DNA of 64,000 nt from Aromatoleum toluclasticum ATCC 700605. Its GTDB lineage: Bacteria > Pseudomonadota > Gammaproteobacteria > Burkholderiales > Rhodocyclaceae. Position 1 is the stretch's first letter. Each line of letters begins with the position of its first letter. The stretch covers positions 248,001 through 312,000 of the forward strand of contig NZ_KB899491.1 of NCBI RefSeq assembly GCF_000378245.1, in the 5' to 3' direction. Position numbers and translations under genes: made by a program. Below the pieces are notes generated by a model. The model was not told the DNA's origin and did no database searches. It saw nothing but the letters and a program-made list of their open reading frames with translations. Positions 1-64,000 of the stretch are shown here, one piece after another.

Positions 1-1019
1 CGACCAACACCGTGCTGCACCTGCTGGCCGCCGCCCGCGAGGCTCAGGTCGATTTCACGATGGCCGACATCGACCGCGTCTCGCGCAAGGTGCCTTGCCT
101 GTGCAAGGTTGCGCCCGCGGTGGCCGACGTGCATATCGAGGATGTGCATCGTGCCGGCGGCATCATGGGCATCCTCGGCGAGATCAATCGTGCCGGGCTG
201 CTGCACGCCGAAGTGCCGACCGTGCATAGCAAGACCCTGGGCGAAGCGATCGCGCGCTGGGACATCATGCAGGCGCACGACAACGCCGTGTTCGAATTCT
301 ACAAGGCTGCGCCGGGCGGCGTGCCGACCCAGGTCGCGTTCTCGCAGAACCGCCGCTGGAACGAGCTCGACATGGACCGCTCCAAGGGCATCATCCGCGA
401 CCGCGCCAACGCCTTCACCCAGGACGGCGGCCTCGCCGTGCTGTACGGCAACATCGCCGAGAAGGGCTGCATCGTGAAGACGGCCGGCGTCGACGAGTCG
501 ATCTGGAAATTCACCGGCAAGGCGCGCGTGTTCGAGAGCCAGGAAGCCGCGGTCGAAGGCATCCTCGGCGACAAGGTCGGGGCGGGCGACGTCGTGATCA
601 TCCGCTACGAAGGTCCGAAAGGCGGCCCCGGCATGCAGGAGATGCTGTACCCGACGAGCTACCTGAAGTCCAAGGGGCTGGGCAAGGCGTGCGCGCTGCT
701 CACCGACGGCCGCTTCTCCGGCGGCACCTCCGGCCTCTCGATCGGCCATGCCTCGCCGGAAGCGGCATGCGGCGGCGCGATCGCGCTGGTCGAGGAAGAC
801 GACACCATCGAGATCGACATCCCCAATCGCAGCATCCGCCTGGCGGTGAGCGACGACGAGCTCGCCCGGCGCCGTGCCGTGATGGAGGCGAAGGGTAGCC
901 AGGCCTGGAAGCCGGCAAATCGCCAGCGTGTCGTGTCGGCTGCGCTGCAAGCCTACGCGGCGCTGACGACCAGCGCCGACACCGGCGCTGTGCGCGACGT
1001 CACCCAGGTGCAACGCTGA
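1..1019 (+). CDS. ilvD: Dihydroxy-acid dehydratase, C-terminal part (cut by left edge)
   Basis: IlvD dehydrates 2,3-dihydroxy-3-methyl carboxylates to 2-keto acids in valine, leucine and isoleucine synthesis, using an Fe-S cluster in the cytoplasm. The reading frame is open from the first complete codon at base 3, so the N-terminal part of the protein lies outside the window. The visible part opens with [11 protein letters not shown], which continues the family's GGSTNT segment. It goes on with CLCKVAP, a Cys-containing cluster region, and the C-terminal signature [13 protein letters not shown] followed by IGHASPEA. About 339 codons remain of a family usually 550-620 residues long. No other gene of the pathway is in the window. 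Confidence 0.96.
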
Positions 1020-1030
1020 CGCAACGATAG

Positions 1031-1065
1031 CCGCCGCCGCAATCCCGAGCGGACTGCGGCGGCGG
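1031..1065 (+). terminator. GC-rich hairpin after ilvD
   Basis: Eleven-base arms (1031-1041 and 1055-1065) pair perfectly across a 13-base loop, 12 bases after the ilvD stop. No T-run follows, so this is either a Rho-assisted end or an mRNA 3' stabiliser. The rest of the gap to 1205 shows nothing I can name and presumably carries the promoter for the zapB-like/zapA pair. Confidence 0.4.
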
Positions 1066-1205
1066 CATCCCCGGATGCCAGGCGGTTTTGCACGGCGAAT
1101 GTGATCCGCGTGCATATGGAATGTGTCCGACGGGGGCCGTCGGATGCAGTGTGAGCGTCTTCCTCTGCCTTGACCGCCCCGCAGGTGCCCTCTACCATCC
1201 CGCCG

Positions 1206-1400
1206 ATGGACGCTGAACTGAACAAGCTGGAGCATCAGGTCGAACAGATAGTCGGCCTGCTCGAATCGTGCCGGGCGGAAGGGCGCGAGCTGCGCACGCG
1301 CGTCGTGCGGCTGGAGGCCGAGAACCGCACGCTGGCCGAAAAGGTCCGTCTCGCGACGGAAAAACTCGAAGGACTGCTCGCGCAACTGCCGGAATCCTGA
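1206..1400 (+). CDS. Small coiled-coil cell-division protein, ZapB-like (TIGR02449 type)
   Basis: A 64-residue protein that is almost entirely heptad-patterned coiled coil (leucines and hydrophobics spaced along LEHQVEQIVGLLESC and VVRLEAENRTLAEKV). Small proteins of this kind sit directly upstream of zapA in many beta- and gammaproteobacteria and are thought to be ZapB-like partners of the Z-ring. The ATG at 1206 is chosen because upstream in-frame codons give a proline-rich extension not expected for the family. The stop is one base before the zapA start, indicating one operon with coupled translation. The Z-ring role is inferred from family and position. Confidence 0.75.
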   Translation: MDAELNKLEHQVEQIVGLLESCRAEGRELRTRVVRLEAENRTLAEKVRLATEKLEGLLAQLPES

Positions 1401-1401
1401 C

Positions 1402-1704
1402 ATGCCCACCGACACCCTCGACATCTCGCTGCTGGGCAAGACCTATTCCGTCGCCTGCCGCCCGGAGGATCGCGAAGGACTGCTCGCGGCCATCGCCTTC
1501 CTCGAAGAGAAGCTGAACAGCCTTGCGGCGCGCACCAACGCGTCCGGCGAGAAACTGGCTGTCATGACCGCGCTGAATATCGCGCACGAATTTTTGCAGT
1601 TTCAGCACTCCGGCGGGTTTGACATGCAGGCCGCGAAGCGTAGAATCGGTCTCGTGAATGCGCGACTCGATGGAGTCCTAGCGCAGCAGGAAAAGCTTTT
1701 CTAA
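1402..1704 (+). CDS. zapA: Cell division protein ZapA
   Basis: ZapA binds FtsZ and bundles its protofilaments at the division site. The 100-residue product has the family layout: an N-terminal beta domain (DTLDISLLGKTYSVAC, residues 4-19), an amphipathic helix (EDREGLLAAIAFLEEKL) and a C-terminal coiled-coil helix ending in VLAQQEKLF. The motif ALNIAHEFL around residues 57-65 is typical. It follows the ZapB-like gene by one base and is followed by 6S RNA, an order conserved in many proteobacteria. Confidence 0.95.
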   Translation: MPTDTLDISLLGKTYSVACRPEDREGLLAAIAFLEEKLNSLAARTNASGEKLAVMTALNIAHEFLQFQHSGGFDMQAAKRRIGLVNARLDGVLAQQEKLF

Positions 1705-1737
1705 CAGGTAGTTAGCGCGGATTGGTGTGTATGTAAG

Positions 1738-1918
1738 GTCAATCCCCGCTGTGTCGTCGAAGTCGTAGATTCCTTGGACCAATGTCGAGAGACTTGGTCG
1801 CGGACCATGGATACCGCAGGTGTGCATGCCCCTAGCCGGGTGAGCCTGATGCGGAAGGAAAGCGACCTCCCTGAACCCCAGGTTCAGGATGCCGACGGAG
1901 GCGACACTGCGGGGGCCA
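1738..1918 (+). ncRNA. ssrS: 6S RNA
   Basis: 6S RNA mimics an open promoter and sequesters the sigma-70 RNA polymerase holoenzyme in stationary phase. The end-closing stem is visible: 1744-1756 pairs with 1902-1914 over 13 bases with one mismatch. The 3' half contains the family landmark CCTGAACCCCAGGTTCAGG (1869-1887), a self-complementary hairpin like that in the E. coli RNA. The position directly after zapA matches ssrS elsewhere. End points are estimated from the stem, and no clear -35 element was found upstream. A strong terminator follows. Confidence 0.85.
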
Positions 1919-1924
1919 AACGAG

Positions 1925-1957
1925 AGAGGCGCGGATTTCGGTCCGCGCCTCTTTTTT
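1925..1957 (+). terminator. Rho-independent terminator of 6S RNA
   Basis: A 10-bp GC-rich stem (1926-1935 with 1942-1951) closes a six-base loop and is followed by a run of T (1952-1957). It ends the 6S RNA transcript before the permease gene. Confidence 0.85.
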
Positions 1958-2035
1958 GCTTTTGTTTTTGCTTTGTCCGGCGCCGGAGCCGGAGCGCCGC
2001 GGAGCGGATTCCGCGCAGCCTCGGGAAGGGAATTG

Positions 2036-2842
2036 ATGGATTTCGATGTCTGGTGGCTGAGCTACCTCGCGCTGGGGGCCTTCGTCGGATTTTTCGCCGG
2101 CCTGCTGGGGGTCGGTGGCGGCGGGATCATGGTGCCGGTCCTGACTTCGCTGTTCGTCGCGCAGGGGATGCCACGCGAGAGTGTCGTGCATCTGGCGCTC
2201 GGCACCTCGATGGCGGCGATCGTGATGACCTCCATCGCGAGCCTGCGCGCTCACCACAAGCACGGCGCGGTGCGCTGGGACGTGGTGCGCTTCATCGCGC
2301 CGGGGATCCTCGCCGGAACCTTCGCGGGAACCTTCATCGCTTCGCGGATAGCGTCCAAGCCCCTGGCGATCTTCTTCGCATGCTTCATGGCCTACGTGTC
2401 GCTGCAGATGCTCGCGAACGTCAAGCCCAAGCCCTCGCGCGAGCTGCCCGGGCCGGTCGGGATGAGTGCGGTGGGGGCCGGTATCGGCGGGATTTCCGCG
2501 CTCGTGGCGATCGGCGGCGGTTCGCTGTCGGTGCCTTTCATGACCTGGTGCAACGTGAAGGTGCATCAGGCGATCGGCACCTCGGCGGCGATCGGCCTGC
2601 CGATTGCGCTGGCGGGCACGGTCGGCTATCTGGTGAACGGCTGGGGCAGCACGGGAATGCCCTCGTACAGCCTCGGTTTCATCTACCTTCCGGCGCTGGT
2701 GCTGATCAGCGTCGTGAGCACCTGGACCGCGCCGCTGGGCGCTCGGCTCGCGCACCGGCTTCCGGTCGCGGTATTGAGAAAGATCTTTGCCGGCGTGCTG
2801 ATGCTGCTGTCGGCGAAGATGATGCACGCGCTGTTCTTCTGA
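2036..2842 (+). CDS. TSUP-family (TauE/SafE) membrane permease
   Basis: A 268-residue inner-membrane protein with about eight hydrophobic helices. TauE/SafE proteins move sulfite, sulfonates or other small organic anions, and the substrate cannot be told from sequence. Family hallmarks are the glycine-rich loop GLLGVGGGGIMVPVL near the N-terminus and its repeat AIGGGSLSVPFM in the second half. The ATG at 2036 is chosen because GGGAAGGG lies five bases upstream and the first helix starts straight after it. It is followed 31 bases later by a LysE-type exporter on the same strand, so the two may be co-transcribed. Confidence 0.85.
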   Translation: MDFDVWWLSYLALGAFVGFFAGLLGVGGGGIMVPVLTSLFVAQGMPRESVVHLALGTSMAAIVMTSIASLRAHHKHGAVRWDVVRFIAPGILAGTFAGTFIASRIASKPLAIFFACFMAYVSLQMLANVKPKPSRELPGPVGMSAVGAGIGGISALVAIGGGSLSVPFMTWCNVKVHQAIGTSAAIGLPIALAGTVGYLVNGWGSTGMPSYSLGFIYLPALVLISVVSTWTAPLGARLAHRLPVAVLRKIFAGVLMLLSAKMMHALFF

Positions 2843-2873
2843 ACGGCGACAAGGACCAGAGGGAGCGGATGCG

Positions 2874-3488
2874 ATGAGCTGGAACATGTGGTTGGCGTTT
2901 CTTGCCGCGTCGGTGGTGATCGCTGTTTCGCCTGGGCCTGGTGCGGTGCTGAGCATGGCGACGGGGTTGCGTCACGGCTATCCGGTCGCGCTGCGCGCGA
3001 TCCTGGGTTTGCAGACGGCGCTGTTGATCCAGCTCGCGATCGTCGTGCTCGGCCTGGGCGCCGTGCTGGCGGCGTCGGCGACGGCCTTCCTGGTCGTGAA
3101 GATCGCCGGGGCCGCTTATCTGATCTGGCTCGGCGTGCGCAAATGGCGCGCGCCGGTCGAACTGCTCGAAGACGGTGCGGAGGCGCGCGACGCCCGCGGC
3201 ATGTATCTGCAGGGCGTGCTCGTGAACCTCACGAATCCCAAGGCGATCGTCTTCATGGTCGCGCTCGTGCCGCAGTTCATCGACCCGCAGCTGCCGCAGT
3301 GGCCGCAGTTCTTCATCATCGCGGCGACCATGGTCGGGGTCGACATGATCGTGATGTCCTGCTACGCACTGCTGGCCGGGCGCTGCCGCCGCTGGCTGCG
3401 CAGCCCGCGCATGATGAAGGCACAGAACCGCGTGTTCGGCGGGATGTTCGTCGCGGCGGGCTCGCTGCTCGCGGCGTCCTCGCGCTGA
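2874..3488 (+). CDS. LysE/RhtB-family amino-acid exporter
   Basis: A 204-residue protein with the LysE superfamily plan: an N-terminal helix ending in SPGPGAVLSMATGLRHG, two more hydrophobic segments by residue 90, a hydrophilic loop (about 94-120), the motif NLTNPKAIVFMVALVPQF, and a final pair of helices. These proteins export amino acids or related metabolites by proton antiport. The substrate is not predictable here. It converges on znuA, with a hairpin repeat between. Confidence 0.85.
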   Translation: MSWNMWLAFLAASVVIAVSPGPGAVLSMATGLRHGYPVALRAILGLQTALLIQLAIVVLGLGAVLAASATAFLVVKIAGAAYLIWLGVRKWRAPVELLEDGAEARDARGMYLQGVLVNLTNPKAIVFMVALVPQFIDPQLPQWPQFFIIAATMVGVDMIVMSCYALLAGRCRRWLRSPRMMKAQNRVFGGMFVAAGSLLAASSR

Positions 3489-3512
3489 GGCGGTCGGGGC
3501 GATCAATTACAA

Positions 3513-3564
3513 CCGTTCGCCCCGAGTCCTTCGATTTCGCTCAGGACAGGCTCGGCCCGAACGG
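3513..3564. repeat. REP-like inverted repeat between convergent genes
   Basis: A 52-base imperfect palindrome: CCGTTCG at 3513-3519 and CGAACGG at 3558-3564 are exact inverted ends, and the inner CCGAG/CTCGG and TCCT/AGGA blocks also pair. The core (TCCTTCGATTTCGCTCAGGA) resembles dispersed repeats common in beta- and gammaproteobacterial genomes. It lies between the convergent lysE-type gene and znuA, where such hairpins often stabilise or end transcripts. Confidence 0.6.
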
Positions 3565-3580
3565 TCCCGGGTCGCCGGTC

Positions 3581-4531
3581 TCAATCGCGGCTACCCGGGG
3601 TCATTCCGTCCAATAGCGTACGCAGGTTGTGGCGCATCATCGCCACGTAGGTCGGCGCCGGGCCGTCTGCCGCCGACAGCGCATCCGAATACAGCGTGCC
3701 GCCGAGGCGCGAACCGCTTTCCTTGCGGATGCGCTCGATCAGCCGCGGGTCGCTGACGCTCTCGACGAATACCGCGGGCACGTTCTCGCGCCGCAACTGG
3801 CGGATGAGCTGCGCGACCCCGGCCGCCGAAGGCTCCGACTGGTTGCTGATGCCGGCCGGGGCGAGGAAACGCACGCCGTAGGCGTGGGCGAAGTAGCCGA
3901 AGGCGTCGTGGGCGCTGACGACCTTGCGCCGCTCGGCCGGGACCGCGGCGAGGGCAGTGCGGATTTCGCCGTCCAGCGCCTTCAGCTCGGCGCCATAGCG
4001 CGCGGCATTGTCCCGATAGGCCTTCGCGTTCGTGGGATCGGCCTGCACGAGCGCGTCGGCGATGTTCGCGACGTAACGCTGCGTGCGCGCCACGTCCTGC
4101 CATGCGTGCGGATCGACGGCGTCCTGATGGGATCCCTTGCCATGGCCATGCGCGTCGTCGTGCTCGTCGGCGGCAGCGATGGGCTCGACGCCCTGGCTGG
4201 CGACGAGGAAGCGGCCCTTGTAACCGGCGGTCTGCGCCAGCCGTTCGAGCCAGGGGTCGAATCCGAGACCGCTGGCGACGACCAGTTGCGCGGTACCGAT
4301 GCGGCGTGCGTCGGAGGGGCGCGGCTGGAAGTTGTGTGCGTCCTGGTCGGCGGCGACGAGCGTCGTCACCTTGATCCTGTCGCCGCCGACCTGGCGGATG
4401 AAGTCGCCGAGGATGCTGAAACTCGTGACCACTTCGAGGGGGGCTGCCTGCACGGGATGGGCGGCGAGGCCGAACAGTGCGAGGAGGGGGGCGAGGAGGG
4501 AGGGGGAGAGGCGGTGCAGGAGGTGGCGCAT
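3581..4531 (-). CDS. znuA: Zinc ABC transporter, periplasmic zinc-binding protein ZnuA
   Basis: Captures zinc in the periplasm for ZnuBC. The 316-residue product starts with a signal peptide (residues 1-29, cleavage after HPVQA). It has the metal ligands expected of the cluster A-I family: His66 in DAHNFQP, His142 in DPHAWQDV, a later His in SAHDAFGYF and a C-terminal Asp in YSDALSAADG. Between the first two lies a His/Asp-rich loop (about 123-135, EHDDAHGHGKGSH), typical of zinc-specific members. The ATG at 4531 fits the signal peptide; longer reading adds only low-complexity sequence. It is the last gene of the zur-znuCBA operon, 16 bases after znuB. Confidence 0.93.
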   Translation of the reverse strand: MRHLLHRLSPSLLAPLLALFGLAAHPVQAAPLEVVTSFSILGDFIRQVGGDRIKVTTLVAADQDAHNFQPRPSDARRIGTAQLVVASGLGFDPWLERLAQTAGYKGRFLVASQGVEPIAAADEHDDAHGHGKGSHQDAVDPHAWQDVARTQRYVANIADALVQADPTNAKAYRDNAARYGAELKALDGEIRTALAAVPAERRKVVSAHDAFGYFAHAYGVRFLAPAGISNQSEPSAAGVAQLIRQLRRENVPAVFVESVSDPRLIERIRKESGSRLGGTLYSDALSAADGPAPTYVAMMRHNLRTLLDGMTPGSRD

Positions 4532-4547
4532 GCGATCGTGCAGCAGT

Positions 4548-5417
4548 TCAGGATTCGAGGTGGGGGCGGCGGTCGAGGCGGGCGCCCAGCATGCCGCCCG
4601 GCGCGAGGATGAGCGACAGCACGTACACGATGCCGGCCGCGAGGATGATCGCCGGCCCGGCGGGAACGTCGGCGTGGAAGGAGGCGAGCAGTCCGCCGAC
4701 ACCGCTGATGAAGGCGATGAGGACGGCGAGGCCGAGCATTGCGGGCAGGCGCTTGACCCACAGGCGCGCGGCCGCCGAGGGCAGGATCATGATGCCGACC
4801 GCCATCAGCGTGCCGAGGGCGTGGAAGCCGGCGACGAGGTTCAGGACCACGAGCACGAGAAAGCCGTAGTGCGCGATCGGGCTGGAGGCGCTGACGCCGC
4901 GCAGGAAGGCCGCATCGAAGCATTCGAGCACCAGCGGGCGATACAACAGCGCGAGCGCGGCGAGCGTCGCGGTCGAGATCGCGCTGATCAGCAGCAGCGA
5001 GGCGTCGTCGAGTGCAAGCACGGAGCCGAACAGCACGTGCAGCAGGTCGAGGTTGCGCCCGCGCAGCGACACGATCATCACGCCGGTGGCGATCGACAGC
5101 AGGTAGAAGGCAGCCAGGCTGGCATCCTCCTTGAGGATGGACGAGCGTGCGACGAGGCCGGCCGCGAGTGCGACGACGAGCCCGGCGACGATCCCGCCGA
5201 CGGTCATCGCACCGAGCGACAGGCCGAAGGCGAGGTAGCCGAGCGCGGCGCCCGGCAGGATCGCGTGCGCCATCGCGTCGCCCATCAGGCTCATGCGCCG
5301 CAGCAGCAGGAACACGCCCACAGGCGTTGCCCCCAGCGCGAGGGCGAGGCAGCCCGCGAGCGCACGACGCATGAATTCGAAATCGGCAAAGGGCGCGAAC
5401 AGGGCTTCCGCGATCAT
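4548..5417 (-). CDS. znuB: Zinc ABC transporter, permease ZnuB
   Basis: Inner-membrane permease of the zinc importer, 289 residues with about eight hydrophobic helices. The family motif near SLMGDAMAHAILPGAALGYL is present around residues 42-61, as is the segment AGFHALGTLMAVGIMILP that contacts the ATPase. The start at 5417 overlaps the znuC stop as ATGA, so translation is coupled. The product begins MIAEALFAPFADFEFMRRAL, like other ZnuB proteins. Confidence 0.93.
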   Translation of the reverse strand: MIAEALFAPFADFEFMRRALAGCLALALGATPVGVFLLLRRMSLMGDAMAHAILPGAALGYLAFGLSLGAMTVGGIVAGLVVALAAGLVARSSILKEDASLAAFYLLSIATGVMIVSLRGRNLDLLHVLFGSVLALDDASLLLISAISTATLAALALLYRPLVLECFDAAFLRGVSASSPIAHYGFLVLVVLNLVAGFHALGTLMAVGIMILPSAAARLWVKRLPAMLGLAVLIAFISGVGGLLASFHADVPAGPAIILAAGIVYVLSLILAPGGMLGARLDRRPHLES

Positions 5418-6172
5418 GCGGCCTCCGCTTCGGGGCGGTGGCACACCGGAGCGGTGGCGTCGAACTCGCCGGCGAGACGACGGGCCGTGGCGAGGTGTTC
5501 GGGGGTGAGGATCTCATCAGTCGGGCCGAAACCGACGCATTCGCGGGCGAGCAGCAGGGTTTCCGGGAAGTGGTGCCGCACCAGCGTGAGGTCGTGGAGG
5601 ACTGCGAGAATGGTCCGGCCTTCGGCATGCCACTGCAGGATCAGGGCGACGAGATCCTCGATGGTGCGCGCGTCGATCGCGTTGAAGGGTTCGTCGAGCA
5701 GCAGGAGGTTGGCGTCCTGCAGCATCATCCGCGCAAAGCGCGCGCGCTGCAGCTGGCCGCCGGAAAGCGTGCCGATCTGGCGCGCCTCGAAGCCTGACAG
5801 ACCGACCGCGGCGAGGGCCGTGCGCACGCGCTCCGCCTGGCTGCGGCTGAGCCCGCGAAATGCGCCGATCTCGCGCCACAGACCCATCGACACCATGTCG
5901 AAGACTGACACGGGAAAACTGCGGTCGAGCTCGCTCTGCTGGGGCAGGTAGGCAATGCCTTCCTTGCCCGCGTTGACGCGGAAATGCCCTTGCAGGGGTT
6001 GCAGTTCGCCGGTCAGCGCCTTGAAAAGCGTGGACTTTCCCGCCCCGTTGGGGCCGACGATCGCGACCAGCGCCCCGCGGGCGATGCGGCAGCGGAGGTG
6101 GTGAATGGCCGGGTGGCGGTCGTAGCCGAGGGTGAGGTTGTCGAGTTCGAGGATGGCGTCGTGCGTGTTCAT
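5414..6172 (-). CDS. znuC: Zinc ABC transporter, ATP-binding protein ZnuC
   Basis: ATPase that powers zinc import through ZnuB. In the 252-residue product the Walker A motif GPNGAGKST is at 40-48, the Q-loop at LPQQSELDR, the signature LSGGQLQRAR at about 136-145, Walker B LLLLDEPFNAID from about 156 and the switch His in VLHDL. Its start (6172) overlaps the stop of the small His-rich protein upstream as ATGA, and its stop overlaps znuB in the same way, so three genes are coupled. Confidence 0.95.
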   Translation of the reverse strand: MNTHDAILELDNLTLGYDRHPAIHHLRCRIARGALVAIVGPNGAGKSTLFKALTGELQPLQGHFRVNAGKEGIAYLPQQSELDRSFPVSVFDMVSMGLWREIGAFRGLSRSQAERVRTALAAVGLSGFEARQIGTLSGGQLQRARFARMMLQDANLLLLDEPFNAIDARTIEDLVALILQWHAEGRTILAVLHDLTLVRHHFPETLLLARECVGFGPTDEILTPEHLATARRLAGEFDATAPVCHRPEAEAA

Positions 6173-6387
6173 GCGAGCGCCCAGCCTACGGTGAGCCACA
6201 GCACGGCGGCGGCCGCCGCCGCAAGGGTGATGCGGGCGCCGACGCCGAGCTGCAGCGCGGTGGCGGGGGCGAAAGGGCTCGCGGAAGCGGTGCCGTGCGA
6301 ATGGCCGCTTCCGTGGTCGTGGTGCTGATGCGTGTGCGGTAGCGCATCGCTGGATATGGCGGGCATGGTCTCGTCGGGTCGGGTCAT
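6169..6387 (-). CDS. Small His-rich single-helix membrane protein in the znu operon
   Basis: A 72-residue protein I cannot assign to a named family. The N-terminal half is metal-ligand rich, with seven His between residues 19 and 32 (HTHQHHDHGSGHSH). The C-terminal part is one hydrophobic helix (ITLAAAAAAVLWLTVGWALA) running to the stop. The stop overlaps the znuC start as ATGA, and the start lies 29 bases after the zur stop, so it is made as part of the zinc operon. A membrane-anchored zinc buffer, sensor or accessory of ZnuBC is the natural inference. MPAIS, seven residues downstream, is an alternative start. Confidence 0.7.
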   Translation of the reverse strand: MTRPDETMPAISSDALPHTHQHHDHGSGHSHGTASASPFAPATALQLGVGARITLAAAAAAVLWLTVGWALA

Positions 6388-6416
6388 TGTTGTATCGAGG
6401 GGCCGGGCCGGGGGGC

Positions 6417-6860
6417 TCAGATCTTTGTCCCTCGCTGGCGGCCGCAATCGGCGCAGGTGCCGTGGAACACCAGTTCGGCACGTTCCGGCTGATATCCGGC
6501 CGGCAGCGTGAATTGTTCTTCGGGGCGGATCGATTCGAGGCACAGCACGTGCCCGCAGCGGTCGCAGTGGAAGTGCGCGTGATGGCTGCGTGTTTCGCCG
6601 CCGGCCTTGAAGCGTCGCGCGCGATCGGGGCCGATCACGCGATGTGCGAGTCCCTGTTCGACGAGCCAGTCGAGCGTGCGGTACAGCGTCACCCGGTCGT
6701 GGGGCATGCCGTCCTCCGCAAGCCGCGCCGCGACATCGTCGTGATTCAGCGAGCGTGGGCTGTTCTGCAGGATCTCGAGCACGGCGATGCGCGCGCGCGT
6801 GACGCGACCGCCGCAGGCGGCAATCAGATGGGCGGCAGGGGAAGTATCCGGGGTGGGCAT
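6417..6860 (-). CDS. zur: Fur-family transcriptional repressor, probably Zur
   Basis: A 147-residue Fur-family regulator. The N-terminal winged helix includes VTRARIAVLEILQ and DRVTLYRTLDWLVEQGL. The dimerisation domain holds His-rich HHAHFHCDRCGHVLCLE and a second CADCGR pair, which together form the structural Zn(Cys)4 site. Position at the head of znuCBA makes it a zinc-responsive Zur rather than Fur. The ATG at 6860 has no Shine-Dalgarno sequence. An in-frame ATG at 6896 would add 12 residues (MLQCCINCPRPA), has GGGGGC about seven bases upstream and lies inside the inverted repeat, so the start is uncertain. Confidence 0.88.
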   Translation of the reverse strand: MPTPDTSPAAHLIAACGGRVTRARIAVLEILQNSPRSLNHDDVAARLAEDGMPHDRVTLYRTLDWLVEQGLAHRVIGPDRARRFKAGGETRSHHAHFHCDRCGHVLCLESIRPEEQFTLPAGYQPERAELVFHGTCADCGRQRGTKI

Positions 6861-6861
6861 C

Positions 6862-6914
6862 GCGGGTCGGGGGCAGTTAATGCAACATTGTAGCATTAAC
6901 TGCCCCCGACCCGC
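6862..6914. promoter_or_regulatory. Perfect 22-bp inverted repeat with Fur-family-like operator at the zur start
   Basis: Arms 6862-6883 and 6893-6914 are perfect reverse complements separated by nine bases. The centre (6881-6895) reads TGCAACATTGTAGCA, a 7-1-7 palindrome with one mismatch, the spacing typical of Fur-family operators. On the minus strand TACAAT (6892-6887) could be a -10 box inside it. Zur binding there would block the zur-znu promoter. The GC-rich outer arms are not part of known operators. The 37 bases between this element and the PilZ gene show nothing else. Confidence 0.6.
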
Positions 6915-6951
6915 TGCCGGGCCGCTCGGTCCTCCGGGGCGATCGCCCTGC

Positions 6952-7317
6952 TCAGTTCGCCTGCAGCACGCCGAGCTCGCGTTGCAGCAGCCCCGGATCG
7001 CCGAGATTGAGTTCCAGCAGCCTGCGCAGATGGGTGATGCTGTCGAGATCGATCTCGCGGCAGGCGAGTCCGACGCAGCCATTTTCGCTGTGTGCGACGT
7101 CACCCTCCATGCGGATCGCGGTGCCTTCTTCGTCGAGCGCGATTTCGAGCAGGCAGCGCTCGCCCGGGCCGGGGAGCAGGTCCGATGCGGAGCGGATCAG
7201 GGCCCCCTTGAGCGACAGGTCGCGGACTTCGCAAGGGTATTCGCGGTCGCCGGCCAGAAGACGGGCCCCGGTGTTGAAGCGGATGCGCGAGAAATGCCTG
7301 CGTTGCGCTTGCGGCAT
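6952..7317 (-). CDS. PilZ-domain c-di-GMP-binding protein
   Basis: A 121-residue single-domain PilZ protein. The two c-di-GMP contacts are visible: an Arg-rich N-terminal motif (QRRHFSRIRF, residues 5-14) and the DLSLKGALI motif (about 33-41). The ATG at 7317 is preceded by AAGGA at a good distance. It is divergent from the type I secretion genes of the Lap-like locus, whose activity is also governed by c-di-GMP, so a link is plausible but not shown. Confidence 0.85.
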   Translation of the reverse strand: MPQAQRRHFSRIRFNTGARLLAGDREYPCEVRDLSLKGALIRSASDLLPGPGERCLLEIALDEEGTAIRMEGDVAHSENGCVGLACREIDLDSITHLRRLLELNLGDPGLLQRELGVLQAN

Positions 7318-7540
7318 GGCAGAGTCCTTGCGAAATGCATGATTGGGCCGTGCAAACGTGCGCCGGCGCTCAATTCTGGAGCGGACTCGCGGTCGTCGCA
7401 AGTGTGCCGCGCGGCACGTGGAGCCGCGCCCCGGATTCGTCGCGCAGTGTGGAGTCTGAGCAGCCTGTCACGTACCGTTTTCCGGGTAAGTGGGAAAATC
7501 CACCCGGATGACGCAAATTGTTACGATTGCTGCGAGAATT

Positions 7541-7560
7541 GCAGACGCGAGCAGACGCGA
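7541..7560. repeat. Tandem 10-bp repeat upstream of the secretion ATPase gene
   Basis: GCAGACGCGA occurs twice in direct tandem, ending 39 bases before the GTG start of the ABC transporter. It lies in the 282-base gap between the divergent PilZ and secretion genes, which must hold both promoters. I could not assign -35/-10 boxes with confidence. Confidence 0.5.
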
Positions 7561-7599
7561 CCGCGTGCGAGTCATCGTGATCACATAGCGAGAAATTGC

Positions 7600-9783
7600 G
7601 TGGCAGAAGTGTTAGACCTCAATGGCGTGTTCGCGCGCCCGGAAAGCACTGCGAAAGAGATGCATGCTGATGCCGATGCGCTCCTCGATTGTCTCCTGCT
7701 GATCGCCAGGGCGCACGGTGCGGCGACGACGCCGGATGCCGCGCTGGCCGGCCTGCCGCTGGAAGACGGACGGCTCAATCCTGCGCTGTTCGCGCGCGCG
7801 GCGCGGCGTGCCGGGCTGAGCAGCAAGCATGTGCGCTGTGCGCCGGAAAAGCTGAATCCCTCCCTGCTGCCCGCCGTGCTCCTGCTGAAGGGTGAAAAGG
7901 CCTGCGTGCTGCTCGGGTGGAGCGATGACGGCGAGCGCGCGCGGGTGGTGTTCCCGGAGCTGGGCGAGGCCTCGGTCGAGCTGACGCGTGCCGAACTCGC
8001 GGCGCGGCACGACGGTTACGCGATCTATGTCCGTCCGATGTTCCGCTTCGATGCACGCACGCCCGAAGTGCGCCCGGTCAGGCGCCAGCACTGGTTCTGG
8101 GGCGTGATCGCGGAAAACGGACCCCTGTATCGCGACGTCCTGCTCGCGGCCTTCATGATCAACCTGTTCGCGATCGCGATGCCGCTGTTCGTGATGAATG
8201 TGTACGACCGGGTGGTGCCCAATCACGCGATGGAAACGCTGTGGGTGCTCGGCGTCGGCGTGTTGATCGTGCTCGCCGGCGATCTCATCCTGCGCACGAT
8301 GCGCGGCTACTTCGTCGATCTCGCGAGCAGCCGTGCCGACGTGAAGCTGTCGGCAGCGATCATGGAGCGCGTGCTCGGGCTGCGCATGGAGCAGCGTCCC
8401 GAGTCGGCCGGCTCTTTCGCTGCGAACCTGCGCGCCTTCGAGTCGGTGCGCGACTTCATCAGCTCGGCCACCGTGGTGGCTTTCATCGACGTGCCCTTCG
8501 CGCTGGTCTTCCTGGTCGTCATCGGCTGGATCGGCTGGCCGCTAGTCTTGCCCTTCCTCGTCGGCGTCGCCGTGTTGCTCGTGTATGCAATGACGGTGCA
8601 GGGACGCATGCACGAACTCGCCGAAACGACCTACCGCGCGGGTGCGCAACGCAACGCGACGCTCGTCGAGGGGCTTGTCGCGATGGAGACGGTGAAGGCG
8701 GTGTGTGCCGAGGGGCCGATCCAGCGCAAGTGGGAGAAGAGTGCGGCCCTGCTGGCGCGGGTCGGCACCCAGCTGCGCCTGCTGTCGTCGACCGCGATGA
8801 ATGGCGCCGCGTGGGTGCAGCAGGCGGTCAGCGTTGCGATCATCGTGCTCGGCGTCTACCTCATCCGTGACAGCGAACTCAGCATGGGCGGCCTGATCGC
8901 ATGCTACATGCTGTCGTCGCGCGCGATGGCGCCGATCGGGCAGGTCGCGGGCCTGCTCGTGCAGTACCACAATGCGGCGACCGCGCTGACCTCCCTCGAC
9001 AAGCTGATGAACCAGGAGGTGGAGCGTCCGGACGACACCAGCTTCATCAGCCGCCAGAGCTTCCGCGGCGAGATCGAGTTCCGCAACGTCGGCTTCCAGT
9101 ACCCCGGGCAGGAAACCGCCGCGCTGTCCGACATCTCGCTGCGCATTCGCGCGGGCGAGCATGTGGGCATCATCGGCCGGGTCGGTTCGGGCAAGACCAC
9201 ACTGGAAAAACTCATCCTGAGCCTGTACCGCCCGACTTCGGGAGCGATCCTGATCGACGGTATCGACCAGCGCCAGCTCGATCCGGCCGAGCTGCGCCGC
9301 CACATTGGCTACGTGCCGCAGGACGTGACCCTGTTCTACGGCACCCTGCGCGAGAACATCACGCTGGCCAGCCCGCTCGCGGACGATGCCGAAGTCCTGC
9401 GCGCAGCGGAGACGGCGGGCGTGACGGAGTTCGCCAACACGCATCCGCAGGGGTTCGACATGCAGGTCGGCGAGCGCGGCGCGTCGCTGTCGGGCGGGCA
9501 ACGGCAGTGCGTCGCGATCGCGCGTGCGCTGATCCATCATCCGCCCATGCTGCTCCTCGACGAGCCCACTGCATCGATGGACTTCACCAGCGAGGAGGAA
9601 CTGAAGCGCCGCCTGCGCGGTTATGCACAGGGCCGGACGATGCTCATCGTCACGCACCGGACTTCGTTGCTGGAACTGGTCGACCGCATCATCGTCATCG
9701 ACGGCGGGCGGATCGTCGCCGACGGTCCCAAGGATCAGGTCGTCGATGCCTTGCGCCAGGGTCGGGTCGGGAGGGCCAAGTGA
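7600..9783 (+). CDS. Type I secretion ABC transporter with C39-like domain (LapB-like)
   Basis: Inner-membrane exporter of a type I system, 727 residues. The N-terminal 120 residues resemble a C39 peptidase-like domain without a usable catalytic Cys-His pair, as in exporters of RTX and LapA adhesins. Six membrane helices follow (about 170-450), starting near YRDVLLAAFMINLFAIAMPL. The nucleotide-binding domain has Walker A GRVGSGKTT (about 526), signature LSGGQRQ (about 630), Walker B MLLLDEPTAS and the switch His in VTHRTS. A GTG at 7600 is taken as start because the domain needs this N-terminus; the ATG of MHADADALL, about 20 codons on, is possible. The stop overlaps the next gene (TGATG). 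Confidence 0.9.
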   Translation: MAEVLDLNGVFARPESTAKEMHADADALLDCLLLIARAHGAATTPDAALAGLPLEDGRLNPALFARAARRAGLSSKHVRCAPEKLNPSLLPAVLLLKGEKACVLLGWSDDGERARVVFPELGEASVELTRAELAARHDGYAIYVRPMFRFDARTPEVRPVRRQHWFWGVIAENGPLYRDVLLAAFMINLFAIAMPLFVMNVYDRVVPNHAMETLWVLGVGVLIVLAGDLILRTMRGYFVDLASSRADVKLSAAIMERVLGLRMEQRPESAGSFAANLRAFESVRDFISSATVVAFIDVPFALVFLVVIGWIGWPLVLPFLVGVAVLLVYAMTVQGRMHELAETTYRAGAQRNATLVEGLVAMETVKAVCAEGPIQRKWEKSAALLARVGTQLRLLSSTAMNGAAWVQQAVSVAIIVLGVYLIRDSELSMGGLIACYMLSSRAMAPIGQVAGLLVQYHNAATALTSLDKLMNQEVERPDDTSFISRQSFRGEIEFRNVGFQYPGQETAALSDISLRIRAGEHVGIIGRVGSGKTTLEKLILSLYRPTSGAILIDGIDQRQLDPAELRRHIGYVPQDVTLFYGTLRENITLASPLADDAEVLRAAETAGVTEFANTHPQGFDMQVGERGASLSGGQRQCVAIARALIHHPPMLLLDEPTASMDFTSEEELKRRLRGYAQGRTMLIVTHRTSLLELVDRIIVIDGGRIVADGPKDQVVDALRQGRVGRAK

Positions 9784-11201
9784 TGAGCGAGATCGGCCAG
9801 GAGTCGTTCCAGCGTATCGGCGATGTATCGGAGCGGGTCGGCAGGCCGCTCAGGCCGTGGCTCGACCGGATCTTCGCGCGCTTCATTCCCGACGCGTCCG
9901 CAAACGGGCGCCTCGACTGGGCCGCGGATGCCGACTGGGCGCTGATCCAGGAGGAGCCGCTGCGCGCGCGCATGCTGCTGCGCGTCGTTGCCCTCGGCCT
10001 TGTCCTGCTGCTGTTGTGGTCGGCCTTCGCGTCGGTCGACGAGGTCACGCGCGGCGATGCGAAAGTGATCCCGTCCTCGCAGGTGCAGATCATCCAGAGC
10101 GTGGATGGCGGGGTCGTCGAGGAAATGCCGGTGCGCGAAGGCCAGATCGTCGAGGCCGGGGCTCTCCTCCTGCGCATCGACCCGACGCGCTTCGTGGCGT
10201 CGCTGGCGGAAAACCGTTCGCAGTACTTCGCCCTGCGCGCCAAGGCTGCGCGGCTGGAGGCGCTCACCGCGGGCACGGCGCTGGACATGCCGCGCGACGT
10301 GCTGCGCGAGACGCCCGAGATCGCGGCGCATGAGCGGCGTTTGTATGATTCGACCGTCGCCGAGCTCGATGCCCAGCTGTCGATCGCGCGTCAGCAGCTC
10401 GCGCAGCGCCAGCAGGAGCTCAACGAGGTTCGCGCACGCTACGAGCAGAGCAGTAGCGGCCTCGATCTGGTGCAGCAGGAGTTGAACGTCACCCGGCCGC
10501 TGGTGAAGTCCGGGGCCGTGTCCGAGGTCGAGATCCTGCGCCTGCAGCGCGACGTCGCACGCCTGCGGGGCGAGCGCGATCAGGCCTCGGCACAGATCTC
10601 GCGCATCCATTCGGCGATCTCCGAGGCTACGCGCAAGGTCCAGGAGGTGGAGTTGAACGTGCGCAACCTGCAGCGCAACGAACTCTCCGACACGATGGCC
10701 AAGCTTGGCGCCCTGACAGAAGGCGGGCGCGCGCTCGCCGACCGCGTCAAGCACGCCGAAGTGCGCTCCCCGGTGCGCGGAACGGTCAAGCGCCTGCTCG
10801 TGAATACGGTCGGGGGCGTCGTGCAGCCGGGCAAGGAAGTGGTCGAGATCGTGCCGCTCGACGATGCGCTGATCCTCGAAGCACAGGTCAAGCCCAAGGA
10901 CATCGCTTTCCTGCGCCCCGGTCAGAGCGCCCTCGTCAAGTTCACGGCCTACGATTTCGCGATCTACGGCGGCCTCGATGCGGTCGTCGAGCATATCGGT
11001 GCGGATACCGTCACCGACGAGAAGGGCAATGCCTTCTACACTGTGCGCGTGAGGACCCTGAAATCGAGCCTGGGCGAAAGCCTGCCGATCATCCCCGGGA
11101 TGGTGGCCGAAATCGACATCCTTACCGGCAAGAAGACCATTCTTTCCTACCTGCTGAAGCCCGTTCTGCGGGCCAAGGCCAACGCACTGTCCGAACGATG
11201 A
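9783..11201 (+). CDS. Type I secretion membrane fusion protein, HlyD family (LapC-like)
   Basis: Periplasmic adaptor linking the ABC exporter to the outer-membrane channel, 472 residues. A cytoplasmic N-terminus (1-70) is followed by one membrane helix (LLRVVALGLVLLLLWSAFAS, about 68-87). Next come a lipoyl half-motif (SVDGGVVEEMPVREGQIVEAG), a long coiled-coil hairpin (about 145-310, rich in Gln, Glu and Arg), the second lipoyl half (VRSPVRGTVKRLL) and a beta-barrel C-terminus. Start and stop overlap both neighbours by a few bases, so the operon is tightly coupled. Confidence 0.92.
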   Translation: MSEIGQESFQRIGDVSERVGRPLRPWLDRIFARFIPDASANGRLDWAADADWALIQEEPLRARMLLRVVALGLVLLLLWSAFASVDEVTRGDAKVIPSSQVQIIQSVDGGVVEEMPVREGQIVEAGALLLRIDPTRFVASLAENRSQYFALRAKAARLEALTAGTALDMPRDVLRETPEIAAHERRLYDSTVAELDAQLSIARQQLAQRQQELNEVRARYEQSSSGLDLVQQELNVTRPLVKSGAVSEVEILRLQRDVARLRGERDQASAQISRIHSAISEATRKVQEVELNVRNLQRNELSDTMAKLGALTEGGRALADRVKHAEVRSPVRGTVKRLLVNTVGGVVQPGKEVVEIVPLDDALILEAQVKPKDIAFLRPGQSALVKFTAYDFAIYGGLDAVVEHIGADTVTDEKGNAFYTVRVRTLKSSLGESLPIIPGMVAEIDILTGKKTILSYLLKPVLRAKANALSER

Positions 11202-11821
11202 GCCAGAACATCTTTCTCTGCTCCGAAACGGTCCGCCCGTCGACGCGTTGGCTGGACGCGTTTCCCGAGGGGGGCTGTCATGAGCAGCGGACCCTCGCCG
11301 ACGCGGCCCGGCCGGGCGACGTGATATGGGTCGAAGCCGGCCACGGCGACTGGCTGGAAAATCTCGCCACTCTCGTGCAGACGTTCTCCGCCTGTCACCT
11401 CGTTGTGGTCAGCATGACGCCCGACAGTGCCGAGGCGGTCGCCGCGCTCGATCGCGGTGCCCGGGCTTACTGTCACGCGCTGGCCGTGCCATCCGTATTC
11501 AGGGACGTCGAACTGGTCGTGCGCCACGGCGGGCTGTGGGTCGGGCCCGAACTGATGGCCCGTGTCGTCGGCGCCGCCGGCCGCGCCCTCGCACCGCACG
11601 CGGAGGCGTCGCAGCCCCTGCTGTCGGGCCGCGAGGCCGAAGTGGCCCATGAGGTCGTCAACGGACTGAGCAACAAGGAAATCGCAGCCAAACTCGGCAT
11701 CACCGAGCGCACCGTGAAGGCCCACATGGGCGCGATCTTCGAGAAGCTCGGGGTGCGCGACCGGCTGCAGCTGGTGCTGCGCCTGTCCGAACATCGCGAC
11801 GTGTCGCTGCCGGTGCATTGA
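11198..11821 (+). CDS. LuxR/NarL-type regulator with degenerate receiver
   Basis: A 207-residue DNA-binding protein. The C-terminal LuxR helix-turn-helix is complete (LSGREAEVAHEVVNGLSNKE, then TERTVKAHMGAIFEKLGVRD, about 142-190). The N-terminal half has receiver-like spacing, but the strand that should carry the phospho-acceptor Asp reads VIWVEAGHGDW and the early acidic pair is missing. Phosphorylation is therefore unlikely. The start overlaps the adaptor gene by four bases, placing this regulator inside the secretion operon. Its targets, perhaps the adhesin or this operon, are inference. Confidence 0.82.
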   Translation: MSQNIFLCSETVRPSTRWLDAFPEGGCHEQRTLADAARPGDVIWVEAGHGDWLENLATLVQTFSACHLVVVSMTPDSAEAVAALDRGARAYCHALAVPSVFRDVELVVRHGGLWVGPELMARVVGAAGRALAPHAEASQPLLSGREAEVAHEVVNGLSNKEIAAKLGITERTVKAHMGAIFEKLGVRDRLQLVLRLSEHRDVSLPVH

Positions 11822-12147
11822 TGATGTACATAAGACGGGACGAGCAGGGAAAGATCATCGCCGTGAGCCGCGAACCGGCTGACGGCGACGGGTGGAGCGC
11901 CGCCGGCGAGGATGACGCCGACCTGCTCGGATTCGGGCGCGACATCATCGAAGGCGCAAACCCGATGGGGGCCTCCGACCTCGGCCTCGTGCGCGTGCTC
12001 GAGGACCTGATCGAGCTCCTCGTCGAGCGCTCGCTGATCCGCTTCACCGACCTGCCGGTGCCTGCCCAGCACAAGCTCATGGAGCGTCGCGGCGCGCGTG
12101 AGGCCCTGCAGCACCTGAGCCTGCTCGATGACGACGGCGTGATCTGA
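11821..12147 (+). CDS. Conserved small protein of unknown function
   Basis: A 108-residue soluble, acidic protein. It opens with a short beta-like segment (MMYIRRDEQGKIIAVSREPA) and has a helical core (LVRVLEDLIELLVERSLIRF, residues 59-78) followed by LPVPAQHKLMERRGARE. Similar short proteins are, to my knowledge, sometimes labelled 'tryptophan synthase subunit beta-like', but nothing here looks like TrpB. The start overlaps the LuxR-type gene's stop as TGATG; a second ATG follows directly. Co-location with Lap-type secretion genes and coupled translation suggest a role in that system, which is inference. Confidence 0.75.
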   Translation: MMYIRRDEQGKIIAVSREPADGDGWSAAGEDDADLLGFGRDIIEGANPMGASDLGLVRVLEDLIELLVERSLIRFTDLPVPAQHKLMERRGAREALQHLSLLDDDGVI

Positions 12148-12179
12148 GCCGCCGTCCGCGCGTCGCCCTCGATGGGGCG

Positions 12180-14096
12180 CTAGGCCGCTGAACCCTCGCG
12201 CACGGCTGGTCCCGTCATGCCGTCGATGCCGAGCGAGGGCAATGCGTCCTGTTCCGCCGCCGATCCCACCCCTTCGGCGATCGTCATCAGCCCCAGCGAA
12301 TGCGCGATCATGCATAGTCCGCGCAGGAAGGCCTGGTTGCCCGCGTTGCTGTCGATGCCCCGGACGATTGCCGAGTCGATCTTCACGTAGTCGAGCCCCA
12401 GTTCGTGCAGGTCGCCCAGTTCGCCGAAATGCGCGCCCACGTGCTCGATGCCGACACGGCAGCCCAGCGGCTGCAAGGCGACGCATAGCGTGCGGAACTC
12501 GGCGAGGTGGCGCAGCGCACCGTACTCCGGCACCTCGATCCATAGCCGCTTTGCCGTTGCCGGATCTGTCTGCAGCAAGGTGAACAGTTCGCCGCGGAAG
12601 TTCGCGTCGCGCAGGGATTCGGCCGACACGTTGATGCCGCGTTCCCTGCCGTCGTGCGCGATGGCGCGCAAGGCCGTATGCACGACCGCGATGTCGAAGC
12701 GCGGCATCAGGCCCAGGCGAGCGGCGTGCGGCATGAAATACCCCGCGGGTTGCCAGTCGCCGTCGAGCAGGATGCGGACCGGCGCTTCGTCGTGCAGCAG
12801 GCGTCCGTCATTGGTGACGACCGGATAGGCGCCCAGGCGCACGCCGTCGTGCTCGATCGCCGACAACAGGGCGGCGCGCCACGACTGGAGGTCGGGGTAG
12901 GGCGCGGGGGTGCCGCTGCTTTCGACGCGCAGGCTGCGGTCGCCCGTCTGCTCGGCCGTCGCGAGGGCCCCGTCCGCACGGACGAGAACCTGCGAGCGCG
13001 TTTCGCCGGTGGTGTAACTCGTCGCCGCGACTGGCAGGGCCACCAGAACGTCCTTCAGGTGCGTGTCGAGCGTCTCGTGGAGCTTCCGTGCCAGTTCGTT
13101 CGCAAGTTCGCCCGCATCCTCGCGGCCGGGCGCCAGCAGGGCGAAGTCGCTGCCGTTCATGCGGCCGGCGTCCCAGTTTCCGCTGCCGGTGGTGAACTCG
13201 GCAAACCGCTCCCCGAGGTCGCGCAGCAGGCGGTCGGTCGCCTCGCGGCCGATGCGCTGGTTCAGTCCCGCGAGATCGCCCACGCGCGCCAGCACCAGGG
13301 TGCCGGCCGCATGCGCATCGTCGCGCGAAAGTGCCGAATCGAGCTGGTTCAGGAACTGGCTGCGATTGAGCAGCCCGGTCATCTCGTCGTGCTGCGTCTG
13401 TCGCCGCAGCTGTTCGAGGCGCCGCGACTCCTCCGCGAGTATCGTGCGGACGCGTTCCGACAGGGTGTTCATCGCGCGCACGACGCTGCGGAACTCCCGC
13501 GTGCTGGGTTCGGGTGTCGTCACGAAGCGGCGTCCCCCTATCGCCTCGGCCTGCTCGACGACGCGACCGAGGGGGCGCGTGATGTGCTTGATGATCTGCG
13601 TGCCGATGAGGCCGGTCAGGATCCCGCCCAGCGCAAACCATCCCAGCAGCTGCAGCGTCCCCTGCCACAGCGCCGCATAGGCGTAGCGCTTGTGGCTTTC
13701 CAGCGTGAGCGTGCCGAACTGGTGCCAGCCGTCCTGTACCTGTGCGACGCCCGCATGCGGCTCGATCGGGATCAGGCGGATGAACCATTCCGGAGCGCCG
13801 TCGAGCGCACCGGAATACTCGCGCTCCGCGAGAATTTCTCCGGTCGGGCCGGTCAGCCGGATCAGGCGGTAATGTCCCGCATCGAACTGGGCCGAGATCT
13901 GCAGCTCCACCGTGACCGGATCCTTCGGCATCTGCGACAGCGACAGCGCGAGTGAGGTCGCGTTGTCGAGGTTCTTCACCTGCAGTTGCTGCTCGAGGTA
14001 ATGCCGGGCGGACAGCGTGCTCACGATCAGGCTGCCGCCCAAGGCGATGAGCGTCACGATCGCGATGGCGATCCAAAGCTGCTTGATCAGGGACAT
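12180..14096 (-). CDS. lapD: LapD-like c-di-GMP receptor with degenerate GGDEF-EAL
   Basis: Inner-membrane receptor that holds the protease LapG when c-di-GMP is high. The 638-residue product has an N-terminal helix (LWIAIAIVTLIALGGSLIVS), a periplasmic domain of about 120 residues, a second helix near 155-175, a HAMP region, then GGDEF and EAL domains. Both are degenerate: the GGDEF loop reads MNGSD (about residues 312-316) and the EAL motif is replaced by EAP (HDEAPVRI). Neither synthesis nor hydrolysis is expected, as in LapD. The lapG gene lies 37 bases upstream on the same strand, which supports the call. Confidence 0.9.
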   Translation of the reverse strand: MSLIKQLWIAIAIVTLIALGGSLIVSTLSARHYLEQQLQVKNLDNATSLALSLSQMPKDPVTVELQISAQFDAGHYRLIRLTGPTGEILAEREYSGALDGAPEWFIRLIPIEPHAGVAQVQDGWHQFGTLTLESHKRYAYAALWQGTLQLLGWFALGGILTGLIGTQIIKHITRPLGRVVEQAEAIGGRRFVTTPEPSTREFRSVVRAMNTLSERVRTILAEESRRLEQLRRQTQHDEMTGLLNRSQFLNQLDSALSRDDAHAAGTLVLARVGDLAGLNQRIGREATDRLLRDLGERFAEFTTGSGNWDAGRMNGSDFALLAPGREDAGELANELARKLHETLDTHLKDVLVALPVAATSYTTGETRSQVLVRADGALATAEQTGDRSLRVESSGTPAPYPDLQSWRAALLSAIEHDGVRLGAYPVVTNDGRLLHDEAPVRILLDGDWQPAGYFMPHAARLGLMPRFDIAVVHTALRAIAHDGRERGINVSAESLRDANFRGELFTLLQTDPATAKRLWIEVPEYGALRHLAEFRTLCVALQPLGCRVGIEHVGAHFGELGDLHELGLDYVKIDSAIVRGIDSNAGNQAFLRGLCMIAHSLGLMTIAEGVGSAAEQDALPSLGIDGMTGPAVREGSAA

Positions 14097-14133
14097 GACA
14101 ATGGGTCTCCGGAAAATCTGGCTGTGGCGCCGA

Positions 14134-14880
14134 TCATGGCAAGCCGTCCTCGCGCATGCGTTCGAGCACGTTGCGCCAGCGCGACAGGCGCGTCGTCGGG
14201 TCGGCCGACGAACTGCTGGCGCCGCCCACCCACAGGCCCTCGGCATTGAAGCTGAAGATAGGGAACAGGTCGGGCCGGCGCGAGGCGATGCGGATGTCAC
14301 CGATGAGGTTGTCGAGCACCAGCGGATCCTCCGCGGGCGAGGGGTAATAACCGAGCACCATGTGAGCCTGGGATATGCCGCTGCCGGGCGCACCCATGGT
14401 GGCCCGCACATAGATCAGGCGCAGCTTGTCGGCAGGGATGCCCAGCAGGCGCAGGCTCATGTACTTGGCAATCGAGAAGTCCTCGCAGTCGCCGGCCCTG
14501 CGTCCGAGCGTCTCCAGGGGCGTGGCCCAGTAATCCTTCTGCTGCCAGATCACGATGTCGTCTTCGAACGCGGTGCGGCGATTGAAGAAGGTGTTCACGC
14601 GCTGCAGCTTTTCCTGCTCGTCGAGCGTGGCCGCGTCGCCGAGCATCTGACGCCAGGCGCTGACGGATTCGCCCGCTTCGGGGCCGAAGCGCTCCCTCGC
14701 CAGTCGCTGCATGCGGTCCAGGTCCGGCGCCGCGGAAGACAGGCCGAACACCACCACTGCCAGCATCGCCAGGCTGCGCACGAGCGTGGCGATGACGTCC
14801 GGCAGGGGGCGTCTTGAGCGCTGGCGGGTGGCTGCTGTCATCGCGTCCGGAGGCAATGTTTGGTTTGCATTATGGTTCAT
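14134..14880 (-). CDS. lapG: LapG-like periplasmic cysteine protease
   Basis: Transglutaminase-like cysteine protease that cuts the N-terminal retention domain of LapA-type adhesins and releases biofilm cells. The 248-residue product has a hydrophobic export segment near residues 30-50 (LVRSLAMLAVVVFGLSSAA). The catalytic triad is visible: Cys in RRAGDCEDFSIAK (about 130), His in SQAHMVLGYY (about 174) and Asp in VLDNLIGD (about 190). It is co-directional with and upstream of lapD. Its substrate would be an adhesin encoded elsewhere. Confidence 0.92.
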   Translation of the reverse strand: MNHNANQTLPPDAMTAATRQRSRRPLPDVIATLVRSLAMLAVVVFGLSSAAPDLDRMQRLARERFGPEAGESVSAWRQMLGDAATLDEQEKLQRVNTFFNRRTAFEDDIVIWQQKDYWATPLETLGRRAGDCEDFSIAKYMSLRLLGIPADKLRLIYVRATMGAPGSGISQAHMVLGYYPSPAEDPLVLDNLIGDIRIASRRPDLFPIFSFNAEGLWVGGASSSSADPTTRLSRWRNVLERMREDGLP

Positions 14881-15076
14881 GGACAGCGCCGCCAGCTCCG
14901 TCGTGCGGCGTTTTCTCCGAATTTCTCGCCATGAGTGTTGCGTATTTGGCGTTCTCCTGACGATGGGGGCATTAGTATTCTGTTACGAAGCCTGATCGCA
15001 TAGCCGGGGCGTGCTCGGCGAGGCGATCTTCAGATATCCCCAATGAATAATGGCAAGCATGGCTGGAGGAAGAAAA

Positions 15077-16549
15077 ATGAAAACCTGTCGATCCGTGATC
15101 GCGATGGCCGTTCTCGCCGCACTGCCATTCGTTGCTGTCGGCGCCGCCCCGGATGCCTTGCGCGACGCCGCGCGCAAGGCGGTGGTGACCAACCCCGAAG
15201 TCCAGGCGCAATGGGACACGTTCCGTGCAGCGCGCGAAGACCAGGAGGTTGCACGTGCCGGCTATCGGCCCCAGGTCGATGCCGTCGCGAGCATCGGTCG
15301 CGAGCAACAGCACCACTCGGGTGAAGGCCTCGATGGCACTGATACCTTCACCCATCGCAACCTGACGCTGTCGCTCAACCAGATGGTCTACGACGGCTTC
15401 TTCACCCGCAGCGAAGTCGCGCGCTTCGGTTATGCCAAGCTGACGCGCTACTACGAACTGATCGAAGCGTCCGAAGGTGCTGCCCTGGAGGCGGTGCGCG
15501 CCTATGGTGACGTCATGCGCTATCGCGAACTCACCCGCCTCGCGCAGGCCAACTACGTGCAGCACAAGCAGATCTACGACCAGATCGCCGAACGCGCCGG
15601 TGCCGGGGTCGGCCGTCGCGTCGACCTCGAGCAGGCAACCGGGCGTCTGGCGCTCGCCGAGTCGAATCTGCTCACCGAAGTGTCGAACCTGCATGACGTG
15701 AGCGCGCGCTACCTGCGCATCGTCGGCGAGGTGCCGCTGGACGCCATGCCCGGCCTGCCCGTCGGCACCGCGATCGGCCAGATCCCGCCCACCGCGAAGG
15801 ACGCCCTGCGCACGGCCTTCAACACCAGCCCCGCCCTGAATGCGGTGGTCGAGAACGTGCGCGCCAGCCAGGCGCTCATCGATTCGCGTCGCGCCGCCTT
15901 CCACCCCCGCCTGGACCTGCGTGCGCGCCAGGCGCTCGACTACAAGCTCGACGGGTTCGACGGGCATTCGCGCGAAGCGGTGGTCGAGCTGGTGCTCAGC
16001 TACAACATCTTCCGCGGCGGCGCCGACGACGCCCGGCTGCGGCAGGCGGGCGACCTGAGCAATCAGGCCAAGGACCTGCGCGAGAAAGCCTGCCGCGACC
16101 TGCGTCAGACCTTGGCCATCGCCTACAACGACGTGCAACGTCTGCAGGAACAGATGCGTTACCTCGACCAGCATCAGCTGTCGATCGAAAAGGCCCGCGA
16201 AGCCTATCGCCGCCAGTTCGACATCGGACAACGCACGCTGCTCGACCTGCTGGATACCGAGAACGAGTACTTCCAGGCTCGGCGCGCATACGTCAATGCG
16301 GGCTACGACCAGGTGATCGCGCAGGCGCGCGCACTGTCGGGCATGGGTCAGCTGATGGGAGCGCTGGGCGTCGTCCGCGAGGATCTGCCGACGCCGGCAG
16401 ATCTCGGCCAGGACCGCAGCGGCATCGATCCCGAGACGATGTGCCCGCCCGACTCGCCGGTGCCGATGAGCATCGACAAGGCGGCGTTGCTGTCCGAAGC
16501 GATGAAGGCTGCGGGTTCGGTGCCCCCGGCCGGCACCAAGGGCAAGTAA
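15077..16549 (+). CDS. TolC-family outer-membrane channel (LapE-like)
   Basis: Outer-membrane exit duct of the type I system. The 490-residue product has a signal peptide (MKTCRSVIAMAVLAALPFVA) and two internal repeats of the TolC fold. One copy of the family pattern is DIGQRTLLDLLDTENEYFQA (about 380-400), and long helices carry YRPQVDA and FHPRLDL at repeat starts. The ATG at 15077 is preceded by GGAGGA at six bases. It is divergent from lapG across 196 bases that should hold both promoters. With the LapB- and LapC-like proteins it completes a three-part exporter. Confidence 0.9.
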   Translation: MKTCRSVIAMAVLAALPFVAVGAAPDALRDAARKAVVTNPEVQAQWDTFRAAREDQEVARAGYRPQVDAVASIGREQQHHSGEGLDGTDTFTHRNLTLSLNQMVYDGFFTRSEVARFGYAKLTRYYELIEASEGAALEAVRAYGDVMRYRELTRLAQANYVQHKQIYDQIAERAGAGVGRRVDLEQATGRLALAESNLLTEVSNLHDVSARYLRIVGEVPLDAMPGLPVGTAIGQIPPTAKDALRTAFNTSPALNAVVENVRASQALIDSRRAAFHPRLDLRARQALDYKLDGFDGHSREAVVELVLSYNIFRGGADDARLRQAGDLSNQAKDLREKACRDLRQTLAIAYNDVQRLQEQMRYLDQHQLSIEKAREAYRRQFDIGQRTLLDLLDTENEYFQARRAYVNAGYDQVIAQARALSGMGQLMGALGVVREDLPTPADLGQDRSGIDPETMCPPDSPVPMSIDKAALLSEAMKAAGSVPPAGTKGK

Positions 16550-16589
16550 GCAAGCAGGTAAGCACGCAAGCGAGGGCCGACAGCCGTTG

Positions 16590-16617
16590 CCGCCGGCCTC
16601 CTCACGGGGGCCGGCGG
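16590..16617 (+). terminator. Hairpin after the TolC-like gene
   Basis: A nine-base perfect stem (16590-16598 with 16609-16617) forms 40 bases after the stop and is followed by a weak T-rich tract. It probably ends the tolC-like transcript before queF. Confidence 0.5.
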
Positions 16618-16690
16618 TTCTGTATCCGTGACGAGCATCCGGCGCGTTGGAACGATCTGTCGCGCCGCCTGTCCATCGGGCGCGATCCCG

Positions 16691-16696
16691 TACAAT
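16691..16696 (+). promoter_or_regulatory. Putative -10 box giving a leaderless queF mRNA
   Basis: TACAAT lies seven bases before the queF ATG, so a start site at the usual distance would coincide with the start codon. No Shine-Dalgarno sequence lies in the intervening CCGCCGC. A good -35 box is not visible. Confidence 0.45.
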
Positions 16697-16703
16697 CCGC
16701 CGC

Positions 16704-17555
16704 ATGAATCCTTCCGTTTCCCCTGCGCATGGTGCCGAGTCTTCGCCGTTAGGCAAGCCCGCCGACTACTGCGACACCTATTCTCCCGGCCTCCTGTTCC
16801 CGATCGCGCGCCAGATCAAGCGCGACGAGATCGGCATCGTCCCCGGCAGGCTGCCCTTCGTCGGTGAGGACCTGTGGAACGCGTACGAACTGTCCTGGCT
16901 CAATCCGCGCGGCAAACCCGTCGTCGCACTCGCGACCTTCCGCGTGTCGGCCGATTCGCCGCGCCTGATCGAGTCGAAGTCGCTCAAGCTCTACCTCAAT
17001 TCCTGCAACCAGACCCGCTTCGATAGTGCCGATGCCGTGCGTGCGACCTTCGCGCGCGACCTTTCCGAAGCCGCCGGTGCACCGGTCGCCGTGGACATCC
17101 GCCCGCTGGCTTCGGCGCCGGTGCGCGTGATCGCGCCGCCGCCCGGGGAGTCGCTCGACGAGCTCGACATCGACATCGACACCTACCAGCCATGTCCGGA
17201 TTTCCTGTCCTCGGCGAGCGGCGGAGACGAGGTCGGCGAAACGCTGCACTCCCATCTGCTCAAGTCCAACTGCCTCGTCACCGGCCAGCCCGACTGGGGC
17301 TGCATCGTCGTGCGCTACACCGGACCGGCGATCGACCGCGCAGGCCTGTTGCGCTACATCGTCTCGTTCCGCAAGCACAACGAGTTCCACGAGCAATGCG
17401 TCGAGCGCGTCTTCTGCGACGTCCTGCAGCGTTGCAAGCCGCGCGAACTTGCGGTCTGGGCGCGTTATACGCGCCGTGGCGGGCTCGACATCAACCCCTT
17501 CCGCTCGACGGGTCACTTCCCCCCGCCGGACAACGACGCCGAGGTCCGCCAGTAG
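16704..17555 (+). CDS. queF: NADPH-dependent 7-cyano-7-deazaguanine reductase QueF
   Basis: Reduces the nitrile preQ0 to the amine preQ1 in queuosine synthesis for tRNA. At 283 residues it is the long, two-domain (E. coli-like) form. The first half holds the QueF motif [13 protein letters not shown] (about 95-107). The second half holds the catalytic Cys in [12 protein letters not shown] (about 190) and the conserved Asp seven residues later, and ends with [12 protein letters not shown]. No other queuosine gene is adjacent. The upstream sequence suggests a leaderless transcript. Confidence 0.95.
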
Positions 17556-17805
17556 CCCCTCGCGGACGGGGATTTTCGTCGCTCGGGCGCGATCGTGTGC
17601 GCTTCATCGGTGCGGTCGGGCGGGGCTGCGACCGCACCGTCGCCAAATGTCGGCAGTGCGTGGGAGTTCCGAGGCGCGGCCGTCCGTGTCAACGCCCCGC
17701 GGGGGCGCGGCGTTAAATGCTTGGGTCGGACGATCCTGCGAGGCGGCCCGGGACGCCAAAGTGCAAGACACGTTTTCCGGGTAGTCAAGGCGGGGAAGCT
17801 TGGTT

Positions 17806-17811
17806 TAATAT
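17806..17811 (+). promoter_or_regulatory. Putative -10 box of the cytochrome c gene
   Basis: TAATAT in TTGGTTTAATATCC lies 37 bases before the cytochrome c ATG, within a 293-base gap after queF. The -35 region is poor. I see nothing else definable in the gap. Confidence 0.35.
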
Positions 17812-17848
17812 CCGGCCGGTTCTACACCACCATCTAAAGGAAAAGAGC

Positions 17849-18157
17849 ATGAAAGTTTTCGTTGCTGCCGCGGTTGCTGCGGGCCTTCTCTCCGCCGCTC
17901 CGGCTTTCGCCTCCATGGAACTGGCCAAAGCCAAGAACTGCCTGGCCTGTCACGCCGTAGACAAGAAGCTGGTCGGCCCGGCCTACCAGGAAGTGGCCAA
18001 GAAGTACGCCGGTGACGCTGGCGCGGCCGCCAAGCTGGCCGAGAAGATCCAGAAGGGTGGTTCGGGTGTTTGGGGCACGATGCCGATGCCGGCCAACCCG
18101 CAGGTCAGCCCCGAAGAAGCCAAGACCCTGGCTGCCTGGGTCCTGTCGCAGAAGTAA
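17849..18157 (+). CDS. Small class I cytochrome c (c551/c552 type)
   Basis: Periplasmic electron carrier of 102 residues with a signal peptide (residues 1-21, cleavage after PAFA). The mature protein carries one haem: CLACH near residues 31-35 and the sixth-ligand Met in GTMPMPANPQVS (about 76-87). Spacing and length match the c551/c552 donors to nitrite reductase and oxidases. AAAGGA precedes the ATG. A single-gene transcript is likely, with its own promoter and a strong terminator. Confidence 0.95.
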   Translation: MKVFVAAAVAAGLLSAAPAFASMELAKAKNCLACHAVDKKLVGPAYQEVAKKYAGDAGAAAKLAEKIQKGGSGVWGTMPMPANPQVSPEEAKTLAAWVLSQK

Positions 18158-18174
18158 TCGACTCCGGTCGATAC

Positions 18175-18205
18175 AAAAAAGCCAGCCTGCGGGCTGGCTT
18201 TTTTT
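18175..18205. terminator. Bidirectional Rho-independent terminator
   Basis: A seven-base stem (18181-18187 with 18192-18198) is flanked by six A on the left and seven T on the right, so it can terminate both cytochrome c (plus) and the convergent EAL-HDOD gene (minus). Confidence 0.9.
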
Positions 18206-18223
18206 CGCCCGCTTCTCGGGTGC

Positions 18224-19360
18224 TCAGGACTGCAGGCTGTCGGCGAAGCCCAGCGCGCCGACGATCGCGCGGTTGATCTGCTCGGGCGCGAGCTGCAGCT
18301 CGGTTGCCTGCTTCTGCAGTTCGGTCGCGTCGAAGGACTCGCACAGGCAGGCGAGCTTGAGGAAGGGGGCGTAGGGGCCCTGTTCGAACAGCAGCGCGTC
18401 GGTGATCGCCGAGGGCAGGTGCATCTCATCGAGGACGGTCTGCATCGACGTGCCCAGTAGCGCGTTCAGCAGCGAGAACGCGCCGGTGATGAACAGGTTG
18501 TCGAGCTCCGACTTGTCGAAGAAGGATGCGCCGATCTGTTCCATGAAGCGTCCGCGTGCGATGGAGGTCTGCATCATCGCCGGTGCGCCGGGATCGCGGC
18601 TCGCGCTGACCAGCAACAGCGACAGCCACTTGTTCAGGTTGGTGTAGCCGAGGATGGTCACCGCGTGGCGGAAGGACTGGATCTCGCAGCTCAGGCCGAA
18701 GCCCGCCGAGTTGATGTAGCGCAGCAGCTTGTACGACACCGCGACGTCCTGGCGCAGTACCGCCTCGATCTCCTTGATGTCGGCATTGTTACGCACGAGG
18801 TTGAGGAGGCGCACGATCTGGGCATGCGCGGGTGACAGCTCCTTGGCTGCCGGATTGCCGTACAGGAAGAACCAGCCCGAGGCGCCGTCGAAGCCCGCCT
18901 GGACGGATTCCTGGAAGGCGTTCACGTTGGGCAGACCCCAAGCGAGGGTGATGCCGGGCGAGCCGGCCGGCGTCGCATGCCTACGGCGGTCCATCAGCAC
19001 GAAGCGCCAGTCGCAGTCGGGCGGCAGGGCAGTCCCCGGGGCGAACCAGCTCAGGCACATGCTGATCCCCGCGTCGCGCAGCTGCGGCAGCAGCGCCTGC
19101 GTCTGCGGGTGCGCGAGCGCCTGCGACGGGATTTCGATCATCGCGTTGGGCGGCGCCTGCCAGCTCATCAGCTCGGGAGTGGGAACGAGCCGTCCCAGGC
19201 ACACGAACACCGTGTGATGCGTCGGCCAGATGTCGGCAAGACCGTTCAGCGTGTCGACCACGGCGCCGATGTTCGGTCCGTGGGCAATGAGCCGGTTGGC
19301 CGTGATCGCACGATTCCGGTTGACGACGGGTTCGCGGGTAAGGATCGTGGTCTGGGTCAT
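18224..19360 (-). CDS. EAL-HDOD signalling protein
   Basis: A 378-residue cytoplasmic protein of the YuxH-like class. The first ~185 residues are a degenerate EAL-type domain without the EAL motif or metal ligands (the region reads GIVR-lessly as NRAITANRLI). Residues about 195-378 form an HDOD domain, with RLLNLVRNNADIKEIEAVLR, DVAVSYKLLRYINSA and a later FITGAFSLLNALLG. HDOD proteins of this class act in signalling without enzymatic activity. The start lies four bases after the stop of the reductase gene, so the two are co-transcribed. Confidence 0.85.
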   Translation of the reverse strand: MTQTTILTREPVVNRNRAITANRLIAHGPNIGAVVDTLNGLADIWPTHHTVFVCLGRLVPTPELMSWQAPPNAMIEIPSQALAHPQTQALLPQLRDAGISMCLSWFAPGTALPPDCDWRFVLMDRRRHATPAGSPGITLAWGLPNVNAFQESVQAGFDGASGWFFLYGNPAAKELSPAHAQIVRLLNLVRNNADIKEIEAVLRQDVAVSYKLLRYINSAGFGLSCEIQSFRHAVTILGYTNLNKWLSLLLVSASRDPGAPAMMQTSIARGRFMEQIGASFFDKSELDNLFITGAFSLLNALLGTSMQTVLDEMHLPSAITDALLFEQGPYAPFLKLACLCESFDATELQKQATELQLAPEQINRAIVGALGFADSLQS

Positions 19361-19364
19361 GGCG

Positions 19365-20384
19365 TCAACGAGCGTCGGTGGCGAAAGTGAAGGCGTCTGC
19401 GAAGAACGCGTCCGGCGGCAGGCTGCACTGCGCAGTGAATTCGCTGCGCGCAGCATCGATCATGGCCGGCGATCCGCAAGCATAGACTTCATGCGCCGAC
19501 AGGTCGGGCAGGTCCTCGATGACGGCGCGATGCACGAGGCCGCTCCGGCCGTGCCAGTCGTCCGCCGCTCCGGCTTCGGACAATACCGGAATGTAGCGGA
19601 AGCCGGGAAAGATCTTCTCCCACGACCGCGCGAGTTCGTCCATGTAAAGGCCGGCGCGGTTGCGCGAACCCCAGTACAAGGTCATCGGTCGCGTGATGCC
19701 GGCCCGGATCGCATGTTCGACGATGCTCTTGATTGGCGCAAAGCCGGTGCCGCCGGCGAGCAGCACGACAGGCGCCTGCGAGTCCTCGTGCAGCCCGAAG
19801 CTGCCGAGTGGCCCCTCGAATCGCAGGATGTCGCGCTCTTTCATGCCGTTGAAGACGTGTTCGGTGAATCCGCCGCCGGGCACGAGGCGTACGTGCAACT
19901 CCATCGCATCCTCGCGATGCGGGGCATTCGCGATCGAGAAGCTGCGACGTCTGCCATCGGCGAGCAGGAAGTCGATGTACTGCCCGGCCCGGAAGCGGAA
20001 GGGCTCGCTCGCGGGGAGCTTCAGCTCGATCACCATCACGTCGGGTGCGGCGCGGGTCAGGCGTTGCACGCGGCACGGGAGCTTCTTGATCGGGATGTCG
20101 CCGGCGCGGCTCACGTTGCGTGCCTCGAGCACCAGGTCCGAACGCGCATGGGCACTGCAGAACAGGGTCATGCCGCCAGCGCGGTCGGCATCGCTGAGTG
20201 CGGTCGCCGAGCCGGCGAGGGTGACCTCACCCTGGATGACCTTGCCCTTGCAGGCGCCGCAGGCGCCGTCACGGCAACCGTAGGGCAGCACCAGGCCCGC
20301 CGCGAGGGCCGCTTCGAGGATGGTCTGGTCGGCATCGGCCTGGAACTGCTGGCCACCGGGTTCGAGTGAAATCTGGAACGACAT
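19365..20384 (-). CDS. Ferredoxin-type NAD(P)H reductase (AscD-like)
   Basis: A 339-residue flavo-iron-sulfur reductase. An N-terminal plant-type [2Fe-2S] ferredoxin domain has CRDGACGACKG plus a distal Cys in LFCSAHA. An FAD-binding domain (FRAGQYIDF, RRSFSIAN) and an NAD-binding domain (LLAGGTGFAPIKSI, YACGSPAMID) follow. Similar proteins are annotated as CDP-6-deoxy-delta-3,4-glucoseen reductase or as reductase parts of oxygenases. No sugar or oxygenase gene is nearby, so the partner is unknown. It is divergent from the SDR gene across 21 bases. Confidence 0.85.
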   Translation of the reverse strand: MSFQISLEPGGQQFQADADQTILEAALAAGLVLPYGCRDGACGACKGKVIQGEVTLAGSATALSDADRAGGMTLFCSAHARSDLVLEARNVSRAGDIPIKKLPCRVQRLTRAAPDVMVIELKLPASEPFRFRAGQYIDFLLADGRRRSFSIANAPHREDAMELHVRLVPGGGFTEHVFNGMKERDILRFEGPLGSFGLHEDSQAPVVLLAGGTGFAPIKSIVEHAIRAGITRPMTLYWGSRNRAGLYMDELARSWEKIFPGFRYIPVLSEAGAADDWHGRSGLVHRAVIEDLPDLSAHEVYACGSPAMIDAARSEFTAQCSLPPDAFFADAFTFATDAR

Positions 20385-20390
20385 CGGGCG

Positions 20391-20399
20391 TGAGATAAT
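20391..20399 (+). promoter_or_regulatory. Putative extended -10 giving a leaderless SDR mRNA
   Basis: TGAGATAAT (TG at 20391, GATAAT at 20394-20399) ends six bases before the ATG, which places the expected start site at the start codon. There is no Shine-Dalgarno sequence between. Confidence 0.5.
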
Positions 20400-20405
20400 C
20401 CGTCG

Positions 20406-21290
20406 ATGAAAAGAATATTGATCGTCGGCAGCGGCGACGTGGCCCGGCGCGCGATTCCGTGGCTCGTGCGGCGCTTCAGGGTGTTCGCTCTGGTGCGCAA
20501 TGCAGAGGGGCTCGCCGGATTGCGCGCGCTCGGTGCGACGCCGGTGTTCGCCGATCTCGACGATCGGCGCAGCCTGCGGCGCCTGGCCGGGATCGCGGAT
20601 GCCGTCATGCATTTCGCGCCTCCCCCCGACCGCGGCACGCACGATACGCGTACGGCAAAGCTGCTGGCGGCACTTGCGTGCGCGTCGAGTCTACCACAGC
20701 GTCTCGTCTATATAAGTACGACGGGCGTGTATGGCGATTGCGGCGGACGGCATATCGACGAGAGCCAGCCGTGCCGTCCGCAGACCGCGCGGGCGCAGCG
20801 TCGCGTCGATGCCGAGCGCCGCTTGCGGCGCTTCGGCGTGCGGACCGGGGCGCGGGTGTGCGTGCTGCGTGCACCGGGCATCTACGCGGGCGACCGCCTG
20901 CCGGTGGCGCGACTGGAGCGCGGCGAGCCGGTGCTGCGTGCCGAAGAGGATGTCTATACCAACCACATCCACGCCGAGGACCTGGCGCGCCTCGCGTGCC
21001 TCGCGCTTTTTCGCGCCGGCACCGGACGCGTCTACAATGCCGTTGATGATACGTGCATGAAGATGGGCGACTATTTCGACTTCGCTGCCGACTGCTTCGG
21101 CCTGCCGCGGCCGCAGCGCCTGTCACGTGCGGAGCTCGCGACCCGGATATCGCCGATGGCCCTGTCCTTCATGAGCGAGTCGCGGCAACTCGACAATCGC
21201 CGCATCCGGCGGGAGCTGCGTGCCCGGCTGCTGTACCCGAGCGTGCGCGAAGGCTTCGCCGCGGCGCTCAAGCGCAAACAATCAAGTTAG
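20406..21290 (+). CDS. NAD(P)-dependent epimerase/dehydratase-like SDR protein
   Basis: A 294-residue extended-SDR protein. The nucleotide site is at the extreme N-terminus (ILIVGSGDVARR), the strand with catalytic Ser/Thr and Tyr reads LVYISTTGVYGDCGG, and YTNHIHAEDLARLA and YNAVDDTCMKMGDYF follow. The usual YxxxK Lys is not obvious, since VYGD is followed by Gly. It may therefore be a divergent or non-catalytic NAD-binding protein. Substrate unknown. hemJ follows nine bases later. Confidence 0.75.
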   Translation: MKRILIVGSGDVARRAIPWLVRRFRVFALVRNAEGLAGLRALGATPVFADLDDRRSLRRLAGIADAVMHFAPPPDRGTHDTRTAKLLAALACASSLPQRLVYISTTGVYGDCGGRHIDESQPCRPQTARAQRRVDAERRLRRFGVRTGARVCVLRAPGIYAGDRLPVARLERGEPVLRAEEDVYTNHIHAEDLARLACLALFRAGTGRVYNAVDDTCMKMGDYFDFAADCFGLPRPQRLSRAELATRISPMALSFMSESRQLDNRRIRRELRARLLYPSVREGFAAALKRKQSS

Positions 21291-21299
21291 GAGTATTCG

Positions 21300-21719
21300 A
21301 TGCTGGTAGTGAAAGCCCTGCACATTTCCTTCGTTGTCGCCTGGTTTGCCGGCCTGTTCTACCTGCCGCGCCTGTTCGTCAATCATGCGATGGTGGAAGA
21401 TGTGGCGACGCGCGAGCGGCTGGCGCTGATGGAGCACAAGCTGTATCGCTTCATGACGCCGCTGGGGATCCTTGCCGTCGTGCTCGGCTTCTGGTTGTGG
21501 TTCGGCTACGGCGACATGATCGCGATCGGTGGCTGGCTGCACGCGAAAACGGCGCTTGTGAGTCTCCTGATTGTCTACCACCTCTACTGCGGCAGGGTCC
21601 TGCGCGATTTTGCCGCCGGGCGCAACACGCGCAGCCACAAGTGGTACCGTGTGTTCAACGAGGTTCCGGTGCTGGTGCTGTTCGCGGTCGTATTCCTCGT
21701 CGTGCTGAAGCCCTTCTGA
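21300..21719 (+). CDS. hemJ: Protoporphyrinogen IX oxidase HemJ
   Basis: Membrane enzyme converting protoporphyrinogen IX to protoporphyrin IX in haem synthesis. The 139-residue protein has four hydrophobic helices, with the conserved N-terminal ALHISFVVAWFAGLFYLPRL including His8, then LMEHKLYRFMTP and HLYCGRVLRDFAAG. AGGAG precedes the ATG. hemL, another haem gene, lies 24 kb away and is not linked. Confidence 0.93.
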   Translation: MLVVKALHISFVVAWFAGLFYLPRLFVNHAMVEDVATRERLALMEHKLYRFMTPLGILAVVLGFWLWFGYGDMIAIGGWLHAKTALVSLLIVYHLYCGRVLRDFAAGRNTRSHKWYRVFNEVPVLVLFAVVFLVVLKPF

Positions 21720-21804
21720 TCGGCGTCGTCCGCGCCGGAATCGTTTCCTGTACGGGGCTCGAGCCATTTCCAGTCCCGTCCGACTTCAACTTTCTTCGTC
21801 CCCC

Positions 21805-22965
21805 ATGTCCGAATCCTTCTTTTCCCCCTGTCCGCGCGGTCTTGAGTCGATGCTCGCCGAGGAACTCACCGCGCTCGGCGCGCGGGACGTCGAGGCGACG
21901 CACGGCGGCGTCGGTTTCTCCGGCGACTGGCAGACCTGCTACCGCGCCAACCTCGAGAGCCGGATCGCCACCCGCGTGATGTGGCGCCTCGCGCAGGGGC
22001 GCTACCAGTCCGAGGAGGACATCTACCGGCTCGCCTACGGCGCCACCTGGGCGAAATGGTTCACCGTCGACGACACCATCCGGATCTACGTGACCGCGAA
22101 GCAGTCGCCCTTGAGGAGCCTCGAGTTCGTCACGCTGAAGATCAAGGACGCCGTGTGCGACCACTTCCGCACCGTGACCGGCAAGCGGCCCAGCGTAGAC
22201 ACGGCGGACCCGGCGGTGCGCATTCACGCCTTCCTGACGCGCGACCGCGTCACGCTCTACCTCGACACTTCGGGCGAGCCGCTGTACAAGCGCGGCTACA
22301 AGCCCGCCGCCGTCGAGGCGCCGCTGAAGGAAAATCTTGCCGCGGGCATCCTGCGCATCACCGGCTGGCGGCCGGGCGAGGCGCTGATCGATCCGATGTG
22401 CGGCAGCGGCACCTTCCTGATCGAGGCGGCGCAGATCGCGCTCGACATCGCACCCGGTCTCGGGCGCAGGTTCGCCTTCGAGCGCTTCCGGCACTTCGAC
22501 CGCGCGGCGTGGGCGTCCATCCGCCAGGCCGCGGAGGCGCGGCGCAAGTCGCCGCGTCCCTTGCGTATCTACGGCTCGGACGTGGTCGGCGAGCAGGTGC
22601 GGCGCTCGCGCGTCAATCTGCAGGCCGCGGGGCTCGCGGACTGCGTAACGCTCGATCGCGCGGACTTCCTGGCGCGCGAGGCGCCGGCGGAGGAGGGCGT
22701 GATGGTGACCAATCCGCCCTACGGTGTGCGCATCGGCGAGGCGGAGGAACTGGCGGCGCTGTATCCGCAGTTCGGCGACGCGTTGAAGAAGCGCTGGAGC
22801 GGCTGGCGTTGCTACTTCCTGTCGGCGGACCTGGCGCTGCCCAAGCTGATCGGCCTGAAGGCGAGCAAGCGCACGCCGCTCTTCAACGGCGCGCTGGAGT
22901 GCCGCGTGTTCGAGTACAAGATGGTCGCGGGCACCAACCGGCGGAAGGCGGCGGAAGAGGCCTGA
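21805..22965 (+). CDS. rlmL: RlmL-type 23S rRNA guanine-N2 methyltransferase with THUMP domain
   Basis: A SAM-dependent RNA methyltransferase of 386 residues. The N-terminal region is a ferredoxin-like plus THUMP RNA-binding module (about 1-160). The catalytic domain has the SAM motif LIDPMCGSGTFLIEAA (about 195-210), the acidic GSDVVGEQV and the catalytic VTNPPYGVRIG (about 303-313). It is equivalent to the N-terminal half of E. coli RlmKL, without the RlmK half. The modified base is inferred from the family. Confidence 0.88.
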   Translation: MSESFFSPCPRGLESMLAEELTALGARDVEATHGGVGFSGDWQTCYRANLESRIATRVMWRLAQGRYQSEEDIYRLAYGATWAKWFTVDDTIRIYVTAKQSPLRSLEFVTLKIKDAVCDHFRTVTGKRPSVDTADPAVRIHAFLTRDRVTLYLDTSGEPLYKRGYKPAAVEAPLKENLAAGILRITGWRPGEALIDPMCGSGTFLIEAAQIALDIAPGLGRRFAFERFRHFDRAAWASIRQAAEARRKSPRPLRIYGSDVVGEQVRRSRVNLQAAGLADCVTLDRADFLAREAPAEEGVMVTNPPYGVRIGEAEELAALYPQFGDALKKRWSGWRCYFLSADLALPKLIGLKASKRTPLFNGALECRVFEYKMVAGTNRRKAAEEA

Positions 22966-22966
22966 C

Positions 22967-24100
22967 TCAAACGATGTCGAGGTGCTGGATGCCGGACACG
23001 AGGTCCTTTTCGCCGAGCTTGCTGTTGAGCTTGATCTGCAGGCGCAGGTCGTTCACCGAGTCGGCGTTGCGCAGCGCGTCCTCGTAGGTGATCTTCTCGT
23101 CCTCGTAGAGGTCGAAGAGCGCCTGATCGAAGGTCTGCATCCCGAGTTCGCGCGAGCGCTTCATGACTTCCTTGATGCCCGGCACCTCGCCCTTGAAGAT
23201 CAGGTCCGAGATCAGCGGCGAGTTGAGCAGCACTTCGACCGCGGGCACGCGCCCCTTCTCGGACTTCTTCGGCAGCAGGCGCTGCGAGATCAGCGAGCGC
23301 AGGTTGAGCGACAGGTCCATCAGCAACTGCTGGCGCCGGTCTTCGGGGAAGAAGTTGATGATCCGGTCCAGCGCCTGGTTGGCGCTGTTGGCGTGCAGCG
23401 TGGCTAGGCACAGGTGGCCGGTTTCGGCGAACGCGATGGCGTAATCCATGGTTTCGCGGTCGCGGATTTCACCCATCAGGATCACGTCGGGAGCCTGGCG
23501 CAGGGTGTTCTTCAGCGCCGCTTCCCAGCTGTCGGTATCGATGCCGATCTCGCGCTGCGTGACGATGCAGTTCTTGTGCAGATGCACGTATTCGATCGGG
23601 TCCTCGACGGTGATGATGTGGCCGTAGGAGTGTTCGTTGCGGAAGTCGACCATCGCCGCGAGCGAAGTCGTCTTGCCGGTGCCGGTTCCGCCGACGAAGA
23701 TCACGAGACCGCGTTTGGCCATTGCGACGTCGCGCAGCACCGTGGGCATGCCCAGGTCGTCGAAGGTCGGGATCTTCTGCGCGATCGTGCGCAGCACGAG
23801 GCCGACCTTGCCCTGCTGGATGAAGGCGTTGGCGCGGAAGCGGCCGATGCCGGCCGGCGAGATGGCGAAGTTGCATTCCTTGGTCGATTCGAACTCCGCG
23901 GCCTGGCGGTCGTTCATGACTGCGCGCGCGAGTTCGGCAGTGTGCTGCTGGGTGAGCGACTGGTTCGACTGCGGGATGACGCGTCCATCGACCTTGATCG
24001 CGGGCGGGAAGCCGGCGGTGATGAACAGGTCGGAGCCGTTCTTCTGCACCATCAGCCGGAGCAGATCTTGCATGAACTTGAGGGCCTGATCGCGTTCCAT
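22967..24100 (-). CDS. pilU: Type IV pilus retraction ATPase PilU
   Basis: Hexameric cytoplasmic motor that assists PilT in pilus retraction. The 377-residue product has a PAS-like N-terminal domain (GSDLFITAGFPPAIKVDG), Walker A GGTGTGKTT (about 134-142), an Asp box ITVEDPIEYVH, Walker B VILMGEIRDRETM and a His box GHLCLATLHANSA. It runs downstream of pilT on the same strand with a 125-base gap and converges on rlmL with one intervening base. Confidence 0.95.
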   Translation of the reverse strand: MERDQALKFMQDLLRLMVQKNGSDLFITAGFPPAIKVDGRVIPQSNQSLTQQHTAELARAVMNDRQAAEFESTKECNFAISPAGIGRFRANAFIQQGKVGLVLRTIAQKIPTFDDLGMPTVLRDVAMAKRGLVIFVGGTGTGKTTSLAAMVDFRNEHSYGHIITVEDPIEYVHLHKNCIVTQREIGIDTDSWEAALKNTLRQAPDVILMGEIRDRETMDYAIAFAETGHLCLATLHANSANQALDRIINFFPEDRRQQLLMDLSLNLRSLISQRLLPKKSEKGRVPAVEVLLNSPLISDLIFKGEVPGIKEVMKRSRELGMQTFDQALFDLYEDEKITYEDALRNADSVNDLRLQIKLNSKLGEKDLVSGIQHLDIV

Positions 24101-24225
24101 GTGTTGCGCTCCAGCGGAATTTCGAGGTGTTGCGAAGTGGAATTATGTGCCTCGCGTGCGCCCGCGTGAACGGCGCGGCGAGCGGGATGCGCCTGTGACT
24201 TGGTGGCCGGTCCGTGGCGCGGCGA

Positions 24226-25266
24226 TCAGCCGAAATTGTCCTTGTTCTGCGCCTTGAGCTTGGCTTCGGCTGGCGAGACGATGTTGCGTCGCACGAGGTC
24301 GAGCAGGCACTGGTCCAGCGTCTGCATGCCGACGTTCTGGCCGGTCTGGATCGACGAGTACATCTGTGCGATCTTGTTCTCGCGGATCAGGTTGCGGATG
24401 GCGGGGGTGCCGATCATGATCTCGTGCGCGGCGACGCGTCCCTGGCCGTCCTTGGTTTTCAGCAGGGTCTGCGAGATGACTGCGCGCAGCGACTCGGACA
24501 GCATCGAGCGCACCATCTCCTTCTCTGCTGCCGGGAAGACGTCGACGATACGGTCGATGGTCTTGGCGGCCGAGGAGGTGTGCAGCGTGCCGAACACGAG
24601 GTGGCCCGTCTCGGCACCGGTCAGCGCGAGGCGGATCGTTTCGAGGTCGCGCAGTTCGCCGACGAGGATCACGTCCGGGTCCTCGCGCAACGCCGAGCGC
24701 AGCGCGTTGTTGAACGACAGCGTGTCGCGCGCGACCTCGCGCTGGTTGATCAGGCAGCGCTTCGATTCGTGCACGAATTCGATCGGGTCCTCGATCGTGA
24801 GGATATGGCCGTAGTCGTTGTCGTTGATGTGGTCGACCATCGCCGCGAGCGTCGTGGACTTCCCCGAACCCGTCGGGCCGGTGACAAGCACGATGCCGCG
24901 CGGCTGGTTGGAGATGTCCTTGAAGATCTTGGGGCAGTTGAGCTCTTCGAGGGACAGCACCTTGGACGGAATGGTCCGGAACACGGCGGCCGCGCCGCGG
25001 TTCTGGTTGAAGGCGTTGACGCGGAAGCGCGCGAGGTTGGGCACCGCGAACGAGAAGTCGCACTCCAGCACCTCTTCGTACTGTTTGCGCTGCTGGTCGT
25101 TCATGATGTCATACACCATGGAGTGCACGTCCTTGTGCTCCATCGGCGGCAGGTTGATGCGCCGCACGTCGCCATGCACGCGGATCATGGGCGGCAGGCC
25201 GGACGAGAGATGGAGGTCGGAGGCCTTGTTCTTGACCGCAAAGGCCAGCAGTTCGGTGATGTCCAT
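24226..25266 (-). CDS. pilT: Type IV pilus retraction ATPase PilT
   Basis: Motor that depolymerises type IV pili for twitching. The 346-residue product begins MDITELLAFAVKNKASDLHL and has Walker A GPTGSGKSTT (about 130), Asp box LTIEDPIEFVHE, Walker B VILVGELRDLETI, the His box GHLVFGTLHTSSA and the C-terminal AIRNLIRE motif specific to PilT. It is divergent from yggS. Together with pilU and the distant pilGHIJ-chpA cluster it indicates functional type IV pili. Confidence 0.97.
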   Translation of the reverse strand: MDITELLAFAVKNKASDLHLSSGLPPMIRVHGDVRRINLPPMEHKDVHSMVYDIMNDQQRKQYEEVLECDFSFAVPNLARFRVNAFNQNRGAAAVFRTIPSKVLSLEELNCPKIFKDISNQPRGIVLVTGPTGSGKSTTLAAMVDHINDNDYGHILTIEDPIEFVHESKRCLINQREVARDTLSFNNALRSALREDPDVILVGELRDLETIRLALTGAETGHLVFGTLHTSSAAKTIDRIVDVFPAAEKEMVRSMLSESLRAVISQTLLKTKDGQGRVAAHEIMIGTPAIRNLIRENKIAQMYSSIQTGQNVGMQTLDQCLLDLVRRNIVSPAEAKLKAQNKDNFG

Positions 25267-25321
25267 GGATTCTTCGACGGAATTCGGGAAGGAGCGTGCG
25301 GAAAGGCCGGCCTGTGCGCGG

Positions 25322-25330
25322 TGCTATACT
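25322..25330 (+). promoter_or_regulatory. Extended -10 promoter for yggS-proC-yggT-yggU
   Basis: TGCTATACT is an extended -10 box (TATACT at 25325-25330) 38 bases before the yggS ATG, in the short gap between divergent pilT and yggS. The -35 region is weak, as is usual with an extended -10. Confidence 0.5.
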
Positions 25331-25368
25331 CGCCGGGGCCGGATTTTCGAGACCAGTGTCGCCGCTAT

Positions 25369-26070
25369 ATGACAACAATCGCCGCCAACTTGCAAGCCGT
25401 GCGAGAGCGCGTCGCCAACGCTGCGATCGCTGCGGGGCGCCGGCCCGAGGAGGTCGTCCTGCTGGCCGTCAGCAAAACCTGGCCGGCATATTGCGTGGCC
25501 GACGCCGCCGATGCCGGGCAGCGGCTGTTCGGGGAGAACTACGTCCAGGAAGGTGTCGCGAAGATCGCCGAGTTGAAGGCGCGTGCGCTCGAATGGCATT
25601 TCATCGGACCGCTCCAGAGCAACAAGACGCGCCCGGTCGCTGCGCACTTCGACTGGGCCCACTCGGTCGACCGCCTGAAGCTCGCGCAGCGCTTGTCCGA
25701 GCAGCGGGCTGCGGAGATGGCGCCGCTCAACGTGTGCATCCAGGTGAACGTGAGCGGCGAGGCGAGCAAGAGCGGGGTCGCTCCGGAAGAAGTGCCCGAA
25801 CTCGCGCGGCAGGTGGCGGCTCTGCCGCGGCTGCGGCTGCGGGGACTGATGGCGATCCCGGAGCCGGAGGGGGGCGAGCCGCTGCTGCGCAGCCGCTTCG
25901 CGACCTTGCGCCGGTTGCGCGACGAACTCAACGCGGCTGGCCTCGCGCTCGATACGCTGTCGATGGGGATGTCGCACGATCTCGAACTGGCGATCGCAGA
26001 AGGGGCGACCATGGTGCGGGTGGGTACCGCGATTTTCGGAACACGCAAACTGCGTGAGGAACAGACATGA
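25369..26070 (+). CDS. yggS: PLP homeostasis protein YggS/PLPBP
   Basis: A 233-residue single-domain TIM-barrel protein that binds pyridoxal phosphate and buffers its supply without known enzymatic activity. The PLP Lys is in LLAVSKTWPA (about residue 36), with the family motifs GENYVQEG, WHFIGPLQSNKT and LSMGMSHDLELAI near the phosphate site. Adjacency to proC and yggT is conserved in many bacteria. Its stop overlaps the proC start as ATGA. Confidence 0.95.
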   Translation: MTTIAANLQAVRERVANAAIAAGRRPEEVVLLAVSKTWPAYCVADAADAGQRLFGENYVQEGVAKIAELKARALEWHFIGPLQSNKTRPVAAHFDWAHSVDRLKLAQRLSEQRAAEMAPLNVCIQVNVSGEASKSGVAPEEVPELARQVAALPRLRLRGLMAIPEPEGGEPLLRSRFATLRRLRDELNAAGLALDTLSMGMSHDLELAIAEGATMVRVGTAIFGTRKLREEQT

Positions 26071-26906
26071 CGGGAACGGACAGGGCGGAACGGATCAGGA
26101 TCAGTTTCCTGGGGGGCGGCAACATGGCGTCGGCGTTGATCGGCGGCATGCTCGAGCGCGGGTTCGCCGCGGCCGACATCCAGGTCGTGGAGCTGCAGGA
26201 AGACGGGCGCAAGCATCTGGCGGAGCGCTTCGGGGTGCGTGCGGTGGGCGCGGTCGATGACGCGCTGCTGGACTGCGATGTACTGGTGCTGGCGGTGAAA
26301 CCGCAGCAGATGAAGGCGGCGCTGGCGCCGCTGGCGGGCCGGCTGGCGCGTCAGGTGGTCGTGAGCATTGCGGCCGGCCTGCGGCTCGCGGACATCGGCC
26401 GCTGGCTGGGCGGCTACACGCGCCTCGTGCGCGTGATGCCGAATACGCCGGCGTTGATCGGTGCGGGGGTGTCGGGTCTGTACGCCGATCCGTCGGTGGA
26501 TGCGGCCGGGCGCGCCGCGGCCGAACGCGTGCTGGCGGCGGTCGGCAGCACGGTGTGGATCGCGGACGAGGCGCAGATGGATGCGGTCACCGCGGTGTCG
26601 GGCAGCGGACCGGCCTACGTGTTCCACTTCATCGAGGCGCTGGAGGCGGCCGGCGCATCGTTCGGTTTCGATGCGGCCACCGCACGACAGCTCGCGATCG
26701 ACACGGTGCTCGGCGCGGCGAAGCTCGCGGCCGCTTCCGACGAGGCGCCGGGCGTGCTGCGCGAGCGCGTAACCTCGAAGGGCGGCACGACCGAGGCGGC
26801 CTTGGCGAGCATGAGGGCGTCGGGTTTCTTCGACACCATCGTGACCGCGGTGAAGGCCGCCGAGGTGCGCGGGCGCGAGCTCGGCGAACAACTCGGCAAG
26901 GATTGA
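26067..26906 (+). CDS. proC: Pyrroline-5-carboxylate reductase
   Basis: Last step of proline synthesis, reducing pyrroline-5-carboxylate with NAD(P)H. The 279-residue product has the Rossmann motif FLGGGNMASALIGG (about 13-26), the substrate-site region VRVMPNTPALIGAGVSGL and the C-terminal signature VTSKGGTTEAAL. The start overlaps yggS. Length and layout match the family. Confidence 0.96.
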   Translation: MTGTDRAERIRISFLGGGNMASALIGGMLERGFAAADIQVVELQEDGRKHLAERFGVRAVGAVDDALLDCDVLVLAVKPQQMKAALAPLAGRLARQVVVSIAAGLRLADIGRWLGGYTRLVRVMPNTPALIGAGVSGLYADPSVDAAGRAAAERVLAAVGSTVWIADEAQMDAVTAVSGSGPAYVFHFIEALEAAGASFGFDAATARQLAIDTVLGAAKLAAASDEAPGVLRERVTSKGGTTEAALASMRASGFFDTIVTAVKAAEVRGRELGEQLGKD

Positions 26907-26911
26907 GCGCG

Positions 26912-27490
26912 ATGCTGGGCAATGTACTGCTCATGGTTCTCGACACGGCCGTCGGCTTCATAACGCTGATGTTGCTGGCGCGCTTCTTCATGCAGTGGCA
27001 GCGCGTGTCCTTTCGCAACCAGGTGGGCGCTTTCGTCGTCGCGACCACGGACTGGGTCGTGCGTCCGCTGCGTCGGGTGATTCCTGGCGTGCTGGGGCTG
27101 GACATCGCGAGCCTGCTGCCGGCGTGGTTGTTCCAGACGCTGTTCGTGTTTATCGAACTGCAACTGCGGGGCGTGTCGCTGGGCGGTAGTCCCGGCGCCC
27201 TGATTCTCGGCCTGTGGGGGCTGGGCTTGCTGGAAGTCGCCCGCATGGCGATTTATCTGGTGTTCGGCGTCGTGCTGATGTCGGCGATCCTGTCGTGGGT
27301 GAGCCCGCATGCGCCGGCCGCTCCGGTCTTCCACAACCTCGCCGCGCCTTTCCTGCGGCCGTTCCGGCGCATCCTCCCGCCGATCGCCAACGTCGACCTG
27401 TCGCCGCTGGTGCTCCTGCTGGTGCTGCAGATCGTGCTGATGGTGCTGGGCAGCCTGCGCGGCACCTTCGCGTCGCTGCTGGTCGGGTGA
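26912..27490 (+). CDS. yggT: YggT-family membrane protein
   Basis: A 192-residue integral membrane protein with two YggT repeats. Each repeat has paired helices, and the second has the characteristic ILSWVSPHAP followed by LAAPFLRPFRRILPP. The function is not firmly established; the family has been linked to osmotic or cation tolerance and to cell division. Start five bases after proC; stop overlaps the next gene as GTGA. Confidence 0.9.
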   Translation: MLGNVLLMVLDTAVGFITLMLLARFFMQWQRVSFRNQVGAFVVATTDWVVRPLRRVIPGVLGLDIASLLPAWLFQTLFVFIELQLRGVSLGGSPGALILGLWGLGLLEVARMAIYLVFGVVLMSAILSWVSPHAPAAPVFHNLAAPFLRPFRRILPPIANVDLSPLVLLLVLQIVLMVLGSLRGTFASLLVG

Positions 27491-27786
27491 GCGCGGACTG
27501 GCTGCGCGAGGCGGCTGACGGCGGCCTCGTGCTGACGCTACACGTCCAGCCGGGCGCGAAGAAGACCGAGTTCGTCGGCCTGCACGGCGAGGCGATGAAG
27601 ATCCGGCTTGCCGCGCCGCCGGTGGATGGCAAGGCAAATGCGGCGCTGTGCGCGTTTCTCGCCGCCTTCTGCAATGTACCGAAATCCGCCGTGGCGCTGA
27701 TTAGCGGCGAAACCTCGCGGGCGAAAAGAGTGCGAGTGGACGGCGCGACAGCAGAGGTGCTCGCACGACTGCGGGCGCTCGGCTGA
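27487..27786 (+). CDS. DUF167 (YggU) family protein
   Basis: A 99-residue soluble protein of the DUF167 fold. Family motifs are VQPGAKKTEFVG, IRLAAPPVDGKAN and ISGETSRAKRVRV. The function is unknown, but the gene typically follows yggT. The GTG start is chosen because it overlaps the yggT stop and no other start preserves the N-terminal strand. Confidence 0.88.
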   Translation: MSADWLREAADGGLVLTLHVQPGAKKTEFVGLHGEAMKIRLAAPPVDGKANAALCAFLAAFCNVPKSAVALISGETSRAKRVRVDGATAEVLARLRALG

Positions 27787-27809
27787 GGCCGGCGCCCCGC
27801 TGGGCGTTG

Positions 27810-29090
27810 TCAGCTCAGCTCGTGCATGACCTGGCCCTCGACCAGCGTGTAATGCACGCGGCCGGGCAGCTCCATGCCGAGGAAGGGCGTGTTCTTACCC
27901 TGGCTGCGCAGCTGATCTCGGCTCACCGTGACGTGTGCGGCCGGGTCGAACAGGCACAGGTCGGCGCGCGCGCCTGGCGTGAGGTGGCCGGCCTTGGTGA
28001 TGCCGACGATGCGCGCGGCGTCCGAGGTCACGCGCGCAAGCGCCTTCACCAGCGGTAGTCCCGACTCCTGCGCCCACTTGAGCGTGAGCGGCAGCAGGAG
28101 TTCGAGGCCGGTCGCGCCCGGCTCGGACTCGCTGAAGGGGGTGAGCTTGCCGTCGTCGTCCACCGGCGTGTGATCGGAGCACAGCGCGTTGATGCGGCCA
28201 TCGGCGAGCCCCTGGCGCAGCGCGTCGCGGTCTCGCTGGCTGCGCAGCGGCGGCACGAGGTGGCAGTTGCTGTTGAAGTAGCCGATGTCCATGTCGGACA
28301 GGTGCAGGTGGTTGATCGAGACGTCGCAGGTGATGTCCATGCCTTCGACGCGGGCTTGTTCGACCAGCGCGAGGCCGGCGGCGCTCGACAGGCGCGTGAC
28401 ATGGAGGCGCGCGCCGGTCGTGCGGGCGAGCTGGATGTAGGTGTACAGCGCGATCGTTTCGGCCGCGACGGGAATGCCCGGCAGGCCCAGGCGGGTGGCG
28501 ACTTCGCCGTCGTGCGCGACGCCGGTGCGCGCGAGGAAGGGGGCGAGCGGCTGCAGCCACACGCGGAAGTCGAATGTCGCGGCGTACTGCAGCGCGCGCA
28601 TCAGCACGTTGTTGTCGACGATGGGGACGTTCGCCTGGCTGAAGGCGACGCAGCCGGCCTCGACCAGTTCGGCCATCTCCGACAGGCGTTCGCCCTTGAG
28701 GCCGATGGTCAGCGCGCCGACCGGGTAGACGTGCGCGCGGTTGAGCTTCTTCGCACGGTAGCAGAGCATCTCGACGAGACCCGGCTCGTCGAGTGCGGGG
28801 TCGGTGTCGGGCGGGATCGCGAGGCTGGTGACGCCGCCGGCCATCGCCGCGTCCATTTCGGATTCGAGCGTCGCGCGGTATTCGAAGCCGGGCTCGCGCA
28901 GGCGCGCGGCCAGATCGATGAGGCCCGGAGCGACGACGAGATTGGCTGCGTCGATCGTGCGTTCGGCGCTGAAGCCGTCGGGGGCCTGGCCGGTGGCAAC
29001 GATCTTGCCGTCGGCGAGATACAGGTCGCGCCTGTCGTCGAGGCCGTTCGCCGGGTCGATGAGGCGGCCGTTGGTAATGCGGATCTTCAT
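27810..29090 (-). CDS. pyrC: Non-catalytic dihydroorotase homologue (PyrC'/PyrX)
   Basis: A 426-residue class I dihydroorotase homologue. The first metal site, DxHxHxREPG in active enzymes, reads [12 protein letters not shown], so both His are lost. The region that carries MPNTxP in active enzymes reads [11 protein letters not shown]. The later [10 protein letters not shown] and TSDAARIVG segments remain. Known PyrC' proteins of Pseudomonas are inactive and assemble with PyrB as structural partners, and adjacency here supports that role. The start overlaps the pyrB stop as ATGA. A true dihydroorotase must be encoded elsewhere. Confidence 0.9.
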
Positions 29091-30064
29091 TGCTTGTTGC
29101 TCCCTTGCTGGCCGGCCAGCATGCTCATGACGGCCATGCGCACCGCGATGCCGAAGGTGACCTGGGGCAGGATCACGGCCTGCGTGCCGTCCGCGACGGA
29201 GGAGTCGATCTCGACGCCGCGGTTCATGGGGCCGGGGTGCATGACGATGGCGTCGGGCTTGGCCAGCGCCAGCTTCTCGGCGGTGAGGCCCCACACCTTG
29301 TAGTACTCCTGCGGGGTCGGCAGCAGCGCGCCGTTCATGCGTTCGTTCTGCAGGCGCAGCATCATGACGACGTCGACGCCCTTGAGGCCTTCGCGGATGT
29401 CGTGGAAGACGCGCACGCCCATGCGCTCGACCTCGGTCGGCAACAGAGTCTTGGGGCCGATGACGCGCACTTCGGGCACGCCCAGCGTCGTCAGCGCGCT
29501 GATCTGCGAGCGCGCGACGCGCGAGTGCAGCACGTCGCCGACGATGGCGACCGTGAGATTCGTGAAATCGCGCTTGTAGTGCCGGATCGTGTACATGTCC
29601 AGCAGGCCCTGCGTCGGGTGCGCATGGCGTCCGTCGCCGGCGTTGACGACGTGGATGTGGTCGCGCCCGGTCGCGAGCAGGTGCTGCGCGATCAGGAAGG
29701 GTGCGCCGCTGGCGGCGTGGCGCACGACGAACATGTCGGCCTGCATCGCGCACAGGTTGTCGACGGTGTCGAGCAGGCTCTCGCCCTTGGCGGTGGAGCT
29801 GGTCGACACGTTGAGGTTCACAACGTCGGCGGACAGGCGCTTTGCGGCGATCTCGAAGGTGGTGCGCGTGCGCGTCGAGTTCTCGAAGAACAGGTTGAAG
29901 ATGCTCTTGCCGCGCAGTAGCGGCAGCTTCTTCACTTCGCGCTCGGCGACTTCGGTGAACGGGGCGGCGGTGTCGAGGATCGCCGTGATGATGTCGCGCG
30001 GCAGGCCGTCGATCGTCAGCAGGTGCTGCAGTTCGCCATGTTTGTTGAGTTGGGGGTTATGCAT
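29087..30064 (-). CDS. pyrB: Aspartate carbamoyltransferase catalytic subunit
   Basis: Joins carbamoyl phosphate to aspartate, the committed step of pyrimidine synthesis. The 325-residue product has the carbamoyl-phosphate loop [13 protein letters not shown] (about 59-71), [15 protein letters not shown] (about 142-156), a conserved Arg at LRLQNERMN and the final [12 protein letters not shown]. It overlaps pyrR upstream by eight bases and pyrC' downstream by four. Confidence 0.97.
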
Positions 30065-30557
30065 CGATCAGCCTCAGGGTGAGCATGCCGGCGGCGTTGG
30101 TCTCGAGCTGCAGGCTCTGGCTTGCGGGCAGGGGTTGGGGCAGGGTGAGGGCACAGTAGCGCGCGGCGATCGGCAGTTCGCGGCTGCCGCGGTCGACCAG
30201 TACTGCGAGATCGACTTGCGCCGGGCGGCCGAAGTCGAACAGCTCGTTGATCGCGGCGCGCGTCGTGCGGCCGGTGTAGAGGACGTCGTCCACGATGATC
30301 ACGTGGGCAGCTTCGACGTCGAACGGAATCTCGGTGCGCTTGGGCTGGGGGTGCAGGCCCTTGGAGCCGAAATCGTCGCGGTAGAAGGACACGTCGATCG
30401 ACCCGGGCGGCTGCTTCAGGCCCAGGGCCTGGTGCAGGCGTTCGGCCAGCCAGACGCCGCCCGTGTGGATGCCCACCAGCGCGGTGTCGGGCGTCACGTG
30501 CGGCCGCATCTGCTCGACCAGGGTCTGGAAGAGCGCTTCGGCATCAAGCTTTTGCAT
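30057..30557 (-). CDS. pyrR: PyrR: pyrimidine regulator / uracil phosphoribosyltransferase
   Basis: A 166-residue type I phosphoribosyltransferase. The PRPP loop is [18 protein letters not shown] (about 86-103) and the N-terminal [14 protein letters not shown] is typical of PyrR. Bacillus PyrR binds pyr mRNA and also makes UMP from uracil. In proteobacteria the regulatory role is less clear, and I see no PyrR-type attenuator near this operon. It overlaps ruvX by 14 bases and pyrB by eight. Confidence 0.93.
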
Positions 30558-31023
30558 GTTGGAGGGTGTCCAGGAAGTGTTGCAGGATGATCTGGGCCGC
30601 GACGGCGTCGAGCACGGGCTTGCGTTCGCGCCAGCTGCGCTGTCCCGCCTCCTCCAGCGCGGCTTCGGCCGCGGCGGAGGACAGGCGTTCGTCGCTTTCC
30701 ATGACGGGGAGGCCGTAGCGGCCGTGCAGCTGGTTCGCGAAGCGGCGGCAGCGCGCGGTCATCTCGTGCGGCGTGCCGTCCAGGTGGCTGGGCAGGCCGA
30801 CGACGAGGGCGACGGGGCGCCATTCGGCGATGAGCTTTTCGATTGCGGCAAAGCGCGGCGCGTTGGCCTCGCCGCTGATGGTCACGAGGGCGCTGGCCTG
30901 GCCGGTTTCGAGTTCGCCGACGGCGACGCCGAGGCGTGCGAGGCCGAAATCGAAGCCGAGCAGGGTGCCGCGCGCGGGGAGGTCCGGGGCTGGCCGGGGT
31001 TCGGGCGAGGCCGCCTCAGGCAT
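30544..31023 (-). CDS. ruvX: RuvX/YqgF Holliday-junction resolvase-like nuclease
   Basis: A 159-residue RNase H-fold protein (YqgF), implicated in 16S rRNA 5'-end maturation and possibly in junction resolution. The acidic catalytic residues appear in [16 protein letters not shown] (about 22-37), the Glu of MESDERLSS (about 111-119) and the C-terminal [11 protein letters not shown]. The ATG at 31023 gives the usual length and overlaps the algH stop by eight bases. Confidence 0.93.
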
Positions 31024-31582
31024 GCCCTGCCGTCTCGCTGAGGTTCGTGAAATCGATGCCGAGTTTCTGCATCGCGGCGGCAAGGCGCTCTTCGGGCGGC
31101 AGGCCGAAGATGATGGAGAGATCGGCGCGCACGGTGAGCCACGCGTTGTCGGCGATCTCCTGTTCGAGCTGGCCGGCGGTCCAGCCGGCGTAGCCCAGCG
31201 TCACGAGCACGTCGGACGGCTGGCCGGTGCTGCCGATCGCCTGCAGGATGTCGCGCGAACTCGTCAGGCCGGCCTCGTCGTTCACGTTCAGGGTCGAGTG
31301 CCATTCGCCCGCGGGCCGATGCAGCACGAAGCCGCGGTCGGTCTGCACCGGGCCGCCGAAATACACCGGCTGCTCGGCGAAACCCGCGGCATCGAGCGGC
31401 AGTTCGACACGTTCGAAGAGGGTGCCGAGCGTCATGTCGATCGGCCGGTTGACGATGATCCCCAGTGCGCCCTGATCGTTGTGCTCGGCGATGTAGGTCA
31501 GCGTACGCGAGAAATTCGGATCGGCCATGCCGGGCATGGCGATCAGAAAATGGTGCGTGAGGTTCGACGTGATTTCGCTCAT
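31016..31582 (-). CDS. algH: YqgE/AlgH family protein
   Basis: A 188-residue soluble protein of the UPF0301 family, first gene of the operon algH-ruvX-pyrR-pyrB-pyrC'. Motifs: [44 protein letters not shown] and [15 protein letters not shown]. Despite the name its biochemical role is unknown. A -10-like TAAAAT ends six bases before the ATG with no Shine-Dalgarno sequence, which suggests a leaderless transcript. Confidence 0.93.
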
Positions 31583-31588
31583 GACTGC

Positions 31589-31594
31589 ATTTTA
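31589..31594 (-). promoter_or_regulatory. Putative -10 box giving a leaderless algH mRNA
   Basis: On the minus strand TAAAAT is followed by GCAGTC and then ATG, so transcription would start at or next to the start codon. No ribosome-binding site fits between. The region up to the divergent photolyase gene is about 100 bases. Confidence 0.45.
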
Positions 31595-31681
31595 GCCTCT
31601 CGCGCGGAGCATTGAGCAGGAACCTGCGCGGCATGGTTGCGTCACAATGCGACTTTCCGCATTCGCCGGCTTTCTTCCCCG

Positions 31682-33124
31682 ATGCATTCCGCCCTCGTGT
31701 GGTTCCGCCGCGACCTGCGCAGTTACGATCACGCGGCCTTGTATCACGCGCTGCGCCGCTTCGAGCGCGTGCACTGCGCATTCGTCTTCGACACGGAGAT
31801 CCTCGACGCGTTGCCGAGCCGCTGCGATCGGCGTGTCGAGTTCATCTGGCGCAGCCTGCAGGAACTGGACGCGGCGCTCGATGCCTTGTCGCGCAGGGCG
31901 GGCGGGAGCGGGGCGGGGATCGTCGTGCGGCACGGGCGCGCCGACGAGTTGATCCCGGCCCTGGCCGCGCAGCTGGGGGTGGCGGCCGTGCTGACCAATC
32001 GTGACTACGAGCCCGCCGCGATCGCGCGTGACCAACGGGTGGCCGGGCGGCTCGCCGCAGCGGGGATCGGTTTCGAGGACTGCAAGGACCACGTGATCTT
32101 CGAGCGCGACGAGATCCTCACCCAGGGCGGACACCCCTACAGCGTATTTACACCGTACAGGAACGCGTGGCTGAAGAAGCTCGACGGCTTTTACGTGCAG
32201 GCCTATCCCGTCGAGCGCTACGCCGCGCGGCTTGTGCCGAAGGCGGAGGGAGAGTGCGTGCCCGGCCTCGACGAGCTGGGTTTCGTGTCGACGAACATTT
32301 CCGAACTGCGCCTGCCCGTCGGCATGTCCGGAGGCAGGGCGCTGTTCGCGGACTTCGCCGGCCGCATCGGGCGTTACCGGGAGGCGCGCGATTATCCGGC
32401 CGTGAAGGGGGTGTCGTATCTCTCCGCGCACCTGCGCTTCGGCACCGTGTCGATCCGCGAGCTGGCGGCGTTCGCGTGGGCCGACGGCGGCGGTGGCGCG
32501 CAAAGCTGGCTCGGCGAGCTGGTGTGGCGCGACTTCTACCACATGATCCTGTGGCACCACCCGCGCGTCGTGTCAGCGTGCTTCCGGCCCGAGTACGACC
32601 GCATCGCGTGGGATGCGGCGCCGGACCTGTTCGCCGCGTGGTGTGACGGGCGCACTGGCTATCCGCTCGTCGACGCGGCGATGCGCCAGCTTGCCACGAC
32701 GGGCTACATGCACAACCGCCTGCGGATGATCGTCGCGTCTTTTCTGACCAAGGACCTGGGCATCGACTGGCGCCGCGGCGAGCGCCACTTCGCCGATCAG
32801 CTGATCGACTACGACCTAGCGGCGAACAACGGCGGATGGCAGTGGGCGGCGTCTACGGGCTGCGACGCGCAGCCGTATTTCCGCATCTTCAATCCGGTGA
32901 CACAGTCGGTGCGTTTCGATCCCGGGGGGCGCTTCATCCGCCGCTACGTGCCCGAGCTGGCACGTGTGCCGGACAAGTACATCCATGCGCCGTGGACGAT
33001 GGGTGCGGCGGAGCAGGCGTCCGCGGGCGTGCGCGTCGGCCGGGATTATCCGGCGCCGGTCGTCGATCACGCCGCAGCGCGCGAGCGCACGCTGGCGCGC
33101 TTTGCCGTGGCTAGGGACGCGTAG
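31682..33124 (+). CDS. phrB: Deoxyribodipyrimidine photolyase (class I CPD type)
   Basis: Light-driven repair enzyme for pyrimidine dimers, 480 residues. An N-terminal alpha/beta antenna domain begins ALVWFRRDLRSYDHAAL. The C-terminal FAD domain has GELVWRDFYHMILWHHP, TGYPLVDAAMRQLATTGYMH, NRLRMIVASFLTKDLGIDWR and NNGGWQWAASTGCDAQPYF, all diagnostic of class I photolyases. The ATG at 31682 is the natural start of the antenna domain. It converges on chpA. Confidence 0.95.
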   Translation: MHSALVWFRRDLRSYDHAALYHALRRFERVHCAFVFDTEILDALPSRCDRRVEFIWRSLQELDAALDALSRRAGGSGAGIVVRHGRADELIPALAAQLGVAAVLTNRDYEPAAIARDQRVAGRLAAAGIGFEDCKDHVIFERDEILTQGGHPYSVFTPYRNAWLKKLDGFYVQAYPVERYAARLVPKAEGECVPGLDELGFVSTNISELRLPVGMSGGRALFADFAGRIGRYREARDYPAVKGVSYLSAHLRFGTVSIRELAAFAWADGGGGAQSWLGELVWRDFYHMILWHHPRVVSACFRPEYDRIAWDAAPDLFAAWCDGRTGYPLVDAAMRQLATTGYMHNRLRMIVASFLTKDLGIDWRRGERHFADQLIDYDLAANNGGWQWAASTGCDAQPYFRIFNPVTQSVRFDPGGRFIRRYVPELARVPDKYIHAPWTMGAAEQASAGVRVGRDYPAPVVDHAAARERTLARFAVARDA

Positions 33125-33168
33125 GGCGGGATTCCATCCTGCCCTACCGCGCGGGTGGCGCGCCTTTT
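33121..33168. terminator. Hairpin between convergent phrB and chpA
   Basis: A 12-base stem with one mismatch (33121-33132 and 33136-33147) begins at the phrB stop codon. A second GC-rich stretch and five T (33164-33168) follow. It probably ends phrB and may also serve the convergent chpA transcript. Confidence 0.5.
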
Positions 33169-33175
33169 TCCCCGC

Positions 33176-36100
33176 TCAGGCCTCCACGGGCGCCTTCGCG
33201 GTGTAGTGCTGCAGCAGGGCGAGCAGCTCGCCTTCCTCGTAGGGCTTGCCGAGATACTCGTTGGCGCCGATCTTCTCGGCGAGCTGACGGTGCTTGTCCG
33301 CCAGGCGCGAGGTGATCATGATCACCGGCACGTCGCGCGTGCGCGCATCGGAGCGGATGTTGCGCAGCAGGTCGAAGCCGTCCATGCGCGGCATCTCGAT
33401 GTCCGACAGGATCAGGTCGGGCACCGACTCGATCAGGCGCTCCAGCGCGTCGACGCCGTCCTTGGCCGTGATCACGCGGTAGCCTTCGCGTTCCAGCAGG
33501 CGGCCGGTGATCTTGCGCACCGTCAGCGAGTCGTCGACGACCATCACGGTCGGCTGGACCGCCGCTGCCTCGGCCGGTTGCGTCGTCCCCGGTGTCGCCC
33601 CTGCGAGCGATTCGGCGGTCTCCGCGAGGCCGCGGCTGGCGAGTGCGACGGGGTTGAGGATCAGCACGATCTCTCCGTCGCCCAATACCGTTGCGCCGGA
33701 GATGCCGACGACGCGCGCGAGTTGCGGGCCGGCGTTCTTGACGACGATTTCCTGGTTGCCGCGCAGGGCATCGACGTGCAGCGCGAGCGTCTGGGCGCCG
33801 GCACGCAGCAGCAGCACCCAGTTGAAGCGCTGCTCCTCGGGCTGGCTCGTCGGGTCGCCGAGCAGGCGTGGCAGGTAGCGATAGTTGAAGTGGATGTCCT
33901 GCCAGTCCGTGCCGCCGGCGGCGCGCAGCTCCTGCAGCCCGCCTACCTTCAGCTCCAGCACCTGGGCGACCATGCTCGACGGAATCGCGAACGTGCGCCC
34001 GCCCGCGCTGACCAGCAGGGCCTGCGTCACGGCCAGCGTGAGCGGCAGGTAAATGCGGAATTCCGTACCGGCGCCGTGCGTCGAGCGGATGTCGATGCGC
34101 CCGCCGACCGCTGCGGTCTCGGACTTCACGACGTCCATGCCGACCCCGCGGCCGGACACGGTCGATACGTTGCTGGCGGTCGAGAAGCCGGGCAGGAAGA
34201 TAAGGTTCGTCAGGCGGCGCTCGTCGGCGATTTCGGCCGGCCCGAGCAGGCCGTGTGCACGGGCCCGTTCGGCGATCCGCTCGTAATCGAGTCCCGACCC
34301 GTCGTCGGAGAGGCTGATCGCGATTTCGTTGCCTTCCTGGCTGACGCTCAGCGTAATCTGGCCGATTTCGTTCTTGCCCCCCGCGCGGCGCACATCGGGG
34401 TTCTCGATGCCGTGTGCGATGGCGTTGCGCAGCAGGTGTTCGAGCGGAGCGGTGATGTGTTCGAGCACGCTGCGGTCGATTTCGATGCGCCCGCCGCGCA
34501 GGTCGAGGTTCGCGCGCTTGCCGAGGTCCTTGGCCGTCTGGCGCGTCACGCGGTAGAGGCGGTCGGCGAGGCTGTCGAAGGGCACCATGCGCACCTGCAT
34601 CAGCGCCTGCTGCAGGTCGCGCGACAGGCGGGCCTGGCTGCTCAGTGCGAGTTCGGCGCCGTCGAGGTTGCGCAGCAGGCTCTGCTGCACGGTCGTGACG
34701 TCGCCGACGCTCTCCGCCATCATCCGCGTGAGTTCCTGCAGGCGGGTGTAGCGGTCCATCTCCAGCGGGTCGAATTCCCCCTCGTGGGTGCCGGTGTGGG
34801 CGATGCGCGACTGCATCTGCACGTCGGCCTGGATCTCGACCTCGCGCAGCTGGTTGCGCAGGCGGATGACGTTTTCGGTCAGGTCCAGCAGGGAGCGGCG
34901 CAGCGTGCGCAGCTCGCCGGCAATGCGCGTGCGTGCGATGCCGATCTCGCCGGCTTCGTTGACGAAGCGGTCGACGGTGTCGGCGCGCACCCGCAGCGTG
35001 GCCGTCGCGCTGCCTTCGCCCTCTGTCGGCACCGTTTCGGGTGCCGCGAGGGAGACCGCGACTTCGGCTGCTCCACTGGTGGTTGCAGCAACAGGGGCCG
35101 GAGCGCCGGTGAGTGCGCTCATCATCCGCTCGGTGTGGTCCAGCCCGCCGAGCAGCTCGTCCATCAGTTCGACGGCATCGCGCCCGGCCTCACGGCCCGC
35201 CTCAAGTTGCGATTCGAGCTGGTGCACATGTTCGCCGAGGCTCATTGCTCCGGCCATGCGCGCACTGCCCTTCAGCGTGTGCAGCAGGCGGGCCGTTGCC
35301 TTCGCGTGATCGGACGAGGCGTCGCCGCTGCTCCAGCGCCGCAGCGTCGCGTGCAGGTCGGCGAGCAGCTCCGCACCCTCGTCGAGGAAGACCGGCAGGA
35401 GCTGCTCGTCGAGGTCGTCGGCGACCGTCGCCGCGTGGGTCGCGCCCTCCGCGGCTTCCGCTGCGGCGGACGGCCGTTCGGGCGCCGCCTCCTCGATGCC
35501 GACTTCGGCCTCGAAGTCGGCATCGAGCGCGATCGTGCGGCCGATGCCGTCGAGTTGCTCGGTCAGTTCGGGGACCTCGAGCGGCATCTGGCGCAGCGCG
35601 ATCTGGGCGACCATCGCCTCGAGCGTGTCGTTGGAGCTCTTCATGACCGCCGACTGTTCCTCGGTCGGCGGGTGGGCGCTCTCGCGCAGGCGCTCGATCG
35701 CGTGTTCGAGCGCGCGGGCGAGCGCCTGCACGCTCATCAGGCGCGTGGTGCCGGAGATGCCGGCGAGCGTGTGCGCGGCGCGCAATGCGGCCTCGGCCGG
35801 GATCAGGGTCGGATTGGCCGCGAGGCGGCGGAGTTCGTCCCGCAGGGTGCCCAGGTGGTGCCGTGCCTCGCCGAGATACAGGTCGTAGAGGGGGCGGCTG
35901 ATCTCGTTGTCGCCGACGTACACGACGTCGCGTTCGATCGGCGCCTCGGTTTCCTCGAGGTCGACGGTTGCTTCTTCAATGTCTTCGGCGACGACGGCGG
36001 GCGCTTGCGGTTCCTCCGGCGCTTCGGCTGCAACGCCACCTTCCGCGACGAGGGGCATTTCGAGGGCGTCGGCTTTCTCGAGGTCGACAGACCCGGCGAC

Positions 36101-39100
36101 GGCGGGCGTTTCCGCCGGGAGGGTTTCCTCCAGTTCGACGGCTTCCTCGAGATCGATCGTGTCCTCGAGATCCACTACCTCCTCGAATTCGGCCAGTTCT
36201 TCGAGCTCCGCCAGTTCCTCGACTCTTTCCGTTTCCGCGGCTTCTGTCGTCTCGGGCAGCTCGAGGGGCGCCTCTACCCCGGCCGTCTGCTCGAGCGCGA
36301 CGGTTTCGTCGAATGAGGGAAGCTCCTCGACCACGGAGGGGAGTTCGAATTCGGGCGGGGTCTCGAGTGTGATCTGCTCTTCGGCCGCTGCGGCCAGTTC
36401 GACCGTAGGCGGAAGTTCGATGTCCTCCGAGGCGGCCGTGGTTGCGGCCTCTCCGCCCGTTCCGGCGGCGGGCGGGGCGGGCAGTTCCTCGCCAAGCTCG
36501 AGCGGAAATTCGAATTCGCCGCCGATTCCGGCCGACGGCGCCTCTTCGAGTTCCTCCAGGACGAACGTTTCCTCGGCGACCGGAGCGGGAACAGGCTCGT
36601 GTTCGGCCGATTGCTCCGCGCCGGGTTCGAGGGACAGTTCCTCGATCGACCGGGTTTCTTCCGTCAGGGGGATCTCGCCGGCCGTCTCGAGCGCTGCGAG
36701 CGGGCTCGTCTCCGGCACGTATTCAATCGCGATAGCGGACTCGGTGCCTTCACCGGCTTCCAGCGCCTCGAGCGCGATCTCTTCGCCCAGGTCTTCGAGT
36801 TCCAGCGCTTCGAGCGATTCCTCGACGGCGATCTCCTCTTCGGCCGCGGGCGCTGCGACGGGCAGGATCTCGCCGCTCTCGGCCTGTTCGAGCGTCGCGA
36901 AGCCGAGAGCGGCTTCCTCTGCTGCGACGGGCTCGGCTGCGGACGTCGGGATCGCCTGGGGCGCCGGTTCGCTGATCGGCGTGTCGCTGCCGCGCAGGCG
37001 TTCGGCCTCGGCCATCAGGGCGGCGACATCGCGTGCCTGGTTGCCTCCGGCCTCCAGGTCCGAAACCCACTCGGAGAAGACCTGGCCTGCGTCCCCGAGG
37101 AGGTGGTGGAGGGCCGGAGTGGGGGGCCATTCCAGCTGCAGCCAGCGGTTGAGCGTTTGTTCCACGCCCCATGCGGCTTCGCCGAGATCGCGCAGGCCGA
37201 CCATGCGGCCGCTCCCCTTGAGGGTGTGAAAGCCGCGCCGGATCGACGTGAGGTGCTCGACGTTGCCCGGTGCCGTGCGCAGGAGATCGAGCTGTTCGGC
37301 GACGTTGGCGAGGACTTCGTGGGCTTCCTCGATGAAGATTTCGAGCAGTTCCGCGTCGATTTCCGCAGCGCTCGGCGCCGGTGCGACCGGTGCGGAGGCA
37401 GGGGCTGCCTGCGGGGCCGCTGGAGCGGGCGCCGGTGTTTCGGGCGGTAACTCGATCGGCGCGAAGTCGATGCGGATCTCGGGTGCGGCGGGTTCGGCGG
37501 GTTCGAGCGGCGGCTGGAAGTTGAGATCGGTTTCGACTTCCTCGATGGGCACGGAGGGCTCGGTCGTGGCCTCCTCTGCCGGCAGAATTTCACTTGCCGC
37601 AGTCGCGGGCACATCGGGCGCCGCTGCGGACTCTTCGACGGCCGGTTCCAGTGCTGCGAAGGGCTGCGCGATCGGCGCCACGGCGGGGGCTGCAGCCGGG
37701 CCGGCCTTCGCCGCTGGCGGAATCTCTTCGGCGAAGCGCGGCAGGTCGATCCTGAGGGCGGGTGCCTCGGCGGAGGTCCGTTCGCGTCGGGTGGCCGGAT
37801 CGAGGAAGGGCTGGAGACTTGCCGGGCCGTGTTGCAGGGCCTGGACGTAGAATCCCAGGGCCGAAAGCCGTTGCGCGAGTCCCTCGAATTGACCGGATTC
37901 GGGCGTGGCGTCGGTTTCCGCGAGTCGGGCGACCGTCGTTGCGGCGTCGTGCACGAGCGCGATCGCATCGGGGTCGCCGATCAGGGTGAGCGCTCCTTCG
38001 ACCTGCTTGAGCGGGGTCGCGAGGTTCGTGAGCGGCGCGCGCTTTTGCTGATTGCGGAAGAAGTCGTCGAGGATCTGTTCGACCTGCGCCAGACTGGAAA
38101 GGATTTCCCGTGCCAGCTGACCGACGGCCTCGCGTTCGTGCAGGCGGCGCGCGGTCTCGACCGTCGGCGAATGCTCGGCGGGCTCGACGGCCTCGCCGCG
38201 GGTGACCGCGCCCAGGCGGCTGACGGTGTCGGCAACCTGGGTGGAGAAGCCGGTGTCCGGCACGACGCGGTCGAGCGCCCCTTCGACGAGCAGCAGTGCC
38301 GTGGCGACCTCGATGGCGACCTTGTCGGTATTCTGCAGCGGATCCTTGCGCAGCCAGCGGACGAACTCGATCAGGGCTTCGAGCAGGCGGTCGAGCGCGG
38401 GTCGGCCGAGTTGTGGCGCTTGGGCGGCAAGGTCGGCGAGACTGCTGGCGAAGCGCGGCAAGGCGGCTGCATGACCTTCCGAGAACTCGTCCCAGGCGTG
38501 CTTGGTGGCGGCCATCAAGGTCTGCAGCGACCTGAGCAGCGGCGCGAGTGGCGTGACGCTGACAGTCGAGCCCGCCTCGGGGATCAGGGCGTGCGGGTGC
38601 CAGGTGTCGCGCACGGCCTGTTGCTGGGCGGTGCGCGCCGGAGCCTGCGCGGTCCAGTACAGCAGTTCGCGGATGAAGCGTTCCGGTACTGCGGCCGGCA
38701 CTTCGGCCAGCCGCTTGAGCTGTGCGTCGAGCTGCGAACACAGGCGCTTGACTTCAGGCTGGGCCCGAAGGTCGCCGTTTACGAGGGCTTCGAGGAAGGC
38801 CTGCGCGGCGTACCACAGGTTGGTGACGGGGGTGCCGGTATGCAGTACCTCCATGCCCTTGACTGCGTCGAGCATGGCCGCGGGGCCCGCGGGGTCGTTC
38901 GCGGTGCGCAGCCACTGGAGCAGGCCGCGCTGGAACAGTGCGCGCTGCGCCCGAAGTTGCCCCAGACGGGCGTCGTCGGACAGCGTGATGCTCGCGAGCT
39001 GCCGGCGTGGCGGACGTTGCGTGAGGTCGGGGAAGAACAGCTCCGCCGGCGAAACCGGGTCCGTGTTGCGGATGGCGCCGATTTCCCGGTACAGCGGCAG

Positions 39101-39457
39101 CAGGCGCAGCGGCTGGTCGGGCGTGCCATGCACGAGCTCTTCGAGATAGTTGCCCATCGTCGCGAGCGCGCGCCGTGCGAGGGTGATGGCGGCGGCGTCG
39201 ATAGGGCGCTCGCCCCGGGCAAACAGCCCGAGCGACTGGTCGAGCGAGGAGGCGAACTGGGTGAGGCCGTCCAGCCCGACGATCGAGAGCGCGCCGCGCA
39301 CCTGGTGCAGGTGGGTCAGCGCGAACTGCACGCGTACGGGCGCATCGGACGCTGACAGCGCCTGTTCGAGCGATTCGTCGGCCCGCGTGAGCGCCAGGTC
39401 GATTTCGTTCTTGACCCAGGTGAGTGGGCCCAGATCCAGTTCAGAGGGGTGCGTCAT
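33176..39457 (-). CDS. chpA: ChpA/PilL hybrid chemosensory histidine kinase
   Basis: A 2093-residue CheA-type hybrid kinase controlling type IV pili. Several Hpt-like domains are visible: near the N-terminus (LHQVRGALSIVG), about 744 (FHTLKGSGRMVG), about 1230 (AHTLAGISG) and about 1395 (LHTLKGSARMAG). An acidic low-complexity linker of Glu, Ala, Leu and Pro spans about 830-1185. Next come the CheA dimerisation and ATPase domains (HLLRNAIAHGIENP near 1675, GRGVGMDVVKSE), a CheW-like domain and a C-terminal receiver with Asp in LILSDIEMPRMDG (about 2018). It is the last gene of pilGHIJ-chpA, 29 bases after pilJ. Confidence 0.95.
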   Translation of the reverse strand: MTHPSELDLGPLTWVKNEIDLALTRADESLEQALSASDAPVRVQFALTHLHQVRGALSIVGLDGLTQFASSLDQSLGLFARGERPIDAAAITLARRALATMGNYLEELVHGTPDQPLRLLPLYREIGAIRNTDPVSPAELFFPDLTQRPPRRQLASITLSDDARLGQLRAQRALFQRGLLQWLRTANDPAGPAAMLDAVKGMEVLHTGTPVTNLWYAAQAFLEALVNGDLRAQPEVKRLCSQLDAQLKRLAEVPAAVPERFIRELLYWTAQAPARTAQQQAVRDTWHPHALIPEAGSTVSVTPLAPLLRSLQTLMAATKHAWDEFSEGHAAALPRFASSLADLAAQAPQLGRPALDRLLEALIEFVRWLRKDPLQNTDKVAIEVATALLLVEGALDRVVPDTGFSTQVADTVSRLGAVTRGEAVEPAEHSPTVETARRLHEREAVGQLAREILSSLAQVEQILDDFFRNQQKRAPLTNLATPLKQVEGALTLIGDPDAIALVHDAATTVARLAETDATPESGQFEGLAQRLSALGFYVQALQHGPASLQPFLDPATRRERTSAEAPALRIDLPRFAEEIPPAAKAGPAAAPAVAPIAQPFAALEPAVEESAAAPDVPATAASEILPAEEATTEPSVPIEEVETDLNFQPPLEPAEPAAPEIRIDFAPIELPPETPAPAPAAPQAAPASAPVAPAPSAAEIDAELLEIFIEEAHEVLANVAEQLDLLRTAPGNVEHLTSIRRGFHTLKGSGRMVGLRDLGEAAWGVEQTLNRWLQLEWPPTPALHHLLGDAGQVFSEWVSDLEAGGNQARDVAALMAEAERLRGSDTPISEPAPQAIPTSAAEPVAAEEAALGFATLEQAESGEILPVAAPAAEEEIAVEESLEALELEDLGEEIALEALEAGEGTESAIAIEYVPETSPLAALETAGEIPLTEETRSIEELSLEPGAEQSAEHEPVPAPVAEETFVLEELEEAPSAGIGGEFEFPLELGEELPAPPAAGTGGEAATTAASEDIELPPTVELAAAAEEQITLETPPEFELPSVVEELPSFDETVALEQTAGVEAPLELPETTEAAETERVEELAELEELAEFEEVVDLEDTIDLEEAVELEETLPAETPAVAGSVDLEKADALEMPLVAEGGVAAEAPEEPQAPAVVAEDIEEATVDLEETEAPIERDVVYVGDNEISRPLYDLYLGEARHHLGTLRDELRRLAANPTLIPAEAALRAAHTLAGISGTTRLMSVQALARALEHAIERLRESAHPPTEEQSAVMKSSNDTLEAMVAQIALRQMPLEVPELTEQLDGIGRTIALDADFEAEVGIEEAAPERPSAAAEAAEGATHAATVADDLDEQLLPVFLDEGAELLADLHATLRRWSSGDASSDHAKATARLLHTLKGSARMAGAMSLGEHVHQLESQLEAGREAGRDAVELMDELLGGLDHTERMMSALTGAPAPVAATTSGAAEVAVSLAAPETVPTEGEGSATATLRVRADTVDRFVNEAGEIGIARTRIAGELRTLRRSLLDLTENVIRLRNQLREVEIQADVQMQSRIAHTGTHEGEFDPLEMDRYTRLQELTRMMAESVGDVTTVQQSLLRNLDGAELALSSQARLSRDLQQALMQVRMVPFDSLADRLYRVTRQTAKDLGKRANLDLRGGRIEIDRSVLEHITAPLEHLLRNAIAHGIENPDVRRAGGKNEIGQITLSVSQEGNEIAISLSDDGSGLDYERIAERARAHGLLGPAEIADERRLTNLIFLPGFSTASNVSTVSGRGVGMDVVKSETAAVGGRIDIRSTHGAGTEFRIYLPLTLAVTQALLVSAGGRTFAIPSSMVAQVLELKVGGLQELRAAGGTDWQDIHFNYRYLPRLLGDPTSQPEEQRFNWVLLLRAGAQTLALHVDALRGNQEIVVKNAGPQLARVVGISGATVLGDGEIVLILNPVALASRGLAETAESLAGATPGTTQPAEAAAVQPTVMVVDDSLTVRKITGRLLEREGYRVITAKDGVDALERLIESVPDLILSDIEMPRMDGFDLLRNIRSDARTRDVPVIMITSRLADKHRQLAEKIGANEYLGKPYEEGELLALLQHYTAKAPVEA

Positions 39458-39486
39458 GGCCGGTTCCCGAGCGAGGGGCGAGTGCG

Positions 39487-41622
39487 TCAGACCTTGAAGC
39501 CCGATACCGAGCCCTTGAGTTCGACCGCGAGGTCGGCGAGCTGGCCGACCGAGACCGCGGTTTGGCGCGTGCCGTTCGCGGTCTGTTCGGTGATCGCGAG
39601 AATTTCCTTCATGGTTGCGGCGACGCGGGTCGCGGTGGCGGCCTGGTGCTGCGTGTCGCTGGAAATCTGTTCGATGAGGCGCGCGGCCTCGGTCGAGACC
39701 TCGCCGATCTCGGCCAGCGCCTGGCCCGCGGCGTCGGACAGCTGGGCACCCTCGACCACGTCGCGGGTCGCGTTTTCCATCGAGCCGACAGCGTCCTTGG
39801 TGTCGGTCTGAATCGTCTTCACGATCGCCGCGATCTGCTTGGTCGCCTCGGCGGAGCGTTCCGCGAGGCGCTGCACTTCTTCCGCAACGACGGTGAAGCC
39901 GCGGCCCGCTTCGCCTGCCGAGGCCGCCTGGATTGCGGCGTTCAGCGCGAGGACGTTGGTCTGTTCGGTAATGTCGGAAATCAGTTCGACGATCTCGCCG
40001 ATCTCCTGCGAGGATTCGCCGAGGCGCTTGATCCGCTTCGACGTTTCCTGGATCTGCTCGCGGATGCCGTTCATGCCCTTGATGGTGTTCTCCACCGCGC
40101 CCGCGCCCTTGCGCGCGGATTCCAGCGAGCGGCGTGCGACCTGGGCGGAGCGCAGGGCGCGTTCGGACGATTCCGTCATGGTCTTGGCCATCTGTTCGAC
40201 GGTGCTGCCGACCTCCTCGATCTCGCGCGACTGCCGTTCGGTTGCGCCAATCAGTTCGGTGGAGGTCTTCTGCGCGGATTCGGTCGCTTGGGTCACGCGC
40301 GTCGCGGCGTCGTTGATTCGCCGCACGAGCACCGAGAGTTCCTCGATGGTGTAGTTGACCGAGTCGGCGATCGCGCCGGTGATGTCTTCCGAAACCGTGG
40401 TGCGCACGGTCAGGTCGCCGTCGGCGAGGTCGCCCATTTCGTTCATCAGGCGCAGGATCGCCTGCTGCGCGAGGTTGCGCTCGTTTTCGGCGCTGCGCTG
40501 ATGTTGCTCCGCTTCGTGCTGGCGCGCGGCGAGTTCGCGGTTGTTCACCTGTGCCATGCGGCTCAGCGCGATGAGGCCGATGACCGCGGCAAGCGCGATG
40601 CCGAGCGTGGCGGGGGAGAAACCGCCGGTGGTGCCGGACAGGGCGGCGGAGAGCTCGCGCGCGCTGGTCGACAGGGGTTCGGACACGCCGAAGATGTCGC
40701 TGCCGGCCTTCTTCGCCTGCACGAGGGTCTGGATGTGCTGCAGGATGTCGTCGACGGCATCCAGGGTCTCGGTCGCGCCGGTCGCGAATTCATTCACGCG
40801 ACGCCGTCCCTCGGTGTCGGTGATCGTCGTGCGCAGCTCGTTGATAACCTCGGTGAGCGACTTCGCATCCTTGCCGAGCGCAAAGGCGGTTTCCGGATCG
40901 ATCGCGTTGGCGACCAGCAGCGCATTCGCGTTCTTCGCGATGCGCTGGGTCAGCACGACGCTGGTGGTGGCGGCCGAAACATCGCGTGCGTTGCTTCCGA
41001 GCCGGGTGTGTACGATCTGCCGTGCCTGTTCGTACAGGGACTCGTTCTGCTGGTTGATCGTGGCCACCGACTGGTTGAGCACGAGGAGATTTTTTTCCTG
41101 GGCGATCAACTGGTTGGCGAGTTCGGCGGTGGGGCGCCATTTCGCCGCGAGGCCTTCCACCTGTGGCTGGACGCCTGCGGGCGCGGCCGGGAGGTCGCGA
41201 CCTTCGATGTTGCCGCCGTTGGCGAGCGCTTCCAGCAGACTGGTGAAGCGGTTCGTGCTCGTGCGCAGCTCGGCGAAGGCCTGTGCGTTGCCCTGTAGGG
41301 CGAGCTGGGCAGACTTGGCGATGCGCTGCGACGTGGTTTCCATTTCGCCCGCCGCTGCGATGTAGGCCGTGGCGTTGCCCGACTGGCGGTACTGGTAGTA
41401 GAGCAGACCCAGACCTGCGAAGGATGCCGCCGCGAAGATCGTGGCGAGCATGCCGAACCGGTTGGCGGAGCCGTTGGACCGCTTCGCTGCGCCCTTGGAC
41501 GCAGCGGGTTCGGGACTGCGCCGAGGCGGGGCCGCCTCCATGATCGTGGTGGCGATTGGCGCGCCTTCCGCGTCAGCCTTCTTCTTTTTCTTGAAGTTCA
41601 GCGTCGGAAGCTTGAGGGCCAT
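39487..41622 (-). CDS. pilJ: Type IV pilus methyl-accepting chemotaxis protein PilJ
   Basis: Transmembrane sensor of the Pil-Chp system, 711 residues. A Lys-rich cytoplasmic start (KKKKKADAE) precedes the first helix (about 57-76). Two periplasmic PilJ repeats follow (about 85-340), then a second helix ([15 protein letters not shown]), a HAMP region and the methyl-accepting signalling domain with its hairpin tip [20 protein letters not shown] and the flanking [20 protein letters not shown]. The ATG at 41622 matches the [10 protein letters not shown] start; a longer frame adds nothing recognisable. Confidence 0.95.
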
Positions 41623-41689
41623 GGTGTGTGCTCCGCGAGATCGGATGATGGGTTGCCGTGAAAGTTGCCGTAAGGAGGGGCGTGCGTGC

Positions 41690-42205
41690 TCACTCGAGTC
41701 CGGCCTGGAGGAAGCCGCGGTGCGCAAGCAGCGTCGGCACGTCGAGCCGCAACCACTGCTGCTCGCGGGCGTCGAACAGGCGCTCGGCGACCCATGGTCG
41801 CTCGTCTGCGCCGCCGCCGGGATCGGTACGGAAGTCGTCCGGGTTGCGCAGCCCGAGGGCGTTCGAAATCAGCAGTGCGCAGTTCGTGCCGTGCCGAGCG
41901 CCGACCAGCAGCAGGCGCGCCGGTCCGCCAGGAACGGTGATCGGACCGTTGTGGAAGGCGGAGAGGTCGACGACGCTGAACAAGGTGCCGCGCACGTTCG
42001 CGAGGCCGCGAAACCACTCGTGTGTGAGCGGTACGGATGCCAGCGGCGGAGCGGGCAGGATCTCGCCGCTGTCGGTGAGGTTGATCAGCCAGTTTTCGCG
42101 CCCCGCCCGCACACCCAGCAGTGCGCGGCGGTTGCCGCTTTGTGCTTCGGCAAAGCGCCGCACCAGGTCTTCCTGGAATTCGCGCAGGCTGAGTCGCTTG
42201 GTCAT
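41690..42205 (-). CDS. pilI: CheW-like adaptor PilI
   Basis: A 171-residue CheW-domain protein that couples PilJ to ChpA. CheW features include [18 protein letters not shown], the strand pair around [20 protein letters not shown] (about 82-101) and [16 protein letters not shown]. It lies six bases downstream of pilH and 67 bases before pilJ. Identification rests on the CheW fold plus gene order. Confidence 0.93.
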
Positions 42206-42211
42206 CGGGCG

Positions 42212-42577
42212 TCAGCCCAGCGCCTGGATGCGCGCGATGAGGTCGACCGGATCGACGGGCTTGACGAGGTAGTCGTGCGCGCCCTGGCGCATGCCCCATA
42301 TGCGGTCGGTCTCGAGCCCCTTGCTGGTGCACATGATGATCGGGATGCCGCTCGTCGCCTCGTCGCGCGAGATAGTGCGCGTGGCCTGGTAGCCGTTCAT
42401 GCCGGGCATGACGACGTCCATCAGGATGAGATCGGGTTTTTCGCTCTTGCTGCGCGCAATGGCGTCCTCGCCGCTTTCTGCGGTGACGACTTGGTAGCCC
42501 TTGGCGGTCAGCAGTTCGGTCAGGGCGAGGCGCTCGGTCGGAGAATCGTCGACCACGAGTATTTTCTTGATCGGCAT
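42212..42577 (-). CDS. pilH: Single-domain response regulator PilH
   Basis: A 121-residue CheY-like receiver. The acidic pair is in ILVVDDSPTE, the phospho-acceptor Asp in LILMDVVMPGMNG (about 52), the conserved Thr/Ser in IIMCTSKG and the Lys in YLVKPVDP. In Pseudomonas PilH acts on pilus retraction and as a phosphate sink. It follows pilG by 16 bases. Confidence 0.94.
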   Translation of the reverse strand: MPIKKILVVDDSPTERLALTELLTAKGYQVVTAESGEDAIARSKSEKPDLILMDVVMPGMNGYQATRTISRDEATSGIPIIMCTSKGLETDRIWGMRQGAHDYLVKPVDPVDLIARIQALG

Positions 42578-42593
42578 TGCGTTGAGGCTCCAG

Positions 42594-42989
42594 TCAATGA
42601 TTCGTGCCGGCCTTGCGGGCGGCATGGGTCGCGACCGCCTTGAGCAGGCTGTCCTTGGTGAAGGGCTTTGTGAGGTATTCGTCGGAACCGACCATGCGGC
42701 CGCGTGCGCGGTCGAACAGGCCGTCCTTGGACGACAGCATGATCACCGGCGTCGCGGCGAGCTGCGCGTTTTTCTTGATCAGCGCGCAGGTCTGGTAGCC
42801 GTCGAGGCGCGGCATCATGATGTCGACGAAGATCACATCGGGATGATGGTCGGCGATCTTCGCGAGTGCGTCGAATCCGTCTTCGGCCAGCAGCACCTGG
42901 CAGCCGGAGTTCGTGAGAAAAATCTCGGCGCTGCGGCGGATGGTGTTGCTGTCGTCGATCACCATCACCTTGAGTCCGGTCAGATCCAT
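42594..42989 (-). CDS. pilG: Single-domain response regulator PilG
   Basis: A 131-residue CheY-like receiver, first gene of the cluster. The acidic pair is in VMVIDDSNTIRRSAE, the acceptor Asp in VIFVDIMMPRLDGYQ (about 55), then VIMLSSKDGLFDRARG and the Lys in YLTKPFTKDS. PilG promotes pilus extension and links to cAMP signalling in Pseudomonas. The start MDLTGLKVMVI is typical. Confidence 0.95.
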   Translation of the reverse strand: MDLTGLKVMVIDDSNTIRRSAEIFLTNSGCQVLLAEDGFDALAKIADHHPDVIFVDIMMPRLDGYQTCALIKKNAQLAATPVIMLSSKDGLFDRARGRMVGSDEYLTKPFTKDSLLKAVATHAARKAGTNH

Positions 42990-43376
42990 GGCATCAATCC
43001 TTGCTGGCGGGGCCGGCGTGGCCGCAGCGCGCGCGGTGCTGCATCGCGCACCCGCTGCGACAGGCCGTCCGGTCTGGTGCGGCGGCATATCCGCATGTCG
43101 TTCTGAGCATGCTGCGAAGGCGCGGCTTCGAACCGGCTGCATGCGAGGTGCATACTTGCTTTCCCTTTCGTGGCCGGGGCCGCGACCTTGCCGCAGGCGC
43201 AACGGCGCCCGCCGGGGTGGCCGATGAGCGCGCGCGCCGGATGCTTCCGGTATGGGGGCGCGTATTGGCCATCTATAAGCATGCTCCGGGCGAATTGGCT
43301 GTAAAATCCGCCGCATCTTACCGCATTTTTCCTGCCGTGCCAGAACAGGCGTCTGGCGTAGCCGGCAGATTCCCAC
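42990..43376. other. Divergent intergenic region between pilG and the thiD-like gene
   Basis: This 387-base gap has no convincing gene. On the plus strand TGTAAAATCC (TAAAAT at 43302-43307) could be a -10 box 70 bases before the thiD-like start. On the minus strand TTATAG near 43277 is a candidate for the pilG operon. Neither has a good -35 box. Confidence 0.4.
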
Positions 43377-44348
43377 ATGCCCCTCGGATTTACCGCCGTT
43401 CCCCCTGTCGTGCTGTGCTTTGCGACCAGCGACGCGACTGCCGGCTCCGGCCTCCAGTCGGATGTCCTGACGCTGGCGAGCATGGGATGTCATCCCCTGT
43501 CCGTCGTGGCGGCGATCTCGGTGCGCGACACGCGCGGCGTCGAGGAGCTGCTGGCGCTGGATGCCGACGCCGTCGATTCGCAGGCGCGCGCCTTGCTCGA
43601 GGACATCCCGGTTCAGGCCTTCAAGCTGGGCATGCTCGGCAGCGTCGAGAATGTTGCCGCGATCGCCGAGATTCTTTCCGATTATCCCGATGTCCCGCTG
43701 GTGCTGGAACCGGCGCTGTCCATCGTGGATGGCGAGGACGCCGCGGGCGAGGACATGCTGGCGGCGCTCGTGGAGCTGGTGCTCCCGCACGTGACGGTGC
43801 TGGTCGCGAGCCGCAGCGAGGTGTTGCAGCTGGCCGCCTTGACGCCCCCGGATGAGGGTGACGACGAGGGCGGCGAGGCCGTCGACGCCGACGAGTTCGG
43901 GGAACTCGGCGAGCTCTTCGAGGGCGCGAGCGCGGACGTGGGCGAGGACGAGGCCGACGATGAAGACGCGGGCGAGGATGAGGACGACGCCCTGTCGCTT
44001 GCGGATGCGATCGCGCGCGTGCTCGGACGGGGCGTGGAGTACGTGCTGCTGACCGGCGCGGGCGAGCCCGGGCCGCAGCTCATCAACGTGCTGGTGGGGC
44101 GCGAGGGCGTCGTGCGCACGGATGCATGGGAGCGCCTGCCGGGCCGCTTCCTCGGCGCCGGCGCGACACTGGCCGCCGCGCTCGTGGGCGCGCTGGCGCA
44201 CGGCATGACGGTGGCCGAGGCGGTGCGCGAGGCGCAGGAATTCACTTGGCAGGCGCTGTCCGGCGGGTATCGGCCGGGCATGGGCATGGCCATTCCGGAC
44301 CGGTTTTTCTGGGCGAGGGCGAACGAGGATGACGATGGCAAAGCGTGA
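43377..44348 (+). CDS. Degenerate ThiD-like kinase homologue with acidic insertion
   Basis: A 323-residue ribokinase-fold protein related to hydroxymethylpyrimidine (phosphate) kinase ThiD. Key motifs are altered: DPSGGAG is DATAGSG, DPVM is EPAL, and the anion-hole GTGCT is GAGAT, losing the conserved Cys. Between about residues 160 and 205 an Asp/Glu-rich stretch is inserted (for example DEADDEDAGEDEDDALS). The standard ThiD lies at 60320-61156, so this copy probably has a different or non-catalytic role. It overlaps thiE by 14 bases and is expressed with it. Confidence 0.78.
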   Translation: MPLGFTAVPPVVLCFATSDATAGSGLQSDVLTLASMGCHPLSVVAAISVRDTRGVEELLALDADAVDSQARALLEDIPVQAFKLGMLGSVENVAAIAEILSDYPDVPLVLEPALSIVDGEDAAGEDMLAALVELVLPHVTVLVASRSEVLQLAALTPPDEGDDEGGEAVDADEFGELGELFEGASADVGEDEADDEDAGEDEDDALSLADAIARVLGRGVEYVLLTGAGEPGPQLINVLVGREGVVRTDAWERLPGRFLGAGATLAAALVGALAHGMTVAEAVREAQEFTWQALSGGYRPGMGMAIPDRFFWARANEDDDGKA

Positions 44349-44973
44349 CGACGCCTTGCGCGGCCTGTATCTGATCACTCCCGACACGACCGACAGTGCG
44401 GCCCTGCTGATCGGGGTCCGGCGCGCCCTCGCGGGGCGGCCCGCCTTGCTGCAGTACCGCAGCAAGGATGCCGATGCATCGCTGCGGCGCCGGCAGGCGG
44501 CGGCGATCGCGGCGCTGTGCCGCGAGGCCGGTGTGCCCTTCATCGTCAATGACAGCCTGGAACTCGCCCTCGCGGTGGGGGCGGACGGCGTGCATCTCGG
44601 GCGCGACGACGGCGATCTGCGTGCGGCGCGCGCTGCGCTGGGACCGGAGCGCATCCTCGGCGTGACCTGCTACAACGAATGGGCGAGGGCGGAGGAGGGG
44701 ACCGCCGCGGGAGCCGACTACGTCGCCTTCGGTGCGGTGTTCGCATCGCCGACCAAGCCCGCCGCAGTGCATGCGCCGCTGGAACTGCTGACCCGAGCGC
44801 GCCGTGAGCTGAAGCTGCCGGTCGCGGCGATCGGCGGCATCACGCTGGACAATGCGCCGCAGGCGATCGCTGCCGGAGCCGACCTGCTGGCGGTGATCTC
44901 CGACGTTTTCGATCATCCCGATCCGGGCGGCCGCGCGGCCGCGTATCGAGCGGCCTTCGGGCTGTCCGGCTGA
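44335..44973 (+). CDS. thiE: Thiamine phosphate synthase
   Basis: Couples HMP-pyrophosphate and thiazole phosphate to thiamine phosphate. The 212-residue TIM-barrel protein has [53 protein letters not shown] and AIGGITLDN, all family motifs. Two in-frame ATGs (44329, 44335) are possible; 44335 is better placed after GAGG. It is cotranslated with the degenerate ThiD. Confidence 0.94.
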
Positions 44974-45065
44974 GTCTCCCGGGCGGTTCGCCGCCGTTTT
45001 CCAGCAGCTCCCCTTTTCAAACACTTTCCTCTTTCCTCTTTGCCAATCGACGAGTGCAAACCGAC

Positions 45066-46349
45066 ATGACGAGCAAGAACGAAGTCCTCTTCCAGCGTGC
45101 CCAGAAAACCATCCCCGGTGGCGTCAATTCGCCCGTGCGGGCCTTCCGCTCGGTCGGCGGTGCGCCGCGTTTCATCGAGCGTGCGCAGGGCGCGCGCGTA
45201 TGGGATGCGGACGGCAAGGACTACATCGACTACGTCGGCTCGTGGGGGCCGGCGATCACCGGTCACGCCCACCCGGCCATCGTCGAGGCGGTGCGCGAAG
45301 CGGCCCTGCGCGGGCTGTCCTTCGGCGCGCCGACCGAAGCCGAAGTCGAGATGGCGGAGCTGATCTGCGAGCTGATGCCGTCGATCGACATGGTGCGGCT
45401 GGTGAGTTCGGGCACCGAGGCGACGATGAGCGCGATCCGTCTGGCGCGCGGCTTCACCGGACGTGATGCGATCATCAAGTTCGAGGGCTGCTATCACGGT
45501 CACGCCGACAGCCTGCTGGTGAAGGCGGGCTCGGGCCTGCTGACCTTCGGCAATCCGTCGTCGGGCGGCGTGCCGGCGGACTTCGCGAAGCACACGATCG
45601 TGCTCGACTACAACGATCTGGGGCAGATCGAAGACGTCTTCAAGGCGCGTGGCAACGAGGTTGCTGCGGTGATCGTCGAGGCGGTCGCGGGCAACATGAA
45701 CCTGATCAAGCCGCTGCCGGGATTCCTCGAAGGGCTGCGCGAGCTGTGCACGAAGTACGGTGCGGTGCTGATCTTCGACGAAGTCATGACCGGCTTCCGC
45801 GTCGGGGCGCAGGGCGTGCAGGGCCTTTACGGCATCACGCCGGATCTCACGACGCTGGGCAAGGTGATCGGCGGCGGCATGCCGGTGGGCGCTTTCGGCG
45901 GGCGCCGCGACATCATGAACCACATCGCGCCGCTGGGTTCGGTGTATCAGGCCGGCACGCTGTCGGGCAGTCCGGTCGCGGTGGCGGCGGGCTTGGCGTC
46001 GCTCAAGCTCGTGCGCGAGCCGGGCTTCTACGACAAGCTCGCTGCGCGTGCGACGCAGCTCGTGGAGGGGCTTTCGGCGGCCGCGCTCGATGCCGGCGTG
46101 AGCTTCTGCGCCGATTCGGTCGGCGGCATGTTCGGGCTGTACTTCGCCGCGCGCGTGCCGCGTTCGTATACGGAAGTGATGGCCTCGGATCGCGACACCT
46201 TCAACCGCTTCTTCCACGCGATGCTGGAGGCGGGCCATTACTTCGCACCCTCCGCCTTCGAGGCGGGCTTCGTGTCGGCGGCACACACGGCTGCCGATAT
46301 CGAGGCGACGATTGCGGCGGCGCGCGAGGTATTTGGACGGGTGGGCTGA
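45066..46349 (+). CDS. hemL: Glutamate-1-semialdehyde 2,1-aminomutase
   Basis: PLP enzyme making 5-aminolevulinate in the C5 haem pathway. The 427-residue product has [38 protein letters not shown], the Asp of [12 protein letters not shown] and the PLP Lys in [17 protein letters not shown] (about 265). It lies 92 bases after thiE in a gap with no visible terminator, so read-through is possible. Confidence 0.97.
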
Positions 46350-46363
46350 GGGGCGCGCGGCTA

Positions 46364-46478
46364 TGTGGGAGGGGCTTTAGCCGCGAATGGGCGGTATCGC
46401 CCGTTGCCGGGCTGATTCGCGGCTGAAGCCGCTCCCACAGGAAAATTGGCGCCCTTTCGCGGCTGAAGCCCCTCCCCC
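46364..46478. repeat. REP-like cluster of three copies between hemL and mgtE
   Basis: A 25-base unit appears three times: 46364-46388 in one orientation, 46415-46439 inverted (TTCGCGGCTGAAGCCGCTCC core), and a partial third copy at 46456-46478. The first two form a long hairpin of nearly complementary arms. This resembles REP elements of Pseudomonas and related genomes and sits between convergent genes, where it can act as a transcript 3' end. Confidence 0.75.
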
Positions 46479-46493
46479 GAAGGGGCAGGCGTC

Positions 46494-47936
46494 CTACAGC
46501 AGGAACAGCGTCGCCAGCCCGAGGAAGATGAAGAAGCCGCCCGAATCGGTGAGGGCGGTGATCAATACGGAGCCGCCCATGGCCGGGTCGGCACCGAAGC
46601 GCAGGCGCACCATCGGGATCAGCACGCCCGCACAGGCCGCGAGGAGCAGGTTCAGGGTCATCGCGGCAGTCATCACCGCGCCGAGCGACGCGCTGCCGTA
46701 AAGGAACCATGAGAGGATTCCGAGCAGCCCGCCCCACAGAAGTCCGTTGACCAGCGCGACGCCCATCTCCTTGCGCATCAGGCGTTGCATCGCGGTCTGT
46801 TCGACCTGGCCCATCGCGATCGCGCGTACGATCATCGTGACCGTCTGGTTGCCCGAGTTGCCGCCGATGCCGGCGACGATGGGCATCAGCGCGGCCAGCG
46901 CGACCAGCTTCTCGATTGAGCCCTCGAAGGCGCCGATCACGCGCGAGGCGACGAAGGCGGTGACGAGGTTGATCGCCAGCCACGCCCAGCGGTTCTTCAC
47001 CGAATCCCATACGGAGGCGAAGATGTCTTCCTCCTCGCGCAGACCGGCTTGGCTGAGGATCTCGTGTTCGGATTCCTCGCGGATGAAATCGACCACGTCG
47101 GCGACGGTCAGGCGGCCGATGACGCGCTTCTCGGCGTCGATCACCGGCGCGGAAACAAGGTCGTAGCGCTCGAAGGCCTGGGCCGCGTCGTCGGCTTCGT
47201 CCTCGGGTTCGAAGCTGATGACGTTTTCCCGGTGCATGACCTCGACGACGACCATCTCGGGGTCGTTGATGAGCAGCGATTCAAGCGTCAGGATGCCTTT
47301 CAGGTGGTCTTCGCGGTCGATCACGAAGAGCTTGTCGGTGTGGTCCGGCAGCTCGTCGAAGCGTCGCAGGTAGCGCAGCACGACCTCGAGCGTGACGTCC
47401 TCGCGGACCGTCACCATGTCGAAGTCCATCAGCGCGCCGACCGATTCCTCCGGGAAGGACATCGCCGCGCGCAGCTGTTCGCGCTCCTCGCTGTCGAGGG
47501 ACTGGAACACGTCCAGCATGACCTCGGGCGGCAGGTCGGGCGCGAGGTCGGCGAGCTCGTCGGCGTCGAGGGTCTCCGCCGCGGCCTTGAGCTCGTGCGG
47601 GTCCATCGTCTCGATGAGGGACTCGCGCACCGCATCGGAGACTTCCAGCAGGATGTCGCCGTCGCGCTCGGCCTTGACGAGGTCCCACACGAAGAGGCGG
47701 TCCTGGTGCGGCAGCGCCTCGAGGATGTAGGCGATGTCCGCGGGGTGCAGCGAATCGAGCTTGGTCTGGAGTTCGGCGACGTGCTGCTTGTGGACGAGGT
47801 TCTCCACCAGCTCGTGGCGGGGCATGTCCTGCCGATGGACGAGATCTTCCACCACCTTGTGGCGTGCCAGCAGCTCCTGGACTTCGCGCAGGTGCTGCTG
47901 GATGTCGTCCGGGTGGCGTTCGTCCTGCTCGCTCAT
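46494..47936 (-). CDS. mgtE: Magnesium transporter MgtE
   Basis: Homodimeric Mg2+ channel of 480 residues. An N-terminal helical MgtE domain (LHPADIAYILEALPHQDR onward) and two CBS domains (about 150-275, with MVVVEVMHRENVISFEP and RLTVADVVDFIREE) form the cytosolic Mg2+ sensor. Five membrane helices follow from about 320, with the pore motif PIVAGIGGNSGNQTVTM. No magnesium riboswitch is visible upstream. The REP cluster follows its stop. Confidence 0.95.
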   Translation of the reverse strand: MSEQDERHPDDIQQHLREVQELLARHKVVEDLVHRQDMPRHELVENLVHKQHVAELQTKLDSLHPADIAYILEALPHQDRLFVWDLVKAERDGDILLEVSDAVRESLIETMDPHELKAAAETLDADELADLAPDLPPEVMLDVFQSLDSEEREQLRAAMSFPEESVGALMDFDMVTVREDVTLEVVLRYLRRFDELPDHTDKLFVIDREDHLKGILTLESLLINDPEMVVVEVMHRENVISFEPEDEADDAAQAFERYDLVSAPVIDAEKRVIGRLTVADVVDFIREESEHEILSQAGLREEEDIFASVWDSVKNRWAWLAINLVTAFVASRVIGAFEGSIEKLVALAALMPIVAGIGGNSGNQTVTMIVRAIAMGQVEQTAMQRLMRKEMGVALVNGLLWGGLLGILSWFLYGSASLGAVMTAAMTLNLLLAACAGVLIPMVRLRFGADPAMGGSVLITALTDSGGFFIFLGLATLFLL

Positions 47937-48072
47937 CGGCGCCTCCGGGTGGTGTGGGGTTCGGTCGTAAGGCGCGAATTCTACGGATTTCGCGATGCTC
48001 TTGCGACCCCGGAAAGCCGAAAATGTTGCAACGCGTCAGCCGCCCGCTGTCGCGCGGCCCCGGAGGCCGCGT

Positions 48073-48765
48073 TCAGGGCACCTGGGCGTAGGCCATGCGC
48101 CCGCGGATGCGTGACGCGTGGGCTGCCAGCCGCGGGCCGAACTGCTTCTCGTACTTGCGCGGGTTGGGCAGCATCACTGCGAGGTGCGCGGCCTCGTCGG
48201 GACCCAGCCGACCGGCGGGAATGCCGTAGTAACGGCGGGCGGCCGCTTCGCAACCGAAGATGCCGGTGCCCCACTCGACGACGTTGAGATACACCTCGAG
48301 GATGCGACGCTTGCTCCACACGACCTCGATCATCACGGTGATGACCGCTTCCTGCGCCTTGCGGAAGTAGCTGCGCGTCGGCGACAGGAACAGGTTCTTC
48401 GCGAGTTGCTGGCTGATCGTCGAGCCGCCCGCCACCGCGCGGCCCTTGCGTTGGTTCTTCTCCAGCGCGCGCTGGATGCCTTCCCAGTCGAAACCCTCAT
48501 GGTCGACGAAGCTGTCGTCCTCCGCGGCGATCACGGCGCGCTTGAGGTTGACGGAGATGCGTTCGTAGGGCACCCACTCGTGGCGCAACTCGGCATCGGG
48601 GCGCTTCTCCTGCAGCTCGTCGCGGCGGATGTCCATGAAGCTGGTGCTGGACGGGTTGAAGTGGCTCCACCACAGGACCAGCGCGAAGATCCAGACCTGG
48701 TACAGCAGGAAGACGGCGATGAGCGCCACGCCCACCCAGCCGGCGCGCCGCAGGAGCGTCTTCAT
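48073..48765 (-). CDS. mtgA: Monofunctional biosynthetic peptidoglycan transglycosylase
   Basis: Polymerises lipid II into glycan strands at the inner membrane. The 230-residue product has one N-terminal helix ([20 protein letters not shown]) and a GT51 domain with catalytic Glu in [47 protein letters not shown] and [12 protein letters not shown]. The ATG at 48765 overlaps the aroE stop as ATGA. Confidence 0.95.
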
Positions 48766-49595
48766 CTGCCTTCGATCTGGCGTCGCAGTCCGGCGAGGAC
48801 CGGGCCCGTGGCGGGGCGTACGCCGCGCCACAGCAGGAAGCTTTCTGCAGCCTGCTCGACGAGCATGCCGAGGCCGTCGGCAAGGCGAGCCGCGCCGTCA
48901 TTGCGGGCGGCGACGAGGAAGGGGGTGTCGCCGCGCCCGTACATCATGTCGTAGGCCAGCGCGCCCGGGGTGTACAGGCCGGGCGGCAGCGGGGGCGCCT
49001 CGTCGGCGAGGCTTGCGGCGGTCGCGTTGATGACGACGTCGAACTGCGAGCCGGCGAGGTCCGCGAAGCTGCCGGCTGCGAGCGGCGTGTCGCCGGCGGC
49101 AGCGGTGAATTCGGCGACGAGTGCCTCGGCGCGCGAGACGGTGCGGTTCGCGAGCGTGAGGCCGGCAGGGCCGGCGGACAGCAGGGGTAGCATCACTCCG
49201 CGTGCGGCGCCGCCTGCACCGAGCAACAGGATGCGGCGGCCGGCGAGCGGGCAGTCGAGGTTGTGCGTGAGGTCGCGCACGAGGCCCGCGCCGTCGGTGT
49301 TGTCGCCGTAGATGCCTTCCGCGTCGAACTTGAGGGTGTTCACGGCCCCGGCGGCCTGCGCGCGCGGCGAGCGGCGCTGCGCGAGGGCGAAGGCTTCGAG
49401 TTTGAACGGGACCGTGACGTTGCAGCCGCGCCCGCCGGCGGCGCGGAAGTCGGCGACCGTCGCGGCGAAGCCGTCGAGCGGCGCGAGCAGCGCCTCGTAA
49501 GTCAGCGTCTGCGCGGTCTGGGCTGCGAACGCCGTGTGGATCACCGGGGACTTGCTGTGGGCGATGGGGTTTCCGATGACGGCGTAGCGGTCCAT
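48762..49595 (-). CDS. aroE: Shikimate dehydrogenase
   Basis: Reduces 3-dehydroshikimate with NADPH in aromatic amino-acid synthesis. The 277-residue product has [26 protein letters not shown] with the catalytic Lys, [13 protein letters not shown] and the NADP loop [14 protein letters not shown]. The ATG at 49595 is the standard start. It follows the TonB-like gene by eight bases. Confidence 0.95.
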
Positions 49596-49603
49596 GGGCG
49601 TGT

Positions 49604-50557
49604 CTAGTTGGCGGTAAGCCGGTCGGCGTTGGTGAAGGTCCAAGTCCTGACGATCTCGACGATGTCGGTGTCGGTGCGGATGTCGTTCGGGAAGGCGGAG
49701 AAGGGGGCGGCGAGCGTGACGATGCGTTTGGCGGCCTCGTCCAGCACGGGTTCGCCCGACGAGCGCTGCACCTCGATGCGCTCGACCGACCCGTCCGCGC
49801 GGATTGCGACGAGCAGCAGCAGGCTGCCGTACAGGCGCCCGCGAGCGGCATCGGGGTAGTTGAGGGTGCCAACGCGCTCGATCTTCTGGCGCCAGTCTTC
49901 CACGTACTGTGCGAGGCGGTATTCCTTGGCCTTCGCGCCGATGAACTTCCGGCGCGGCCGCTTGGCGTACTCGTCGAGCTTGCGGTCGATCTCGGCCTCG
50001 AGGCGCGCGGCGGCGGCTGCGCTGTCGAGCAGGTCGAGGCCCGAGGGCTTGGGGTCGATGGCGGCCGGGTCGGGCTGCTGCACGGCGGCCTGGGTCTGCA
50101 CTGCCGACTTCTGCGCCGTCATGACCTCGGGGCGCGCGGCGCTGCGATCCGAAGTACGCTTGTGGGACTCCGTGAGGGTGTCGCCGTCGCGTTGGGTGGG
50201 TTGGGGCGGCAGCGGCGACTTCGGCCGTGCGTTCTGCTCACTGTTGCCGCCGCCATCGAGGTTCGCCTGGGCGAGGACGTCGGCCTTTTCCGGGGCACGG
50301 GCGTGGCGCGCGTTGACCAGCACGACCTCCAGTCCGCGGTCGAGTTCGCGCGGCCGCGGCCCGCGGTCCATGCTGAAGCCGACCGACAGCACCAGGGCAT
50401 GGATCGCGACGGACAGCAGGAAGGCGATCGCGAGCAGGATGTCGCCCTGCAGGACTCCGCTTGCGCGTCCGGCGGGCAGGGGAGCGGCGGTCATGCCCGC
50501 GGGGCGTGCCGGGCCGCCGGCCGTGTGCGGGGTGCGAAGGTCGTTGTTGCGGTCCAT
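49604..50557 (-). CDS. TonB-family energy transducer
   Basis: A 317-residue TonB-like protein. One N-terminal helix ([20 protein letters not shown], about 41-60) anchors it, a Pro/Gln/charged linker spans the periplasm, and the C-terminal TonB domain (about 215-317) has [20 protein letters not shown] and [16 protein letters not shown]-like spacing. No exbB or exbD gene lies nearby. The linkage RNase II-like/tonB/aroE/mtgA occurs in other betaproteobacteria, so this may serve a housekeeping rather than an iron-uptake role. Confidence 0.85.
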
Positions 50558-50569
50558 GCCGTCCGGTGT

Positions 50570-52495
50570 TCAGTTGCCTTCGAGCGCTGCGTCTGCAGCT
50601 TCGTCGGGATCGGGCTCGGCGAGCATCTCGACGAAGCGTGCGCTGATGTCGACGTCGAGCAGGTCGCTGTGCTCGACCGTCAGGCGCACGCGCGTGCCCG
50701 ACAGCATGACCGGCAGCGAGGGCACCTTGACCATCAGCGGGATCGCATCGAGGCGTACGAGGTTGTCGCGCAACACCTTGCCGTCGACGGCGACGCCGGG
50801 TTGCTGGCGCAGCCAGCGCAGGCACCAGTAGCGCTCCATCTGGCGCTGGAAGTCGGCGTAGGCGGCGTAAGTGACGTCGAAGTCGCGCATCGCCGCCATC
50901 AGGTCGGCGGATTTCGGCGCGAACGCGGGCGCTTCGTCGCGCAGCACCGAGACGATCTGCCACTGGTTGACCATGTCAACGTAGCGGCGCAGCGGCGAGC
51001 TCGACCACGCGTAGCAGTCCACGCCGAGGCCGTCGTGCGGGCCGGCGGCGGTGGACATGCGCACCTTGCCGCCGCTCTGCACGCGGTACAGGCCGGGGAT
51101 GCCGGCTTCGTCGAGGAGCTTGCCCCAGGTGGAGTTGGCGAGAATCATCATCTCGGCCACCAGCTTGTCGAGCGGCGAGCCGCGCTTGCGCTGGGTGATG
51201 GTGACGTGGCCGGGACCGTCCGCGGTGTGCGTCTGCCAGTCGACGTAGAAGTTGAAGTCGATCTGGTTGCGGTTGTCCTCGGCCTTGCCGCGGCCGGCTT
51301 CGAGCACGTTGGCGAGATCCCACAGCAGGGTCAGCTCGCGCTTCCACTGGAAGTCCGGGCCGTCGCCGTGGTCGTGCAGGATCTGTTCGTTGAACAGCGG
51401 CTCGATGTCGTGGTGGCGCAGGTTGGCGACGATGGGCACGCGTTCGACGACGGTTTCGTGGCGCTGGACGGCGAGCGCCGCAGTGACGTCGAGGTACAGC
51501 GATACGGCGGGGCAGTCGCGGCCGGCGGCGAGCGTGAAGGTCTCGACGACGGCATCGGGCAGCATCGTGATCTTGTTGCCCGGCATGTACACGGTGGACA
51601 GGCGCCGGCGCGCGATGGCGTCGAGCGAGGATCCGCGCGCGAAGCCGAGTGCGGGTGCGGCGATGTGAATGCCGATGCGCCAGCCGCCGCCTTCGCGCGG
51701 TGTCACCGAGAAGGCGTCGTCGATCTCGGTGGTGGTGGCGTCGTCGATCGAGAATGCGGCGACCCGCGCGAGCGGAAGGTCCGCGGGATCGAGCGGCTTG
51801 TCGAAGGCCGGGAAGGCAGTGCCGTCCTCGAAGTGTTCGAACAGGAAGCGGTTGTAGTGGAAGTCGTAGCTCGACGCGAGGGCGCCGCAGTTGAGCAGCA
51901 GGCGCGGCGCAGACAGCCCTGCATCGACGCACGCGGCTTCGAAGGCCTTGGTCTCGACGCGGTTGCGGTCCGGGCGGTAGAGGAGCTGCGGCAGCATCGT
52001 GGCGATCTCGGGCGGCATGCGGCCCGCGACCAGTTCGGCGCGCATGCGCTCGATCGCCTCGGCCTGCTGGCGCTTCTTCTCCAGGCCGGCGAGCGCGGCC
52101 TGCAGGATGTCGGCGGGCGCCTTGCGGAAGCGGCCGCGGCCCTTGCGGTGAAAGTAGATCGGTGCCGAGTGCAGGCGCAGCAAGACACTGGCGGATTCGA
52201 CGGCGTTCGGCGCGTGGCCGTGGTATTCGGCGGCGAACTCGTCGAAGGTGAACTCGTCGTCGCCGCACACTTCCCACAGGAAGGCGGTGTCCAGCTCCTC
52301 GGCGCCGGCTTCGGCGCGGTTGAGCAGTTCGCCCGGCGACGGCTCGCGGAAGCGCATCAGCACGTGGCTGCCTTTCAGCTTCACGCGCTTGCCGTGGGAG
52401 GTCTCGACCTGCAGCGAGGAATCGTTATCAGCGAGGATGCTGCCGGCCTTGAAGGCCCCATCCTCTTCGAACAGCACAAACATCTGAACCGCCAT
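50570..52495 (-). CDS. RNase II/RNB-type exoribonuclease family protein
   Basis: A 641-residue protein with an RNB catalytic domain (about 245-540). The metal-binding loop reads FSIDDATTTEIDDAFSV: by comparison with E. coli RNase II three of four Asp are kept and the Asp207 position is Glu. Other motifs are IHIAAPALGFARGSS, SPLDKLVAEMMILAN and AWSSSPLRRYVDMVNQWQI, the last being highly conserved. The N-terminus is not a typical cold-shock pair and the C-terminus has a short S1-like strand set. It probably degrades RNA 3' to 5', but substrate range is unknown. Confidence 0.85.
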   Translation of the reverse strand: MAVQMFVLFEEDGAFKAGSILADNDSSLQVETSHGKRVKLKGSHVLMRFREPSPGELLNRAEAGAEELDTAFLWEVCGDDEFTFDEFAAEYHGHAPNAVESASVLLRLHSAPIYFHRKGRGRFRKAPADILQAALAGLEKKRQQAEAIERMRAELVAGRMPPEIATMLPQLLYRPDRNRVETKAFEAACVDAGLSAPRLLLNCGALASSYDFHYNRFLFEHFEDGTAFPAFDKPLDPADLPLARVAAFSIDDATTTEIDDAFSVTPREGGGWRIGIHIAAPALGFARGSSLDAIARRRLSTVYMPGNKITMLPDAVVETFTLAAGRDCPAVSLYLDVTAALAVQRHETVVERVPIVANLRHHDIEPLFNEQILHDHGDGPDFQWKRELTLLWDLANVLEAGRGKAEDNRNQIDFNFYVDWQTHTADGPGHVTITQRKRGSPLDKLVAEMMILANSTWGKLLDEAGIPGLYRVQSGGKVRMSTAAGPHDGLGVDCYAWSSSPLRRYVDMVNQWQIVSVLRDEAPAFAPKSADLMAAMRDFDVTYAAYADFQRQMERYWCLRWLRQQPGVAVDGKVLRDNLVRLDAIPLMVKVPSLPVMLSGTRVRLTVEHSDLLDVDISARFVEMLAEPDPDEAADAALEGN

Positions 52496-52553
52496 ACAAG
52501 AGCAAGCCCGACAGTTTAATGGATTCGACCGTCGGGCGCAGAGGGGGCGCCGA

Positions 52554-53450
52554 CTATCGTGTCGCGCGGTTCGCCCGCAGCATGTCCACGGAATAGACGG
52601 CGAGTGCGGCCCAGATCAGTGCGAAGCCCGCCAACTGGCCGGCGTCGAAGGGCTCGTGGAAGACGAACACCGCGAGCAGGAAATTAATGCTGGGCGCGAG
52701 GTATTGCACGAAGCCGACCGTCGACAGCGGCAGGCGCTGCGCGCCGATCGCGAACAGCATCAGCGGCACGGCGGTGAGCACGCCGGCGAGCGGCAGCAGC
52801 GCGTCGGTGGCAAGCGCCTGGCCGAACTGCAGGGTGCCGCGGCTGGCGAGCCAGGCCAGCCAGCCGATCGCGAGCGGCGCGGTGACCAGGGTCTCGACGA
52901 AGAGGCCGTTGATCGCATCGACCGGGGCGCGCTTGCGCAGCAGTCCGTACAGGCCGAAGGTGATCGCGAGGAAGAGCGCGATCCACGGCAGGGTGCCGAC
53001 CTGCCACACGCGCCACGCGACGCCGGCGCAGGCGAGCGCGACCGCGGCCTGCTGCAGCGGTCGCAGGCGTTCGCCCAGGACCAGTCGCCCGAGCAGGATG
53101 CTCACCAGCGGATTGATGAAGTAGCCGAGGCTCGCTTCGAGCAGCTTGTCGGCCGAGATCGCCCACACGAAGACCAGCCAGTTGCTGCCGGTGAGAGTGG
53201 AGGACAGCGCGAGCAGGCCGATCAGGCGCGGTTGGGCGGCGAGGCGGCGCAGGCCGTCGAAGCCGCGCCACAGCGCGAGCAGCGCGAGGAGGAACACGAC
53301 CGACCAGAGCACGCGGTGCGCGACGATTTCGCCGGGCGACACGCTGCCGACCGCCTTGAAGTAGAGCGGCATCAGCCCCCAGATCGTGAAGGCGATCAGC
53401 GTCGCGATGACGCCCTGGCGGCGTCGGTGCGAATCGGCGGCGGCGCTCAT
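52554..53450 (-). CDS. rarD: RarD-type EamA-family transporter
   Basis: A 298-residue inner-membrane protein with ten hydrophobic helices in two EamA repeats. RarD features are FTIWGLMPLYFKAVG at the N-terminus, HRVLWSVVFLLALL, SNWLVFVWAI, GYFINPLVSILLG and QYLAPSINFLLAVFVFHEPF. The substrate is unknown; some homologues affect chloramphenicol sensitivity. The start overlaps the methyltransferase stop as ATGA. Confidence 0.9.
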   Translation of the reverse strand: MSAAADSHRRRQGVIATLIAFTIWGLMPLYFKAVGSVSPGEIVAHRVLWSVVFLLALLALWRGFDGLRRLAAQPRLIGLLALSSTLTGSNWLVFVWAISADKLLEASLGYFINPLVSILLGRLVLGERLRPLQQAAVALACAGVAWRVWQVGTLPWIALFLAITFGLYGLLRKRAPVDAINGLFVETLVTAPLAIGWLAWLASRGTLQFGQALATDALLPLAGVLTAVPLMLFAIGAQRLPLSTVGFVQYLAPSINFLLAVFVFHEPFDAGQLAGFALIWAALAVYSVDMLRANRATR

Positions 53451-54298
53451 GCGACGGCGGTCGCGACGAGCGCGAGGGCGTCGACGGTGTAGCTGCTGCC
53501 GTCGGCGCTGCGATGGCCTTCGAGGTCGGCCGCGACGGCTGCGCGCAGGGTGTGCCGGGTCGCTTCGGGCAGGCGCGACAAGGCCTCGGCCGCGCCGCCG
53601 GCGAGGTCGAGGAAGGCCTGCCAGTAGTTTTCCGCGTCGGTGAAGCGGCAATGGAAGGGGCAGGGCGCGATGCGCACATCCGAGAAGCCCGCCCCGGTCA
53701 GGGCGGCCGCCAGCGTGGCGGCTTCGCCGAAGCGGAACACCGAGGGACGGGCCACCCTGGGCGGCGGGAGGATCCGGGCGATGCAGTCCTGCGCGCGCGA
53801 AATCAGCGGCACGGCCTCGCGCGGCCCCCACACGGAGAGTGCGATCCGTCCGCCCGGCCGCAGCACGCGGCGCATCTCGGCGAGGGCCTGCTGCGGGTGC
53901 GGGAACATGAAGAGCGCGAGGCCGGCAAGCACGCGGTCGAAGCTCGCGTCGGGCAGGCACAGGTGTTCGGCGTCGGCGGCGGCGAAGCCGAGCGCGCCGG
54001 CCTTGCCCTCGGCAGCCGTGCGACGGGCGCCTTCGGCGAGCATGCCGTCGGCGATGTCGCTCGCAAGCACCCAGCCGCCGGGCGCGATGCGCGCAGCGGC
54101 GTCGCGGGCGAGGAGCCCCGGGCCGCTGGCGAGATCGAGTACGGTCTGTCCCGGTGCGAGGTCCGCCGCGTCGAGCAGCGCCGTCGCGAGGTCCGCGCGC
54201 AGGTGGGCGCCTTCGGCGTAGCGTTCGGCGATGCGATTGAAACCGGCGCGCTCCTGCGCCTTGAAGCGGCGCGCGTCGAAGTCGGCGGGCGCGCTCAT
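53447..54298 (-). CDS. Class I SAM-dependent methyltransferase (UbiE-like)
   Basis: A 283-residue methyltransferase. The SAM site is in VLDLASGPGLLARDAA (about 53-68), with ASDIADGMLAEG, the acidic LGFAAADAEHLCLPD and the post-motif VLRPGGRIALSVWG. The substrate cannot be deduced; ubiquinone-type and small-molecule acceptors are both possible. It overlaps rarD and yqiA by four bases each, so three genes are coupled. Confidence 0.85.
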   Translation of the reverse strand: MSAPADFDARRFKAQERAGFNRIAERYAEGAHLRADLATALLDAADLAPGQTVLDLASGPGLLARDAAARIAPGGWVLASDIADGMLAEGARRTAAEGKAGALGFAAADAEHLCLPDASFDRVLAGLALFMFPHPQQALAEMRRVLRPGGRIALSVWGPREAVPLISRAQDCIARILPPPRVARPSVFRFGEAATLAAALTGAGFSDVRIAPCPFHCRFTDAENYWQAFLDLAGGAAEALSRLPEATRHTLRAAVAADLEGHRSADGSSYTVDALALVATAVA

Positions 54299-54882
54299 CG
54301 TGCGGCGAGCCCGGCGAAGGCGATCACGTCGTCGAGGTAGTCCGTCCAGCGCGAGAAGCCGTGATCGCCGCCTTCGAGCACCGTCTGACGCGCTCCGGCG
54401 TACTTCGCGACGGCGTCGCGGTAGTCCAGCACCTCGTCGCCGGTCTCGACCATCAGCCAGAAATTCTGCGGGCGCGCGATCGTCGCGACGTCCATCGCGC
54501 GCAACTGGGCGATGTAGCCGTGCTTGAAATCGAAGGTTTCGCCCGTGTACAGATTGGTCTGCGGGCCGACGTAGGCTTCCAGCGACAGCGGCGCGACGAC
54601 GGCCGGATTCACGAGCACGGCCTTGAGGTCGTGCTTCTCGGCGAGGTGTGTGGCGTAGTAGCCGCCCAGCGAGCTGCCGACCAGCGTGGGCGGGACCTCG
54701 GGGCGTTCCGCACGGCAACGCGCGATCCGGCGCTCGACCAGCGCAATCGCGGCGTCCGGCTCGGGCGGCAGCAGCCCGCACCAGAATTCCTCGTCCAGCC
54801 CCTTCGCACGCATGTGGCGTTGCAGTGCCTGCGCCTTGATCGACGCGGGAGCGGAGCGGAAACCGTGCAGGTAGATGATCAT
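54295..54882 (-). CDS. YqiA/YcfP-family esterase
   Basis: A 195-residue alpha/beta-hydrolase. It begins MIIYLHGFRSAPASIKAQ, has the nucleophile elbow GSSLGGYYATHLAEK (Ser about 70) and a C-terminal catalytic His in GGDHGFSRW. The family shows esterase activity on short acyl substrates; the natural substrate is unknown. Confidence 0.9.
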   Translation of the reverse strand: MIIYLHGFRSAPASIKAQALQRHMRAKGLDEEFWCGLLPPEPDAAIALVERRIARCRAERPEVPPTLVGSSLGGYYATHLAEKHDLKAVLVNPAVVAPLSLEAYVGPQTNLYTGETFDFKHGYIAQLRAMDVATIARPQNFWLMVETGDEVLDYRDAVAKYAGARQTVLEGGDHGFSRWTDYLDDVIAFAGLAAR

Positions 54883-54944
54883 CGCGTATGCAGGGGCAGG
54901 AACGGAGCCCCTAGTTTAACCACGTACGGCGGCTTTCCGGTCGC

Positions 54945-55769
54945 TCACGCCTCGCTCCAGGCGACGAGGCCGAACTTCCACGTCGCCAGCACGATGAGGC
55001 CGAAGACAATGCGGTACCACGCGAAGGCGATGAAGGTGTGGTTCGACACGAAGCGGATGAAGGTCTTCACCGCCCACATCGCGGCGACGAAGGAGGCGAC
55101 GAAGCCGACCGCGAACACCGGCAGGTCGCTGGCGTGGAGCAGGTCGCGCGCCTTGTAGAGGTCGTACACGGTCGCCGCGAACATCGTCGGGATCGCGAGG
55201 AAGAACGAGAACTCGGCGGCCGTCTTGCGCGACAGGCCGAAGACCAGCCCGCCCATGATGGTCGCGCCCGAGCGCGAGGTGCCGGGAATCATCGCCAATG
55301 CCTGCGCGAAGCCGATCTTCAGTGCGTCGGGCCAGCGCATCTCCTCGACGGCATTGATGTGCGGATGGTAGCTGCGCTTTTCCAGCCACAGGATCACGAA
55401 GCCGCCGATGATCAGCGCAGTGGCGACGGTGAGCGGGTTGAAGAGCAATTCCTTGATCTTCGAGTGGAACATCACGCCCAGCACGGCCGCGGGCAGGAAG
55501 CCCACGATCAGCAGGCCGACGAAGCGCCGGGCGCCGGGATTGTTGACGACACCGGTCGCGACGCGCACCAGGCGCTCGCGATAATCCCAGCACACTGCGA
55601 GGATCGCCGCGAACTGGATCACGATCTTGAACACCTTGCTGGCTTCGTCGTTGTAGCCGAGCAGATCGCCGAAGATGATCAGGTGGCCGGTCGAGGAGAT
55701 CGGCAGGAATTCGGTGAGACCTTCAATGATGCCGAGGATCAGTGCGACGAGGTAGTGGGACAGGTCCAT
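54945..55769 (-). CDS. uppP: Undecaprenyl-diphosphate phosphatase
   Basis: Membrane phosphatase recycling the lipid carrier for peptidoglycan and O-antigen synthesis; also confers bacitracin resistance. The 274-residue protein has the two signature regions [17 protein letters not shown] (about 17-33) and [15 protein letters not shown], plus about eight helices. The ATG at 55769 gives the standard [13 protein letters not shown] start. Confidence 0.96.
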
Positions 55770-55880
55770 GGATCGGGGGGCTGGCTTCCGGACGAAACCG
55801 AGCATGATACCCGCGGGCCGTGGCACGAAAGTTAAATTGCATTCAGTTGCAGAGTGCGACGTGCAAGGTTCAGGGGGCGC

Positions 55881-56135
55881 TCAGGGAGCAGTGAGTGCTT
55901 CGAGTTCGCCCAGCCAGCGGATCGCCGCCTCGCGATGCGCGCCGCACATTTGCTGACTCGGCGCCAGGCTGCCGCATACCGCAGGGCGGCGCGGATCGCC
56001 GAAGAGGCGGCAGCGGTCGGCTTCGTCGAGCTGGATGCAGCGCGCGCCCGCGGGCTTGCCGTTTTCCATGCCGGGGATGGCGCTGGAGATCGACGGCGCG
56101 ATGCAGCAAGCCGCGCAGGCCGGGCGGCATTCCAT
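55881..56135 (-). CDS. YkgJ-family cysteine-cluster protein
   Basis: An 84-residue protein with the metal-binding pattern CRPACAACC at the N-terminus, then single Cys in [26 protein letters not shown] and MCGAH. The YkgJ family is thought to bind zinc or an Fe-S centre; its role is unknown. It lies three bases after the DUF2478 gene on the same strand and 111 bases before uppP. Confidence 0.85.
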
Positions 56136-56138
56136 TTT

Positions 56139-56666
56139 TCAGGCGTGCGCTGGCAGCGTACGCCACCAGGCGAGGATGTCCTCGACCCTGGGTTCGAGAA
56201 GCGTGGATTGGCCGCCGGTGAAGTGCTGCCATTCGGCAAGGAAGCGCTCGCCCACGGCGGTGATGACCGGCACGCCACTTGTCACGGCCATCGCCATCTC
56301 GGTCCGCAGTCCCGCACCGCTCACTTCCTGCGCGCCGAACTTGTTGATGAATACGAGTTCCGCGCCGTGTTCGAGCGCACCGCGCACCGCGACTGCGGCA
56401 TGCGCGAGCGCATCCGGATCGAGGCGACAGGCCTCGGAGCCGCTGCCCAGGTCCTGCGACAGCGCGAAGCGCTCGCCGGATGCGAGATCCTCAAGTTCCA
56501 TGCCGCAGGGATCGTCGATTGTCGTCGGGATGTCGTGCTGCAGAATGCCGCCGAGCCGCACGCCCGCGCCGGCGAGCGCGCGCGCGGCCTCGAGGAGCAC
56601 CGGTTCGATGTGGTCGGAGGGGCGATAGACGATGGCGGCGATCGGCAGGAGCGGGTCGGTGGTCAT
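56139..56666 (-). CDS. DUF2478 family protein
   Basis: A 175-residue protein with a P-loop-like fold but no canonical Walker A. It opens PIAAIVYRPSDHIEPVLLEA and has GVRLGGILQHDIPT, LVFINKFGAQEVSGAGLRTE and a Trp-rich C-terminus (ILAWWRTLPAHA). DUF2478 genes are often, to my knowledge, near molybdate-related genes, but none is seen here. Co-transcription with the YkgJ gene is likely. Confidence 0.8.
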   Translation of the reverse strand: MTTDPLLPIAAIVYRPSDHIEPVLLEAARALAGAGVRLGGILQHDIPTTIDDPCGMELEDLASGERFALSQDLGSGSEACRLDPDALAHAAVAVRGALEHGAELVFINKFGAQEVSGAGLRTEMAMAVTSGVPVITAVGERFLAEWQHFTGGQSTLLEPRVEDILAWWRTLPAHA

Positions 56667-56755
56667 GGCGGCGGAGCGCGTGGGTGATCCGTCATTGTCT
56701 CACCCCACGGCGTTCGTGCGAAACAGCGGACGCGTGGTCCCTCGCCATGCCTCTG

Positions 56756-56902
56756 TCAGTAGCCGCCGCCCCCGCCCCGCATGCTGTCGCGCGAGGGGCT
56801 CGAGGACGACGTGCCGTCCTTCGTGGTTGTCGCGCATCCGGTGGCGGTCGCGAGAAGGGCCGTGATGAGGGCCGTGAACAGGACTGTAAGCAATCTGCGC
56901 AT
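56756..56902 (-). CDS. Small predicted lipoprotein (48 residues)
   Basis: A short gene preceded by GAGGA seven bases before its ATG. The product starts MRRLLTVLFTALITALLATA and reaches a lipobox-like TATGC with Cys at residue 23, so processing by signal peptidase II is plausible. The remaining 25 residues are Ser/Thr-rich and end RGGGGGY. I do not recognise a family. It lies between the TsdA-like cytochrome gene and the DUF2478 gene, all on the minus strand. Confidence 0.65.
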   Translation of the reverse strand: MRRLLTVLFTALITALLATATGCATTTKDGTSSSSPSRDSMRGGGGGY

Positions 56903-57027
56903 TGCGGAATCCTCCATCGACAGCGCCCCCGGCCCGCCGCCGCTGCGGCCGGTGCCGGCGGGACGCAGATATTGGAGGGAGCGACGGGTGCGAAGTTCGA
57001 CCCGCCGCGGACCGGGGCAACCGGACC

Positions 57028-58029
57028 TCAGCGCGCCGCGGCGGTTTCGCGGGCGGTCTTCAGCGCGTCGGCACGCTGCTTCGCGAGGTCCTGCAAGGGC
57101 GGATAGGGGCCATAGCGGTGCTGGTCGGCCGAGGCACCGTCGACATAGGGCGGGAAGGCGGCATCCACCGGCTTGTTCCAGCGTGCCGGGAAGTCATTGT
57201 CAAGGCCGGCCTTGATCGGGCGCGGCTTCGACAGCACGTAGCCGGCGACGTCGAAGGCTTCGTCGTCGCTCAGAACCGGGGTCTGGTGGGTGGTGCCCTG
57301 CGGCATGTTGTGCCTGATGAAGGCGGCAGCGGTCAGCATGCGGTTCATGCCGGCGCCGTTGTTGAAGGTGTCCTTGCCCCACAGCGGCGGGAACGCATAG
57401 CCCTCGGCGTCGCCGACCTTGCCGCGGCGCTGGCCCTGTCCGTCGATGCCGTGGCAGGCGACGCAATTCTTCGCGTACACGGCCTCGCCGGCGGCGAGGT
57501 CGGCGCGGCGGTTGGGCGCCTTGATCGGCTTGGCGCCCGCACCCTCCAGCTTCGCGCCGATCGGCAGGCCGCGGGACACGTAGTGGATGTAGCTTGCGAA
57601 GGCCTTCATCTCGCGCGAGTCGAGCGGCAGCGGCCGGCCGTTCATGCTGCGCTCCATGCAACCGTTGACGCGCTCCTCGACCGAACTGATCGCATCCTCG
57701 CGTGCCCGATACTGCGGGAAGGTCGCGGCGACCCCGACCCATGGCATCGCGTAGGGTTTGGTCGCGTCGTTCTGGTGGCAGGACGTGCAGGCGAGGTTGT
57801 TGCCGGCCAGGCGCATCTTGCGATCCTGCACTTCCGGCCCGATGACCGCGAAAGTGCGGGTCGTGAGTTCGTGGCCGTAGCGCACGAGTTCGCCGTAGGC
57901 GTCGTGCGGCAGCGCCTCGAGCGTGGGGGCCGGGCGGTCGATCAGGCTGACTTTCTGGGCTTCCTGGGCAAATGCCGGCGCCGCGGCAAGCAGGAGCCCG
58001 AGGGCCGTCGTGGTGATACGCGCTTCCAT
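57028..58029 (-). CDS. Dihaem cytochrome c, thiosulfate dehydrogenase (TsdA)-like
   Basis: A 333-residue periplasmic protein with a signal peptide (cleaved near AAPAFA) and two haem sites, CTSCH (about 83) and CVACH (about 187). The first domain contains PYAMPWVGVAATFPQYRARE and RVNGCMERSMNGRPLP. That Cys, 39 residues after the first haem His, corresponds to the unusual axial Cys ligand of TsdA. TsdA joins two thiosulfate to tetrathionate, or the reverse. No tsdB or sox genes are adjacent, so the activity is inferred from the family. Confidence 0.78.
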   Translation of the reverse strand: MEARITTTALGLLLAAAPAFAQEAQKVSLIDRPAPTLEALPHDAYGELVRYGHELTTRTFAVIGPEVQDRKMRLAGNNLACTSCHQNDATKPYAMPWVGVAATFPQYRAREDAISSVEERVNGCMERSMNGRPLPLDSREMKAFASYIHYVSRGLPIGAKLEGAGAKPIKAPNRRADLAAGEAVYAKNCVACHGIDGQGQRRGKVGDAEGYAFPPLWGKDTFNNGAGMNRMLTAAAFIRHNMPQGTTHQTPVLSDDEAFDVAGYVLSKPRPIKAGLDNDFPARWNKPVDAAFPPYVDGASADQHRYGPYPPLQDLAKQRADALKTARETAAAR

Positions 58030-58239
58030 GAAGCTTCCTCTCTGTCGTGTAAATAAATTATTAAATGCTTATATGACTCTATCTACTCGACCTGCCGAAT
58101 ACAACAGCTGGAACGGCTCGAATGCCCGGTTTGGGCTCGGGGTTTACCTCTATGGATCAATGGATTGCGCCGCCGCTTCGCGAGTGGTGGCGATGAGCGG
58201 GCGCGGTTCGGGGCGGCTGCCCCGGTGCGCGGACGAGGC
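58030..58239 (-). promoter_or_regulatory. AT-rich promoter region of the TsdA-like gene
   Basis: The first 55 bases upstream of the ATG are unusually AT-rich for this genome (58050-58085 holds runs of A and T), with GAGAGGAAG as ribosome-binding site. Precise -10 and -35 boxes and any FNR-type site could not be assigned. The remainder up to the thiC terminator shows nothing further. Confidence 0.45.
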
Positions 58240-58278
58240 AAAAAAACGGGCCGCCAGTCCTGCGTCCTGGCGGCCCGT
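58240..58278 (-). terminator. Rho-independent terminator of thiC
   Basis: On the minus strand a perfect 12-base GC-rich stem (58278-58267 with 58257-58246) and a nine-base loop are followed by a run of T, 20 bases after the thiC stop. Confidence 0.9.
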
Positions 58279-58298
58279 CCTCGTACGTCGGTGATGCC

Positions 58299-61233
<2,935 letters not shown>

Positions 61234-61238
61234 GAATG

Positions 61239-61323
61239 CGTTTCCCTACGCCGGCGTGACCCGGATCAGGTTCAAAGGGACTGTCTCAGCCCGCACATCC
61301 GATACGTGCGGGCACCCCTAACG
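61239..61323 (-). promoter_or_regulatory. TPP riboswitch (THI element)
   Basis: On the minus strand the conserved pieces occur in order: AGGGGTGCCC, the GGCTGAGA pyrimidine-sensing loop, the CCTTTGAACCTGATCCGGGT diphosphate-sensing part, and ACGCCGGCGTAGGGAA closing the structure. It is upstream of thiD-thiC, and binding TPP should lower their expression. A leader ORF begins six bases downstream. Confidence 0.95.
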
Positions 61324-61401
61324 GAACTTTGAACGTTACCCGAGCCGGTCCGTGCAGGCAAGCGCTTTTCTGCCCAAAGGAGGTGCGCCGTCTTGCGTGT
61401 G

Positions 61402-62022
61402 TTAGCGGCTGATAATATTCGCAGGCGCCGCGCGTGACCTGTCGCACTCCGGGTCGCCGCCGACGAACAGCGAGGCGAGCCACCCGGCGAACAGCAGCAA
61501 AGCGAGCTTCACCATCAGCCAACCGGCGCTTGCCTGCTGGTCGACCAGATAGCTGTTGCACACCCGCAGCGGGGCGGCGATGTAAAGCCAGCCGAGCACG
61601 GCGAGCATGCTGATGAAGTTGGTCCAGATGAAGCCACGGCCGATCGCGCCGAGCCGCCGCCACGCGAGCGCGAGCGGCAGGCCGACGAGCGCAGGCAGGC
61701 TGACGAACTTCGCCGCTTCGACGAGCGGGCTGGCGAGCGCGTCGTCGAGCGCGCGTGGCAGCATCCACCAGGTCGATGCGAACAGCGCGACGACGACGTG
61801 CGGGACCGGGCCGCCCGCGGCAGCGAGCAGCGTTTCCTGCCATGCATTGGGGAGCAGGCGGCAGGCGGCGAAACCGAGCGCCGCGAGCAGCGGAATCTGC
61901 ACCAGCATGTGGCCGCTCATCGTCGCTTCGAGCCATGCGCGCGCCGCCGGCGTCGCGAGCAGCAGGTACAGCAGGCAGAGCGCCCGAAGCCCGAGGTCGG
62001 CGCGCATCATGAAGAGCCTCAC
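61402..62022 (-). CDS. Six-helix membrane protein of a NO-reductase/oxidase cluster (orf1-like)
   Basis: A 206-residue integral membrane protein with about six hydrophobic segments (for example LGLRALCLLYLLLATPAARA and FIWTNFISMLAVLGWLYIAA) and a hydrophilic C-terminus. I do not recognise conserved catalytic residues. It overlaps the SenC/SCO gene by four bases and follows the haem-copper subunit gene, the position of orf1 in the norSY-senC-orf1 cluster of ammonia oxidisers. A role in assembly is inferred. Confidence 0.7.
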   Translation of the reverse strand: MRLFMMRADLGLRALCLLYLLLATPAARAWLEATMSGHMLVQIPLLAALGFAACRLLPNAWQETLLAAAGGPVPHVVVALFASTWWMLPRALDDALASPLVEAAKFVSLPALVGLPLALAWRRLGAIGRGFIWTNFISMLAVLGWLYIAAPLRVCNSYLVDQQASAGWLMVKLALLLFAGWLASLFVGGDPECDRSRAAPANIISR

Positions 62023-62633
62023 AGGGCCTCCCGCAGCCGGTCGGCGAAGCGGTCCGGTGCGTCGAGATCGGCAATTTCGGCGAGCCGGCCGTCGCGGCCG
62101 ACGAGATGGATCGCGGCGTTGTGCTCGAATTCGCCAAATTTGTCGGCAATCACGACGATGCCGAAGGCGGCGAGCAGCGCCTCGAGCTGCGCCGTGTCAC
62201 TCACGCGCGCGATCCGCCAGTGTTCGCCATCGGCGCCGTGGCTGCGGCCGTAGGCCTTGAGGCTCGGCGGGTCGTCGCGGGCGGGGTCGAAACTGATGCT
62301 GAGCAAGGCGACATCGCGCCCGAGTGCGTCGGGCGGCAGGCGGTCGCGGAGCTGTTTGAACGCCACGCCGAGGCTGCGGCAGATCGTCGTGCAGCGCGTA
62401 TAGATGAATTCGACCGCCAGCAGCCGCCCACGGTAGTCGTCGAGACTGAAGACGCGGCCGTCCTGGTCTTCGAGGACCGCCGCGGGCAGCGCCCGCGGGC
62501 TGCGCAGGATGTCCGCCCGCCGCGCCGCTTCGGCGGTGAAGGCGGTGAAGCCGTCGGTGCCCCGCCAGAAAACGCCGGCGCCGAGGACGGTCACCAGCGT
62601 CGTGACGAGGACGGTGCGCGCGATCGCTTTCAT
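62019..62633 (-). CDS. senC: SCO1/SenC copper-chaperone protein
   Basis: Thioredoxin-fold copper chaperone for CuA or haem-copper enzymes. The 204-residue product has one N-terminal helix (VLVTTLVTVLGAGVFW) and a periplasmic domain with the CxxxC copper site YTRCTTICRSLG (about 78-89) and the distal His in EFEHNAAIHLVGRDG. It begins 24 bases after the haem-copper subunit gene. Confidence 0.92.
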   Translation of the reverse strand: MKAIARTVLVTTLVTVLGAGVFWRGTDGFTAFTAEAARRADILRSPRALPAAVLEDQDGRVFSLDDYRGRLLAVEFIYTRCTTICRSLGVAFKQLRDRLPPDALGRDVALLSISFDPARDDPPSLKAYGRSHGADGEHWRIARVSDTAQLEALLAAFGIVVIADKFGEFEHNAAIHLVGRDGRLAEIADLDAPDRFADRLREAL

Positions 62634-62657
62634 GCGCGGCGACTCACGCCAGCGGTT

Positions 62658-64000
62658 TCACGCGACCGCGCTGCGTGCGACCGGCGCACGCTGGTAGTCG
62701 TGCCGCGCCAGGCCGATGCGGGCGAAGAAGCGGCCGACGAACAGCAGCGACGAGGCGATCACCAGCACGGCGAACACCGACGCGATGCGGTCGTACGGCA
62801 CCCATTCGGGCAGGTGGGCGGCGTAGCGGCGGGCGACGCTTTCCTTGCCGGAATACAGGAAGCTCAGCGTGAAACCGAGCACCGACGACGTGAACAGCCA
62901 GAACGCGATGCGGTCGATCAGGCGGTCGTCGGCCTCGTGGTCCGGCTTGCCGAGGTAGTACATGAAGCCGAACACCATCGCGACCATGCCGAGCAGCAGA
63001 TAGGTGTGGAAGTGTCCCGGCACCCACAGCGTGTTGTGCATCACGTAGTTCACCGTGATCGTGCCGTCGATGAATGCCGGCATCGCGCCCGCGGCCCAGC
63101 CGAACAGCGACAGGAATAGCAGCTTTGATGCCATGTCCCAGCGGATGCCAGAGCGATAGACGATCATCAGCGCGCCATAGCCGGTGACGACGAGGATAGG
63201 CACGGTGTTCAGGTAGCCGATGATGTGGCCCATGATCAGCATCCACTTCGGGAACGCGAAGTCCATCAGCAGGTGGTGCGGGAAAATGAACAGCACCATC
63301 AGCGTCGACGCGGTCCACGAGGCGAGGAACACCTTGTTCGACTTCCACGGCCGCTGCGTGTAGCGCGGCAGGATCTCGTAGACCGCGATCACCGCCATGT
63401 AGATCGTCGCGTTGATGAAGACGTGGCCGAAGAAGTAGATCATCCCCTTCGCCAGTAGCGCATCGATGGCGAAGCCGGGCACGTAGAGGTTCACCAGCAT
63501 CATCGTCAGGATGCTCGCGCCGACGACCAGGCCGATGACGTTGACGATCGTGACCATCGCGCTCGCCACCACCGTCGGCGGCGGCGCCTTGCCGTCGTCG
63601 TGGCCGAAGAGCTGTGGCCAGCCGAGCGCGCGGGCGAAATTGCCGTAGCGCGCGACGATCGCGCGGGCGACGTCCAGGTGCAGCAGCAGGAAGCCGACGC
63701 CGATCACGAGCAGTCCGCCCATGAAGAGCGCCGCTGCGTCCGCACTCCACATGCCCATCGACTTGCCGGGCAGCGGGAACAGGAAGGTCCATGCACCGTG
63801 GAAATGCCCGAGCAGCACGCTCGCGAGGATCATCACGACCCCGGCGAGGAACAGCACGAGGTTCGCGATGAAGATGCGCGACGACAGATCGACGTACTGG
63901 CGCAGGAAGTGCCACATCACCGACGCACCGGCGATCGCCGCGATGCCCACCATGCCGGCGCCGTGCAGGGTCATCAGCTGGTAGAAACGGTCTGCGCCGA
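62658..64000 (-). CDS. Haem-copper oxidoreductase catalytic subunit, possibly sNOR NorY (cut by right edge)
   Basis: Membrane subunit I of the haem-copper superfamily, about 447 codons visible, N-terminus outside the window. At least ten helices. Ligand motifs are a low-spin haem His in FYQLMTLHG, CuB ligands GHVFIN and FPHHLLMDF, and the haem pair PGHFHTYLLLG. In aa3 and ba3 oxidases the first motif is HPxVY, whose Tyr cross-links to His; here that Tyr is Asn. Loss of the Tyr and the following senC and orf1 genes suggest an NO reductase of the sNOR type. A CuA subunit II gene would be expected just beyond the edge. A divergent B-type oxidase is the alternative. Confidence 0.75.
   Translation of the reverse strand, partial: GADRFYQLMTLHGAGMVGIAAIAGASVMWHFLRQYVDLSSRIFIANLVLFLAGVVMILASVLLGHFHGAWTFLFPLPGKSMGMWSADAAALFMGGLLVIGVGFLLLHLDVARAIVARYGNFARALGWPQLFGHDDGKAPPPTVVASAMVTIVNVIGLVVGASILTMMLVNLYVPGFAIDALLAKGMIYFFGHVFINATIYMAVIAVYEILPRYTQRPWKSNKVFLASWTASTLMVLFIFPHHLLMDFAFPKWMLIMGHIIGYLNTVPILVVTGYGALMIVYRSGIRWDMASKLLFLSLFGWAAGAMPAFIDGTITVNYVMHNTLWVPGHFHTYLLLGMVAMVFGFMYYLGKPDHEADDRLIDRIAFWLFTSSVLGFTLSFLYSGKESVARRYAAHLPEWVPYDRIASVFAVLVIASSLLFVGRFFARIGLARHDYQRAPVARSAVA

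Follow-up and report, generated by a model that had tools for sequence, protein, structure and literature searches.

A complete sNOR gene set, norS-norY-senC-orf1, spans the right edge of the window (the 64,000-nucleotide stretch of Aromatoleum toluclasticum ATCC 700605 analysed here). The best explanation, to which we give a probability of about 75%, is a complete sNOR cluster that would reduce NO, probably under its own sigma-54 activator. As judged from its sequence, the subunit encoded at 62658-64145 belongs to the sNOR family; it is a further sNOR of an already known type, not a new family. The features are positioned as follows (window position = L008 position + 52000).

Window 62658-64145 (L008:10658-12145), minus strand: norY, catalytic haem-copper subunit, 495 aa; PF00115 (COX1), E 1.2e-50
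Window 62658-64000, minus strand: part of norY inside the window, 446 whole codons plus stop; the last 145 bases lie past the edge
Window 63411-63425, minus strand: HVFIN motif (residues 241-245); His241 is a CuB ligand, and Asn245 takes the place of the cross-linked Tyr of oxygen reductases
Window 62019-62633, minus strand: senC (SCO family); PF02630, 1.1e-15
Window 61402-62022, minus strand: orf1, multi-helix membrane protein; no Pfam family
L008:12158-12688, minus strand: norS, CuA subunit II, 176 aa; PF00116, 3.3e-6; ligand motif CMEYCGVAHHNM
L008:12749-12764, minus strand: predicted sigma-54-like promoter
About L008:12831-12869: predicted TGAACGTTCA-type sites
L008:12883-14223, plus strand: divergent sigma-54 activator gene
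Window 61226-61329 (L008:9226-9329), minus strand: TPP riboswitch between orf1 and thiD; RF00059, 73.0 bits

The sequence-only reading had seen a SenC/SCO gene and a membrane protein gene after the catalytic subunit, and both are there with the hits and coordinates listed. The CuA subunit II, sought beyond 64000, is norS, directly upstream of norY; its end sits 12 bases from norY, beyond the window. The TPP riboswitch lies outside the cluster and marks the start of the next unit, thiD-thiC. Within L008:9000-13000, a sigma-70 promoter scan found none, and terminator-like sites numbered 2 against 1.6 expected.

The four genes are found on the same strand and in the same order in 90 of the 95 loci with a norY match, hence the arrangement is not due to chance. 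The count is 77/82 once L009-L021 are excluded (13 Aromatoleum genomes including this one, repeating named species), as in all 82-locus counts. L024 (Parasedimentitalea), with a broken norY frame, was dropped from every protein alignment and count; structure alignment A5 was made without L022 and L023, and A4 without L022. An order-wide scan gave at least 9/399, a lower bound since up to 4 candidates were scored per genome. The likeness to the norSY-senC-orf1 order of ammonia oxidisers, first noticed from the letters, is borne out by the same four genes here and in nine Nitrosospira/Nitrosovibrio loci, and PMC4940428 lists norSY-senC-orf1 in that ammonia-oxidiser group. Like the present cluster, the ammonia-oxidiser sNOR (Nitrosospira multiformis, Nitrosomonas europaea) has four genes in identical order, the Asn and a CuA subunit. 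NorY is 80-81% identical in N. multiformis (three strains and one MAG, L042-L044 and L046); N. europaea itself falls outside the loci compared. Unlike Nitrosospira, the host belongs to a denitrifier genus, is no ammonia oxidiser and has a cNOR in addition. Moreover, the activator and its promoter stand before norS here, whereas neither turned up in the nine stretches examined from Nitrosospira/Nitrosovibrio.

The haem and CuB histidines (His61, 241, 290, 291, 378 and 380) are present in NorY of this genome, as had been claimed, and the six are kept in 96/96 NorY rows (His61 in 95/96, with one gap). The description of HVFIN at 63425-63411, lacking the cross-linked Tyr, was also correct: the codons match exactly, and Asn245 is found in 95/96 rows, the remaining one being unreadable (X). 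At the equivalent position, Tyr is seen in all reference rows of the A group (4) and the B group (7). In the C family (cbb3), the cross-link Tyr precedes the His-His pair of CuB in helix VII by six residues. It is visible there in the three cbb3-like genes of this genome, and the position is Val284 in 96/96 NorY rows. One cross-link Tyr or the other is retained in every A-, B- and C-group reference used. Table A4 of PMC8756737 gives Asn as the active-site residue of sNOR, and Gln, Asp and Glu at the Tyr position of eNOR, gNOR and cNOR, respectively; the Asn of NorY fits none of the latter three.

NorY is 79-81% identical to NorY from the nine Nitrosospira/Nitrosovibrio loci which, together with the published sNOR residue (PMC8756737 Table A4), upholds the sNOR assignment proposed earlier. 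In a tree of 36 chosen of the 96 NorY rows, built without bNOR, eNOR, gNOR and nNOR rows and with a program warning of long branches, a single branch with 100/100 support separates the 36 sNOR rows from the A, B, C and cNOR references. Recognised sNORs (Nitrosospira, Silicibacter/Ruegeria) group with NorY; the Salinigranum and Paracoccus rows were assigned to group A after their HPEVY motif was seen. The sequence-only reading would have been refuted by a place in the ba3 or cbb3 clades with an alternative cross-linked Tyr, or by the lack of a CuA subunit; NorY lies outside the B and C sequences used, and norS supplies the CuA subunit. Thus, B-family (ba3) membership is rejected by the Asn in place of the H-x3-Y Tyr and by a position outside the 7 B rows, C-family (cbb3) membership by Val284 and separation in the tree, and A-family membership by the missing Tyr and the tree position. 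Murali et al. 2024 is said to be the main classification paper.

The Asn is also listed for bNOR, the CuA-NOR of Bacillus (PMC8756737 Table A4), and CuA is implied by its name; this family was compared by description only. That NorY belongs to bNOR rather than sNOR is nevertheless very improbable, in view of its identity to Nitrosospira/Nitrosovibrio NorY and the four shared genes. In addition, Table A4 lists CuA-NOR with one proton channel and sNOR without any. In the ungapped alignment, the two core K-channel positions of NorY are hydrophobic (Ile/Val/Leu in 95/96 rows with one Ala, and Val/Ile in 96/96), whereas in an alternative alignment a one-residue gap brings the invariant Thr321 into the core K-channel place.

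The metal-site framework of NorY is nonetheless oxidase-like. Among solved structures, ba3 oxidases come closest to it in sequence (Thermus thermophilus ba3, 5.8e-10); they have the same histidine framework but keep the H-x3-Y Tyr and form a separate clade. The top fold matches among those listed are aa3-type oxidases, for a model built from the A. evansii homologue (98% identical) rather than from the window protein; among the 50 VIA-align matches listed cbb3 comes last, and ba3 appears only among the Foldseek matches. Whether NO or O2 is the substrate of sNOR in cells is disputed in print. The enzyme could mainly be a high-affinity cytochrome c oxidase working at low O2 with NO present, NO reduction being a side reaction. 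Passages of PMC6967387 report norSY and senC transcripts raised 2.7- to 10.8-fold in O2-limited N. europaea, from which its authors propose such an oxidase role; they also give cNOR as the main NO reductase of N. europaea and, for Nitrococcus mobilis, mention the first indirect evidence that sNOR reduces NO. A limited literature search found no purified, assayed sNOR. We consider a main oxidase role unlikely, given Asn for Tyr in all readable rows, Val throughout at the cbb3 position, and a genome already equipped with two A-group and three cbb3-like oxidase genes.

NO is favoured over O2 because both known cross-link positions lack Tyr, because genes for NO production and NO consumption are both present in the genome, and because 22/82 loci include an Rrf2 gene whose three Cys are invariant, that of Ruegeria being nearest NsrR. 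The organism had been called a probable denitrifier, and this is upheld at the gene level: narG, nirS, nosZ and cNOR norB are all in the genome that carries the sNOR cluster. The identification of nirS is based on PF02239 and a reading frame with a cytochrome c part; scanning the cytochrome d1 stretch of L105 against NCBIfam yielded no family at 1e-10. On the other hand, with a cNOR already present, a second NO reductase may not be needed.

The accessory genes are conserved as well. The pattern C-x-E-x-C-G-x2-H-x2-M is found in 92/94 norS, and CxxxC in 91/91 senC found. The senC product presumably delivers copper for CuA. PMC6967387 describes SenC as a sensor of NO or low oxygen rather than as a copper chaperone. 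Alignments of orf1 (30 chosen of 94 loci, minus the over-long frames of L052, L069, L079 and L101) contain an invariant P-x-R-x-C-x2-Y-x4-Q stretch. The orf1 model is confident and helical (mean pLDDT 92). For the window protein, a Pfam search returned zero families; the fold search gave no clear match (best Foldseek E 1.4, best VIA-align Z 3.8), and the profile-comparison probability with a CtaG-type assembly factor, represented by a single sequence, was 0.7%.

A sigma-54 activator gene accompanies the cluster in 23/82 loci and an Rrf2 (NsrR-like) gene in another 22; no locus has both, and 37/82 have neither within stretches reaching at most 5 kb beyond norY. Like NorR, whose targets are NO-detoxifying enzymes according to PMC1274295, the activator has sigma-54 AAA+ and Fis-type HTH domains. 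Unlike NorR, it carries an N-terminal PAS-like domain with four invariant Cys and scores 332.4 against the NorR cut-off of 476, and its identification as NorR was rejected. NifA scores above NorR, likewise under its own cut-off, and none of the 25 NCBIfam families listed reached its cut-off. The Rrf2 gene encodes three invariant Cys in 22/22. In Ruegeria pomeroyi (L022; formerly Silicibacter), NorY is 53% identical and the norS-norY-SCO-orf1 order and the Asn are shared; it differs by a formate/nitrite transporter gene after the cluster and by an NsrR-like Rrf2 gene ahead of it instead of the activator (100.8 bits to NsrR, its nearest family, below the cut-off of 182). Both regulators hint at control of the cluster by NO or redox state.

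The loci with the activator share a promoter-like architecture: a promoter pattern in 23/23, a palindrome in 22/23 and an IHF-like site in 21/23, the patterns used for the -12 element (TNGCT), the IHF-like site and the composite site having been written after the sequences had been seen. A first scan, upstream of norS only, gave a score of at least 10 in 12/23, because several loci have another gene between activator and norS. With the scan shifted to the stretch beside the activator, the number rose to 22/23; for the pattern counts given above, the stretch before norS was taken in L039 and L060. Both choices of region were made after the earlier result was known. Allowing up to 3 mismatches, the composite site has a single occurrence in this genome. 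The cluster is probably switched on by its divergently encoded activator, as far as sequence can tell.

Alternatively, the activator could have nothing to do with the cluster, the promoter being incidental. Common inheritance can conserve neighbours (7 of the 23 activator loci are Aromatoleum), binding at the TGAACGTTCA sites is a prediction, and the -12 element TGGCT deviates from the textbook sigma-54 TTGCW. We find this quite improbable, since the activator is present in exactly the 13 norY-bearing genomes of 61, the palindrome is expected at a mean of only 0.5/23 under a Markov null, and half-sites and promoter pattern still precede norS in L039 and L060, whose activator gene is found downstream of the cluster. 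A limited search found no described sigma-54 regulator of sNOR in the literature.

In the preferred reading, NO reduction under a dedicated activator, NorS would provide a small membrane-anchored CuA subunit, and NorY would hold two haems, one low-spin and one high-spin, along with CuB. A periplasmic carrier would hand electrons to CuA, from which they would reach the low-spin haem and then the binuclear site; there NorSY would join two NO into N2O. With Asn for the cross-linked Tyr, this site would be devoid of the extra electron and proton donor by which oxidases split O-O. SenC would load copper into CuA, and orf1 probably encodes a membrane protein with an assembly or accessory role. Through its four-cysteine PAS-like domain the activator would detect NO or redox state, and it would bind the TGAACGTTCA sites, aided by an IHF-like bend, upstream of the -24/-12 promoter. 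More tentatively, and at somewhat less than even odds, it could be the prototype of a dedicated class of sigma-54 sensors, in which this domain (perhaps with an Fe-S cluster) senses NO or redox and drives only the sNOR operon via tandem sites, an NsrR-like Rrf2 repressor serving other lineages. If true, two unrelated Cys-based regulators on one enzyme would indicate NO as its physiological substrate.

Overall, a denitrifier with an ordinary NO reductase also has the full set of a rarer, little-tested sNOR best known from ammonia oxidisers. KEGG labels sNOR coxA (PMC11388526); such enzymes are easily annotated as oxidases, so NO reduction by these organisms may be undercounted. The new, less expected part, at the level of a hint, is the sigma-54 activator with its conserved TGAACGTTCA sites, IHF-like site and -24/-12-like promoter. 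Aromatoleum would offer denitrifiers that can be cultured and carry sNOR beside cNOR, which could help to decide between NO and O2, and the seemingly dedicated regulator offers a second handle, as its signal would reveal the purpose of the enzyme.

The gene cluster lies at the right edge of the window (bases 248001-312000 of a 654-kb contig), which norY crosses; its remainder is on the neighbouring DNA of the same genome, L008 (window position = L008 position + 52000). The order of transcription on the minus strand is norS, norY, senC, orf1, and the last two genes overlap by four bases:

L008:12688-12158, minus: norS, 176 aa, COX2 Pfam 3.3e-6
L008:12145-10658, minus: norY, 495 aa, COX1 Pfam 1.2e-50
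window 62633-62019, minus: senC, SCO1-SenC Pfam 1.1e-15
window 62022-61402, minus: orf1, no Pfam family
L008:12883-14223, plus: sigma-54 activator, 446 aa, upstream of the cluster and divergent
window 61226-61329, minus: TPP riboswitch (RF00059, 73.0 bits), directly after the sNOR cluster and upstream of thiD-thiC

Because this riboswitch opens the thiD-thiC unit (gene names that we assume from the translations), the cluster ends at orf1. Of 95 loci, 90 have the four genes in this order on one strand; each of the other five has one or two genes undetected in the stretch examined. The orf1 product is modelled confidently as an all-helical protein without a clear fold relative, and all 26 aligned rows share, among other residues, W86, P89, K105, P151, R153, C155, Y158 and Q163.

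Other genes surround the cluster. Beyond the window, the gene of a GDT1-family cation/proton antiporter (L008:14250-14951) carries a yybP-ykoY manganese riboswitch (L008:14830-15010, minus, 79.4 bits) at its 5' end, and L008:15237-16652 (plus) encodes an adhesin-E-like domain followed by a carbonic anhydrase domain of the alpha type. At window 57028-58029 (minus), a two-domain c-type cytochrome has a SoxA/TsdA-like domain (PF21342, 2.4e-15); it scores 84.3 bits against the SoxA model, below the cut-off of 110, and possibly handles thiosulfate. Elsewhere, a formate/nitrite transporter homologue (L022:8581-9399 in Ruegeria pomeroyi, and relatives) is found in 40 of 82 loci (L022-L104 minus L024); the carriers include Nitrosospira (27-31% identity) and several members of the Alpha- and Gammaproteobacteria.

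NorY retains His61, 241, 290, 291, 378 and 380. The cross-link position is Asn245 (codon at window 63413-63411), exactly where the sequence-only reading had described an HVFIN motif without the cross-linked Tyr. Asn is found there in 95 of the 96 aligned NorY rows, the remaining one being unreadable; these rows are our sequence plus 95 loci, 13 of them from host-genus genomes (own included) that duplicate named species. Two conserved peptides, from helix II and the VMHN region, served to gather the loci; this introduces a bias at the positions they cover and leaves residue 245 unaffected. When aligned together with NorY, four A-group and seven B-group references have Tyr at the cross-link position, and the three cbb3-like genes of the same genome have a helix-VII Tyr, which we take to be the cbb3 cross-link residue; NorY has Val there (96/96). 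Table A4 of PMC8756737, credited to Hemp and Gennis 2008, gives for this residue Y in oxygen reductases, E in cNOR/qNOR, N in sNOR and in Bacillus CuA-NOR, Q in eNOR and D in gNOR.

The sNOR assignment already proposed from sequence is upheld by this Asn, by NorY identity, by gene order and by phylogeny. The order norSY-senC-orf1 is given for Nitrosospira multiformis and Nitrosomonas europaea in the relevant part of PMC4940428. NorY is 79-81% identical to nine Nitrosospira/Nitrosovibrio proteins (L040-L047, L075), and 80-81% to those of N. multiformis (three strains and one MAG). In a 51-row tree, a branch supported at 100/100 separates the 36 sNOR rows from all others (7 B, 4 A, 3 C and 1 cNOR); the tree contains no bNOR, eNOR, gNOR or nNOR, and its program issued a long-branch warning. 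The AlphaFold model of Aromatoleum evansii NorY (mean pLDDT 82), the nearest named homologue (98%), has the haem-copper oxidase fold (3omi_C: Z 37.3, rmsd 2.7, 452 residues aligned). The enzyme is a further member of a class known beforehand, for which the text of PMC8756737 already includes a Betaproteobacterial case.

At E <= 1e-60, norY is present in 13 of 17 host-genus genomes, own included, and in none of 20 other genomes of the host family or 24 others of the order. A wider draw of 399 genomes of the order, with at most four candidates scored per genome, gave at least nine carriers at E <= 1e-80, own included. Metagenome genomes labelled Rhodocyclaceae and Sulfuritalea also carry norY, so its spread is patchy. 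A metagenome genome labelled Anaerolineae (L059) has, on a contig of 5 kb, part of a norY with 83% identity to ours, more likely through a binning error than through transfer. On Parasedimentitalea marina plasmid pW43B (L024:6001-7316), the norY frame is broken, and matches to norS, SCO, orf1 and the transporter are present.

Judged from its genes, the organism is equipped as a complete denitrifier, with narG (1915 bits), cytochrome cd1 nitrite reductase (575 aa; PF02239, 510.6 bits), TAT-type nosZ (1017 bits) and cNOR norB (771.6 bits to 3o0r_B, the Pseudomonas aeruginosa enzyme). Its other haem-copper genes are two A-group and three cbb3-like oxidase genes. Two closely similar cbb3-like genes lie on separate contigs (L004 on C12, L005 on C14), and L003 holds a further ccoN-like gene. 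The genome set of PMC7825797 has nor genes in all Azoarcus-Aromatoleum members, their kinds undistinguished in the part consulted.

The NorS CuA motif is CMEYCGVAHHNM, a pattern found in 92 of 94 norS (exceptions L023 and L069). Going by the anatomy, electron transfer would run from CuA in NorS to the low-spin haem and then to the high-spin haem with CuB, the oxidase order minus the Tyr. In the ungapped alignment, one of the two core positions of the K channel is Ile/Val/Leu in 95 of 96 rows (one Ala), the other is Val/Ile in 96 of 96, and the position we equate with ba3 Tyr244 is Val in 94 of 96. These residues agree with the 'no channel' entry for sNOR in Table A4 of PMC8756737, although an alternative one-residue gap puts the invariant Thr321 there. 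Along helix VI, Tyr249 (96/96), Tyr256 (95) and Glu257 (95) may replace the K channel.

As to substrate, cytochrome oxidase reduces NO without involving a tyrosyl radical and cNOR lacks a Tyr of this kind, according to PMC8079940, so NO chemistry can proceed at an active site that has none. The same source also treats O2 reduction by cNOR; the missing Tyr alone therefore does not decide against O2, and the argument for NO is indirect. In O2-limited N. europaea, norSY and senC rose 2.7- to 10.8-fold according to the portion of PMC6967387 at hand, which argues for a high-affinity oxidase, calls for more research and mentions indirect evidence of NO reduction in Nitrococcus mobilis; NO removal is favoured for Nitrosococcus in the passage concerned of PMC3772326. 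Our data bear on NO versus O2 only through residues and regulators.

Among the 82 loci, 23 have an activator homologue and 22 an NsrR-like Rrf2 gene; no locus has both, and for 37 the stretch examined shows neither. The activator (E <= 1e-130) and norY co-occur in the same 13 of 61 genomes. Cys50, 59, 63 and 69 occur in every one of the 24 activator rows, ours among them, accompanied by a weak PAS match (1.2e-4); three Cys are common to 22 of 22 Rrf2 genes, and that of Ruegeria comes closest to NsrR, with 100.8 bits against a cut-off of 182. Seven of the 23 activator loci are Aromatoleum, so the set does not amount to 23 independent cases, but it also includes Noviherbaspirillum, Ramlibacter, Sulfuritalea and Thiohalobacter.

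In the promoter stretch, TGAACGTTCA occurs at 22 of the 23 loci with at most one mismatch (Markov null mean 0.5, max 3), and an IHF-like site, ATCAA-N4-TTR, lies within the 40 bases preceding the -24 element at 21 (at most one mismatch; null 0.3, max 2). TGGCACG-N4-TNGCT, a pattern fitted after seeing the data, matches 23 of 23 with up to two mismatches (null 2.0, max 6). With GG and GC required, the textbook sigma-54 pattern next to the activator scores at least 10 of 12 at 22 of 23 loci (1.6% of 2300 null draws), among them L060, which is without half-sites there; upstream of norS alone, just 12 of 23 reach 10. The composite site is found only at this place in the genome, at up to three mismatches. 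The limited literature collection searched yielded no description of this regulatory module, which is the part that would repay work.
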